DNA from: Vulcanococcus limneticus LL
GTDB taxonomy: Bacteria > Cyanobacteriota > Cyanobacteriia > PCC-6307 > Cyanobiaceae
DNA: 47,430 nt
NCBI RefSeq assembly: GCF_002252705.1
Contig: NZ_NQLA01000024.1
Location: forward strand, 1-47,430
Reading direction: 5' to 3'
The notes beneath the pieces are model-generated. The model was not told the DNA's origin. It saw only the letters and a program-made list of their open reading frames with translations, and did not search any database. Positions 1 to 47,430 of the stretch are shown in pieces. Position numbers and translations under genes: made by a program. Numbering within the stretch: position 1 is the first letter of the stretch; every line of letters begins with the position of its first letter.

Positions 1-82
1 CCTGGAGCGTCTTGCGGCCACTGATCGCCTCCATGGCGACCTTGGCCTTGAACTCGGGGCTATGGGTGCGGCGTTTGCTCAT
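1..82 (-). CDS. IS3-family transposase OrfA, N-terminal fragment cut by the window edge
   Basis: Reading the minus strand from the ATG at 82 gives 27 codons that begin MSKRRTHSPEFKAKVAMEAI and continue off the window. This is the typical start of the helix-turn-helix OrfA protein of IS3-family elements, which binds the element ends and is normally fused to the OrfB integrase by programmed frameshifting. Only the first part of the DNA-binding domain is visible, so the state of the rest of the element is unknown. It points away from the broken glutamine-synthetase-like gene on its right. Confidence 0.85.
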   Translation of the reverse strand, partial: MSKRRTHSPEFKAKVAMEAISGRKTLQ

Positions 83-163
83 GGGTGGGAGCCCCCTCTC
101 AGGGGCGGTGCCCCGCCTCACAGGTTAACGATGGACCCTGTCCAGAAAACCCAGACCACCTCA
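1..163 (-). mobile_element. Terminal part of an IS3-family insertion sequence
   Basis: The stretch contains the start of OrfA (82 to 1) and about 80 bases of upstream sequence typical of an IS end. Read on the minus strand, the presumed tip begins TGAGGTGGTCTGGGTTTTCT at 163, and IS3-family tips normally start with TG. Coding similarity to glutamine synthetase begins immediately beyond it. The exact boundary and any target duplication cannot be confirmed because the other end lies outside the window. Confidence 0.65.
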
Positions 164-173
164 GGCGGCTGCC

Positions 174-1169
174 ATGGGCTTTCGCTTCAACCTCGGGATC
201 GAGACCGAGTTCTTCGTGCTGCGGCGCGATGCCCAGGGGCGGGCGGTGCCGTTGAGTCCACGCGACACGCTGGATAAACCGGCCTACGACGTGCGCACCC
301 TGCTCGACAACCTGCCCTGGCTCGATGAGCTGGTGAGCGCCATGAATCAGCTCGGTTGGGGGGTGTATTCCTTCGACCATGAAGACGGTCCCGGTCAGTT
401 CGAGATCGACTTCGATTATGCCGATGCGCTCACCATGGCCGATCGGTTTACCTTCTTCAGGCTGATGGCCAAGGAGATCGCCCACAAGCATGGGTTGATC
501 GCCAGTTTCATGCCCAAGCCCTTCGCCGATCGCACCGGCAGTGGCGCCCACTTCAACATGTCGCTGGCGGATCTGAGCAGCGGTGCCAATCTGTTTGAAA
601 CCGCTGACAAGGCCCCTGGCCAGGTGAGCGCGCTGGCCCATCAGTTCATCGCCGGGGTACTGCGCCACGCCCCAGCCATCTGTGCGGTGATCGCCCCCAC
701 GGTGAACAGCTACAAGCGGCTGGTGGCCCAGGGCAGCATGTCTGGTTTCACCTGGGCGCCGGTGTTCATCTGCTACGGCAACAACAACCGCACCAACATG
801 CTGCGCATTCCCTCGCCGGGCGGGCGGGTGGAATGCCGGGCTGCCGACATCTCCTGCAACCCCTATCTAGGGGCTGCGATGATTCTGGCCGCAGGGCTGG
901 AAGGCATCCGTGAGCAGCTGGATCCAGGTCCGCCCAACCTGGTGAATGCCTACACGCTCAGCGCTGAGGAGAGGGCGGAACGGGGCCTGCATCGGCTGCC
1001 GCGCACCCTGGGGGAGGCGGTGGAGGCCTTTGCCGCTGATCCGCTGTCGCGAACCGTATTTGGCGATGCCATGTTCGAGGCCTTCGTCGACTACAAGAGG
1101 GGCGAATGGGAGGCCTACCACTCCTCTGTGTCTGATTGGGAACAGGCGCGCTACCTGGAGTTCTTCTAA
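174..1169 (+). pseudogene. GlnT/GmaS-type glutamine-synthetase-like gene, 5'-truncated by an IS element
   Basis: The 331 readable residues start MGFRFNLGIETEFF and match the catalytic barrel of type III glutamine-synthetase-like ligases (GlnT/GmaS), which form gamma-glutamyl amides from glutamate, ATP and ammonia or an amine. They align with the intact paralogue at 8101-9417 from about its residue 112 onward. The N-terminal beta-grasp domain (about 110 residues) is therefore missing. In this superfamily that domain completes the active site of the neighbouring subunit, so the product is probably inactive. Metal and nucleotide motifs remain: the ETEFF segment, HEDGPGQFEIDF, FMPKPF, and GNNNRTNMLRIP. 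Homology begins right after the presumed IS tip at about 163, which points to insertion as the cause. The C terminus is intact, so the damage may be recent. Expression of the remaining domain from the ATG at 174 cannot be excluded. Confidence 0.8.
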
Positions 1170-1197
1170 GCCATTTCCGCCTCCTCCTGCGGCCCCT

Positions 1198-1261
1198 CCT
1201 CTCGCCACTGCCTTCTCTAGACACTGCCTTCTCTCGCCACTGCCTTCTCTCGCCACTGTCT
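1198..1261. repeat. Four tandem copies of a 16-bp unit
   Basis: Units of the form TCTCTCGCCACTGCCT lie at 1198-1213, 1214-1229, 1230-1245 and 1246-1261. The second unit has AGA in place of CGC, and the first and last differ by single bases. They fill most of the 119-base gap between the glutamine-synthetase remnant and the ABC-transporter lipoprotein. The strand read is pyrimidine-rich. No stem-loop is obvious. Confidence 0.85.
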
Positions 1262-1288
1262 GCGCCATTTCCATCGCCAGCTTTTGCC

Positions 1289-2311
1289 ATGTTTGGTCCC
1301 CATCGCTCCAGCCCTGCGCCGGCCCGTCGTAGGCGCCTGAAGGCTCTGGCCCTGATCACCGCCCTCGGGGCCGGGTTGCTCACCGCCTGTCAGAAACCGG
1401 CCACCGAAGGGCCGGCCGTGCGCATTGGTTACAGCGCCTGGCCCGGCTGGTTCCCCTGGGCTGTCACCGAGGCCAAGGGGCTGTTCGGTGCAGCCGGGGT
1501 CAACACCAAGCTTCAGTGGTTTGACGGCTACCTTGACAGCATCAACGCCCTCAATGCCGGCCAGCTGGACTGCAACAGCCAGACCCTCAATGACACCATC
1601 AGTTCGGTGGCTGGTGGCGCCGATCTGCAGGTGGTGCTGCAGAACGACTACTCCACCGGCAACGACCAGATCATCGTGGCCAAGGGCATCAACTCCGTGG
1701 CTGATCTGAAGGGCAAAAAGGTGGCCGCCGAGGAGGGCACGGTGGACCACTACCTGCTGCTGAAGGTGCTCAAGGAGGGCGGACTCCAGGCCAGCGACAT
1801 CACCTTCGTGCCCCTGGAAACCGGCGCCGCCGCCGCTGCCTTCGCCGCGGGCCAGGTGGATGCCGCCGGCGTCTACGCCCCCTTCACCACCCAGGCCCTG
1901 AAGCGTCCCGGCAGCAAGGTCCTGACCAGTTCCCGCGAGCACCCTGGCGCCATCAGCGACCTGCTGGTGTGCCGCCGCGAGTTTGTGGAGAAGAACCCCG
2001 AGGCGATCCAGAACGTGGTGAATGCCTGGTTTGCCACCCTGCAGCTGATGCAGAAGGATCCGGCTGCCACCTTGCCGATCCTGGTGCAGCGCTCGGGTGT
2101 GTCGGAGCAGGAGTTCAAGGCCTACGACGCCGGCACCACGATTCAGACCCTGGAGCAGAACCGCGCCAACTTCAAGCCTGGCACCACCATGACCTCGCTT
2201 CCCTACGCGGCGGAGCAGATCAGCACCTTCCTGGTGGAAGTGGGCCTGGCCAAGAGCAAGCCGGATCTCAGCCAGTTGCTCAACCCCAAGTTTGTGAACA
2301 ACGCCAAATAA
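1289..2311 (+). CDS. ABC transporter substrate-binding lipoprotein, NitT/TauT (SsuA-like) family
   Basis: This 340-residue protein has a basic N terminus (ARRRR), a hydrophobic stretch and a lipobox LLTAC with the lipidated cysteine at residue 34, so it should sit on the outer face of the plasma membrane and deliver ligand to the permease. The mature part begins with VRIGYSAWPGWFPW, the usual first strand of the NMT1/SsuA/TauA/NrtA fold. The ATG at 1289 is chosen because it places a proper signal peptide first; the frame stays open further upstream but would run into the preceding gene. Family members bind nitrate, sulfonates, taurine, thiamine precursors or other small organics, so the ligand cannot be assigned. 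The neighbouring Rieske oxygenase and GlnT-type ligase suggest an organic nitrogen compound. The permease gene starts 18 bases downstream. Confidence 0.9.
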   Translation: MFGPHRSSPAPARRRRLKALALITALGAGLLTACQKPATEGPAVRIGYSAWPGWFPWAVTEAKGLFGAAGVNTKLQWFDGYLDSINALNAGQLDCNSQTLNDTISSVAGGADLQVVLQNDYSTGNDQIIVAKGINSVADLKGKKVAAEEGTVDHYLLLKVLKEGGLQASDITFVPLETGAAAAAFAAGQVDAAGVYAPFTTQALKRPGSKVLTSSREHPGAISDLLVCRREFVEKNPEAIQNVVNAWFATLQLMQKDPAATLPILVQRSGVSEQEFKAYDAGTTIQTLEQNRANFKPGTTMTSLPYAAEQISTFLVEVGLAKSKPDLSQLLNPKFVNNAK

Positions 2312-2329
2312 GTCCTGCAGCCCTTGGCC

Positions 2330-3097
2330 ATGCCTGCGTTCCGTCGTTTGATTCGGCATCCCTGGGCCCTTGGCATCCTGGGAATCGCCTCTGTGCTGCT
2401 GCTGTGGTGGTTGATCACCGCCAGTGGCGCCGTCAACAAGCTCTTCCTGCCCTCGCCGCAAGCGGTATGGCAGGCGGGGCAGCTGCAGTGGAACAGTGGC
2501 CTGCTGCTCAAGGATGCCGTCGCCAGCATCCAGCGGGTCTTCATCGGCTTTGCCCTCTCGGCGGGGCTGGCCCTGCCGGTGGGTATCGCCATGGGTACCA
2601 ACGTGGTGATCTGCCGGCTGCTGGAGCCCCTGATGGGCCTGATCCGCTACATGCCGGCGCCCGCCTTCATCCCGCTGTTGATCATCTATTTCGGGCTGGA
2701 GGAGCTGCCGAAGGTGCTGTTGATCTTCATCGGCACCTTCTTCTTCAATACGCTGATGATCATGGATGCGGTGAAATTCGTTCCCCGCGAGCTGGTGGAA
2801 ACAGCCCTCACCCTGGGAGGCCGGGGCTTGCCGATTCTCACCAGGGTGGTAGCTCCCTTCATCGCCCCCCAGGTGCTGGACACCTACCGGATCAACATGG
2901 CTTCAGCCTGGAATCTGGTGATCGTGGCCGAGCTGGTGGCGGCCACCGAGGGCCTGGGCAAGCGCATCAGCCTGGCCCAGCGCTTTCTGCGCACCGATGA
3001 AATCTTTATGGGTCTGATTGTGATTGGTCTGATCGGCCTGGTGATTGATCTGGGCTTCCGCGCCCTGATGCGCCGTGCCTGCGCCTGGGCCACCTGA
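2330..3097 (+). CDS. ABC transporter permease, SsuC/TauC-type
   Basis: This 255-residue integral membrane protein has about six predicted helices and length typical of the SsuC/TauC/NrtB permease family. A helix near residues 15-32 (ILGIASVLLLWWLI) is followed by the conserved LFLPSPQAVW segment. The cytoplasmic coupling loop is visible as ETALTLGGRGLPILTRVVAP, where the ATPase docks. It forms the channel for the ligand captured by the upstream lipoprotein. The ATG at 2330 is preferred over an in-frame TTG six bases earlier. The ATPase gene follows after 10 bases, so the three transporter genes form one operon. Confidence 0.92.
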   Translation: MPAFRRLIRHPWALGILGIASVLLLWWLITASGAVNKLFLPSPQAVWQAGQLQWNSGLLLKDAVASIQRVFIGFALSAGLALPVGIAMGTNVVICRLLEPLMGLIRYMPAPAFIPLLIIYFGLEELPKVLLIFIGTFFFNTLMIMDAVKFVPRELVETALTLGGRGLPILTRVVAPFIAPQVLDTYRINMASAWNLVIVAELVAATEGLGKRISLAQRFLRTDEIFMGLIVIGLIGLVIDLGFRALMRRACAWAT

Positions 3098-3107
3098 GCA
3101 CACCACC

Positions 3108-3878
3108 ATGCATCTGCAGATTGCCAACCTCTGTAAGAGCTTCGGCTACGGCGCCCAGCGCAAAGAGGTGCTCAGAAACGTGAGCTTCGATGTGAACGCC
3201 GGTGAATTCGTGGCCCTGGTGGGCAGCTCCGGCTCCGGTAAATCCACGGTGATGCGCCTGATTGCCGGCCTCGACTCCCCCAGCTCCGGCGTGGTGAGTC
3301 TCGATGGGCGCCCGGTCACCGGTCCCGGCTCCGATCGGGGCATGGTGTTCCAGAAGTACAGCCTCTACCCCTGGCTCACGGCGGCACAGAACGTGGCCTT
3401 CGGCATGGAACTGCAACGGCGCAGCCGCCAGGAGATTCGCGAGCGCACCGCCTACTTCCTGGAGGTGGTCGGCCTGGCCGATGCGGCCAGACGGCTGCCG
3501 CGAGAACTCTCCGGCGGCATGCAGCAGCGGGTGGCCATTGCACGGGCCCTGGCCGCCGAGCCGAAGTTACTGCTGCTGGATGAACCCTTCGGCGCCCTCG
3601 ACATCCAGATCCGCGAGTCGATGCAGGAGTTTCTGTACAACCTGTGGCAGCGCACCGGCCTGACGGCGCTGCTGATCACCCACGACCTGGAGGAGGCCCT
3701 GCTGCTAGCGGGCCAGGTGCACATCATGGCCCCCTCGCCGGGGCGGATCGTGCGCAGCGTGGCCGTCGATCTCGACCGCTCCGCCATGGGCCAGCTGCGG
3801 CTCTCCCGCCCCTTCCTCGACCTGCGCGAGGAGTTGGCGCAGTGCCTGCGCGGCCTGGAGCCGGCCCTGCCCACCTGA
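3108..3878 (+). CDS. ABC transporter ATP-binding protein, SsuB/TauB-type
   Basis: This 256-residue nucleotide-binding subunit powers the importer. Visible motifs are Walker A GSSGSGKST (39-47), Q-loop FQKYSLYPW (81-89), signature LSGGM (134-138), Walker B LLLLDEP (154-160) and the switch histidine in LITHD (His192). The aromatic Q-loop and the DRGMVFQ segment are typical of nitrate/sulfonate/taurine importers. No C-terminal regulatory domain is present, unlike NrtC, which argues against a classical nitrate transporter. The ATG at 3108 follows the permease stop by 10 bases. The Rieske gene begins 24 bases after the stop, consistent with co-transcription. Confidence 0.93.
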   Translation: MHLQIANLCKSFGYGAQRKEVLRNVSFDVNAGEFVALVGSSGSGKSTVMRLIAGLDSPSSGVVSLDGRPVTGPGSDRGMVFQKYSLYPWLTAAQNVAFGMELQRRSRQEIRERTAYFLEVVGLADAARRLPRELSGGMQQRVAIARALAAEPKLLLLDEPFGALDIQIRESMQEFLYNLWQRTGLTALLITHDLEEALLLAGQVHIMAPSPGRIVRSVAVDLDRSAMGQLRLSRPFLDLREELAQCLRGLEPALPT

Positions 3879-3902
3879 TCCCCGTCACCTGCGAGGCCCC
3901 CG

Positions 3903-5003
3903 TTGGCGCTGCCCCCTGCCCGCTTTCTGCCCGGATGGGTCTATGGCTCTGCGGCCGTGGCCCAGCGGGAGCGCAGCCACTACGCCGGCCGCTGCTGGCA
4001 CCCGGTGGCCGCCAGCGCGGAGCTTGGCAGTGGTGAGGCCCTTGCCCGCGAGCTGCTGGAGCTGCCGCTGCTGATCACCCGCCCGGCCGAAGGCGCGTTG
4101 CCCCAACAGCCCCGGGCCTTTCTCAACCGCTGCCCACACCGGGGCGTGGCCCTGCTGGAGGGCGGCGGCCCTGCCCAGCCCTGCCGCCGGCTGATCTGCC
4201 CATACCACGGCTGGACCTACGACCTGCAGGGTCAGCTACGGGCGGCGGCCCGGGAGGGGGAGTTCCTCGAGCCCTTCTGCCGCGACGACTGGCCCCTGAT
4301 GGAGCTGCCCTGCCGGCAGCTGGGTCCGCTGATCTGGGTGGCCCTCGGGCCCGAGCCGCTGCCCCTGGAGCAGCAGCTGGATCTGGTGCTGGCGGAGGCC
4401 GGCGCGCTCTTTGACCAACCCCGACAGCTCCTGGCGCGGCAACAGCAGTCCCTGGCCTGCAACTGGAAGGTGGCCCACGACAACACCCTCGACGACTACC
4501 ACGTGGCAATCGCCCACCCGAGCACCCTGCACAGGGAGCAGGGCCCGGTGCGCCACTACCGCCATGGCCTGAGCCACCACGGCACCCTGCTGGCCACTCC
4601 CTGGGGCGAGGGCGGCACCTTCTTCACCTTCGGCCTGGCCCCCTGGACCCACCTGCTGCTCTGGCCCGATGGCCGTCTGGCCCTGATCAGCTTCCTGCCG
4701 GAGGCCTCCGGCCTGGATAGCTGCCGCATGGAGGTGTGGCTGCTGGGCCTGGAGCAGCACGCCGGCGGCGCTGAGGCCTGGATGGCCGAACTGCAGTGCT
4801 TCCTGGAGGAAGATCGGCGCCTGGTGGAATCGGCCCAACGGGGCTACGCCAGCGGGCTGCAGCCAGGGCCTGCCCACCGCCTGGAGCAGCGCATCCTCCA
4901 GTGGCAGGCCCTCTATGCCAGCTGGATGGAGCTCGACGACCTGGCCCCGGAGGCCCTCACCACGGCACCTGGCGCCGCAGCCACGCCGCCATGGCGGCAT
5001 TGA
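3903..5003 (+). CDS. Rieske non-heme iron oxygenase, catalytic (alpha) subunit-like
   Basis: This 366-residue enzyme has a Rieske [2Fe-2S] site, Cys77-x-His79 (CPHRG) and Cys99-x2-His102 (CPYHGW). The mononuclear iron site shows bridging Asp197, His200 and His205 (DDYHVAIAH), with Asp304 in LEEDRRLVES as likely carboxylate ligand. Such enzymes hydroxylate or N/O-demethylate small molecules using electrons from a separate reductase. No reductase or ferredoxin gene is adjacent, so a cellular ferredoxin may serve. Known relatives with this single-subunit layout include glycine betaine, choline, carnitine and stachydrine oxygenases, but the substrate cannot be read here. The start is probably TTG at 3903, preceded by GAGG at a six-base spacing. 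The gene directly follows the importer genes, suggesting that it acts on the imported compound. Its 3' end overlaps the convergent isomerase gene by 47 bases. Confidence 0.88.
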   Translation: MALPPARFLPGWVYGSAAVAQRERSHYAGRCWHPVAASAELGSGEALARELLELPLLITRPAEGALPQQPRAFLNRCPHRGVALLEGGGPAQPCRRLICPYHGWTYDLQGQLRAAAREGEFLEPFCRDDWPLMELPCRQLGPLIWVALGPEPLPLEQQLDLVLAEAGALFDQPRQLLARQQQSLACNWKVAHDNTLDDYHVAIAHPSTLHREQGPVRHYRHGLSHHGTLLATPWGEGGTFFTFGLAPWTHLLLWPDGRLALISFLPEASGLDSCRMEVWLLGLEQHAGGAEAWMAELQCFLEEDRRLVESAQRGYASGLQPGPAHRLEQRILQWQALYASWMELDDLAPEALTTAPGAAATPPWRH

Positions 5004-5805
5004 TCTCCAGCAGATCGGCCACGGGCTGGCGGGTGAAGGGCAGCAGCGGCAGGTAGCCGTCGGGGCCGAATTCCGGGGTGATGGTGAACGGCCCCTCGCT
5101 GGCGGCCGAGCGCTCCCGGGCGAACAGCTGCCAGCAGCGCCGGTGGGCGGTCAACGCCTCGGCCGACTCGGGCGCGAAGGGATGGCCCACCGACGGGCCC
5201 TGGGCATGGCCCACCCGGGCATGGATGTGGTCCACCCGCGAGGCGATCGCCCGCACCGGCTCCAGCTCGGGGGTCATCAGCCGTTCCGCCACCGCGCACC
5301 AGTGGCTGAGATCGGCAGTGAGCCGAAGCTGCGGGAAGGCCTCCAGGTAGGAGCCGATCAACCAGGGGCTGTAGAAGCTGCGGGAGCGGTGGGTCTCGAA
5401 GCTCACCGGCAGCGGGCAGGTGGCAGCCAGCTCCAGGGCCCGGCTCCAGAAGCGCTCCTGCACCGGCCAGGGCCAGCTGTCGCTGCCGGTGAGAACCGTG
5501 ACCCGCAGCGGCGCCAGGGCCGGCGCCAGCTCCAGCTGCTGCTCCAGCTCCTCCAGGTGCTGGGCCGGGGTGCAGTCCAGCCGGGGTACGTAGTCGCCAC
5601 CGGTGAGCAGCTCCAGCACCAGGGCCTGCCCCGCCGCCGCCAGCTGCTGGGCCACGGCCCCAGGCTCGACGGCCGCCAGGGCGGGGTGGGCCAGATTGGC
5701 CTCCAGGCCGTCAAAACCATGGCCGCGGGCCAAGGTACTGGCGGCGGCCAGGTCGCCAGCAAACCCCCACAGGCTGAACAGCAGCAGGGGGGCGGGGGCA
5801 CCCAC
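4957..5805 (-). CDS. TIM-barrel sugar phosphate isomerase/epimerase family protein
   Basis: This 282-residue protein belongs to the xylose-isomerase-like TIM-barrel superfamily (AP_endonuc_2 type). Visible barrel elements are LLLFSLWGFAGD at the start, GFDGLEANL, SFETHRSR, LTADLSHW and the C-terminal HIHARVGHAQGP motif, whose histidine and acidic residues usually bind a divalent metal. The reaction is unknown; family members isomerise or epimerise sugars and related hydroxy-carbonyl compounds. A GTG at 5805 is taken as start, three bases beyond the upstream 52-residue gene, implying translational coupling. The frame is open further upstream, but that extension is low-complexity and overlaps the small gene. 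It converges on and overlaps the Rieske gene. Confidence 0.8.
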   Translation of the reverse strand: MGAPAPLLLFSLWGFAGDLAAASTLARGHGFDGLEANLAHPALAAVEPGAVAQQLAAAGQALVLELLTGGDYVPRLDCTPAQHLEELEQQLELAPALAPLRVTVLTGSDSWPWPVQERFWSRALELAATCPLPVSFETHRSRSFYSPWLIGSYLEAFPQLRLTADLSHWCAVAERLMTPELEPVRAIASRVDHIHARVGHAQGPSVGHPFAPESAEALTAHRRCWQLFARERSAASEGPFTITPEFGPDGYLPLLPFTRQPVADLLEINAAMAAWLRRQVPW

Positions 5806-5807
5806 CG

Positions 5808-5966
5808 TCAGCGCGCCTGGGTGAATTCCTCGGGCTGGATGCCCAGGTACACCGCCTCCTTGAACAGGGCCTGCTTGGCCTCGGCGTCGTGCTGCTGCTC
5901 GGCCTCCTCGTAGCGACTGCGGAGCGAATCCACCAGCGCCTGCCGGCGGGGATCGGTGGTGGCCAT
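5808..5966 (-). CDS. Conserved-looking 52-residue hypothetical protein
   Basis: A short protein starts MATTDPRRQALVDSLRSRYE and ends PEEFTQAR. It is strongly charged and predicted mostly helical (ALVDSLRSRYEEAEQQHDAE), with no membrane segment. It ends two bases before the proposed GTG start of the isomerase, so the two are likely co-translated. Its codon usage and composition look like real coding sequence, unlike the proline/arginine-rich read-through upstream of its ATG. I do not recognise a function. Its position suggests a small partner or regulator of the isomerase. Confidence 0.65.
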   Translation of the reverse strand: MATTDPRRQALVDSLRSRYEEAEQQHDAEAKQALFKEAVYLGIQPEEFTQAR

Positions 5967-6106
5967 CAACAGCTGCAGGGGTTTGATCCCGCAATCTAGG
6001 CAGCCCCACCGCAACGCCCGCCACAGCGGGGGGGGGGCGGGGCGAGGGGGGCGATGGCGGCAACGGTGCGATTGCCTACCGAAGCCGAGGCCCATCCGCT
6101 GGTGAA
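5967..6106. other. Divergent intergenic region with a 10-G run
   Basis: These 140 bases separate the leftward isomerase pair from the rightward desaturase operon and must hold both promoters. A run of ten G lies at 6028-6037 inside a longer G-rich stretch. I see no clear -10 box or NtcA-type GTA-N8-TAC site by eye. Confidence 0.5.
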
Positions 6107-7057
6107 GTGGCCCAGTGCTGCCCACCGTCCTTGACTGCGCCTGTCGCTGCCAGCTCTGCCCTGATTCCCCGTCAGGCGCTGGCCGACCTCAACCAGCTGC
6201 GTAACGGTCCGGCCTTCCTGCGCCTGCTCAGCCAGCTGGTCACCATCGTCGCCGGCGGGCTGGTGTGGGCCCAGTTCAGCTGGCCACTGGCCCTGCGGCT
6301 GGCCGGCCTGCTGCTGTGCGGGGTGGGCCTGGCCACCTGCTTTGCCGGGCTGCACGAGTGCAGCCACCGCACCGCCTTCAAGAGCCGCTGGGCCAACGAT
6401 GCGGCGGCCTGGCTGCTGGGTCTGTTGAGCTTCTACAACGCCACCGCCTACCGCCGCTATCACCAGTGGCACCACCGCTACACCCACCTGCCGGGGCTGG
6501 ATCCCGAGCTGGACGATCCCCTGCCCACCACCGCGCTTGGCTACCTGCTGGAGCTGAGCGGCTGGAACTGGTGGACCGGCAAGCTGCGGGGTACCGCCCA
6601 GCTGCTCTGGGGTGACCTCTCGGCGGTGCCCTACCTCAACGCCGAGCTGATCCCCAAGGTGCGCCGCTCGATCTGGCTGCAGTGCAGCGTGTATGGGGCG
6701 CTGGCGGCGCTGTCGCTGATCGAGGCCAATGGCTTTCTGCTCTGGTACTGGCTGCTGCCCCTGGCGCTGGGCCAGCCCTTCCTGCGCTTCGTGCTACTGG
6801 CGGAGCACACCGGTTGCAGCTTCAGCAGCGATGGCACCGCCAACACCCGTACCACCCTCACCACCGCTCCGGTGCGCTGGCTGATGTGGAACATGCCCTT
6901 CCACGCCGAACACCACCTCTACGCCTCGATTCCCTTCCACGCCCTGCCGGCGGCCCACGCGCACATCGCCCCCCACCTTCAGCACCTCGACCACGGCTAC
7001 CTGCAGGTGCATCGCCAGCTGCGGGCCCAGCTGCCGGCCCTGGGCCTGCCGGCATGA
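6107..7057 (+). CDS. Membrane fatty-acid-desaturase/hydroxylase superfamily protein
   Basis: This protein of about 316 residues carries the three histidine clusters of membrane di-iron desaturases and hydroxylases: HECSH, HQWHH and HAEHH near the C terminus. Several hydrophobic helices lie between them (for example LALRLAGLLLCGVGLATCF and LLWYWLLPLALG). Such enzymes use di-iron, O2 and ferredoxin to desaturate or hydroxylate lipids, carotenoids, alkanes or small polar molecules. It is clearly different from the two delta-9 desaturases at the other end of the window, whose boxes are HRLLSH-, HRHHH- and HNTHH/HNNHH-like. The start is uncertain: GTG at 6107 is the first option, and a TTG lies at about 6131. 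Its stop overlaps the start of the next gene (ATGA), so it is coupled to the alpha/beta hydrolase. That context suggests a role in the local pathway rather than bulk lipid metabolism. Confidence 0.85.
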   Translation: MAQCCPPSLTAPVAASSALIPRQALADLNQLRNGPAFLRLLSQLVTIVAGGLVWAQFSWPLALRLAGLLLCGVGLATCFAGLHECSHRTAFKSRWANDAAAWLLGLLSFYNATAYRRYHQWHHRYTHLPGLDPELDDPLPTTALGYLLELSGWNWWTGKLRGTAQLLWGDLSAVPYLNAELIPKVRRSIWLQCSVYGALAALSLIEANGFLLWYWLLPLALGQPFLRFVLLAEHTGCSFSSDGTANTRTTLTTAPVRWLMWNMPFHAEHHLYASIPFHALPAAHAHIAPHLQHLDHGYLQVHRQLRAQLPALGLPA

Positions 7058-8055
7058 GTTCCCTCACCGTCCCGCTCAGCCGCGCCCAGCGGCAGGAGCA
7101 CGCCCTGGGCCCCTGGCCCCTGGCCTGCGGCCACACCATCCCGGACGCCCAGATCACCTACCTGCAGATCGGCGCCCTGAACGCCGATCGCTCCAACCTG
7201 ATCCTGGTGCCCACCTCCTACGGCGCCCGGCCGGAGGATCTGGCCTGGCTGGCGGGGCCGGTGCTCGATCCGGAGCGCTGGTGCATCGTGATCGCCGGCA
7301 TGTTCGGCAACGGAGCCTCCAGCAGCCCCAGCCACGGAGCCATGGGTCTGGCAGAGCAGGGCTGGGTCGTCAGTCATCACGACAACGTGGCCGCCCAGCG
7401 GCAGCTGCTGGCGGAGGCGTTCGGCGTGGAACGGCTCCCCCTGGTCTACGGCTGGTCGATGGGGGCCCAGCAGGCCTACCAGTGGGCCGTGGCGTATCCC
7501 GAGCAGGTGGAGCGGATCTGCTGCGTGTGCGGCAGTGCCCGCACCTCCCCCCATAACCGCCTCTTCTGCCTCAGCCTGCGCCAGGCCCTCACGGCCGATC
7601 GCCACTGGAATGGCGAGGGATTCGATGCCACCCCCGACCAGGGATTGCGCACCTATGCCCTGATCTACGCCAGCTGGGCCGCCAGTCAGCCCTTTTTCCG
7701 CACCGTCGCCGAGCCGATGGAGGAGCACGTGGAGCGCCAGTGGCTGCCCCACTACCAGCGCCACGATCCCCGCGATCTGATCGCCATGCTCGACACCTGG
7801 CTGGCCCACGATGTGGCCGCTGGCGGCGATCTGGCCGAAGCCCTGGGTCGCATCCAGGCGCGCACCGCCGTGGTGGCCGGCAGCCACGACCTCTATTTCA
7901 CGGTCGACGATCTGGCCGCCGATGCCGCCGCCATCCCCGGGGCCCAGCTGCACGTGATCGAATCGATTCTGGGCCACCGCGCCGGCAATCCCCACAGCAG
8001 TCCGCCGGAACAGTCGCAGCTGCGCCAGGTCGTGGATCAGCTCCTCGCCGGCTGA
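7054..8055 (+). CDS. Alpha/beta hydrolase, homoserine O-acetyltransferase (MetX)-like
   Basis: This 333-residue protein matches the MetX-type alpha/beta-hydrolase family: LILVPTSYGARPEDL near the oxyanion region, the nucleophile elbow GWSMGAQQ with Ser135, an acid in AGSHDLYF, and a C-terminal catalytic His in LGHRAG. True homoserine acetyltransferases usually show GGSMGG at the elbow, so a different acyl or amide substrate is plausible. Family members without MetX function include hydrolases of small amides and esters. Its ATG overlaps the desaturase stop by four bases, and the GlnT/GmaS-type ligase follows 45 bases later. Hydrolysis of an amide or ester intermediate in this pathway is a reasonable but unproven guess. 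Confidence 0.85.
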   Translation: MSSLTVPLSRAQRQEHALGPWPLACGHTIPDAQITYLQIGALNADRSNLILVPTSYGARPEDLAWLAGPVLDPERWCIVIAGMFGNGASSSPSHGAMGLAEQGWVVSHHDNVAAQRQLLAEAFGVERLPLVYGWSMGAQQAYQWAVAYPEQVERICCVCGSARTSPHNRLFCLSLRQALTADRHWNGEGFDATPDQGLRTYALIYASWAASQPFFRTVAEPMEEHVERQWLPHYQRHDPRDLIAMLDTWLAHDVAAGGDLAEALGRIQARTAVVAGSHDLYFTVDDLAADAAAIPGAQLHVIESILGHRAGNPHSSPPEQSQLRQVVDQLLAG

Positions 8056-8100
8056 CGGCAGCGGCCCCTTGTTGTTTCCCATCTTCTTTGCAGAGAGCCC

Positions 8101-9417
8101 ATGGCTGATCTCGCTGGCCTGATGAAAGAGCGGGGCCTCCGCTTTCTGTTGATGTCCTTCACCGACCTGTTCGGGGTGCAGCGGGCCAAGCTCGTGCCGG
8201 CCTCAGCGGTGGAGGGGATGGCCACCGCGGGTGCCGGGTTTGCGGGGTTCGCCGCCTGGCTTGACCTCTCCCCGGCCGATGGCGACGTGATGGCGGTGCC
8301 CGATCCCGCCAGCCTGATGCCGCTGCCCTGGCAGCCCGAGGTGGGCTGGGTGGCCACGGAGCTGCTGCTGAATGGGGAGCCGATGGCCCAGTGCCCCCGG
8401 CGCTTGCTGCGCCGTCAGCAGGAGCGGGCCCAGGCCCTGGGGTTCGAGCTGCGCAGTGGTGTGGAGGCCGAGTTCTTTCTGCTGGATTCCAGCGGCGAGG
8501 CGCCCGCGGATCGCGCCGATACCCAGCAGAAACCCTGCTACGACCAGCTCGCCCTGATGCGTCACTACCCGCTGGTGGCGCCACTGCTGGAGGCGATGGA
8601 GGCGTTGGGCTGGGGGCCGTACCAGGCGGATCACGAAGATGCCAACGGTCAGTTTGAAATCAACTGGACCTTCGCCGATGCCCTCACCACCGCCGATCGT
8701 CACGCCTTCTTCAAGGTGATGGTGAAATCGCTGGCGGAGGAGCAGGGGCTGCGCGCCAGCTTCATGCCCAAGCCCTTCGCCCATCGCACCGGCAATGGCT
8801 GCCACACCCACCTGTCGCTCTGGGGCGCCGCCGGCACGGCGCAGGCAGGTCGCAATCTCTTCCACGATCCAGGCGGCGCGTTGGGATTGTCGGCGCTGGC
8901 CTATCACTTCCTGGCTGGACTACTCGCCCATGCCCCAGCCCTCTGCTGCCTGACGAATCCCAGCGTGAACAGCTACCGGCGACTGGCGGCGCCCCCCACC
9001 ACCTCCGGCTCCACCTGGGCGCCGGGAGGGATCAGCTACAGCGGCAACAACCGCACCCACATGGTGCGCATTCCGGATGACCAACGACTCGAACTGCGCC
9101 TCCCCGATGGTGCCGCCCACCCCTATCTGCTCCAGGCCGCCGTGCTGGCCGCGGGCCTCGATGGGATCGAGCGCCAGCTCTCACCCGGGCCGCGCCACGA
9201 CAATGACAACTTTGCTGAGCCCCTGAAGTCTCCAGGGTTCGGCCATCTACCCAGCGATCTAGGTGAAGCCCTGGAGGCCTTTGGCCAGGATGCCGTGCTG
9301 CGATCCGCCCTCGGCGATGCGTTCTGCAGCGCCTACGAACGCCTGCGTCGTCGTCAGTGGCAGGAGTATCGCGCCGAGGTGACGGATTGGGAGCGTCACA
9401 CAGGGCTGGATGGTTGA
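8101..9417 (+). CDS. glnT: Type III glutamine-synthetase-like ligase (GlnT/GmaS family)
   Basis: This 438-residue, apparently complete enzyme belongs to the GlnT/gamma-glutamylmethylamide synthetase branch of the glutamine synthetase superfamily. The N-terminal beta-grasp domain holds the family segment FTDLFGVQRAKLVP (20-33) and GAGFAGFAAWLDL. The catalytic domain shows VEAEFF (121-126), HEDANGQFEINW (178-189), FMPKPF (221-226), GNGCHTHLS (231-239) and GNNRTHMVRIPD, which carry metal, ATP and glutamate ligands. These enzymes condense glutamate with ammonia or a short amine at the cost of ATP. It is much shorter than GlnN-type GSIII and lacks the adenylylation loop expected in a cyanobacterial GlnA. 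It is the intact paralogue of the IS-truncated gene at the left edge and the last gene of the desaturase operon. Whether the acceptor is ammonia or an alkylamine cannot be decided from sequence. Confidence 0.9.
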   Translation: MADLAGLMKERGLRFLLMSFTDLFGVQRAKLVPASAVEGMATAGAGFAGFAAWLDLSPADGDVMAVPDPASLMPLPWQPEVGWVATELLLNGEPMAQCPRRLLRRQQERAQALGFELRSGVEAEFFLLDSSGEAPADRADTQQKPCYDQLALMRHYPLVAPLLEAMEALGWGPYQADHEDANGQFEINWTFADALTTADRHAFFKVMVKSLAEEQGLRASFMPKPFAHRTGNGCHTHLSLWGAAGTAQAGRNLFHDPGGALGLSALAYHFLAGLLAHAPALCCLTNPSVNSYRRLAAPPTTSGSTWAPGGISYSGNNRTHMVRIPDDQRLELRLPDGAAHPYLLQAAVLAAGLDGIERQLSPGPRHDNDNFAEPLKSPGFGHLPSDLGEALEAFGQDAVLRSALGDAFCSAYERLRRRQWQEYRAEVTDWERHTGLDG

Positions 9418-9587
9418 GATGAATGGATCGCCAACACAGCGAGGTGGTGGAGGCGCCAGCTGAGGACCATCCCATCAGGCGCTGGGCGTAGCGATCCCCA
9501 CGATTGAGGATGCTGACGGGGCTGGGCCGGCTCCTTCATGGGCCCGCCATGGGGCCCACCTCCGGCTGTTGACAGGGGGCAGGCCCT
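9418..9587. other. Intergenic region between convergent genes
   Basis: This 170-base stretch lies between the 3' ends of the ligase and dehydrogenase genes. It includes a GGGCCC-GCCATG-GGGCCC inverted repeat at 9540-9557, a weak terminator candidate without a T-tract. I see no gene or RNA. Confidence 0.4.
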
Positions 9588-10526
9588 TCAGCCGGGGGGC
9601 CAGACCGGCAGCTCCAGCCCCGCCGCGGCACAGAGCTGCTCGCTCACCGCCCACAGCCGTTGGCGGTCACTGGCCACCAGGGCGGCCGGGGCGATTCGGC
9701 AGGGCACCGGCCAGCCCCGCAGGTTGGCCAGGCCGCCGGGGCCGATGAAACTCCCGCCCGGCAGCTCCGGCGCCGTGGCGGCGTGCAGCTGGGGCAGGGC
9801 GCCCAGGGCCGCGCTCTGGAAGAGGGGGTCCATCAGCCGATAGGCCAGCGCCTCCAGCTGGGAGCCGCGGGCCGCCACGGAGGCCGGTTGCAGGTTGGTG
9901 CGGGCCAGGCCCGGATGGGCCGCCACCGACAGCACGCCGCCGCCGGCGGCCTCCAGCCGCTCCTGCAGCTCCAGGGCCAGCATCACGTTGGCGAGCTTGC
10001 TCTGGGCGTAGGCGGCCCAGGCGTCGTAGCGGCGCTCGCCCTGCAGGTCGTCGAAGGCGATGCGGCCGAAGTAGTGGGCGCCCGAGCTGACGCTCACCAC
10101 CCGGGCGCCGGGGGCCTGCTCCAGCAGGGGCAGCAGCAGCCGCACCAGGGCGTAGTGGCCCAGGTGGTTCACACCGAACTGGAGCTCGTGGCCGTGGCGG
10201 GTGAGGCGCCTCGGCGGTGCCATCACGCCAGCGTTGGCGATCAGCAGATCAAGCCGGCCGAACTCGCGCTGCACCCGCTCGGCGACGGCGGCCACGTTCG
10301 CCAGGTCCGCCAGGTCAAGCGCCAGCAGCTCCAGGCCGGCGCGGGCCTGGGGCAAGAGCTCCTGGCGGGCCTGTTCGCCGCGGCGAAGATCGCGGCAGGC
10401 CAGCAGCACCGTGGCCCCGCGCGCCGAGAGGGCCCGGGCGGTCTCCAGGCCCAGGCCGCTGTTGGCGCCGGTGATCAGGGCGATCCGACCGCTCTGGTCG
10501 GGGATGTCGGCAGTGGTCCAGGGCAT
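9588..10526 (-). CDS. Short-chain dehydrogenase/reductase (retinol-dehydrogenase-like)
   Basis: This 312-residue NAD(P)-dependent oxidoreductase of the SDR family has cofactor motif TGANSGLG (19-26), NAG at 98-100, a serine in VSVSSGAHY and the catalytic Tyr173-x3-Lys177 in YAQSK. The CRD segment after the second strand suggests NADPH preference. Length and the FGVNHLGHYALV segment match the retinol dehydrogenase/protochlorophyllide reductase-like subgroup, but the POR cysteines are not evident, so a chlorophyll role is not claimed. The ATG at 10526 is chosen because upstream sequence in this frame is low-complexity. It lies five bases downstream of the methyltransferase gene, so the two are probably co-transcribed. 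The substrate is unknown. Confidence 0.88.
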   Translation of the reverse strand: MPWTTADIPDQSGRIALITGANSGLGLETARALSARGATVLLACRDLRRGEQARQELLPQARAGLELLALDLADLANVAAVAERVQREFGRLDLLIANAGVMAPPRRLTRHGHELQFGVNHLGHYALVRLLLPLLEQAPGARVVSVSSGAHYFGRIAFDDLQGERRYDAWAAYAQSKLANVMLALELQERLEAAGGGVLSVAAHPGLARTNLQPASVAARGSQLEALAYRLMDPLFQSAALGALPQLHAATAPELPGGSFIGPGGLANLRGWPVPCRIAPAALVASDRQRLWAVSEQLCAAAGLELPVWPPG

Positions 10527-10531
10527 GGGGC

Positions 10532-11335
10532 CTACTTTGTCGCCCGCAGCTCCAGCAGCGTGGGTCCCACCCAGTAGCTGCCGGCGTCCCGTTGGGCCTG
10601 GGCGATCTCGGCGGTGGCCTGGGCGGCGTCGGCGGCGCTCCACAGGCCCAGCCGTTGCAGCTGCGGGCCGTAGACCACCACGAAGGATTCCATCCACTGC
10701 GCCGCCATCGAGCCGGCCTGGCCCAGCACCGGCAGCGGCCGCAGCTCATTGATCTGGAAGCCCCGCTGGGCCAGCAGCGAAGGCAGGCGCCGGTTCACGT
10801 TGGGATCGCCGCCGGCGTCCCGGAAACTGCGCTGCGCCGCCTGGCCGAAACGCCGGATCGCCGTGCCGTGGGGGTGCAGGCCGAAGGTGTCCCAGTGCAG
10901 GTACTCGTGGAACACCACGCGGCCCCCGGGCCGCAACGCCGGCGCCAGCTGATCCAGCACCCCATCCAGCTCGGGCAGGAACATCGCCACCCAGCGGCAC
11001 CAGATGAGATCGAAGCCTTCGGCCGGCAAGGGATCCGCGAGCAGATCGTGGCGGCGCAGCTCCAGCTGATCCAGCCCCTCCCGCTCGGCCAAGGCCTGGC
11101 CGGCGGCCACGTAGGCCGCGCTGAGCTCAAGGCCGAGCACGCGGCCTTCGGGCCCCACGGCGCGGGCCAGCTCCAGCGCCGCCAGGCCCGGACCGGCCCC
11201 CAGTTCGAGCACCCGCTGGCCGGGGCCGAGGCCAGCCCGCCGCCAGGCGGCCTGGGCGGCGGGCCTCCAGAGCTCATGCTGCAGGCCCAGCCTGGCCAGC
11301 TCGGCGTCGTGGGTGCCGAGGACGTAGTCGCTCAC
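10532..11335 (-). CDS. Class I SAM-dependent methyltransferase
   Basis: This 267-residue protein has the glycine-rich SAM-binding motif VLELGAGPG (42-50), an acidic residue at the end of the second strand (LGLELSAAY), DLIWCRWVAMFLPE as motif II/III, and LRPGGRVVFHEYLHWD as post-motif. This is the Methyltransf_11/25-like fold. The acceptor is unknown. Translation probably begins at GTG (MSDYVLGTHD). The small gap to the dehydrogenase downstream suggests a two-gene unit, perhaps modifying a small metabolite. Confidence 0.87.
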   Translation of the reverse strand: MSDYVLGTHDAELARLGLQHELWRPAAQAAWRRAGLGPGQRVLELGAGPGLAALELARAVGPEGRVLGLELSAAYVAAGQALAEREGLDQLELRRHDLLADPLPAEGFDLIWCRWVAMFLPELDGVLDQLAPALRPGGRVVFHEYLHWDTFGLHPHGTAIRRFGQAAQRSFRDAGGDPNVNRRLPSLLAQRGFQINELRPLPVLGQAGSMAAQWMESFVVVYGPQLQRLGLWSAADAAQATAEIAQAQRDAGSYWVGPTLLELRATK

Positions 11336-11383
11336 GGCCGTCTCACCAGAGGCACTACCTGGGCGCTCCGTCCTCCTGGAAGC

Positions 11384-11641
11384 TCAGTCCTCGGGGAACA
11401 GCAGCGAGGCCAGTTCGTCGGGATCCACGTCGTAGACGCGGGCCAGGCTGGTCTCGATCGCGGCGGTCACCTCGCCGGGCAGGAAGCGCATGGCGTTGAG
11501 GGCGTCCTCGGCGATCTCGTCGGTGAGCACCTTCTCCTCGCCCTCCAGCTTCTCGTCGTTGATCACGGCAAGCACCCAGCTCAGGTAGGCATCGACCAGA
11601 TCGGAGAACTCCAGTTCGGGATCGTTGAAGTCCAGGGCCAT
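11384..11641 (-). CDS. Small acidic hypothetical protein (85 residues)
   Basis: The protein starts MALDFNDPELEFSDLVDAYL and ends ASLLFPED. It is highly acidic, predicted all-helical and without membrane segments or cysteines. Its composition suggests a soluble conserved cyanobacterial protein; I do not recognise a named domain. The ATG at 11641 is preferred over in-frame upstream codons that would overlap the divergent gene. It lies 48 bases upstream of the methyltransferase start and 55 bases from the rightward gene at 11697, so a short divergent promoter lies between. Confidence 0.75.
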   Translation of the reverse strand: MALDFNDPELEFSDLVDAYLSWVLAVINDEKLEGEEKVLTDEIAEDALNAMRFLPGEVTAAIETSLARVYDVDPDELASLLFPED

Positions 11642-11696
11642 GGTGCGACAGGCGCATGCCCCCGCAGTTTGCCCGGTGGCGGGGAAGATGGCAGGC

Positions 11697-12155
11697 ATGA
11701 GTAGCCCATCCCCTGACCCAGCCGCCCTGCAGGCCACCCTGTTCGACTTCGCGATCGGCGAGCTGGTGCGCCAGCACCGCGAGAGTTTTCAGCCGCTCTG
11801 GAGCGCCGAGGCCTGGGCCAAGCTGCTGATCTGGCTCTCGCTCAACTGCGGCTGCAGCGGCGATCGGCAGGGCCTGGAGGCCTTCGCGGCCGCCCTCGGC
11901 CCAGTGCTGACCGGGCGGATGCGGCGGATCTACTTCGAGCGGGTGCTCGACGACCTGGACCTGCAGCTGCTGGCCGATCCGGCCGAGCAACAGGTGCTGG
12001 CGCTACCCCTGGGGCCCTCCGGCGCACCGCCGCTGGAGGCCGTGGCGGCGGCCCTGGAGCGGGTGGGGCTGGCCGGTCACGTGGTTGCGGACCGCAGCCG
12101 CTGGCAGGGCCTGGAGTCGGTGGTGGCCGTGCCCTGGAGCCAGCCATGCGCCTGA
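11697..12155 (+). CDS. Hypothetical protein (152 residues) coupled to a 2OG-Fe(II) oxygenase
   Basis: The protein starts MSSPSPDPAALQATLFDFAI and has a helical N-terminal half (LVRQHRESFQPLWSAEAWAK, SLNCGCSGD) followed by a mixed C-terminal part ending VVAVPWSQPCA. No catalytic motif is evident. Its last 10 bases overlap the first bases of the following oxygenase gene, implying translational coupling and a shared role. I do not recognise the family. The ATG at 11697 avoids overlap with the divergent small acidic gene. Confidence 0.7.
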   Translation: MSSPSPDPAALQATLFDFAIGELVRQHRESFQPLWSAEAWAKLLIWLSLNCGCSGDRQGLEAFAAALGPVLTGRMRRIYFERVLDDLDLQLLADPAEQQVLALPLGPSGAPPLEAVAAALERVGLAGHVVADRSRWQGLESVVAVPWSQPCA

Positions 12156-12805
12156 TCGCCAGCTATCGCAACGCCGGCTATGAGGCCCTGGCCGATGGGG
12201 TGATGGCCTTCTTCGATCGCCGCCCGGATCTGCAACGCCCGGGCGTGGCCTTCGGGCCCGACGCTGGCGCTGGGGGCGAATCCGCGGCCGAGCCCGCCAA
12301 GATCTCCACCGACATCAGCCTGGTGGCGATCGACCGCTCCGATCCGGAGGCCTTCGCCCTGGCCGAAGTGATCGTGCGCGGCGTGAGCGCCGGCCTGAAC
12401 CGCTACCTGCAGGAGCGGCCGCTGCTGCGCCAGTGCTGCCCGGAGCAGGGCCTGTTCGTGAACCCGATCTTCAATCTGCAGCGCTACGCGCCCGGCGAGG
12501 GCTTCCGCAGCTGGCACTGCGACTGGAACACCACGGTCGAGGCCACCGAGCCGATCCGCCGCGTGCTGGCCTGGATCCTCTACGCCAACACCCTGCCCGA
12601 GGGCGGCACCGAGTTCCACTGGCAGGAACACCACGAAGAGGCGGAGCGGGGCAAGCTGCTGATCTTCCCGGCGGGGCTCTCCCACATCCACCGGGGCCGG
12701 GTGAGCCACAGCCACAGCAAGACGATCGCCACCGGCTGGATCAACGCCGGCAGCCTGGAGGCCTACCTGGGCCGCCTGGCCGCAGAGCCAGTGGATGCTC
12801 CTTGA
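12146..12805 (+). CDS. 2-oxoglutarate/Fe(II)-dependent oxygenase, prolyl-4-hydroxylase-like
   Basis: This 219-residue protein carries the double-stranded beta-helix signature: His124-x-Asp126 (WHCDWN) as iron ligands, a distal His (His182 in HIHRG) and a basic residue for 2-oxoglutarate (Lys192 in SKTIATGW). The order NLQRYAPGEGFRSWH...LYANTLPEGGTEF...GKLLIFPAGLSH is that of prolyl-4-hydroxylase-like enzymes. It should hydroxylate a protein side chain or small molecule using O2 and 2-oxoglutarate. The preceding 152-residue protein is translationally coupled and may be its partner or target. Substrate unknown. Confidence 0.87.
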   Translation: MRLIASYRNAGYEALADGVMAFFDRRPDLQRPGVAFGPDAGAGGESAAEPAKISTDISLVAIDRSDPEAFALAEVIVRGVSAGLNRYLQERPLLRQCCPEQGLFVNPIFNLQRYAPGEGFRSWHCDWNTTVEATEPIRRVLAWILYANTLPEGGTEFHWQEHHEEAERGKLLIFPAGLSHIHRGRVSHSHSKTIATGWINAGSLEAYLGRLAAEPVDAP

Positions 12806-12829
12806 GGCCGATACCGGCTGCATGCGGGG

Positions 12830-13714
12830 GTGGTAGACCTGCCGCCACCAAGGCCGTCGCCCACCCTGTCGCTCCAGTCCCTCGCCGATTTTGCGGTCTA
12901 CAGCCGGCGGCGGCGGCGTGCGGCCGCACGCCGCCGGGCGCTCAAGCTGCTCAAGGTGCTGCTGCTGGTGCTCATGATCGGCCTGGCCAAGCTGCTGGTG
13001 CACCGCCTGGGCCTTGAGCCCATTCAGGTGAATCCCCTGTTCACCTCCCTGGTGGCCTCCACGGTTTTCCTGCTGGGCTTTCTGCTCAATGGGGTGCTCT
13101 CGGATTTCAAGGAGAGTGAGCGGCTCCCCGGCGAGCTCGCCACCGGGCTGGAGGTGCTGAGCCTGGAGATCCAGGCCATTCCCGCCTACAACCACGAGGC
13201 TGTGGTGGACAGGCCGCTCACGGCGGTGGCCGCCTTCGCCGATGCCCTGCTCGCCTGGTTGCTGGAGCGCCTCTCGACCCAGGAGCTGCTGCTGCAGTTT
13301 CACCAGTGCCATGCCGCCACCGTGGAGGCGGCCGTGCTGCTCAAGGGCAATGCCACCCTCCAGGCCCGGCTGATGGGGGAGATGGGTGGCCTGCTGAAGT
13401 TGATCAACCGCATCGACACGATCCGCCAGACCTCCTTCGTCCCCTTGGTGTACTGGCTGGCCTATGCCAGCACCGCCCTGCTCTGCACGGGGTTGGTGTT
13501 CATGGCGACCACCAGCATCCTCGAGGCGATCTTCTTCATCTTCGTGATTGCCTTCCTGCTGATCTTCCTGATCCGTCTGATCGCCGATATCGACAATCCC
13601 TTCGGCTTCGCCGATCCCAATTCGGCCGAGGATGTGGCCCTGGATGTGCTGGTGGAGGCGATGGGGCGCCTGGTGGCCATCCGCGATACCGCCCGGGCCG
13701 CAGTTCGCACCTGA
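12830..13714 (+). CDS. Four-helix integral membrane protein, bestrophin/DUF4239-like topology
   Basis: A 294-residue protein with a basic, arginine-rich segment (SRRRRRAAARRR), two hydrophobic helices near residues 40-57 and 65-85, a long soluble middle, and two more helices near 208-250 (ALLCTGLVFMATT, AIFFIFVIAFLLIFLI). The GFLLNGVLSDFKESERLPGE segment after helix two, followed by a helical domain and a second helix pair, resembles bestrophin-like or DUF4239 proteins. I cannot place it firmly. Translation probably begins at GTG 12830, 24 bases after the oxygenase stop. Confidence 0.7.
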   Translation: MVDLPPPRPSPTLSLQSLADFAVYSRRRRRAAARRRALKLLKVLLLVLMIGLAKLLVHRLGLEPIQVNPLFTSLVASTVFLLGFLLNGVLSDFKESERLPGELATGLEVLSLEIQAIPAYNHEAVVDRPLTAVAAFADALLAWLLERLSTQELLLQFHQCHAATVEAAVLLKGNATLQARLMGEMGGLLKLINRIDTIRQTSFVPLVYWLAYASTALLCTGLVFMATTSILEAIFFIFVIAFLLIFLIRLIADIDNPFGFADPNSAEDVALDVLVEAMGRLVAIRDTARAAVRT

Positions 13715-13723
13715 GCCGGCGTC

Positions 13724-14278
13724 TCAGCGCAGCGCCAGAGGGATGATCGGACCACTGCCCCGCTTCACGCCCAGGCGGATCGGCCGCGGGGGACCTTCCG
13801 CCGGCAGGGTCACCTCCACCCACAGCTGCTCGCCCGGTGGGCGTCGCGAGGGATCCGCCACCTCGGGCGGGATGAAGAAGGCCACGCGCGGCTCCAGGCG
13901 CCAGAGCTGGGCAGGGGCTGGGCCGGGGCTTGCGCCTGGAGTCCAGGAGGCGCCCGGGAACGCCTGGAGGCTGCGGGAGCGGGGGGTGGCCGCACCGGCC
14001 GGCTCGGCCCGCACCTGGCCATCCTTGGCGCGCAGTACCACCGGGACGCCCGAGGGGCCGGCCTCGGGCGCCCCCGCCGGCGCGGGGGTCACGAGGGCCA
14101 GGTCCACATATCGGCCCCGGATTGGCAGGTGGGGATCCACCGGCTCGGTGCGGATCCAGCCCCGGGGCCGGGTGACCCGATCCAGCAGCAGCTGGCCAGC
14201 CAGGCTGAGCAGCAGGCAGGCCTGGAGCAGGGCCAGCCCCAGACCCCGGCGCCATCCGGGAGGTCCGCCTGCGGTCAT
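13724..14278 (-). CDS. GDYXXLXY-domain membrane-anchored protein
   Basis: This 184-residue protein has an N-terminal hydrophobic helix (LGLALLQACLLLSLAGQLLL) followed by the motif GRYVDL at 55-60, a variant of the GDYXXLXY signature in which the aspartate is arginine. Proteins of this family are usually encoded with a DUF2157 protein, as here: its ATG overlaps the DUF2157 stop in an ATGA arrangement. The C-terminal part is rich in proline and beta-strand-like segments (EQLWVEVTLPAEGPP, IRLGVKRG). The function of the pair is unknown; it is probably an extracytoplasmic or envelope component. The motif change is odd and may mark family drift. Confidence 0.78.
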   Translation of the reverse strand: MTAGGPPGWRRGLGLALLQACLLLSLAGQLLLDRVTRPRGWIRTEPVDPHLPIRGRYVDLALVTPAPAGAPEAGPSGVPVVLRAKDGQVRAEPAGAATPRSRSLQAFPGASWTPGASPGPAPAQLWRLEPRVAFFIPPEVADPSRRPPGEQLWVEVTLPAEGPPRPIRLGVKRGSGPIIPLALR

Positions 14279-15438
14279 GGGGCCTCCGGACGCACGGCGC
14301 GGGCCACGAGCCGGCGGCGCAGCAGCTCCAGCCCCCAGCCGCCGCCCAGGAACAGCACCCCCAGGCCGATCAGGCTGGCGGAGCGGCCCAGGGCGCCCAT
14401 CACCTGCGACACGTAGAAGGCCAGCACGTCGAGGGCGATCAGGGCCATCCCGAAGTTGATGCGCTCGCTGCGGCCCTCGGCCACGCCCCAGGCGAGTAAC
14501 AGCAGCCCGCCCACGGCCCACCACAGGTAGGTGAACAGGCCAACCGCGTCCTGGTCCCCCCAGGCCATCGCCAGGCTGGGCAGCAGCCAGCCGAGCGCCA
14601 CCGCCACAGGCCAGGCGCGCGCGCCCCGCAGGCACCAGCCCATCAGCAGGGGCCCACCCAGGGCCAGGGCCCATCCGAAGAACGCCAGGGGTAGCGGCAG
14701 GGGCATGGTGTTGCCTCCCCAGAGGCTCACGACCAGCCAGAACAGGGCCGTGGGCAGCAACCCCAACCCACCGATCCACAGCAGCACCCGTCGGGCCGGA
14801 GTTGCGGGGCCCGCTCCGATCGGGGCCGCGAGATAGCTGAGGCAGGTGAGCAGCAGGCCTGCCGCTGGCACCGCCAGGGCCGTGGGGTCGCCGGCGCCGT
14901 GGTGGAGGCCGTTGGTGCGCTCCTGCACAGCCACCGCCCACTCACTGCCCAGCCAGGCCGGCACCAACAGCGCCAGCAGCGCCAGCTGGGGCCACTGGCG
15001 CAGCAGGGCCCAGCCCAGGCCGGCGCCGATCGCCCAGAGCAGCAGCCCCAGGGGCCAGTGGGCCTCCAGGTGGAAGATCTGGGCCGCCAGGAAAATGCCG
15101 GCCCCCAGGGTGACCGTGCCCACGCCGTGCAGGGCCACCGCCAGCGGCGGAAAGCGCTCCTCCACGGCTGCACCGCCCCCGTGCAGGCCCACCACCAGCG
15201 CCAGCAGCAGGCAGAAGCGCTGCGCCGGCCCCAGGGCTTCCCAGTGGGTGGACACGAACAGCAGCAGCCCGGCCGCCACCAGCACGCCCCCCAGGGCGAT
15301 CGCCACCAGCACGGGGATGCGCAGCCGCGCCGGCTCCGGCCGGGCCTGCTCCCAGGCGCGGATGGCGTCGGCGGTGGCGGGCTCGATCAGCCCCGCCTGC
15401 CGCCAGCGCTCCAGCTGTGACTGCCAGCTGCGGGCCAT
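14275..15438 (-). CDS. DUF2157 polytopic membrane protein
   Basis: This 387-residue protein has the DUF2157 layout: a soluble N-terminal helical region (WRQAGLIEPATADAIRAWEQ) typical of the domain, then about ten hydrophobic helices, starting at LVAIALGGVLVAAGLLLFV and including the family segment STHWEALGPAQR. It forms a translationally coupled pair with the GDYXXLXY protein downstream. No transport or catalytic motif can be seen. The ATG at 15438 is used; the divergent PAS-GGDEF gene starts 63 bases away. Confidence 0.85.
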   Translation of the reverse strand: MARSWQSQLERWRQAGLIEPATADAIRAWEQARPEPARLRIPVLVAIALGGVLVAAGLLLFVSTHWEALGPAQRFCLLLALVVGLHGGGAAVEERFPPLAVALHGVGTVTLGAGIFLAAQIFHLEAHWPLGLLLWAIGAGLGWALLRQWPQLALLALLVPAWLGSEWAVAVQERTNGLHHGAGDPTALAVPAAGLLLTCLSYLAAPIGAGPATPARRVLLWIGGLGLLPTALFWLVVSLWGGNTMPLPLPLAFFGWALALGGPLLMGWCLRGARAWPVAVALGWLLPSLAMAWGDQDAVGLFTYLWWAVGGLLLLAWGVAEGRSERINFGMALIALDVLAFYVSQVMGALGRSASLIGLGVLFLGGGWGLELLRRRLVARAVRPEAP

Positions 15439-15501
15439 GGCCGCAAGCTAGGCGGATCCGGCCGCGCTGACCGCGGCACCGGCACTGGCCGGGCGCTGGC
15501 C

Positions 15502-17877
15502 ATGATGAAGTGGCTACCTGTCCCGTCGCCATGCCGGCCATGGGGGGCCAGGCCCGATCCTCTGCCCTGCGATCCGCTGCCCTCCGATTCGCCGCCGTCC
15601 GGGCCCTGGCGCCCTGGTCCTGGCGATGCGATCGCCCGGGCCGAGGCCGCCCTGCGCGAGAGCGAGGAGAAATTCCGACTGGCCTTCGCCTCCGCCAACA
15701 CCGGCATGTGTCTGGTGAGTCCGGAGGGGCGGCTGCTGGAGGTGAACGCCCGCATGGCCGACATCTTTGGCTACAGCCAGGTCGAGCTGGAGCGGATGTC
15801 CGTGAACGACATCGCCCTGCCGGACGATCTCTCGATCAGCCCCGGCTACATCCAGCGGGCCCTTGAGGGTGAGGACGCCACGGCGGTGTTCGAGAAGCGC
15901 TACCGGCACCGCGATGGCTCCATCGTCCACGGGCTGGTGTCCTCCAGCCTGGTGCGCGATGGCCAGGGACGGCCCCGCTACTTCATCTCGCAGGTGCAGG
16001 ACATCAGCGAGCGCAAGCGCCAGGAGGCCCAGCTGGAGCTCCAGCGCCAGCAACTGACCGAGACCAACCGGGCCCTGGCCGAGACCCGCGATGCCCTGGC
16101 CCAGGACCGCGCCCGCCTGGCGGCCACCCTCAACGCCCTGCTCGATCCCCACGTACTGCTGGGCCCGGTACGCGATGGCGAGGGGCGCATCGTCGACTTC
16201 CGCTATCTGGAGGCGAACGCCGCCGCCTGCGCCTACAACCAGCTCTCCCGCGAGCAGTTGCTGGGCAGCTCGCTGCTGGCGCTCCTGCCGGCCCATCGCA
16301 CCACGGGCCTGCTGGAGCAGTACCTGGCCGTGATCGAGACGGGCCAGGCCCTGGTGATCGACGACGTTGTCTATCCCCATGAGATCCACCAGGAGGAGCG
16401 CCGCTTCGACATCCGCGCCGTGAAGGTGGGCGATGTCCTCAGTTACACCTGGCGCGATGTCACCGAGCGCTACCGCTCCGCCCAGCGGCTGGTCGCCTCG
16501 GAGGAGCACTACCGCCTGCTGGCCGAGAACTCCGGCGACGTGGTGCTGCTGCTGGACGACGGGGGCCTCATCCGCTGGGTGTCGCCCTCGCTCACGGCCG
16601 CCCTGGGCTGGGACCCCGAGGCCTGGATCGGCCAGCCCAGCCAGGAGCGGCTCAGCCCTCGGGGTGAAGCGCTCCAGAGCGAGGCCAACCGGGAGCGGCT
16701 GCGCCAGGGCCAGACGCTGCGGATCCGCCAGAAGGTGCCGGCCCGCGATGGCCGGCTGCATTGGATCGACATCCATGCCAACCCGTTCCGCCGCGCCGAT
16801 GGCCAGCTCGACGGTGTCGTGGTCACGTTCCGCACGATCGACGCCGAAGTGGCCGCCGAGCGGGAGCTGCGCCTGAGCGAGGAACGCCACCGGCTTCTGG
16901 CCGACAACGCCCTGGACGTGCTCTGGACCATGGCCCCCGACGGCACGATCACCGACGTGAGCGCCGCGGTGGAGGCTGTGCGGGGCCTCACGCCCGCCGA
17001 GGCGATGGTGCAGCCGCTGGAGGCGATCCATCCCCCCGCCTCCGCCGCAATCTCCCGGGGTTACTTCAGTCAGCTGTTCAACGACCTCCGGGCCGGCCGG
17101 CCCCTGAAGCCCTTCCGCGGCGAGCTGGAGTACTTCCATCGCGATGGCTCCACCGTGTGGATGGATGTGATCGCCCTGCCGCTGCTCGACGACCAGGGGC
17201 AGATCGTGGAGCTGCTCGGCGTCAGCCGCGACATCACCGAGCGCAAGCGCACGGCCCTGGAGCTGCAGCGGGCCCGCGACGCCGCCGAGGCGGCCAACCG
17301 GGCCCTGCAGGCCGCCAACCGGGAACTGGAGCTGCTGGCCACCACCGATGCCCTCACCGGCCTCTGGAACCGACGCCAGCTGGATGAGCGGGTGCGCAGC
17401 GAGCTCGATCGCGCCGACCGCTACGGCGACGAGCTGTCCCTGGTGCTGTTCGACATCGACCACTTCAAGGCGATCAACGACCGCTTCGGCCATGCGGCGG
17501 GGGATCGGGTGCTGGTGGAGCTGGCGCGGTGGGTGCGGGGCCAGCTGCGCGAGAGCGATGGCCTGGGCCGCTGGGGCGGCGAGGAGTTCCTGGTGCTGAT
17601 GCCCCACAGCACTGGCGAGGAGGCGCGCCAGCTGGCGGAGAAGCTGCGGCGGCTGGTGGCCGAGACCCCCATCGAGGACGTGGGCACGGTGACGGCCAGC
17701 TTCGGGGTGGCGCAGCGGCGGCCCCTGGAGTCGGCGGAATCCTGGTTCCGGCGGGTGGATGGGGCGCTCTACCGCGCCAAGCAGGCCGGGCGCAATCGGG
17801 TCGAGCTGGACCCGGTGCTGGCGCTGCAGGAGCCGCTGCAGCCCGCGCCAGGCGCCTCGGCCCCTGGCCCACTTTGA
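15502..17877 (+). CDS. Multi-PAS diguanylate cyclase (GGDEF)
   Basis: A 791-residue sensor enzyme predicted to make c-di-GMP. After a proline-rich N terminus come about four PAS-type modules: residues ~50-175 (EEKFRLAFASANTGM...QDISERKR), ~205-325 (LLDPHVLLGPVRDG...YTWRDVTERY), ~335-455 (HYRLLAENSGDVVLL...) and ~460-590 (HRLLADNALDVLWTM...SRDITERKR). A short coiled coil rich in Ala and Glu leads into the GGDEF domain (~615-775). The catalytic motif is GGEEF (692-696), an active form. A product-inhibition I-site RESD lies at 683-686, exactly five residues upstream. There is no EAL domain and no membrane segment, so it is a soluble sensor, possibly of redox state, light or ligand. The start is uncertain because the first 40 residues are low-complexity. 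Confidence 0.93.
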   Translation: MMKWLPVPSPCRPWGARPDPLPCDPLPSDSPPSGPWRPGPGDAIARAEAALRESEEKFRLAFASANTGMCLVSPEGRLLEVNARMADIFGYSQVELERMSVNDIALPDDLSISPGYIQRALEGEDATAVFEKRYRHRDGSIVHGLVSSSLVRDGQGRPRYFISQVQDISERKRQEAQLELQRQQLTETNRALAETRDALAQDRARLAATLNALLDPHVLLGPVRDGEGRIVDFRYLEANAAACAYNQLSREQLLGSSLLALLPAHRTTGLLEQYLAVIETGQALVIDDVVYPHEIHQEERRFDIRAVKVGDVLSYTWRDVTERYRSAQRLVASEEHYRLLAENSGDVVLLLDDGGLIRWVSPSLTAALGWDPEAWIGQPSQERLSPRGEALQSEANRERLRQGQTLRIRQKVPARDGRLHWIDIHANPFRRADGQLDGVVVTFRTIDAEVAAERELRLSEERHRLLADNALDVLWTMAPDGTITDVSAAVEAVRGLTPAEAMVQPLEAIHPPASAAISRGYFSQLFNDLRAGRPLKPFRGELEYFHRDGSTVWMDVIALPLLDDQGQIVELLGVSRDITERKRTALELQRARDAAEAANRALQAANRELELLATTDALTGLWNRRQLDERVRSELDRADRYGDELSLVLFDIDHFKAINDRFGHAAGDRVLVELARWVRGQLRESDGLGRWGGEEFLVLMPHSTGEEARQLAEKLRRLVAETPIEDVGTVTASFGVAQRRPLESAESWFRRVDGALYRAKQAGRNRVELDPVLALQEPLQPAPGASAPGPL

Positions 17878-17907
17878 GACCATGGGCCCACTGCTCGCGC
17901 CCAGCCC

Positions 17908-20673
17908 GTGACCGAGGCCTCCCTGCCCAAGACCTACGACCCGGCCGGCACCGAGAGTCGCTGGCAGCAGGCCTGGGAGCAGGCCGGCGCCTTCCACCCC
18001 GACCCCAACGCCCCCGGTGAGCCCTTCGCGGTGGTGATCCCGCCGCCGAACGTGACCGGCAGCCTGCACATGGGCCACGCCTTCAACACGGCCCTGATCG
18101 ACACGATCGTGCGCTTCCAGCGCCTGCAGGGCAAGAACGTGCTGTGCCTGCCCGGCACTGACCACGCCTCGATCGCCGTGCAGACGATCCTGGAGAAGCA
18201 GCTCAAGGCCGAGGGCACCAGCAAGGAGACCCTGGGCCGCGAGGCGTTCCTGGAGCGGGCCTGGGCCTGGAAGGCCGAGAGCGGCGGCACGATCGTGGGC
18301 CAGCTGCGGCGCCTGGGCTACTCCGTCGACTGGCGGCGGGAGCGCTTCACCCTCGATGCCGGCTGCAGTGAGGCGGTGATCGAGGCGTTCGTGCGGCTGC
18401 ACGAGCAGGGGCTGATCTACCGCGGCGAATATCTGGTGAACTGGTGCCCCGCCTCCGGCTCGGCGGTGAGCGATCTGGAGGTGGAGATGAAGGAGGTGGA
18501 TGGTCACCTCTGGCATTTCCGCTATCCCCTCAGCAGCGGTGCCGGCTTCCTGGAAGTCGCCACCACCCGTCCGGAAACCCTGCTCGGCGACACCGCCGTG
18601 GCGGTGAACCCCAAGGATCCGCGCTACGCCGATCTGGTGGGCCAGAGCCTCACCCTGCCGCTGGTGGGGCGCGAGATCCCGATCGTGGCCGATGACCACG
18701 TGGATGCCGAATTCGGCACGGGCTGCGTGAAGGTGACCCCCGCCCACGATCCCAACGACTTCGCCATCGGCCAGCGCCACGACCTGCCGCTGATCACGGT
18801 GATGGCCAAGGACGGAACCATGAACGCGGCGGCCGGCCGCTTCGCCGGCCTGGATCGCTTCGAGGCCCGCAAGGCCGTGGTGGCAGCGATGGAAGCGGAG
18901 GGGTTCCTCGTGAAGGTGGAGCCCTACCGCCACAGCGTGCCGTTCTCCGATCGCGGCAAGGTGCCGGTGGAGCCACTGCTCTCCACCCAGTGGTTCGTGC
19001 GCACCGAGCCCCTGGCGGCCCGTTGCCGCGAGGCCCTGGAGCAGGCCGATCCCCGCTTCGTGCCGGAGCGCTGGAGCAAGGTGTATCGCGACTGGCTCAC
19101 GGGCATCCGCGACTGGTGCATCTCCCGCCAGCTGTGGTGGGGCCACCGCATCCCCGCCTGGTTCGTGGTGAGCGAGACCGGCGGCACCATCACCGACAGC
19201 ACGCCCTACGTGGTGGCCCGCAGCGAAGCCGAGGCGCGCGAGAAGGCGGAAGCGCAGTTCGGCGGCGGCACCCACGCCCACCCCGTGGTGCTCGAGCAGG
19301 ACCCCGATGCCCTCGACACCTGGTTCTCCAGCGGCCTGTGGCCCTTCTCGACCCTTGGCTGGCCCAACACGGACGCCGCCGATCTGGCCCGCTGGTATCC
19401 CACCAGCGTGCTGGTGACGGGCTTCGACATCATCTTCTTCTGGGTGGCCCGGATGACGATGATGGCCGGCGCCTTCACGGGGCAGATGCCCTTCCGGGAC
19501 GTGTACATCCACGGCCTGGTGCGGGATGAGAACAACCGCAAGATGAGCAAGTCGGCGGGCAACGGCATCGACCCGCTGCTGCTGATCGATCGCTACGGCA
19601 CCGACGCCCTGCGCTTCGCCCTGGTGCGCGAGGTGGCCGGCGCCGGCCAGGACATCCGCCTCGACTACGACCGCAAGAGCGACACCTCCGCCACGGTGGA
19701 GGCCTCGCGCAACTTCGCCAACAAGCTCTGGAACGCCACCCGCTTCGCCCTGATGAACCTGGGCGGCGAGACGCCGGCTTCCCTGGGGGAGCCCGATCCT
19801 GCGGCGCTGCAGCTCGCCGATCGCTGGATCCTCTCGCGCCTGGCCCGGGTGAACCGTGACAGCGCCGAGCGCTATGGCAGCTACGGCCTGGGGGAGGCGG
19901 CCAAGGGCCTCTACGAGTTCGCCTGGAACGAGGTGTGCGACTGGTATCTGGAGCTGATCAAGCGGCGGCTGAATCCAGGCGAGAGCCCCAGCGCCGCGGC
20001 CCTGGCGGATCAACGCACCGCGCGCCAGGTGCTGGCCAAGGTGCTCATGCAGTTGCTGGTGCTGCTGCATCCGCTGATGCCGCACCTCAGCGAGGAGCTG
20101 TGGCATGGCCTCACCGGCGAGCCGGAAGCCACCTTCCTGGCCCTGCAGAGCTGGCCGGCGCTCGATGAAGCCGCCCTCAACGACCAGCTGGAGGCGAGCT
20201 TCGCCGAGCTGATCGAGGCGATCCGGGTGGTGCGCAACTTGCGGGCCGTGGCCGGCCTCAAACCCGCCCAGCCCGCGCCCGTGCACTTCGTGACCGGCCG
20301 CACCGATCTGGCGGCCCTATTGCGCGAGGCCACCCCGGACATCACCGCCCTCACCCGCGCCGAGAGCGTGGCGGTGCTCAATCCCGCCGCCGCCGAGGCC
20401 AGCCGCGGCCAGCGGGCCCTGGCCGGGGTGTGCGGCGAGCTGCAGGTGCTGCTGCCGCTCGAAGGGCTGGTGGACCTGGCGGCCCTGCGCAGCCGTCTGG
20501 AGAAGGACCTGGCCAAGGCCACCAAGGAGATCACCGGCCTGACCGGCCGCCTCGCCAACCCCAACTTCGCCGGCAAGGCGCCACCGGAGGTGGTGGCCGA
20601 GTGCAGGGCCAACCTGGCGGAGGCCGAGGCCCAGGCGGAGCTGGCCAGGACGCGGTTGGTGGAGCTGGGCTGA
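17908..20673 (+). CDS. valS: Valine--tRNA ligase
   Basis: This 921-residue class I aminoacyl-tRNA synthetase charges tRNA-Val. The Rossmann signature is HMGH (54-57), following the family segment [10 protein letters not shown], and KMSKS is at 545-549 ([14 protein letters not shown]). The CP1 editing domain includes [15 protein letters not shown], and the C-terminal arm has the expected coiled coil ([15 protein letters not shown]). Length is normal. Translation starts at GTG 17908, 30 bases after the GGDEF gene. The preceding cyclase gene may share transcription, but nothing indicates a functional link. Confidence 0.97.
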
Positions 20674-20789
20674 GGCGCCACAGGAACTGGCGTACCGTGT
20701 TTAGGGGTGCCAGGGGGGATCGGCTGACCATGGTTGCGACAGTCCGTTCGCTGCCGGTCACCGGGCGTCGGCCGGAGCAGTAACCCGGC
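20674..20789. other. Intergenic region upstream of the EAL-GGDEF gene
   Basis: These 116 bases hold no recognisable gene and presumably contain the promoter of the downstream gene. I see no convincing terminator for valS. Confidence 0.4.
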
Positions 20790-23534
20790 ATGTCCGTCTC
20801 GGCGCGAGGACGGTTCCTCCTTGCCCATGGCCTGGGGACCGGCACCCTGGTGATCGGCGCCCTGCTGATTCCCGGCCAGGCTCTGCCCGGCCAGCTGGCC
20901 TCCATCCCGGCCCGTAACTGGCCGCTCACCGCTGACCGCGGCCGCGACGCCGGCGCCCTGTTGGCGGGGCTGGCCCTGGGCGCCGGCGCCGCGGCGGCAC
21001 TGCTGCTCCGCAGCCGTTCGCGCCGGGAACGCCTCGTGCTGGCGGCGATGCGCCGCGATGGCCCCAGCGCCCTGCTCTCGCGCTTCGCGCTGGAGCATGA
21101 CCTGCAGCGCCAGGCCGCCGCCCTCGCGGCACCGGGCCCCGCTCCCGTCGCCCTGTTGGTGACGGTCCACTGCCGCTGCCTGGGGAAGCAGCGGCTCCTG
21201 ATGGAACCCACCACCTCCATCGCCGCCATCCTCTCGGTCCTGCATCGGGACCTGGGGGCGGCCTTGCCGCCGGGCTGGTCCTGGAGTGGCTACAGGGCCG
21301 GCGACGACGCCCTGGCGCTGCGGGTCGGGCTCGGACCCGACAACCCCCTGCTGGATCCCACCTGGTGCCAGAGCTGGCTGGAGCGGGTACGTGCGATCGC
21401 GGCCGAAGTCTGCGCCCGCTTCCTGGCGGGTGCCGGCCAGGGCGAAGACATCCGCATCGTGGCCCAGTACCTGCGGGGCGGCGAGAGCGCCCAGGCCTGG
21501 CTGCGGCTGCAGACCTTCGGGGAGACCCTGGCCGACGAGCACCCGCGCGCCCTGCATCTGCTCGGGCCCGGCGACCGCCGGCGGCTCAAGGCCGACGACG
21601 CGATCCAGCGCGCGTTGCTCGGCCTGGGCGCCGAGGACCTGGAGCTGCGCTTCCAGCCGATCCTGCTGCTGGCCAATCCGGGCCACATCGGCCTTGAGCT
21701 GCTGCTGCGCTTCCGGCCCCCAGGCCTGGCCAAGCTCGGCACCGAGGCCGTCTTCCAGCGGGCCATGGCCATGGGCATCGCCCATCGCATCGACGCCCTC
21801 CTGCTGGAGCGCCTGGCCGGGGTGCGGGAGGCGCTGCAGGAGCTCGGGCCCCTGGCGGCGCGCATCGACTACATCTCCGTGAATGTCAGCAGCGCCTCGG
21901 TGGCCACACCCCAGCGCCTGGCGGAGTTGATCGGCCTGCTGCGCACCCATCGGGTCGATGCGTCGCTGTTCTGCCTGGAGCTCACGGAGACCGCGGCCAC
22001 GGACCTGGTCAAGGAGCAGCGGAGTCTGGTCTCCACGTCGCAGCGGCTGATGAACGAGCTGGATTTCCGGCTGTTCATCGACGACTTCGGCTCCGGCCTC
22101 TCCAACTACCGCCGGGTCAGCGAGGCCTGGTACGACACCATCAAGCTCGATCTCGGTCTGGTGCGGGGGATCGGCCGCTCCTTCCGCCTGCAGCGGTTCG
22201 TGGGCTCCCTGATCACCACGGTGCACCAGCTCGGCAAAACCGTGATCGCCGAGGGGGTGGAGAACCACCGCGACCTGGCCGTGATGCTCAGGCTCGGGGC
22301 CGACGCCGTGCAGGGCTTCCTGATCGCCAGGCCCATGCCCTGGGAGGCGTTGGCCGGCTTCTTGCAGGACTCCCCCTGGACCTCGCCCGCCGGGATCGCC
22401 GAGCTGCAGGCCGAGCTGCGGGCCGCGGATCGCGGCCTGGCCCTGGCGGATCCCGAGGCCAGTGGCCAGGCAGCCACACCCGACGCGGTGCCGCTGGAGC
22501 GCTACATCCTCGACAACTGGTCGACCCTGCGCAGCTTCGAGGAGTTCGTGCTGCTGTTCGTCCAGGAGCTCCGGGCCTGGGGGCTGGAGGTGCTGCGCCT
22601 GTCGCTGGCCTTCCTGCCCGACCAGGACGACATCGACTGCAGCCAGTACGTATGGCAGCGGATTCGGCCGGGGGAGGTGACGACCCTGCGGATGCAGCGC
22701 GATTTCCTGGAGACCGAGGAGCACCTCGCCAGTCCGCTGCATTTCCTCGCCAGCCGCAACCGGATCCTGCGCCTGCGGCTGGCCGCAGGCGCCGAGCCGC
22801 CCTTCCCCTTCCTCAAGCTGCTCCAGGCCGAGGGCGGCAGCGACTACCTGGGCCTGCGGCTCGATTCGCGGGGAATCTCGATTCCGGTGCTGAGCGTGTG
22901 CCTGGCGGGCAGCAGCCGCTTCTCCGAGCAGCAGGTGGAGCGGATCGAAGCCATGAGCAGCCTGCTGAGCCTGCTCTTCCACGCCTATGAAAGCGAGCGC
23001 TCCAAGCGGCTGGCGCTGCTCGATGCCCTGACCCAGCTGCCCAATCGCCGCCGCTACGACTCCCAGCTGCAGGCGGCCCTGGTGGCCTCCGCCACGGCGC
23101 GATCCCCCCTGGCCCTGGCCCTGATCGACATCGACCGCTTCAAGGCCGTGAACGACACGATGGGCCATGCCTACGGCGACACCTGCCTGATTCAGGTGGC
23201 CAAACTGCTGGCCCAGCACCTCCAGCGCGAGAACGATCTGGTGGCCCGGCTTGGCGGTGAGGAATTCGGCGTGATCTTCTCCCAGACCGATGCCACCAAC
23301 GCCGCGCGGATCTGTGAGCAGGTGCGGGTGGCCGTGGCCGGCGCCGGCATTCACCATCCCTCGGCGCTCTGCGACCATCGCCTCACGATCAGCATCGGTC
23401 TGGCCGTGTGGTGCCCGCAGACCTCGCCGCGCTGCGACGCCGATGCCCTGCAGCAGCTGGCCGACGATTGCCTCTACGCCGCGAAGCACCAGGGGCGCAA
23501 TCGGCTGGTGGTACGCCAGCTCGACCCGGCCTAG
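20790..23534 (+). CDS. Dual EAL-GGDEF c-di-GMP protein with reversed domain order
   Basis: A 914-residue protein. Two N-terminal hydrophobic stretches (~10-30, ~55-73) suggest membrane anchoring. Residues ~90-250 look like a degenerate GGDEF domain, with AGDDA (170-174) in the place of the signature. An EAL phosphodiesterase domain follows (~270-520) with most catalytic residues: ELLLR (Glu303), the Asn in SVNVSS, LELTE, DDFG (from 431), the Lys in IKLDL, and AEGVE (Glu488). Residues ~545-740 form an unrecognised, possibly GAF-like, domain. The C-terminal GGDEF domain (~745-905) has GGEEF (822-826) and an I-site REND (813-816) five residues upstream. The usual order in bifunctional proteins is GGDEF before EAL; here it is reversed. 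Both activities look intact, so the net output cannot be predicted. Confidence 0.9.
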   Translation: MSVSARGRFLLAHGLGTGTLVIGALLIPGQALPGQLASIPARNWPLTADRGRDAGALLAGLALGAGAAAALLLRSRSRRERLVLAAMRRDGPSALLSRFALEHDLQRQAAALAAPGPAPVALLVTVHCRCLGKQRLLMEPTTSIAAILSVLHRDLGAALPPGWSWSGYRAGDDALALRVGLGPDNPLLDPTWCQSWLERVRAIAAEVCARFLAGAGQGEDIRIVAQYLRGGESAQAWLRLQTFGETLADEHPRALHLLGPGDRRRLKADDAIQRALLGLGAEDLELRFQPILLLANPGHIGLELLLRFRPPGLAKLGTEAVFQRAMAMGIAHRIDALLLERLAGVREALQELGPLAARIDYISVNVSSASVATPQRLAELIGLLRTHRVDASLFCLELTETAATDLVKEQRSLVSTSQRLMNELDFRLFIDDFGSGLSNYRRVSEAWYDTIKLDLGLVRGIGRSFRLQRFVGSLITTVHQLGKTVIAEGVENHRDLAVMLRLGADAVQGFLIARPMPWEALAGFLQDSPWTSPAGIAELQAELRAADRGLALADPEASGQAATPDAVPLERYILDNWSTLRSFEEFVLLFVQELRAWGLEVLRLSLAFLPDQDDIDCSQYVWQRIRPGEVTTLRMQRDFLETEEHLASPLHFLASRNRILRLRLAAGAEPPFPFLKLLQAEGGSDYLGLRLDSRGISIPVLSVCLAGSSRFSEQQVERIEAMSSLLSLLFHAYESERSKRLALLDALTQLPNRRRYDSQLQAALVASATARSPLALALIDIDRFKAVNDTMGHAYGDTCLIQVAKLLAQHLQRENDLVARLGGEEFGVIFSQTDATNAARICEQVRVAVAGAGIHHPSALCDHRLTISIGLAVWCPQTSPRCDADALQQLADDCLYAAKHQGRNRLVVRQLDPA

Positions 23535-23557
23535 GGCCGCGCCGTTAGGGTCGCGCC

Positions 23558-24172
23558 ATGGCCCCCAGCGATCTGCTGCCCCAGCTCCTGCCCGCCCTGC
23601 AGTCCCCCTGGGGCGCGGTGGCCTTCGTGCCCCTCTATGCCCTGTGGGTGACGCTGCTCCTGCCCGGAGTCTGGGCTTCGATGCTGGCCGGGGCGCTCTA
23701 TGGCCCCTGGTGGGGCAGCGTCCTGGTGTTCGTGGGCGCCTGCCTGGGGGCAGAGGCAGCCTTCCTGCTGGGGCGCCACTGGCTGCGGGAGTGGTCCCGG
23801 CGGCGGCTCCGTGCCCTGCCCAAACTGCTGGCCGTGGAGCAGGCGGTGAGCCGCGAGGGGTTGAAGCTGGTGCTGCTCACCCGCCTCTCGCCGGCCTTTC
23901 CCTTCAGCCTGCTCAACCTCGCCTACGGCCTCAGTGAGGTGAGCCTGCGCGACTACAGCATCGGCCTGATCGGCATCCTGCCGGGCACGGTGCTGTTCTG
24001 CGGCCTGGGGGCCCTGGCGGGGGATGTGGCCCGCTTCGGGGAAGTGCTCTCCGGCGAGGCGGACGCCGGCACCTGGGCCCTGCGCATCGGGGGCCTGCTG
24101 GCCACGGTGGCTTCGGTATGGCTGGTGGGCAGGGCGGCCCAGAAGGCGCTGCAGGGGGCCGAGCCCGGTTGA
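23558..24172 (+). CDS. TVP38/TMEM64 (VTT/DedA-like) membrane protein
   Basis: This 204-residue protein has about five hydrophobic helices and the VTT-domain features: an LLLPGVWASMLAGALYGPWWG segment near the N terminus, GACLGAEAAFLLGRHWLRE in the middle, and LTRLSPAFPFSLLNLAYGLSEV followed by IGLIGILPGTVLFCGLGALAGD. Relatives are thought to be lipid scramblases or to affect membrane homeostasis. It starts 23 bases after the EAL-GGDEF gene and may be co-transcribed with it. Confidence 0.87.
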   Translation: MAPSDLLPQLLPALQSPWGAVAFVPLYALWVTLLLPGVWASMLAGALYGPWWGSVLVFVGACLGAEAAFLLGRHWLREWSRRRLRALPKLLAVEQAVSREGLKLVLLTRLSPAFPFSLLNLAYGLSEVSLRDYSIGLIGILPGTVLFCGLGALAGDVARFGEVLSGEADAGTWALRIGGLLATVASVWLVGRAAQKALQGAEPG

Positions 24173-24235
24173 GGTGAGGGCTGCCAGGGCCTGCGCCGGT
24201 TGAGGCCTGTCCTGTCTCTGGCCGGTCTCGGCGGC

Positions 24236-24418
24236 TCAGGCGATGTCGCCGGGCTCTGGGGGTGGGGGGAGCCGCCAGTCCCGCAGGGCCGCGATCGCCA
24301 CGAACCAGGCCAGCCGCAGCGGGGCCCAGGGGCCCGTGCGCGCCGCCAGCTCGTCGTACTGGGCGCGGCCGCAGGCGGTCTTGATCCAGCGGTAGGCGCC
24401 GGGTTGCCGGGGACTCAT
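24236..24418 (-). CDS. Small hypothetical protein (60 residues), probably membrane-associated
   Basis: The protein starts MSPRQPGAYRWIKTACGRAQ and includes a conserved-looking aromatic segment (GPWAPLRLAWFVAIAALRDW) that forms one amphipathic or transmembrane helix. The C terminus is a proline-rich tail. Its composition differs from random GC-rich read-through, and picocyanobacterial genomes carry similar small proteins as far as I recall. No function can be given. Confidence 0.6.
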   Translation of the reverse strand: MSPRQPGAYRWIKTACGRAQYDELAARTGPWAPLRLAWFVAIAALRDWRLPPPPEPGDIA

Positions 24419-24553
24419 GGGGGCGCTGGCAGGAGCGGCGGGGCCGCGAGGGGGCCTGGAGACAGGCTACGGACGTCGCTCGGGGGTCGTGGATCCCGTC
24501 CCAAGCGGGGGCTGGGCCATGCTGGAACTCCCCCCCTCTCCTGGAGTGGCCCC

Positions 24554-24922
24554 ATGGCCCGCCTGCAACGCATCCGCTCCCAGGGCCTTCCCAGCCTCCG
24601 CCCGCTGAATCCGCAGCCGCTGCACGTCCAGCCGCTCCGCTCGGCCCTGCTGGTGGCCGCGGCCCTGGCCCTGGGCGGTGGGGCCGCCCAGGCCGCCGTG
24701 TGCGTGCGGCCCGGTTTTCCCGTGGGCTGCACCGTCGGTGCCGACCCCGTGGTCAACCCCACCCCGGGTGTCGGCTACGGCGCTCCGGGTGTCGGCGTGC
24801 GGCCGGGGGCCGGCCCGGGCGTGGGTCCGAACTACGGCGGCCCGGCCAACTACCACCCCGCCGCTGGCCCCGGCGTGGGGCCCAACGCCGGTGGCCCGGT
24901 GAACCGCGCCGGCTGGCGCTGA
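24554..24922 (+). CDS. Secreted glycine/proline-rich repeat protein
   Basis: A 122-residue protein with a signal-peptide-like N terminus: basic start (MARLQRIRSQ), hydrophobic core (ALLVAAALALGGGAAQA) and a likely cleavage after AQA. The mature part is rich in Gly, Pro, Val and Tyr, with two copies of a GPGVGPNxGGPxN unit and shorter GVG/PGVG elements. Two cysteines (CVRPGFPVGC) lie directly after the cleavage site and could form a disulphide. It is likely exported and unstructured or elastin-like. I do not recognise the family. The ATG at 24554 is chosen for the signal peptide. It ends four bases from the convergent ligA. Confidence 0.65.
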   Translation: MARLQRIRSQGLPSLRPLNPQPLHVQPLRSALLVAAALALGGGAAQAAVCVRPGFPVGCTVGADPVVNPTPGVGYGAPGVGVRPGAGPGVGPNYGGPANYHPAAGPGVGPNAGGPVNRAGWR

Positions 24923-24926
24923 GGCC

Positions 24927-27146
<2,220 letters not shown>

Positions 27147-27578
27147 TCAGGCGGCCGCCGCCACCTTCTGGATGCGGTCCACCCGCCAGGCGTCGTCCAC
27201 CTTCACGAAGGTGAAGTCCAGGGGCAGTTCGTCGTTGTTCTCGGCCTTGAGCTTCACCGTGAGGATGATCTGCTCCTCCTGGATGCGCGGCCGACCCGAT
27301 TTGAGGTTGTTGTACTTGTTGAGTTGCAGGCCGGCCAGGAAGCGGATGAACTGCTGCCGGTTCACGTGGGAGCGGTAGTTCTTGGTGGTGAGCAGGTAGG
27401 CGGCATCGATGCGGCCCGAGGCCACCTGGGTGAAGAACTGCTTGATCACCGGGTTGATGCCCCGGGCGTTCAGCACCAGCTTCACGGCATTGATGGTCCA
27501 GTACAGAAGCAGGGCGCCCAGACCGGCGGCCAGCGCCTTGGTGCCGATCTGCTGTACCAGCCCCATGTCCAGGTCCAT
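27147..27578 (-). CDS. Membrane-anchored hypothetical protein with NTF2/DUF4864-like domain
   Basis: This 143-residue protein has one N-terminal transmembrane helix (ALAAGLGALLLYWTINAVKL, about 15-34). A soluble domain follows: FFTQVASGRIDAAYLLTTKN, an FIRFLAGLQLN helix and strands EQIILTVKLKAENN and LDFTFVKVDDAWRVDRI. This resembles NTF2-like or DUF4864-type domains, usually ligand-binding or scaffold modules on the periplasmic side. No catalytic residues are evident. The ATG at 27578 is chosen over an upstream in-frame start because it places the helix at the N terminus. It lies 36 bases upstream of ligA on the same strand. Confidence 0.75.
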   Translation of the reverse strand: MDLDMGLVQQIGTKALAAGLGALLLYWTINAVKLVLNARGINPVIKQFFTQVASGRIDAAYLLTTKNYRSHVNRQQFIRFLAGLQLNKYNNLKSGRPRIQEEQIILTVKLKAENNDELPLDFTFVKVDDAWRVDRIQKVAAAA

Positions 27579-27661
27579 CGCGCGCTCGTCACAACTCGGG
27601 CCCCCGAGTCTGCCGGACAACCACGCCACACTGGGGCCGAACCGCCGCCGCGCCCGCCGGC

Positions 27662-28207
27662 ATGCCGCTCGAACCGCTGCTGCCCCTGTTCCACCGGCTC
27701 AACCGGGAGCACTTCGCCGGTGCCCTGGCCCCCGGCGGCACCAGCCTGGTGGCGGTGCGCTGGAGCGACGGGCGCATGCGCCGCACCGCCGGCCTCTACC
27801 GCAGCGGTCGCCAGGCCGATGGCAGCGACCTCTGCGAGATCGTGCTCTCGCGGCCGCTGCTGGAGCCCCTGCCCCGCGAGGCCACGCTCAGCACCCTCTG
27901 CCACGAGATGATCCACACCTGGGTCGACCGGGTGCTGGGCCTGCGTGAGGTCCATGGGCCCCAGTTCCGCGCCCGGATGGCCGCCATCAACGCGGCCCAG
28001 GATGAGTTCCGGCTGAGCGTGCGCCACCGCTTTCCCGTACCGGCGCGGCCGCCCCGCTGGATCGCCCGCTGCCCCAGCTGCGACCTCGCCGCCCCCTACC
28101 GCCGCCGGGTGAAGGGAGTGGCCTGCCGCCTGTGTTGTGAGCGCTTCAGCGGCGGCCGCTGGGACCCGCGGTACCAGCTGCTGTTCGAAGCCAGCGCGGC
28201 GGCCTAG
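27662..28207 (+). CDS. SprT-like zinc metallopeptidase-domain protein
   Basis: This 181-residue protein has the SprT signature: zinc-binding HEMIH (His81, Glu82, His85) with a third ligand in VHGPQF (His98), and a C-terminal zinc ribbon from CPSC to CRLCC. SprT/Spartan-domain proteins are candidate proteases for DNA-protein crosslinks, although the bacterial role is poorly defined. Family length is normal and all ligands are present. It is divergent from the membrane-anchored gene at 27147-27578. Confidence 0.87.
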   Translation: MPLEPLLPLFHRLNREHFAGALAPGGTSLVAVRWSDGRMRRTAGLYRSGRQADGSDLCEIVLSRPLLEPLPREATLSTLCHEMIHTWVDRVLGLREVHGPQFRARMAAINAAQDEFRLSVRHRFPVPARPPRWIARCPSCDLAAPYRRRVKGVACRLCCERFSGGRWDPRYQLLFEASAAA

Positions 28208-28255
28208 GTTGCTGCCTGCTTCGGGCGGGCCGGCTCCATCGCCACCTTTCTCTGG

Positions 28256-28366
28256 GTGCTGCAGTTCAGCGGCGTGGGCATCGCCGTAGTGGGGATGGGC
28301 CGCGAGCGCTGGCTGCGGGGCCGCTCCCTGGCGCGCAGCGGGCCGCGCCGGGCCGCGCCGCGCTGA
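28256..28366 (+). CDS. Possible tiny membrane-protein ORF
   Basis: In the gap after the SprT gene, the same reading frame stays open from 28208 to the TGA at 28366. It encodes a hydrophobic helix flanked by basic residues (FLWVLQFSGVGIAVVGMGRE, then RRAAPR at the end), an organisation typical of real one-helix proteins. No ATG precedes the helix. GTG at 28256 is the only standard start and would cut into the helix. It could be a small gene with an unusual start, a remnant, or chance. Confidence 0.25.
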   Translation: MLQFSGVGIAVVGMGRERWLRGRSLARSGPRRAAPR

Positions 28367-28429
28367 GGCGGCCAGGGCCAACCGGCCCGGCCCGGCCGCT
28401 GCCTGGCGCGCTCGCCTTAGCCTGGACCC

Positions 28430-29293
28430 ATGGATCCGGATCGCAACTCCTACCGGCGCGAGCCGCGTCCCGACTCGCGCGATCAGCCCCGCCGGGAGGG
28501 TCGCCGCGAGCCTGGCCTCTTCGAGCCGGGCCGGCTGGATCAGTGGATGAACGCGGGACGGCAACTGGTGGATGGGGTGGCCGGGGCTCGCCCGGGCTCG
28601 CGTCCGGGAGGGCAACCAGCCGAGGGCCGCGCCGGCGGGCGCCCGAGCCTGGAGGGCCTGGGCCGCTGGGTGGAGACCCGGCTCGATTGGCTACTGGAAG
28701 ACGACGACGACTGGCGCGAGCCCTGGGAGCCGCCTGCGCCGCGCCGCTCGGCCCTGAACCGCCACGACCAGGAGCGCTGGTCCGACCCAGCTGACGCGAC
28801 CGTCCCGGAGACCCGCCGCTCCGGCCGGCCCGCGCCACCCGACCCTTGGGATCGGGCCGCTGCCCCTACAGACCCTGGTGGCCCGGCCTGGGGCGCAGCC
28901 CGTGCTGCGGGCCGCAGCACCGCCGGTGACGCGGCGGCGGTGACGGTTCAGCCCCGGGGCCAGCGCCGGCCCCTGGAGGCGATCTCCCGCCGCACCACGC
29001 CGCTGCTCTCCCCCCGCAGCGGCGCGGCGGCCCCCGCTGCCGGAGCGCCGGCCTACGAGCCGGCTGGCGACGACTGGCCCGATGACGCCAGCTTCAGCGT
29101 GCCCCGCTGGCAGCGGGAGCCCCAGCGGCCCGAGTTCAGCCAGGGGGTCGGGGCAGCGGCTCCCCGGGAGTCCAGACCCGCTGCGGGCCCAGGCGCGGCG
29201 CCCGGTATCGCACCAGGCCCAGCCTCAGGCGCTGCAGGGCGGGCGGCACCGGCCCGGCCCCTGCCCCGTTCCACCCGCCGCCGCCAGGCCTGA
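28430..29293 (+). CDS. Low-complexity hypothetical protein (287 residues)
   Basis: The protein starts MDPDRNSYRREPRPDSRDQP. It is dominated by Arg, Pro, Gly, Ala and Asp. More conserved-looking segments are RLDQWMNAGRQLVDGVAGARPG (residues ~34-56) and LGRWVETRLDWLLEDDDDWREPWE (~76-99), followed by disordered sequence and a basic tail. No domain is recognised. The acidic/aromatic patch may be a short interaction motif. It could bind nucleic acid or act as a scaffold, but that is only compositional inference. Its 3' end is eight bases from the convergent neighbour. Confidence 0.7.
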   Translation: MDPDRNSYRREPRPDSRDQPRREGRREPGLFEPGRLDQWMNAGRQLVDGVAGARPGSRPGGQPAEGRAGGRPSLEGLGRWVETRLDWLLEDDDDWREPWEPPAPRRSALNRHDQERWSDPADATVPETRRSGRPAPPDPWDRAAAPTDPGGPAWGAARAAGRSTAGDAAAVTVQPRGQRRPLEAISRRTTPLLSPRSGAAAPAAGAPAYEPAGDDWPDDASFSVPRWQREPQRPEFSQGVGAAAPRESRPAAGPGAAPGIAPGPASGAAGRAAPARPLPRSTRRRQA

Positions 29294-29301
29294 GGCGATC
29301 G

Positions 29302-29937
29302 TCAGGAGATGCTGCGGCTGCGGCGCTTGTGGTTGCTGTGCTGGGTGCTGGCCGGCCCCGGGGCCTGGCGCGCCTGGCCGCCCTTGGTGCCTGCCCGCCG
29401 GCGATGGCTGGGGCGCACCGCAGGTTTCGCGGGGTCAGACTGACCAGGCTCCGACTGACCAGGCTCCGACTGACCGGGCTCCGGCAGGCCTCGCTCCAGC
29501 TGGCACGGACTGGGCCGACCCACCTGGAACGGGCAGCCCATTGCCCGCAGCTGCCCGTTCACGGCTTCCACCAGCTCCGGCGGCAGCTCCTCGGCCATCT
29601 GGGCCGCGGAGGTGCTGATGGCGGCCGCTCCCTCCGTCAGGGCCGACAGCAAGGTGGCCCACTGCTCTACCAGGGTGCTGCGGCGCAGGGGCGCCAGACC
29701 GCTGCTCTCCAGCACCGCGCCGCAGCCGTCGCGGTGCCAGAGCACGGCGCGGCCGTGGTGCCTGGGCGCGCGGCTGAAGGCCTGGCCGGCCGCCACGGCG
29801 GCGGCGCTGGGCTGGCCATTGGCGCCGCGCAGGCCCGCCTCGGCCAGCAGATGGCCGCAGTGCACCGCGGAGATGCCGTAGAGACGGCCCAGGTCAGTGA
29901 GGGTCAGCCAGGGGCTGGGGGTGGTCTCCATGGTCAT
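29302..29937 (-). CDS. Hypothetical protein with EPGQS repeats and basic tail
   Basis: A 211-residue protein starting MTMETTPSPWLTLTDLGRLY. The N-terminal 60 residues look like a small winged- or helix-turn-helix-type fold (LTDLGRLYGISAVHCGHLLAEAG), followed by a helical segment. The C-terminal third is low-complexity, with three EPGQS units and a basic end (HKRRSRS). The N-terminal pattern recalls DNA-binding or phage-antirepressor-like modules, but I cannot assign it. The first or second Met (six bases apart) may be used. Confidence 0.7.
   Translation of the reverse strand: MTMETTPSPWLTLTDLGRLYGISAVHCGHLLAEAGLRGANGQPSAAAVAAGQAFSRAPRHHGRAVLWHRDGCGAVLESSGLAPLRRSTLVEQWATLLSALTEGAAAISTSAAQMAEELPPELVEAVNGQLRAMGCPFQVGRPSPCQLERGLPEPGQSEPGQSEPGQSDPAKPAVRPSHRRRAGTKGGQARQAPGPASTQHSNHKRRSRSIS
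29438..29482. repeat. Three tandem 15-bp units in coding sequence
   Basis: GACTGACCAGGCTCC occurs at 29438-29452 and 29453-29467, and with one change at 29468-29482. On the coding (minus) strand each unit specifies the pentapeptide EPGQS or its rotation. The near identity suggests recent slippage expansion. Confidence 0.9.
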
Positions 29938-30096
29938 GGGGCGTGATGCGCCAATCGTGCGGTCAGCACGACAGGACGCAAGCTGTCAAGCCACGACCGC
30001 TGCAAGCTGTTACAGACGTTGCGAATCGTTATGACGTTCTGTGGGCGGACGGCTGAACCGAAGGCAGCTGCCTGCGTCTATCCCGGGCGGTTGGCC
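29938..30096. promoter_or_regulatory. Intergenic region with a 9-bp direct repeat
   Basis: This 159-base region lies between the leftward gene ending its 5' side at 29937 and the 3' end of the chorismate-lyase homologue, so it should hold the promoter of the gene at 29302-29937. It is less GC-rich than its surroundings around 30000-30045. GCAAGCTGT occurs twice (29978-29986 and 30002-30010, 24 bases apart). I identify no known regulator site. Confidence 0.35.
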
Positions 30097-30690
30097 TCAG
30101 GCTGGCTGGGCGGCCCCAAGCCAACGCTCCAGGGCCGGGGAGAACACTTCGCGGATCACGGTGAGTTCCCGGCCGCTGCGGAAGAAGCGGTAGTGGCGGC
30201 TCCAGAACGGACCCGCCGCCCCGAAGCGTTCCGCCAGCCAGGGGGCCTGCACCTGGGCCAGGCCGTCGACCTCCCGGTAGAGCTCGGTACGGCCGGCGGT
30301 GAGGCTGCGCCAGATCGGCTGGTCCCGCTGGCGCAGGTGCTGCTCCGCCTCTGCCTGGTTCCACCAGCTCTCAGCCCAGGCCAGGGTCTGGCCCCCGCAG
30401 CGCAGCCACACCTGACGCCGCAGCAGCGGACGCTCCAGCTCCGCCACCTCCGCCGGCGCCCCCGGCCCCGCCGCCGGCTCCCGCTCCATCGCGATCAGAT
30501 CCACCTCCACCGGCAGGCCAGTGAGCAGCTGCAGGTGGCGGGTGGGACTGCCATCCCCCAGCAGAAGCAGCTTCCAGGCGCCGCTGAGACCCTGGCCGGC
30601 CTGGGCCTCAAGCACCTCCGCCAGGGGTGCCTGCCAGAGCGGAGACGGGGAGGGCAGCAGCAGGGCGCTGGCCGGAGCCATGGCGGCCAT
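30097..30690 (-). CDS. Chorismate lyase-like protein (DUF98/UbiC-related)
   Basis: This 197-residue protein matches the cyanobacterial chorismate pyruvate-lyase family, which makes 4-hydroxybenzoate for plastoquinone biosynthesis. Recognisable segments are LLLGDGSPTRHLQLLTGLPVEVDLI, LRRQVWLRCGGQTLAWAESWW (the WAxSWxP-like region of the lyase fold) and PIWRSLTAGRTELYRE with a terminal glutamate-containing FWSRHYRFF-IREVFSP block. The length fits the family. Two Met codons nine bases apart could serve as start. It is separated by 85 bases from the PilP/GspC-like gene upstream, on the same strand. Confidence 0.82.
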   Translation of the reverse strand: MAAMAPASALLLPSPSPLWQAPLAEVLEAQAGQGLSGAWKLLLLGDGSPTRHLQLLTGLPVEVDLIAMEREPAAGPGAPAEVAELERPLLRRQVWLRCGGQTLAWAESWWNQAEAEQHLRQRDQPIWRSLTAGRTELYREVDGLAQVQAPWLAERFGAAGPFWSRHYRFFRSGRELTVIREVFSPALERWLGAAQPA

Positions 30691-30775
30691 CCAGGGGGGT
30701 CAACCCTAGGCAGAGGGGGCGGTGGGGTGCTGCACAGGCATGCAGCGGCTCAGGCCAGTTCTCTGGTGCCAGCCT

Positions 30776-31726
30776 TCAGAAGCCGCTGCTGATGCTGATG
30801 CGGCGCTCCACGCCGCCCTTCTCGATCACGGCCGAGTCGCCCGAGGCCGAGCGCAGCCGCCAGCCGCTGCCGCCGATCTGGTCGCCCACCAGCGCATTGG
30901 TGGAGCTGCTGCCCACCTGGAAGATGGCCGAGCCCGAGCGGCCGGGTATCTGCACCACCCCTACCAGCTCAGGGTCCGGACCGCTCGGGACAGCCGCCGG
31001 CGCCCCGCCACTGCGCCCGCCGCCGCCACCACTGGCGGCCGGGCCACCACTGGCGGGGGGCGCGGGTCGGTTGAGGGTGCCGCTGACCGGAACCCGCAGT
31101 ACGGCCGCCTGGTTGCCCCCCTCGCCGCCGGGGAGCTGGCCCAGCTCCTGGATCCAGGGCTCATCGGGCGGCGGCGGCGGCACAGAGCCGTCGGCGCTGG
31201 CCCCGGACTTGGCGGCACCGGCCTTGTCCGCGGCCACGGCCGCCGGTGCGCTGGCCTCGGTGCCGATGCCGCGCAGGTTTTCCAGCAGCCGCACGGTGCG
31301 CTCCTGGCGCAGGTCGAAGCTGGCCTCGCTCCAGCCCTTCCAGAACACCAGGGAGGCGCCGGCGGTCATCACGACCACCGAGCCCAGGCTGGCCATGACC
31401 AGCCGCGGCGAGAGGGTGAGGCCCGCCACGCTCCAGCCTGGGGCAGGGCTTGCGGCCTTGGCGCCGCGGCCCAGGGGTCGGCTCGGGCTGCGGGGGGCGG
31501 CGGTCGGAGGTGGTGGCGGCGGTGCCGGGATGGCGGTCGCAGCCGCAGCGGCGGCCGTGGTGACGCTGGTGGCGACGGAGCGGGGTTCCTCGCGCACCTC
31601 CACCAGCTCGATCGGAGCCTCAGGGGCCGGCGCGGTCTCGGCGCTGCCCGGGACCTCCGCCCCCTGGCGGCGGTAGCTGTGCAGCGCGTTGGCGAAGACG
31701 CGATCCATCACCTGCTCGGCCTTCAT
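30776..31726 (-). CDS. Single-pass membrane protein with a PilP/GspC-like C-terminal domain
   Basis: A 316-residue protein. The cytoplasmic N-terminal part (MKAEQVMDRVFANALHSYRR) is followed by an Ala/Pro-rich linker, a transmembrane helix (LVMASLGSVVVMTAGASLVF) and long Pro/Gly-rich linkers. The C-terminal domain (VPVSGTLNRP...ELVGVVQIPGRSGSAIFQVG...ALVGDQIGGSGWRLRSAS..ERRISI) resembles the homology region of PilP/GspC, which links inner-membrane pilus or secretion parts to the secretin. Cyanobacterial type IV pilus assembly is the likely setting, but other pil genes are not here. The ATG at 31726 is chosen; the frame is open to a GTG at 31810. Confidence 0.75.
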   Translation of the reverse strand: MKAEQVMDRVFANALHSYRRQGAEVPGSAETAPAPEAPIELVEVREEPRSVATSVTTAAAAAATAIPAPPPPPPTAAPRSPSRPLGRGAKAASPAPGWSVAGLTLSPRLVMASLGSVVVMTAGASLVFWKGWSEASFDLRQERTVRLLENLRGIGTEASAPAAVAADKAGAAKSGASADGSVPPPPPDEPWIQELGQLPGGEGGNQAAVLRVPVSGTLNRPAPPASGGPAASGGGGGRSGGAPAAVPSGPDPELVGVVQIPGRSGSAIFQVGSSSTNALVGDQIGGSGWRLRSASGDSAVIEKGGVERRISISSGF

Positions 31727-31894
31727 CTCCCAGAAGGCCCGTGAAGTGGAGGTGGCGGGTCCGGTCACCAAGGGAGCGCCTGCTGCGGAACGGTTCGATC
31801 TGGGCGCCACGGTACCGGCCGCAGTCGGATCTGACGAGAGGCGAAGGTCTCAAGCTGGGCTGGTTGCCTCAGCCGCCCTGTCCAGCCCGCGTGC

Positions 31895-33862
31895 TCAGAC
31901 CGCGCCCTGGGCCGCGCCCCCCGCCCCGGCTGTGGCGGTGTCGCTCTCGGTGGCCTGGGCCCGGCGGCGACGCTGCAGTTCCAGCCACAGCAGCAGGGCG
32001 GTCACATCGGCGTGGCTGACGCCTGGCACCCGCGAGGCCTGGCCCAGGCTGAGGGGCTGCACGGCCGCCAGCTTCTCGCGGGCCTCCGCCGAGAGGGTGG
32101 CGATGGCGGCGTAGTCGAGGCCGGCGGGAATCGGCCGGTGCTCCTGCTTCTTCACCTGGTCGATCTGCTGCTGCTGGCGGGCCAGGTAGCCGCTGTACTT
32201 GATGTCGATCTCGGCGCCCTCGCGCACGTCGGTGGGCAGGGCCGGATCGGCGAGGCCGTGACGCACCAGATCGGCGCTGTGGAAACCTGGGCGGCGCAGC
32301 AGATCCGCCAGGGTGATCGAGCCCTTGATCGGCGCCTTGGTTTCGGCTTCCACCGCGGCCGCGGCGGGGTCGCTGCCCTTGAGCCGCACCGTATCCAGCC
32401 GCTGCTTCTCAGCGGCGATCGCCTCCTGCTTGCGGCTGTAGATCTGCCAGCGGCGCTCGTCGATCAGGCCCAGCTCGCGGCCCAGGGGAGTGAGGCGCCG
32501 ATCGGCGTTGTCACCCCGCAGCACCAGCCGGTATTCGCTGCGGCTGGTGAGCACCCGGTAGGGCTCGCGCAGGTCCTTGGTGATCAGGTCGTCGACCATC
32601 GTGCCGATGTAGCTCCCCTCCCGCGGGAAGTGCACCGGCTCCTGGCCGCGCACCAGCCGGGCGGCGTTGAGGCCGGCCACCAGGCCCTGGGCAGCGGCCT
32701 CCTCGTAGCCGGTGGTGCCGTTGAGCTGGCCGGCACTGAACAGCCCGGCCACCCGCTTGGTTTCCAGGGACGGCTTGAGCTGGGTGGCGGGCAGGTAGTC
32801 GTAGTCGACCGCGTAGGCGGGCCGCAGCATCACGCACTGCTCCAGGCCCGGCAGGGTGCGCAGCAGTTCGAGCTGCAGCCGCTCCGGCAGGCCCGTGGAG
32901 AAGCCCTGCACGTAGATCTCCGGAGTGTCGCGGCCCTCGGGCTCCAGGAAGATCTGGTGGCTGTCCTTGTCGGCGAAGCGCACGATCTTGTCTTCGATCG
33001 AGGGGCAGTAGCGGGGGCCCTTGCTGTCGATGACGCCGCCGTAGATCGGCGTGAGGTGCAGGTTGTCGCGGATCAGCTGGTGGGTGGCCGCCGTGGTGCG
33101 GGTGATGTGGCAGCTCATCGGCTCGCCGCTCACCCAGCTGGTGGGATCAAAGGAGAAGAAGCGGCCCTCGGCATCGCTGGGCTGCTCCTCCAGCTGGTCG
33201 AGGGCGATGCTGCGGCGATCCACCCGCGCCGGGGTGCCGGTCTTGAGGCGGCCCATCTGGAAGCCGAGGGCTTCGAGGGCCTCGGTGAGCCCCTCGGCGG
33301 GCTGCTCGCCGGCGCGGCCCGCCGGCATCGACTGGTGGCCCACCCAGATCTGGCCGCCCAGGAAGGTGCCGGTGGTGAGGATCACCGCGCCCGCCGCGTA
33401 GGTGCTGCCGAAGTAGGTGCGAACGCCGGTGATCCGGCCCCCGCCGTCCGCGGCCCCTTCCACCTCCAGCCCCGTGACCATCGCCTCGCGCAGGGCCAGG
33501 TTCGGGGTGTGCTGCAGCAGCTGCAGCATCTGGCGGGCGTACTGGCGCTTGTCCGTCTGGGCGCGCAGGGCCCAGACGGCCGGGCCGCGGCTGGCGTTGA
33601 GCACCCGCTTCTGCAGGGCCGTGGCATCGGCGAGGCGGCCGATCACACCGCCGAGGGCATCCACCTCATGCACCAGCTGGCTCTTGGCCGGACCGCCCAC
33701 CGCCGGATTGCAGGGCTGCCAGGCGATGCGGTCAAGATTCAGCGAGAACAGCGCCGTGTTCAGGCCCAGCCGAGCCGCGGTGAGGGCCGCCTCGCAGCCG
33801 GCATGGCCGCCGCCCACCACGAGCACGTCGAAGGCTTCGGTGGGGGGAGTGGAGAAGGCCAT
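31895..33862 (-). CDS. mnmG: tRNA uridine-5-carboxymethylaminomethyl(34) synthesis enzyme MnmG
   Basis: This 655-residue FAD protein (older name GidA) works with MnmE to modify the wobble uridine of certain tRNAs. The FAD-binding motif is [11 protein letters not shown] (16-26). Diagnostic blocks are [61 protein letters not shown] and [16 protein letters not shown]. The C-terminal helical domain ([31 protein letters not shown]) is complete. Length and motif order are normal, with a short Ala/Gly-rich tail after the last helix. Confidence 0.97.
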
Positions 33863-33934
33863 GGATCCATTGTCCCTGGCGCGTGGCCGGCCTGATGGCC
33901 TGGGGCCGCGACGGCTCAGCGCAGGGGGTGGCCC

Positions 33935-34312
33935 CTACGCCGCCCAGGACTCCTGCAGGAAGTTAGCCAGAAAACTGTTCTCGAGCACCCCGCTGGCGGC
34001 GAACTGGAGACCGATGAAGGTCTGCTTGCCTTCGGACTGGGACCAGCGGGTGGCCACCGGGATCGTCACCGCCTCGGCGACGCCGAGGCTGGGGCGAAGC
34101 ACGAGCTCCAGCTCCTGACCGGCGGCGTGCAGCAGCTGCAGGGCGCCGCGGGCCAGCAGGCAGGCCCCCGTCCAGCTCAGGTCCCAGAGCAGGCCGTGGT
34201 GCAGCGGCTCGCCGCCGACCCGCAGTTCGGCACTGATCGCGCCGGCGCCGAGGGGAATCGAATGGCGGGCTTCTGCCCGGGGTGTGTGGGTTGCGGGTGT
34301 CGTCGTGGCCAT
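33935..34312 (-). CDS. PilZ-domain c-di-GMP-binding protein
   Basis: This 125-residue protein has both PilZ ligand motifs: RxxxR at 12-16 (RAEAR) and DxSxxG at 44-49 (DLSWTG), separated by a short beta hairpin, followed by strands ELELVLRPS and TFIGLQF. It should bind c-di-GMP and pass the signal to a partner. Stand-alone PilZ proteins often act on motility, pili or polysaccharide synthesis. Two GGDEF proteins (15502-17877 and 20790-23534) in the same window are possible sources of the ligand. The start ATG at 34312 precedes a Thr/Pro-rich lead. Confidence 0.8.
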   Translation of the reverse strand: MATTTPATHTPRAEARHSIPLGAGAISAELRVGGEPLHHGLLWDLSWTGACLLARGALQLLHAAGQELELVLRPSLGVAEAVTIPVATRWSQSEGKQTFIGLQFAASGVLENSFLANFLQESWAA

Positions 34313-34560
34313 AGACGTTCATCCCCGTGCGCCTGAACCAAACCATCGCTGATGGCGCGGGTGATTGGACGTATCCGTGGAGACCGTGTGCAATCCCCAG
34401 GCCTGGCCGTTGCCGCGGCTGGCGGGTGAAATCCAGTAGTGAAGCGGCTTCTGGCTCGACTCAGATCTGCACACTGGTCGTGATTAGACATGAAGCGATG
34501 TTGCCCGACTCCCTCTCAGGAGGTAGAGGACCTGGCCTACTTCGTGTCATTTCAGGGTAG
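34313..34560. other. Intergenic region without a confident gene
   Basis: These 248 bases separate the PilZ gene start from the 3' end of the S-formylglutathione hydrolase gene. They are less GC-rich than the coding sequence and include the imperfect hairpin-like CTCCCTCTCAGGAGG near 34510. An open frame across the region has atypical composition. A small RNA cannot be ruled out, but I see no known family. Confidence 0.35.
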
Positions 34561-35427
34561 TCAGGCCAGCAGGGCCCTCGCATGGTGGTTGAGGTGATCG
34601 TCGATGAAGCTGGCGATGGCGAAATAGCTGTGGTCGTATCCGGGCTGCAGACGCAGCTCCAGGGGCTGGCCTGCGGTGGCGGCGGCCTCGGCGAGGGCCT
34701 GGGGGTGCAGCTGGGCCTCCAGGAAGGGATCGGCCGTGCCCTGGTCCACCAGCAGGGGCAGGGGGGCGTCGCCGCCGGGCCCCTGGGCGGTGTGGCCCGC
34801 CGCCAGAAGCCGGCAGGCGTCCCAGGCCGCCCAGGCGTCGGGATCGGGCCCCAGCAGGTGGCCGAGGGCCTTCTGACCCCACGGGCACGTCGAAGGGTTA
34901 GCGATCGGCGCGAAAGCCGACACGGAGTCGTAGCGGCCAGGGTTGCGCAGGGCGCAGAGCAGGGCGCCATGGCCCCCCATCGAGTGGCCGCTGATGCCGC
35001 GGCGCCCGTTCAGGGGCAGCTGCGCCTCCAGCAGCTGGGGCAGCTCGTGCACCACGTAGCTGTGCATGCGGTAGTGGCGTGCCCAGGGCTCCTGGGTGGC
35101 ATCCACGTAGAAGCCGGCGCCGTGGCCGAAGTCCCAGCTGCCCTCGGGGTCGCCGGGCACCTGTTCGCCGCGGGGACTGGTGTCGGGGGCCACCAGGGCC
35201 AGGCCCAGCTGGGCGGCCCGCCGCTGGGCGCCGGCCTTCTGCATGACGTTCTCGTCGCTGCAGGTGAGGCCGGAGAGCCACCACAGGGCCGGCACCCTGG
35301 CGCCGGCCAGGGCCGCCGGCGGCAGGAACACCGCGAAGACCATGGCGCAATCCAGCTCCCGCGAGTGGTGCCGGTAGCGGCGGTGCACGCCGGCGAAGCA
35401 GCGGTTTTCGCTGAGCAGTTCGAGCAC
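34561..35427 (-). CDS. frmB: S-formylglutathione hydrolase
   Basis: This 288-residue esterase-D family serine hydrolase splits S-formylglutathione into formate and glutathione, the last step of glutathione-dependent formaldehyde oxidation. The nucleophile is in GHSMGGHGAL; the acid is in DQGTADPF and the histidine in GYDHSYF. Other family marks are LWWLSGLTCSDENVMQKAG, APDTSPRG and GAGFYVDATQEPW. It lies 56 bases downstream of the class III alcohol dehydrogenase gene, on the same strand, as expected for the pathway. Confidence 0.95.
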   Translation of the reverse strand: MLELLSENRCFAGVHRRYRHHSRELDCAMVFAVFLPPAALAGARVPALWWLSGLTCSDENVMQKAGAQRRAAQLGLALVAPDTSPRGEQVPGDPEGSWDFGHGAGFYVDATQEPWARHYRMHSYVVHELPQLLEAQLPLNGRRGISGHSMGGHGALLCALRNPGRYDSVSAFAPIANPSTCPWGQKALGHLLGPDPDAWAAWDACRLLAAGHTAQGPGGDAPLPLLVDQGTADPFLEAQLHPQALAEAAATAGQPLELRLQPGYDHSYFAIASFIDDHLNHHARALLA

Positions 35428-35483
35428 GGGCGGCGCCTCGGCAGGGGATCGGGGGTCGGGGCTGAAGGCTCAGCCGTGCGGCG

Positions 35484-38100
<2,617 letters not shown>

Positions 38101-38224
38101 CGCCGCAGAAGAGAAGGACCGGGTCGCGGGATCCAGGCACCGCTCCAACTGAAACGCCGCCAAGCCCCGAAGGGCCTGACGGCGTAGGGGATAGTCATCC
38201 TGCCGTCAACGGCGGCGTCAGAAC

Positions 38225-38683
38225 TCAGTGGCTGACCACTTCCAGGTTGATCTCGGCCACCACCTCGGGGTGGAGCTTCACGGTCACCTGGTAGGTGCCG
38301 GTGCGGTGGATCTCGGGCACCAGGATGTCGCGGCGGTCCACATCCTTCTTGGTGGCGGCCTCGATCGCCTCGGCCACGTCGCCGTTGGTCACGGTGCCGA
38401 ACAGCACGTCGTCACCGCCGGTCTGCTTCTTGACGGTGAAGCGGCCGATGGTGGTGAGGGCCGTGCGGAAGGCGATCGCCTCGGCCTTGAGGGCGGCCTG
38501 GCGCTCGGCCTCCTTGGCGCGGCGGTGCTCCACCTGGCGCAGCACCGCGGGGGTCACGGGCACCGCCTTGCGGGTGGGGAGCAGGAAGTTGCGGGCGTAG
38601 CCGGGGGCCACGTCCACCAGATCGCCGTTCTTACCCAGGCTGAGGACGTCCTCGCTGAGGACTACGGAAACGCGCTTGGCCAT
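38225..38683 (-). CDS. rplI: 50S ribosomal protein L9
   Basis: This 152-residue ribosomal protein stabilises the large subunit near the L1 stalk. The N-terminal rRNA-binding domain has the signature [20 protein letters not shown] followed by [13 protein letters not shown] central helix ([17 protein letters not shown]) and the C-terminal domain ([26 protein letters not shown]) complete the fold. It is upstream of dnaB on the same strand, 124 bases away, a common bacterial arrangement. Confidence 0.98.
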
Positions 38684-38720
38684 GGGGGTCGTTACGGACG
38701 GTCTGCGTCTGGGCGATGGG

Positions 38721-39677
38721 TCAGCCTACGGCACCGCTTGCGGCCTGTGCTACGAGGGCGCCGGGCAGGCGGACCTGGGTGGCCAGGCCGAGGCGGCGCA
38801 GCAGCCGGATGTGCAGCCAGGTGAGGTCGGGCTCGCGCAGGCCCCAGCCGTGGCGGGCCGAGTGCGGATAGGCGTGGTGGGTGTTGTGCCAGCCCTCGCC
38901 GAAGGTGAGTGCCGCCACCCAGGGGTTGTTGCGGGAGCCGTCGCCGCTGGCGTGGCGCACGTAGCCCCAGCGGTGGGTGGCCGAGTTCACCAGCCAGGTG
39001 CAGTGGTACACGAGCACGAGGCGCAGGGGGATGCCCCAGAGCACCAGGGCCCAGCCACCGGCGCCGGTGGCGGTGCCGATGGCGAACAGCAGCAGCGCCA
39101 GGGGGATCTGCAGCAGCAGGAAGTTCTTGTTCAGCCAGCGGTAGTAGGGGTCGGCGGCCAGGTCGCCCGTGAGGCGGGGAACGGCGGCCATGGCGGGGAT
39201 CTCCTCGAACATCCAGCCGATGTGGCTCCACCAGAAGCCGCGGTGGCTGTTGTGGTGGTCGGGGTCGGTGTCGGAGAACTTGTGGTGGTGGCGGTGCAGG
39301 CCGGCCCAGTCGATCGGGCCGTGCTGGCAGCTGAGGGCGCCGCAGGTGGCGAAGAAGCGCTCCAGCCACTGGGGCACCCGGAAGGCGCGGTGGCTGAGCA
39401 GGCGGTGGTAGCCGATGGTCACGCCCAGGCAGGCGGTGACCCAGTAGAGAACCAGCAGCGAGCCCACGGCCGGCAGGCTCCAGAACTGGGGCAGCAGGGC
39501 CACCACGGCCAGGACGTGGATGGCGACCATGAAGCCGACCACCGTCCAGTTGCGGCCCTTGGCGGGCACCAGGGCGGCCTCGCCGCGGCGGGGGACGTGC
39601 AGGGCGGCGGCGCGCCGGGATGGACTGATGGCGGCGCCACCGGGCGCTGCCGGTGCCGCGAGGCTGGAGGCCGTCAT
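38721..39677 (-). CDS. Acyl-lipid/acyl-CoA delta-9-type desaturase
   Basis: This 318-residue membrane di-iron enzyme has the stearoyl desaturase histidine boxes HRLLSH, HRHHH (within [11 protein letters not shown]) and HNTHH ([18 protein letters not shown]). Four hydrophobic helices lie between them. In cyanobacteria these enzymes put the first double bond into acyl chains of membrane lipids using ferredoxin. It is paralogous to the gene at 40549-41514. The 40 N-terminal residues are Ala/Pro-rich. The promoter region is shared with the divergent HTH-like gene, where a 14-bp palindrome lies. Confidence 0.92.
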
Positions 39678-39701
39678 GGGCCTGCTCCGGGAAGGGATCG
39701 G

Positions 39702-39728
39702 TACAATAGTAGCAATACGGATCCGTAT
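39702..39728. promoter_or_regulatory. Divergent promoter with a 14-bp perfect palindrome
   Basis: Between the leftward desaturase ATG (39677) and the rightward GTG (39732) lies the perfect palindrome ATACGGATCCGTAT at 39715-39728. Next to it are overlapping -10-like boxes: TACAAT on the plus strand at 39702-39707 and TACTAT on the minus strand at 39711-39706. No clear -35 elements are seen. The palindrome would overlap the start of the rightward transcript and lie upstream of the leftward -10. That is a good position for an operator controlling both genes. Confidence 0.6.
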
Positions 39729-39731
39729 CGC

Positions 39732-40508
39732 GTGGGGCACCGGGAAGAACTCGAAGCAGGGCGCGATGCATTTGGGCATCTGATCAGGGTCTGGCACGAG
39801 CGCAACGGCTGGTCGCTGCGGGTGCTGCCGGCCCTGGCCGAGCACCTGGATCTGGGCCGCGTCCACAACTCCCAGCTCTCCAACCTGCGCAACCGCAAGC
39901 TGGCCGCACCGGGCCCGGAGCTGTTCCTGGTGCTGGGGCGCCTCAACCAGCTGCTGGCGGAACGGGGCGGGCCCGCCCTGGCGGAGGAGCTGGCCGACCA
40001 GCCCGACCTGAGCCAGGCCCTGCTGGGCTCGGGCCTGGCGGTGCTTGCCGACGACGGCCAGCCCCTGGGGCCGGCCCAGCTGTTCGAGATCTTCGTGGGC
40101 CTGCGCCAGCCGCCCCGGGCCTTCGACCTGCGCATCGCCGAGGACGAGGCGGTGGCCCTCAGCGCGGCCCTGGCCGAGCTGTTCACCGCCGGCCGGCCCT
40201 GGCGCCAGTGCCGCGAGGCCGTGCTGGCGGCCTACCCGGCCGAGAAGCGCCAGCGGCGCGAGCAGTTCGCCGCCGTGCTGGCCGGCCAACGCGACTACAC
40301 CGCCTCCGAGCTCGACGCGGAACTGCCGGATCTGCGCCGCACCGTGATCGCCCTGGGGGCCGCCAGCGAGGCCAGCTTCAGCGCCGACCAGTTCCTGGAG
40401 CTGCTGCGCCAGAAGGCCCGGCTGCTGGAGCAACCGGGCCGGGGCGAGGAGCGCGATCCGCGCCAGGCGCTGGCGGCGGCGATCCGGCGGGAACTGGAGG
40501 CGGCCTGA
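39732..40508 (+). CDS. Putative HTH DNA-binding protein divergent from a desaturase gene
   Basis: This 258-residue soluble protein has an XRE-like helix-turn-helix pattern near residues 27-60: a first helix LRVLPALAEHL, a turn, and a recognition-like helix ending NSQLSNLRNRKLAAPGPELF. The rest is helical (LFEIFVGLRQPPRAFD; EAVALSAALAELFTA; SADQFLELLRQKARLLEQ). No enzymatic motif is seen. It probably starts at GTG 39732, directly next to the palindrome and without a Shine-Dalgarno sequence, so the mRNA may be nearly leaderless. It sits between two desaturase genes and is a candidate regulator of them. The family name is unknown to me. Confidence 0.72.
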   Translation: MGHREELEAGRDAFGHLIRVWHERNGWSLRVLPALAEHLDLGRVHNSQLSNLRNRKLAAPGPELFLVLGRLNQLLAERGGPALAEELADQPDLSQALLGSGLAVLADDGQPLGPAQLFEIFVGLRQPPRAFDLRIAEDEAVALSAALAELFTAGRPWRQCREAVLAAYPAEKRQRREQFAAVLAGQRDYTASELDAELPDLRRTVIALGAASEASFSADQFLELLRQKARLLEQPGRGEERDPRQALAAAIRRELEAA

Positions 40509-40548
40509 GGCGGGCCTGATCGGACGGCCACCCGGAGGACCGGCAGCC

Positions 40549-41514
40549 TCAGCCCGGGTAGCGCGCCTCGCGCACCCGCTTGGCCCAGCCCAGGGCCTTC
40601 AGCAGCTTGATGTGCTGCCAGGTGATGTCGAACTCGAACCAGCGCAGGCCGTGGCGGGCGCTGGAGGGGTGGGCGTGGTGGTTGTTGTGCCAGCCCTCGC
40701 CGAAGCTCAGGATCGCCACCCACCAGTTGTTGCGCGAGAGGTCCGGGCAGTCGAAGTTGCGGTAGCCCCAGGCGTGGGTGGCCGAGTTCACCAGCCAGGT
40801 CACGTGGTACACGAGCACCAGGCGCAACGGGATGGCCCACAGCACCAGGCCCAGGCCGCCGCCGCGCACACCGGCGGCGTTGCCATACCAGTAAAGGGCG
40901 GCGCCCAGGGGGACCTGCAGCAGCAGGAACCAGCGATCCAGCCACACGTAGAAGGGGTCCTGGAGCAGGTCGCCGGTGAAGCGGTGCAGCTCACGGATCG
41001 CCGGGATGTCGTGCAGCATCCAGTCGCTGTGGGCCCACCACAGGCCGCGGGCGGCGTCGTGGTGGTCGTTGGGCTGGTCGGAATACTTGTGGTGGTGGCG
41101 GTGCAGACCCACCCACTCGATCGGACCGCTCTGACAGGCCAGGGCTCCCATGAACACCAGCACCCGCTCCACCCACTTGGGGGCCACGAAGCTGCGGTGC
41201 GATACCAGCCGGTGCAGGCCCAGGGTCACCCCCAGCACCGTGGTCCAGTACAGAACCGCCAGCACCACCACGGCCTGCCAGCTCCAGAACTGGGGCAGCA
41301 GGGCGAAGACCGCGCCCACGTGCATCGCCAGCATGAAGCCGGTGGTGCCGGCCTTGTACTTGCGCTGGCTTGGGGACAGGGGAGCCCGCGGCACGACCAG
41401 GGAGGCGCGGATGCGGGCCTCCTGGGCCGCCGTGAGGCCTGCGGTTCCGCTCGCTTCGACCTGCGGCCGAGGATTCGAGCGGGCCGCGGAGGCGGCATCA
41501 GGTGCAACGACCAA
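40549..41514 (-). CDS. Second acyl-lipid/acyl-CoA delta-9-type desaturase
   Basis: This protein (about 321 residues) is paralogous to the desaturase at 38721-39677. It carries boxes HRLVSH, HRHHHKYSD and HNNHHAHPSSARHG, with the family block [20 protein letters not shown]. It should introduce a double bond into membrane-lipid acyl chains. No ATG lies in a sensible place: TTG at 41514, preceded by GGAG at six bases, is preferred; GTG at 41580 is an alternative that adds 22 low-complexity residues. The two copies may differ in chain position, headgroup or temperature response. Confidence 0.9.
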   Translation of the reverse strand: MVVAPDAASAARSNPRPQVEASGTAGLTAAQEARIRASLVVPRAPLSPSQRKYKAGTTGFMLAMHVGAVFALLPQFWSWQAVVVLAVLYWTTVLGVTLGLHRLVSHRSFVAPKWVERVLVFMGALACQSGPIEWVGLHRHHHKYSDQPNDHHDAARGLWWAHSDWMLHDIPAIRELHRFTGDLLQDPFYVWLDRWFLLLQVPLGAALYWYGNAAGVRGGGLGLVLWAIPLRLVLVYHVTWLVNSATHAWGYRNFDCPDLSRNNWWVAILSFGEGWHNNHHAHPSSARHGLRWFEFDITWQHIKLLKALGWAKRVREARYPG

Positions 41515-41652
41515 GACAATCTCCGGTGGAATGCGCAGGCTCCGGTCCGCGGGGCCCCGGCGAAGGGGATGACGCACCACTGGCCTGGGACGCGGGCTGG
41601 AGCCACGACATCGCCGGAAAATCTAGCCGTGGGCGATTCGCTGCCAGGCAGC

Positions 41653-42957
41653 ATGGCCGCGCAGCGCAGGGCTCTGATGGAAGCCGCAACAGTTGATGTG
41701 GCCTCCGGCGGCTGGGCCGCCGAGCGCCTGGCCCGCGCCCAGGAGCGCATCGCACCCCTGGCGGCCGCGCGCACCGCCGGCGTGAAGCCCAGGCTGGAGC
41801 GGGTGCTGGCGGCCTTCGCCGCCGAGCGGCTGGGGGTGCACCACTTCGCCTCGGTGAGCGGCTACGGCCACGGCGATCTCGGCCGCGAGGTGCTCGACCG
41901 GGTGTTCGCGCGGGTGCTGCAGGCGGAGGCCGCGGCGGTGCGGATGCAGTTCGTGAGCGGCACCCACGCCATCGCCGCCGCCCTCTACGGGGTGTTGCGC
42001 CCCGGCGATCGGCTGCTGGCCCTCACCGGCCGCCCCTACGACACCCTCGAAGAGGTGATCGGCATCCGCGGCCGCGGCCAGGGCTCCCTGGCCGAGTTCG
42101 GCATCGCCTACGACGAGCTCGATCTGCTGCCCGACGGCACGGTGGATGAGGCCGGGATCGCCGGGGCCCTGGCGCCACCGACGCGGATGGTGCTGATCCA
42201 GCGCAGCTGCGGCTACAGCTGGCGCCCCTCACTCCCCGTGGCGCAGATCGGCCGGCTGGTGGAGCGGGTCAAGGCGATCCAGCCGGACTGCCTGGTGTTC
42301 GTGGACAACTGCTACGGCGAACTGGTGGAGCTGCGGGAGCCCACCGCCGTGGGGGCGGACCTGATGGCCGGCTCGCTGATCAAGAACCTGGGCGGCACCA
42401 TCGCCCCCACCGGCGGCTATGTGGCCGGCCGGGCCGAGCTGGTGGAGCAGGCCTGCTGCCGGCTCACGGCCCCGGGGATCGGCAGCGAGGGCGGCACCGG
42501 CTTCGACCTGCACCGGCTGATCTTCCAGGGCCTGTTCCTGGCGCCCCAGATGGTGGCCGAGGCCCTGATCGGCGCCGAGCTCACCGCGGCGGTGTTCGAC
42601 GACCTGGGCTTCGCGGTGAAGCCCCTGGTGGGCGGCCCCCGCAGCGACGTGATCCAGGCGGTACGCCTCGGCGCGCCCGAGCCGCTCAAGGCGGTGTGCC
42701 GGGCCTTCCAGGCCTGCTCGCCGGTGGGCTCCTACCTGGATCCGGTGCCGGCGCCGATGCCCGGCTACGCCAGCGAGCTGGTGATGGCGGGCGGCAGTTT
42801 CATCGATGGCAGCACCAGCGAGTTCAGCGCCGACGGCCCGCTGCGGGAGCCCTACGTGCTCTACGCCCAGGGCGGCACCCACCACAGCCACCACGCCCTG
42901 GCGCTGGAGCGGGCGCTGCTGGCTCTGGAGCAGGCGGGGCTGCTGCCGGCCGCGTAA
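41653..42957 (+). CDS. PLP-dependent methionine gamma-lyase/aluminium-resistance family protein
   Basis: A 434-residue fold-type I PLP enzyme of the family annotated as aluminium resistance protein or methionine gamma-lyase-like (YnbB type). The Schiff-base lysine is Lys244 in AGSLIKNLGGTIAPTGGY. Other marks are VSGYGHGDLGREVLD, QFVSGTHAIAAALYGVLRPGD, FVDNCYGELVE, and the ending GGTHHSHHALALERALLAL. The physiological reaction is not established; C-S lyase activity on a sulfur amino acid is likely. The ATG at 41653 is used, with a GTG 24 bases earlier as alternative. The gene precedes gcvH and gcvP but 118 bases separate them. Confidence 0.88.
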   Translation: MAAQRRALMEAATVDVASGGWAAERLARAQERIAPLAAARTAGVKPRLERVLAAFAAERLGVHHFASVSGYGHGDLGREVLDRVFARVLQAEAAAVRMQFVSGTHAIAAALYGVLRPGDRLLALTGRPYDTLEEVIGIRGRGQGSLAEFGIAYDELDLLPDGTVDEAGIAGALAPPTRMVLIQRSCGYSWRPSLPVAQIGRLVERVKAIQPDCLVFVDNCYGELVELREPTAVGADLMAGSLIKNLGGTIAPTGGYVAGRAELVEQACCRLTAPGIGSEGGTGFDLHRLIFQGLFLAPQMVAEALIGAELTAAVFDDLGFAVKPLVGGPRSDVIQAVRLGAPEPLKAVCRAFQACSPVGSYLDPVPAPMPGYASELVMAGGSFIDGSTSEFSADGPLREPYVLYAQGGTHHSHHALALERALLALEQAGLLPAA

Positions 42958-43075
42958 CCATCGGAGCCGTCGGAGCCGATGACGGTGCCTTGCTGCCCCC
43001 CAGTGCCTGCCCGCTCCAGGGAGGCGCGCCAGGCACCCACCCGACAGACTGGGGGCCCGACTGCAGCCCGACCCG

Positions 43076-43465
43076 ATGGCGCTGAGTTTTCCCGACGACC
43101 TCCGCTACGCCGACAGCCACGAATACGTGCGGCGCGAGGGCGAGCTGGTGCGGATCGGCATCAGCGCCTTCGCCGTCGACCAGCTGGGCGACATCGTGTT
43201 CGTGGAACTGCCCGAGCCCGGCGGTGCGATCCGCCAGGGCGAGAGCTTTGGCACGGTGGAGTCGGTGAAGGCGGTGGAGGAGGTGATCGCGCCGATCAGC
43301 GGCACGGTGGAGGCCCGCAACGAGGCGGTGCTGGCCAGCCCCGAGGAACTCCAGAACGACCCCTACGGCGAGGGCTGGCTGCTGCTGGTGCGGCCCGCCG
43401 ATCCGGCCCAGCTGGACGGGCTGCTGGAGGTCGGGACCTACCGGGCCAAGGTGGAGGGCGCCTGA
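43076..43465 (+). CDS. gcvH: Glycine cleavage system H protein
   Basis: This 129-residue lipoyl carrier shuttles the aminomethyl group between the P, T and L proteins of the glycine cleavage complex. The lipoylated lysine is Lys65 in ESVKAVEE. Other family blocks are [43 protein letters not shown] and [10 protein letters not shown]. In cyanobacteria the complex handles photorespiratory glycine. gcvP follows after 48 bases. gcvT is not in the window. Confidence 0.97.
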
Positions 43466-43513
43466 GCTCCTGGCTGCCCTTCCTAGGATCCCGCCCATCC
43501 TGGGATCCGGGCC

Positions 43514-46500
43514 TTGACGGCAGCACTGAGCCCCTTCGTGGCCCGCCATATCGGCCCCTCCGCGGCCGACCGGGCCCGCATGCTCGCCGACCTCGGCAGC
43601 CCCGACCTGGAGGCCTTCGTGGCCGAGGTGGTGCCCGCCGGGATCCTGCTGGAGCCCGCTGAGGCCGCCGCTGGATTGCCCGAGGGCTGCGGCGAGGCCC
43701 AGGCCCTGGACGAGCTGGCCCAGCTGGCTGGCGCCAATGGGGTGCGCCGCAGCCTGATCGGCCTCGGCTACTACGGCACAGCCACCCCGGCCGTGATCCA
43801 GCGCCAGGTGTTCGAGAACCCCTGCTGGACCACCGCCTACACCCCCTACCAGGCCGAGATCGCCCAGGGGCGCCTGGAGGCCCTGCTCAACTTCCAGACC
43901 CTGATCAGCGAGCTCACCGGCCTGCCGATCGCCAACGCGTCGCTGCTGGATGAGGCCACGGCGGCGGCCGAGGCCATGGCCCTCAGCTATGGCGTGGCCG
44001 GGAGCGCGGCGGCCCAGGAGGGCACCGGGGCAGACGGCACCGCGGCCGCTCCGCGCTTCCTGGTGGATCGGGATGTCTTCCCCCAGACCCTGGCGGTGCT
44101 GCAGACCCGGGCCGAGCCCCTGGGGATCGCCGTGGAGACCGTGGACCCAGCTGAGCTGCTGGCGGCGGCTGCAGGGCCCGCCGCCCCCTTTGCCGGCGCC
44201 TTCGGCCTGCTCCTGCAGCTGCCCGGCGCCAGCGGCCGACTCTGGGATCCCTCGGCCCTGATCGCCGCCGCCCAGGCTGCCGGCCTGCTGGTGACTGCGG
44301 CGGTGGATCCCCTGGCCCAGGTGCTGCTGGCCCCGGTGGGCGAGCTCGGCGTCGACGTCGCCGTGGGCTGCAGCCAGCGCTTCGGCGTGCCGATGGGCTT
44401 CGGTGGCCCCCATGCCGCCTTCTTCGCCACCCGGGAGGCCCACCAGCGGCGGATCCCCGGCCGGCTGGTGGGGCAGTCGCTGGATGCGGAGGGCCGGCCA
44501 GCCCTGCGGCTGGCGCTGCAGACGCGCGAGCAGCACATCCGCCGCGACAAGGCCACCAGCAACATCTGCACGGCCCAGGTGCTGCTGGCTGTGATGGCCG
44601 GCTTCTACGCCGTGCACCACGGTCCTGAGGGCCTGGCGGCCATGGCCCGGCGCCTGCTGGTGCTGCGAACCGCCCTGGCGCGCGGGCTGGCGGAGCTGGG
44701 CCTGGAGCCGCGGCCGGAGCCCGGCTTCGACACCCTCACGGTGGACACCCCGCGGGCAGCGGAGCTGATCGAGCGGGCGGCGGCGGCGGGCTTCAACCTG
44801 CGCGTTGGCCCAGGTGCCGAGGTGGTGGCTCCCGACGCGGTGCCGGACGCCTTCGGCATCGCCCTCGATGAACTGAGCGATCCGGCCGAACTGGAGCGGC
44901 TGCTGGCGGCGCTGGCGGGGGACGACCCCAGCGCTGGCCCTGGCGCCGGCGGCCCCGCCGGGACCCTCCGCTCCCCGGCCGCGGCCCTGGTGGCGGCGGT
45001 GGAGGCCGAGCTGGCGGCCGCCGGCGCCGCAGCCGCTCCGGAGCAGCTGCTGTGGGCGGCGCCTGGCGACCAGGCCGGCATCCCCCTGCGCCGCGGCCCC
45101 TGGCTGGGCCAGCCGGTGTTCCACCGCTACCGCAGCGAGAGCGAGCTGCTGCGCTACATCCAGCGCCTGGTGGCCCGCGACTTCTCCCTGGTGCACGGGA
45201 TGATCCCGCTGGGCAGCTGCACCATGAAGCTCAATGCCAGCGCCGAGCTCACGCCGGTGAGCTGGCCGGCCTTCGCCGCCCTGCACCCCTTCGCCCCCGA
45301 GGCCCAGAGCGGCGGCTACCGCCGCCTGATCGCCGACCTGGAGGGCTGGCTGGCGGCGATCACGGGCTTTGCCGGCGTGTCGCTGCAGCCCAATGCAGGC
45401 TCCCAGGGTGAGTACGCCGGCCTGCTGGTGATCCGGGCCTGGCAGCGCAGCCGCGGCCAGGGGCATCGCCGGGTCTGCCTGATCCCCACCAGTGCCCACG
45501 GCACCAACCCCGCCAGCGCCGTGATGGCCGGGCTGCGCGTGGTACCGGTGGCCTGCGACGAGCAGGGCAACATCGACCGGGCCGACCTGGCCGCCAAGGT
45601 GGAGACCCACGCCGACCAGCTGGCGGCGCTGATGGTCACCTACCCCTCCACCCACGGGGTGTTCGAGTCGGGCATCGCCGAGATCTGCGACCTGGTGCAC
45701 GCCCACGGCGGCCAGGTGTACCTGGATGGGGCGAACCTCAACGCCCAGGTGGGCCTGGCCAAGCCGGGTCTCTACGGCGCCGACGTGTGCCACCTCAACC
45801 TGCACAAGACCTTCTGTATCCCCCACGGCGGCGGCGGCCCTGGGGTGGGCCCGATCGCCGTGGCGGCGCACCTGGTGCCCTTCCTGCCGGGCCATCCCCT
45901 GGCCCCCGGCTGTGGCGGCGAGCAGGCCATCGGCCCGGTGAGCGCGGCCCCCTGGGGCAGCGCCTCGATCCTGCCGATCAGCTGGATGTACATCCGTCTT
46001 ATGGGTGGCGCGGGTCTGCGCCAGGCCAGTGCGGTGGCCCTGCTGGCGGCCAACTGGATCGCCGAGCGGCTGGAGCCCCACTTCCCGGTGCTCTACCGCG
46101 GCGCCGGCGGCCGGGTGGCCCACGAGTGCATCCTCGATCTGCGCCCGCTCAAGCGCGGCGCCGGCCTGGAGGTGGACGACCTGGCCAAGCGCCTGATGGA
46201 CTACGGCTTCCATGCCCCCACCGTGAGCTGGCCCGTGGCCGGCACGGTGATGGTGGAGCCCACCGAAAGCGAGGCCCTGGTGGAACTGGAGCGCTTCTGC
46301 GACGCGATGGTGGCGATCCGGGCCGAAGCCGCGGCGATCGAGGCGGGCCAGGCCGATCCGGCCGACAATCCGCTCAAGCGGGCACCCCACACCCTGGCGG
46401 CCGTGACGGCCGACGACTGGGCCCGGGGCTACAGCCGCCAGCAGGCCGCCTTCCCCGCCGGCGAGGCCCAGCGGGCCAGCAAGCTCTGGCCCGCCGCGGC

Positions 46501-46636
46501 CCGGATCGACAATGCCTACGGCGATCGCCACCTGATCTGCACCTGCCCGACGCTGGAGGAGCTGGCGGAGGACGGGGAGCCGGCGGAGCGCGGGCAAGGG
46601 ATGGGGTTGGAGCAGCGGGCAGCGGCCAATGTGTAG
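43514..46636 (+). CDS. gcvP: Glycine dehydrogenase (decarboxylating), P protein
   Basis: This 1040-residue PLP enzyme decarboxylates glycine and loads the aminomethyl group on GcvH. The two homologous halves are fused as usual. The N-terminal half has [52 protein letters not shown] and [16 protein letters not shown]. In the C-terminal half, the PLP lysine is Lys765 in [20 protein letters not shown], and GSCTMKLNA precedes it. It is somewhat longer than the roughly 960-residue norm because of Ala/Gly-rich inserts (for example [16 protein letters not shown] and the linker near residues 475-495). Translation seems to start at TTG 43514. Confidence 0.97.
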
Positions 46637-46669
46637 CGGGGGCTGCCGGGCGGCCTGGGTTTAGGGCGC

Positions 46670-46775
46670 TACATTCGTACCAGTTCAGGAAACGACAGGA
46701 TTTCTTCCTGATCTTTCCCTTGTTTTTCCATCACCATCTGCTGCAACTGCAGGCAGTGCAGGGGTTCCTGGGGTC
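46670..46775 (+). promoter_or_regulatory. Putative promoter and leader with an inverted repeat
   Basis: After gcvP a -10-like TACATT lies at 46670-46675. Downstream is an inverted repeat TCAGGAA/TTCCTGA (46685-46691 and 46705-46711) and a T-rich tract (TCTTTCCCTTGTTTTT). The same hairpin with the T-rich tract could instead end the gcvP transcript. The leader to the next ATG would be about 95 bases. Its AT-rich base content stands out from the neighbourhood. Confidence 0.4.
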
Positions 46776-47105
46776 ATGACGATCGGCGACACCACCGGCC
46801 ACACCAACAGCAACGGCAAGCGCGTCGGCAACGGCGACGGCACACCCGCCGTGGGGCGCCCAGGGGCTCGCTTTCAGACGCCGGCCCAGGCGCCGGAGAT
46901 CAGCCTGCCGCCGCTGCCCGGCTCCCTGCCCCACTCCACCAGCCAGGGCCACACCCTGCGGGTGGAGGGCACCAATGTGCTGCGTGTGCCCTTCGGCGTT
47001 CGCCAGGCCCGCCGCCAGCGCCCGCAGCGCCCGCAGCGCTGGGCCACGCTGGTGCTCCCCTTCCAGGCCGCCGGCCCGACCCCCCCGCCACCCCGGGCGG
47101 CCTGA
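46776..47105 (+). CDS. Hypothetical 109-residue low-complexity protein
   Basis: The protein starts MTIGDTTGHTNSNGKRVGNG. A central segment HTLRVEGTNVLRVPFGVRQAR looks structured; the rest is rich in Gly, Pro and Arg and ends in a proline run. It has no signal peptide or membrane helix. A preceding TACATT box and an AT-rich leader support expression. No family is recognised. Its 3' end is seven bases from the convergent small gene. Confidence 0.6.
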   Translation: MTIGDTTGHTNSNGKRVGNGDGTPAVGRPGARFQTPAQAPEISLPPLPGSLPHSTSQGHTLRVEGTNVLRVPFGVRQARRQRPQRPQRWATLVLPFQAAGPTPPPPRAA

Positions 47106-47112
47106 GGGAGGC

Positions 47113-47304
47113 TCAGGCCGCCGCGGTGAGGCGCCAGTCGATCAGGGCCTTGACGTCGTCGACGGAGCTGGCCGGAGCCCGGAAGGGCAGACACCGCATT
47201 GGACTGCGCTCCGGGCGCACCACCCAGGTGAGATCGCTCTGGGGAATCAGCACAAAGCCCCGATAGCGGACGACCCAGCGCTGGGAACCCGAAGCGGCGC
47301 TCAT
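47113..47304 (-). CDS. Small conserved-looking cyanobacterial protein (63 residues)
   Basis: The protein starts MSAASGSQRWVVRYRGFVLI and has the features of a compact beta fold (WVVRYRGFVLIPQSDLTWVVRPE) followed by a helix (DDVKALIDWRL). The aromatic, well-spaced composition is unlike shadow frames. I recall similar short proteins from picocyanobacteria but can name no function. Confidence 0.7.
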   Translation of the reverse strand: MSAASGSQRWVVRYRGFVLIPQSDLTWVVRPERSPMRCLPFRAPASSVDDVKALIDWRLTAAA

Positions 47305-47358
47305 CGTCCATTGAGGCAGAGGTCCCCATTGCAGCCAGGGCTGCCTAAAGGTCTGTCC

Positions 47359-47430
47359 ATGTGGCTCTTGCGAGGCCTGTCAGCATTGGGTTTGGTCAGC
47401 GGGATTCCTCCCTTCCAATGGCCGAAACCA
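47359..47430 (+). CDS. Possible start of a gene running off the right edge
   Basis: An ATG at 47359 opens a frame that stays open to the window end and reads MWLLRGLSALGLVSGIPPFQ, which looks like an exported or membrane-protein N terminus. Only 24 codons are visible, so the call is weak. Confidence 0.3.
   Translation, partial: MWLLRGLSALGLVSGIPPFQWPKP

Follow-up and report, generated by a model that had tools for sequence, protein, structure and literature searches.

The 8-kb stretch described here lies near the start of the window (the whole 47,430-nucleotide sequence of Vulcanococcus limneticus LL that was analysed) and consists of two modules: module A, part of a guanidine operon, and module B, composed of a desaturase gene, a hydrolase gene and the ligase gene glnT2. 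With slightly less than even confidence, they are regarded as two nitrogen-scavenging modules side by side, the guanidine operon and a putative amine pathway under NtcA-type control. The operon anatomy, its split, the riboswitch, the GmaS-type active sites, the co-inheritance and the promoter pattern presented below were all obtained by computation. The genes named in the original prediction were all recovered where it had placed them, by Pfam and NCBIfam profiles or, for the TIM barrel, by predicted structure (Table 1). Its proposal of one undescribed pathway is not supported, since importer and Rieske oxygenase are encoded in a guanidine-hydrolase operon in which both have already been reported (available part of PMC10119275) and module B is separate; the organic-nitrogen function that it assigned is supported.

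Table 1. Features at positions 1-9417 of the window.
Feature	Position	Strand	Basis
IS3-type insertion element, end portion	1..163	-	sequence reading
glnT1 3' part, GmaS-like ligase gene, interrupted	164..1169	+	PF00120, 323 bits
Importer substrate-binding protein (SBP), SsuA family	1289..2311	+	TIGR01728, 238 bits (cut-off 163.5)
ABC permease	2324..3097	+	PF00528
ABC ATPase	3108..3878	+	PF00005
Stand-alone Rieske oxygenase	3903..5003	+	PF00355 and PF00848
Xylose-isomerase-like TIM barrel	4957..~5841	-	Foldseek, predicted model, relatives' loci
Small ORF, ~52 aa, upstream of TIM-barrel gene	5808..5966	-	92% identical ORF in locus L031
Degenerate NtcA-type promoter, GT-N9-TAC-N23-TGAAGT	6066..6108	+	spacing common with relatives
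Membrane di-iron desaturase/hydroxylase, module B gene 1	6131..7057 (alternative start 6107)	+	PF00487, 123 bits
PRK07581 alpha/beta hydrolase (MetX-like), module B gene 2	7054..8055	+	PRK07581, 350 bits (cut-off 332)
GlnT2, GmaS-type gamma-glutamyl-amide ligase, module B gene 3	8101..9417	+	TIGR03105, 609 bits (cut-off 470)

A guanidine operon split by an insertion element

Module A, which in the window comprises the importer and Rieske genes together with the TIM-barrel gene on the other strand, is the downstream portion of the known cyanobacterial guanidine-hydrolase operon. Another contig of the same genome (C71) carries the riboswitch, gdmH, ghaA, ghaB and the glnT1 segment missing at the 5' end; on it gdmH is followed by ghaA and ghaB, and the Guanidine-I riboswitch scores 90 bits in Rfam. 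Among the 17 module-A loci, seven were tested, and this riboswitch exceeded the gathering score in six, with none in L032. The strain's own GdmH aligns without gaps to Synechocystis GdmH (7ESR/7OI1; 765 bits) and, provided that the chain numbers run two ahead of the protein, keeps Thr97 and Trp305 (Synechocystis numbering), which the accessible text of PMC11410670 gives as guanidinase residues. The relatives' ghaA and ghaB proteins match HypA at 81 bits, below the cut-off of 88, and HypB at 284 bits (cut-off 121), and the strain's own genome also holds a urease alpha match. The importer lies inside the gdmH operon in relatives, with the SBP gene coming after ghaB or glnT1, while in the window strain the insertion element parts it from gdmH.

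The guanidine operon is split by this element within glnT1. The window begins inside the element, which we take to be of the IS3 type from its motifs; an orfA-like start runs leftward from about position 82, and the terminus CCACCTCA is present at 156-163. The opposite terminus, TGAGGTGG, and an orfB-like frame were found on contig C71, and GGC at 164-166 recurs at the other junction as a 3-bp duplication. Codons ~1-119 of glnT1 sit at the end of that contig (L075), beside the other end of such an element. A broken GlnT/GmaS-type gene upstream had been predicted, and glnT1 is indeed truncated in this way; its fragment in the window scores 452 bits against TIGR03105 (cut-off 470).

The Rieske gene follows that of the ATPase and is present in 13 of the 17 importer-bearing loci and in 14 of the 18 gdmH loci that extend far enough. 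As far as the text of PMC10119275 is available, it describes a Rieske gene (CK_00002251) at the same operon position and in most Synechococcus and Cyanobium carrying the guanidine cluster. As the importer and the Rieske gene are members of the guanidine-hydrolase operon, the imported substrate is likely to be guanidine or a close relative. A role of the Rieske protein as a betaine, choline or carnitine demethylase was set aside, because its likeness to the GbcA profile is remote (62 bits, cut-off 670) and its gene is located in guanidine operons. No Rieske match was found in the plasmid search at 1e-15.

In the accessible part of PMC10119275, Synechocystis PCC 6803 (sll1077 region) and the marine Synechococcus cluster Syn-eCAG_001 have gdmH, ghaA/ghaB, an importer and the riboswitch. 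The window strain has in common with this published operon gdmH, the hypA/hypB-like ghaA/ghaB, a TauABC-like importer and the Guanidine-I (ykkC) riboswitch, whereas its operon is split over two contigs and carries glnT1 between ghaB and the SBP gene. The same text, so far as available, makes no mention of glnT1, the TIM-barrel gene or module B. The TIM-barrel protein has no match in Pfam or NCBIfam; its predicted model is good (mean pLDDT 85.9), with sugar-epimerase and xylose-isomerase-like barrels as the top Foldseek matches, and the 3' end of its gene overlaps the Rieske gene on the opposite strand. As well, the small ORF upstream of it resembles, by eye, cluster c27 of five other loci.

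Module B, a co-inherited three-gene set

Module B is a separate, widespread and co-inherited set of three genes that is less known than module A. Within the window's family, 39 of 40 fetched loci have the desaturase, hydrolase and glnT2 genes adjacent and in the same direction, a regularity beyond chance. The hydrolase ATG overlaps the desaturase stop codon. Conserved co-occurrence of these genes had been named earlier as a check, and they are co-inherited: GlnT2 and the hydrolase occur in an identical 20 of 386 cyanobacterial genomes, all of which carry the desaturase, at limits (E <= 1e-150 for GlnT2, E <= 1e-75 for the hydrolase) that were picked after the tables had been viewed. Looser limits gave 24 genomes for GlnT and 21 for the hydrolase with an overlap of 21, the extra GlnT genomes being G047 (glnT1 only), G155, G210 and G429 and the extra hydrolase genome G429. 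In five genomes (G186, G317, G449, G161 and G311) GlnT2 is unlinked, yet the co-inheritance holds. The desaturase is found without the other two genes in 12 of 32 genomes with a desaturase match, one of which (G047) is truncated where its contig stops, and alone in 23 of the best 80 of 369 loci in the contig scan, all 80 cyanobacterial; this family therefore has other uses too. On plasmids, desaturase homologues were found in a few alphaproteobacteria and Cupriavidus, and in a Paroceanicella plasmid the genes for a hydrolase and a desaturase are paired next to that for an iron alcohol dehydrogenase. Urease genes adjoin module B in one locus.

The His boxes of the desaturase are invariant, and TTG at 6131 is its likelier start since the alternative GTG overlaps the promoter. 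The best Foldseek match of its model is chain M of the chloroplast Ycf2-FtsHi complex (E 3e-5), followed by AlkB and SCD1 (E 0.025 to 0.6), while the best curated match is weak, namely the arginine hydroxylase GntB of toxin biosynthesis (42 bits, cut-off 380). The hydrolase carries a GWSMG nucleophile motif and passes the cut-off of PRK07581, an entry titled 'hypothetical protein'; against the MetX equivalog TIGR01392 it stays below the threshold (106 bits, cut-off 500).

GlnT2 scores 562 bits (7CQL) and 383 bits against GmaS structures versus at most 231 against glutamine synthetases, and is 59.9% identical to RhGmaS. Ten of the ten listed active-site residues are retained in all 40 sequences (window and 39 relatives); Lys30, Tyr147, Gln175, Asp177, Glu179, Glu186 and Asn188 of the amine pocket, as listed in the available part of PMC7948447, are likewise present in 40/40, and so is Arg312 together with Asp177 and Glu186. 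Ala stands at the position of glutamine synthetase Asp50' (40/40) and Trp at that of the flap Glu, so that the ammonia-binding Asp and Glu are missing. GlnT1 has Asp177, Glu186, Arg312 and Trp300 in 14/14 sequences and Thr (Thr48) at the Asp50' position in 12/14, the other two having no coverage there, and it departs from the GmaS amine pocket by Gln175 to Ser and Asn188 to Asp in 14/14. That the GlnT proteins might be ordinary type III glutamine synthetases capturing ammonia released nearby would agree with their automatic name ('type III glutamate--ammonia ligase') and with the ammonia freed by guanidine hydrolysis, but Ala or Thr at Asp50', Trp at the flap Glu and the higher scores of GlnT2 against GmaS structures make this very improbable, and the plain ammonia-type enzyme was set aside on the active-site residues. 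The earlier assignment of the ligases to the GmaS rather than the ammonia type is supported.

NtcA-type promoters and the link between the modules

The NtcA regulon criterion used here is a GTA-N8-TAC site about 22 bases ahead of a -10 box. The site in the window keeps the NtcA-type spacing but has GTG for GTA and TGAAGT for TANNNT, and the strict promoter pattern has no match there. Upstream of the desaturase, the GTN9TAC spacing occurs in 19 of 41 family loci, with the element missing in 22, and the classical GTAN8TAC in one of 41. GTN9TAC with a -10 box is present in 19/19 aligned family loci against 0-3 at other spacings, but these sequences were chosen by a pattern already containing TACC and CTGnTG, so that only two features count as independent evidence, the constant distance of GT and the final T of the -10 box. 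Among the matches listed, GTAN8TAC was found in 16 of 57 hydrolase-bearing loci versus 0-3 at eight other spacers, and was not enriched in desaturase-alone loci (3/23 versus 0-6). These patterns suggest NtcA-type promoters ahead of module B in part of the lineages, including the window in degenerate form, to which NtcA would bind.

The conserved element upstream of the desaturase was also considered as a leader RNA hairpin, which was rejected since an NtcA-type promoter explains it better. In Rfam this candidate matched nothing but eukaryotic families, all below threshold. Covariation was mixed: the covariation score and the percentage paired were attained in 22 and 14 of 500 shuffles, respectively, as against 358 and 248 for the pair-count measures. 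A known riboswitch ahead of module B was rejected as well: Rfam found no riboswitch or other match in seven loci with module B only.

Module B might instead be biosynthetic, with a gamma-glutamyl-protected amine being desaturated or hydroxylated and released as a small signalling or protective molecule in a nitrogen-controlled manner. Gamma-glutamyl protection is known in biosynthesis, and GntB is the best, though weak, curated match of the desaturase. The NtcA-type promoters, the importer or (in one locus) urease neighbours and the GmaS active sites suit assimilation better, and a biosynthetic role is considered improbable.

A single pathway spanning the whole 8 kb was rejected, because 23 of 40 module-B loci yielded no orthologous importer in the stretch that was fetched; it is present in the other 17, and in L033 and L043 the guanidine-operon ATPase gene is immediately succeeded by module B. 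Across genomes, gdmH occurs in 13 of 20 with module B versus 45 of 366 others, and has no match in the remaining seven, which together with the 23 loci indicates that the link between the modules is optional. In addition, of the genomes examined, 20 of 25 that carry module B have glnT1 within the gdmH operon, versus 0 of 10 that lack module B. As related genomes are not independent, the glnT1 count was also made by genus (any member counts), giving 11/13 versus 0/5. The glnT1 sample covered 25 of 41 genomes with desaturase and gdmH and 10 of 15 with gdmH alone, leaving out L040 and L094, whose contigs end inside the operon; the counts of gdmH and glnT1 with and without module B were tallied by hand from listings. 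The two modules may also be unrelated neighbours with only general nitrogen scavenging in common, glnT1 having another purpose in the guanidine operon. The 23/40 loci with B but not A, the 7/20 genomes without a gdmH match and a riboswitch seen at module A only are consistent with this, but the uneven distribution of gdmH and the 20/25 versus 0/10 occurrence of glnT1 in the operon argue against it, and it is weighed as possible but rather doubtful.

A candidate amine route and its relation to known systems

In the favoured reading, module A would take up guanidine, and perhaps N-alkyl guanidines, and hydrolyse guanidine to ammonia and urea. In module B, GlnT2 would use ATP to couple glutamate with a small primary amine, of which methylamine is the likeliest; the membrane di-iron enzyme would hydroxylate the N-alkyl carbon of the resulting gamma-glutamyl amide, and the PRK07581 hydrolase might help resolve the hydroxylated product to glutamine and an aldehyde, so that nitrogen would enter as glutamine straight away, bypassing the N-methylglutamate route. 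A gamma-glutamyl amide formed by the glnT1 product from the guanidine branch may feed the same di-iron oxygenase. Which amine is used, how and in what order the oxygenase and the hydrolase act, and this feeding role of glnT1 are what we infer. The more specific version, a cyanobacterial methylamine route of its own (GmaS, di-iron methyl hydroxylation, MetX-like formaldehyde release with glutamine left) plus a GmaS-like link for N-substituted guanidines in the window's family, is put forward as a possibility on the doubtful side. Synechocystis consumes theanine according to the accessible part of PMC12588301, and other routes for gamma-glutamyl amides may therefore exist.

The oxygenase might also act before the ligase, with the di-iron or Rieske enzyme N-demethylating or cleaving a nitrogen compound that bears methyl groups (dimethylamine, trimethylamine, methylguanidine or a betaine), GmaS capturing the amine, and the gamma-glutamyl amide being stored or cut by another enzyme. 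Rieske and di-iron oxygenases include known demethylases, and a Ruegeria desaturase homologue adjoins a ferredoxin gene, with Rieske and sarcosine-oxidase delta genes within 7 kb. A methylguanidine hydroxylase has likewise been reported within a guanidine-riboswitch operon of Vreelandella (PMC12508155, as far as available). This order is judged unlikely, given that no genome of the strict phylum set has GlnT2 without the hydrolase or the reverse, a pattern in keeping with a hydrolase that works on what the ligase makes, and that 23/40 loci lack the importer, and hence module A, in the fetched stretch.

The proposed ligase-first route has its first enzyme, GmaS, in common with indirect methylamine oxidation, which has N-methylglutamate synthase and dehydrogenase, whereas module B has a di-iron oxygenase and an alpha/beta hydrolase and no SoxD was found. 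SoxD, a marker of N-methylglutamate dehydrogenase, was not found in the strain's own and 12 same-genus genomes, several of them incomplete, nor in 11 other module-B genomes (10 in a second search plus G317 in the first); the first search found it in 3 of 20 genomes, 14 control genomes were silent in both, and the second search alone is not proof of absence. The predicted mismatch with the methylamine GMA synthase/dehydrogenase system is supported in the genomes searched. Gamma-glutamylation routes are known for isopropylamine (IpuC), putrescine (PuuABCD) and aniline (TdnQ). Like the module B model, these use a glutamine synthetase-like ligase to mark the amine before oxidation and glutamyl removal, but their oxidising and hydrolysing enzymes are others, while module B would give glutamine itself. 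Glutamylation of 1-naphthylamine is described in the available part of PMC11335346. Methylguanidine demethylation by MgdH/MgdL likewise places an oxygenase in a guanidine operon, but in the text available (PMC12508155) MgdH belongs to the 2-oxoglutarate dioxygenases and is encoded in a guanidine-carboxylase operon, whereas the window has Rieske and di-iron enzymes beside a guanidinase operon.

Dissolved organic nitrogen in natural waters includes methylated amines and guanidines. If the proposed reading is true, a nitrogen-controlled amine set without the N-methylglutamate pathway would be a route for primary producers competing for amine nitrogen, and gmaS in environmental surveys need not indicate methylotrophic heterotrophs. 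Moreover, PRK07581, a family without an assigned function, would gain a testable role.

Gene content and the guanidine operon

Family searches returned the gene set that the original prediction had claimed, namely an SsuA-family substrate-binding protein (SBP), a permease, an ATPase, a Rieske oxygenase, a membrane desaturase, a PRK07581 (MetX-like) hydrolase and GlnT. The TIM-barrel protein had no match in these searches, and its predicted fold is good and resembles a xylose-isomerase-like barrel. The window starts at base 1 of contig C148 in a genome of 3.55 Mb and 160 contigs. The desaturase and hydrolase genes share an ATGA overlap, and the intact ligase gene, glnT2, starts 46 bases past the hydrolase gene. 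As well, a small ORF in the window resembles by eye cluster c27 of five relatives, while a longer ORF spanning it had no match in family searches.

Features of the window with their coordinates
Feature	Coordinates	Strand	Remark
Small ORF, ~52 aa	5808-5966	-	upstream of TIM-barrel gene; 92% identical ORF in relative locus L031
NtcA-type promoter pattern	6066-6108		directly before desaturase
glnT2	8101-9417		intact GmaS-type gene
2OG-Fe(II) oxygenase superfamily protein	12146-12805	+	some kilobases downstream
Second, larger FA_desaturase-family protein, 570 aa	38724-40433	-	additional N-terminal part; adjoins DnaB gene; no tie to the finding seen

Among 40 neighbourhoods with a desaturase orthologue fetched from the window's family, probably Cyanobiaceae, the importer is present in 17, and gdmH and/or ghaA/ghaB are visible in 16 of these (in L031, ghaA and ghaB are visible and gdmH lies at the margin of the fetched sequence; L040, the remaining locus, begins at a contig end within the operon). 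The gdmH gene of the window genome is located on contig C71 (4966 bases), where a Guanidine-I riboswitch, gdmH, ghaA, ghaB and the upstream ligase gene glnT1 to about codon 119 (the match extends a few residues beyond) precede one end of an insertion element. At its start, the window has the other end of an element of this kind and then the remainder of glnT1. The two element ends are inverted repeats (TGAGGTGG/CCACCTCA), GGC is common to both flanks, and the reading frames at the ends resemble the orfB and orfA frames of IS3-type elements. Since glnT1 parts and opposite element ends thus lie on C71 and in the window, the GlnT gene predicted to be broken is, judged from sequence, an insertional mutant of a gene that relatives have intact (452 aa in L031, for example). 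In another locus, L057 (genome G032), only two short glnT1-like pieces precede the SBP gene, and glnT1 looks decayed there, comparable to the interrupted copy in the window strain.

Both residues to which guanidine specificity has been ascribed in Synechocystis are retained in the GdmH of the window genome, which also carries a urease alpha gene. Guanidine-I was above the gathering score in six of seven loci of this guanidine half given to Rfam, with no match in L032, and in none of the seven loci given that carry only the desaturase, hydrolase and glnT2 genes (hereafter module B). Passages of PMC10119275 (ISME J 2023) already describe this cluster, including its TauABC-like importer, Rieske gene and ykkC riboswitch, and passages of a review (PMC12186494) report an ABC transporter that imports guanidine in Synechocystis. 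Because the TIM-barrel gene is divergent and upstream of gdmH in L086, L087 and L090, and not downstream of the Rieske gene, it changes place yet stays with the guanidine operon. Moreover, L077-L085 and L088 are gdmH operons without glnT1 whose more distant SBP (~42-47% identity to the window SBP) perhaps reflects a different importer specificity.

The GmaS-type ligases and module B

GlnT2 scored 562 bits against RhGmaS (7CQL; 59.9% identity) and 383 against MmGMAS (9QUR), whereas no glutamine synthetase gave more than 231, and the ten amine-binding and catalytic positions reported in passages of PMC7948447 are identical to RhGmaS in 40/40 GlnT2 sequences (window and 39 relatives). GmaS-type ligation is well founded. 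GlnT1 (44.0% identity; best match MmGMAS, 396 bits) retains the catalytic residues, and it may take a different amine because 14/14 sequences have Ser in place of Gln175 and Asp in place of Asn188. For SoxD, a subunit of N-methylglutamate dehydrogenase, there was no match in the window genome, in 12 genomes of the same genus (several incomplete, taken irrespective of module B) or in 11 other module-B genomes; the same search found it in three other cyanobacteria, and 14 control genomes gave no match in either search.

In 39 of the 40 family loci the three genes of module B follow one another on the same strand, the stretch of L040 stopping within the hydrolase gene; the L039 hydrolase is broken into two frames, and a single TGA occurs in each desaturase of G062, G069 and G023. 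The co-occurrence of desaturase, MetX-like and GlnT genes, a check proposed with the original prediction, was found in a search of the phylum: GlnT2 (E <= 1e-150) and the hydrolase (E <= 1e-75) occur in the identical 20 of 386 genomes at thresholds picked after the tables were seen, and the desaturase (E <= 1e-25) in those and 12 more, including G047, cut by a contig end (Fisher p ~7e-34 and 2e-25, for related genomes and post hoc thresholds). GlnT2 is distant from the other two in five genomes.

Of 369 named loci in GTDB genomes, the 80 best were compared: the hydrolase adjoins the desaturase in 57 and glnT2 also in 29, several of the other 28 stopping soon past the hydrolase. Examples of the full set come from Gloeobacterales (L128), Snowella (L120) and Pseudanabaena; in Nodosilinea loci the desaturase and hydrolase are seen, and the desaturase is alone in 23, as in most Nostoc-type loci. 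The three-gene set is also carried by a Leptolyngbya plasmid and hydrolase-glnT by a Nostoc plasmid, while glnT2 is next to urease genes in L101. In L106 and L110 (G331, G462), a divergent creatininase-like gene (96 bits against a cut-off of 235, first 150 residues scored) lies beside the desaturase; in metabolism, creatinine is close to methylguanidine and methylamine. PRK07581-like hydrolases were also seen in nitrogen-compound settings on plasmids of Deinococcus, Roseibium and Paroceanicella (L205, L206, L208). These settings comprise pyrimidine-degradation genes plus an importer; a cytosine permease accompanied by a urea transporter and an amidase; and a desaturase together with an iron alcohol dehydrogenase. 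No account of the desaturase-hydrolase-glnT2 set was found in the literature consulted, mostly as titles and abstract starts with passages of some papers.

Putative chemistry and nitrogen control

Most likely, GlnT2 performs GmaS-type ligation as the first step; the di-iron enzyme would then oxidise the N-alkyl carbon, and the hydrolase would resolve the oxidised product to glutamine and an aldehyde. We infer the latter two steps from family chemistry and co-inheritance, because the desaturase has His boxes and a predicted model (pLDDT 75) whose weak Foldseek matches include AlkB and SCD1, and the hydrolase has the Ser-nucleophile motif GWSMG. In Paroceanicella, the iron alcohol dehydrogenase gene adjoins hydrolase and desaturase genes (identity 41% and 36%), which fits an aldehyde product.

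Module B carries signs of nitrogen control. In the 80 best of the 369 named loci, GTAN8TAC lies upstream of the desaturase in 19, versus 1-9 for other spacers from 3 to 14; the 57 with hydrolase hold 16 (versus 0-3), and 25 with the looser GTN10AC and a -10 box (versus 4-14), while the 23 without hydrolase have no GTAN8TAC excess (3 versus 0-6). In the window's family, GT-N9-TAC-N22/23-T[AG]NNNT stands directly before the desaturase in 19 of 41 loci, window included, and is absent there in the other 22; part of this pattern had served to choose the 19. A strict pattern, derived from these loci and missing the window's own site, adds rarity elsewhere: across 121 genomes it matches 14 times, 10 of these matches standing directly before the desaturase, while its reversed control has no match.

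Relation between the two halves

The gdmH gene occurs in 41/47 family genomes with the desaturase versus 15/104 without, and in 13/20 phylum genomes with module B versus 45/366 others. Within the gdmH operon, glnT1 is present in 20 of 25 examined genomes with module B (linked or not) and 0 of 10 without (by genus, 11/13 and 0/5). In addition, L033 and L043 have neither glnT1 nor the Rieske gene, and in both of them module B begins within 0.4 kb past the ATPase gene. This co-occurrence and adjacency suggest that module B may process what GlnT1 makes.

The original prediction is supported in part, though not as a single undescribed pathway: half is the guanidine operon already known from passages of PMC10119275, here interrupted by an insertion element, and the other half is a conserved cyanobacterial GmaS module with signs of nitrogen control and putative chemistry.
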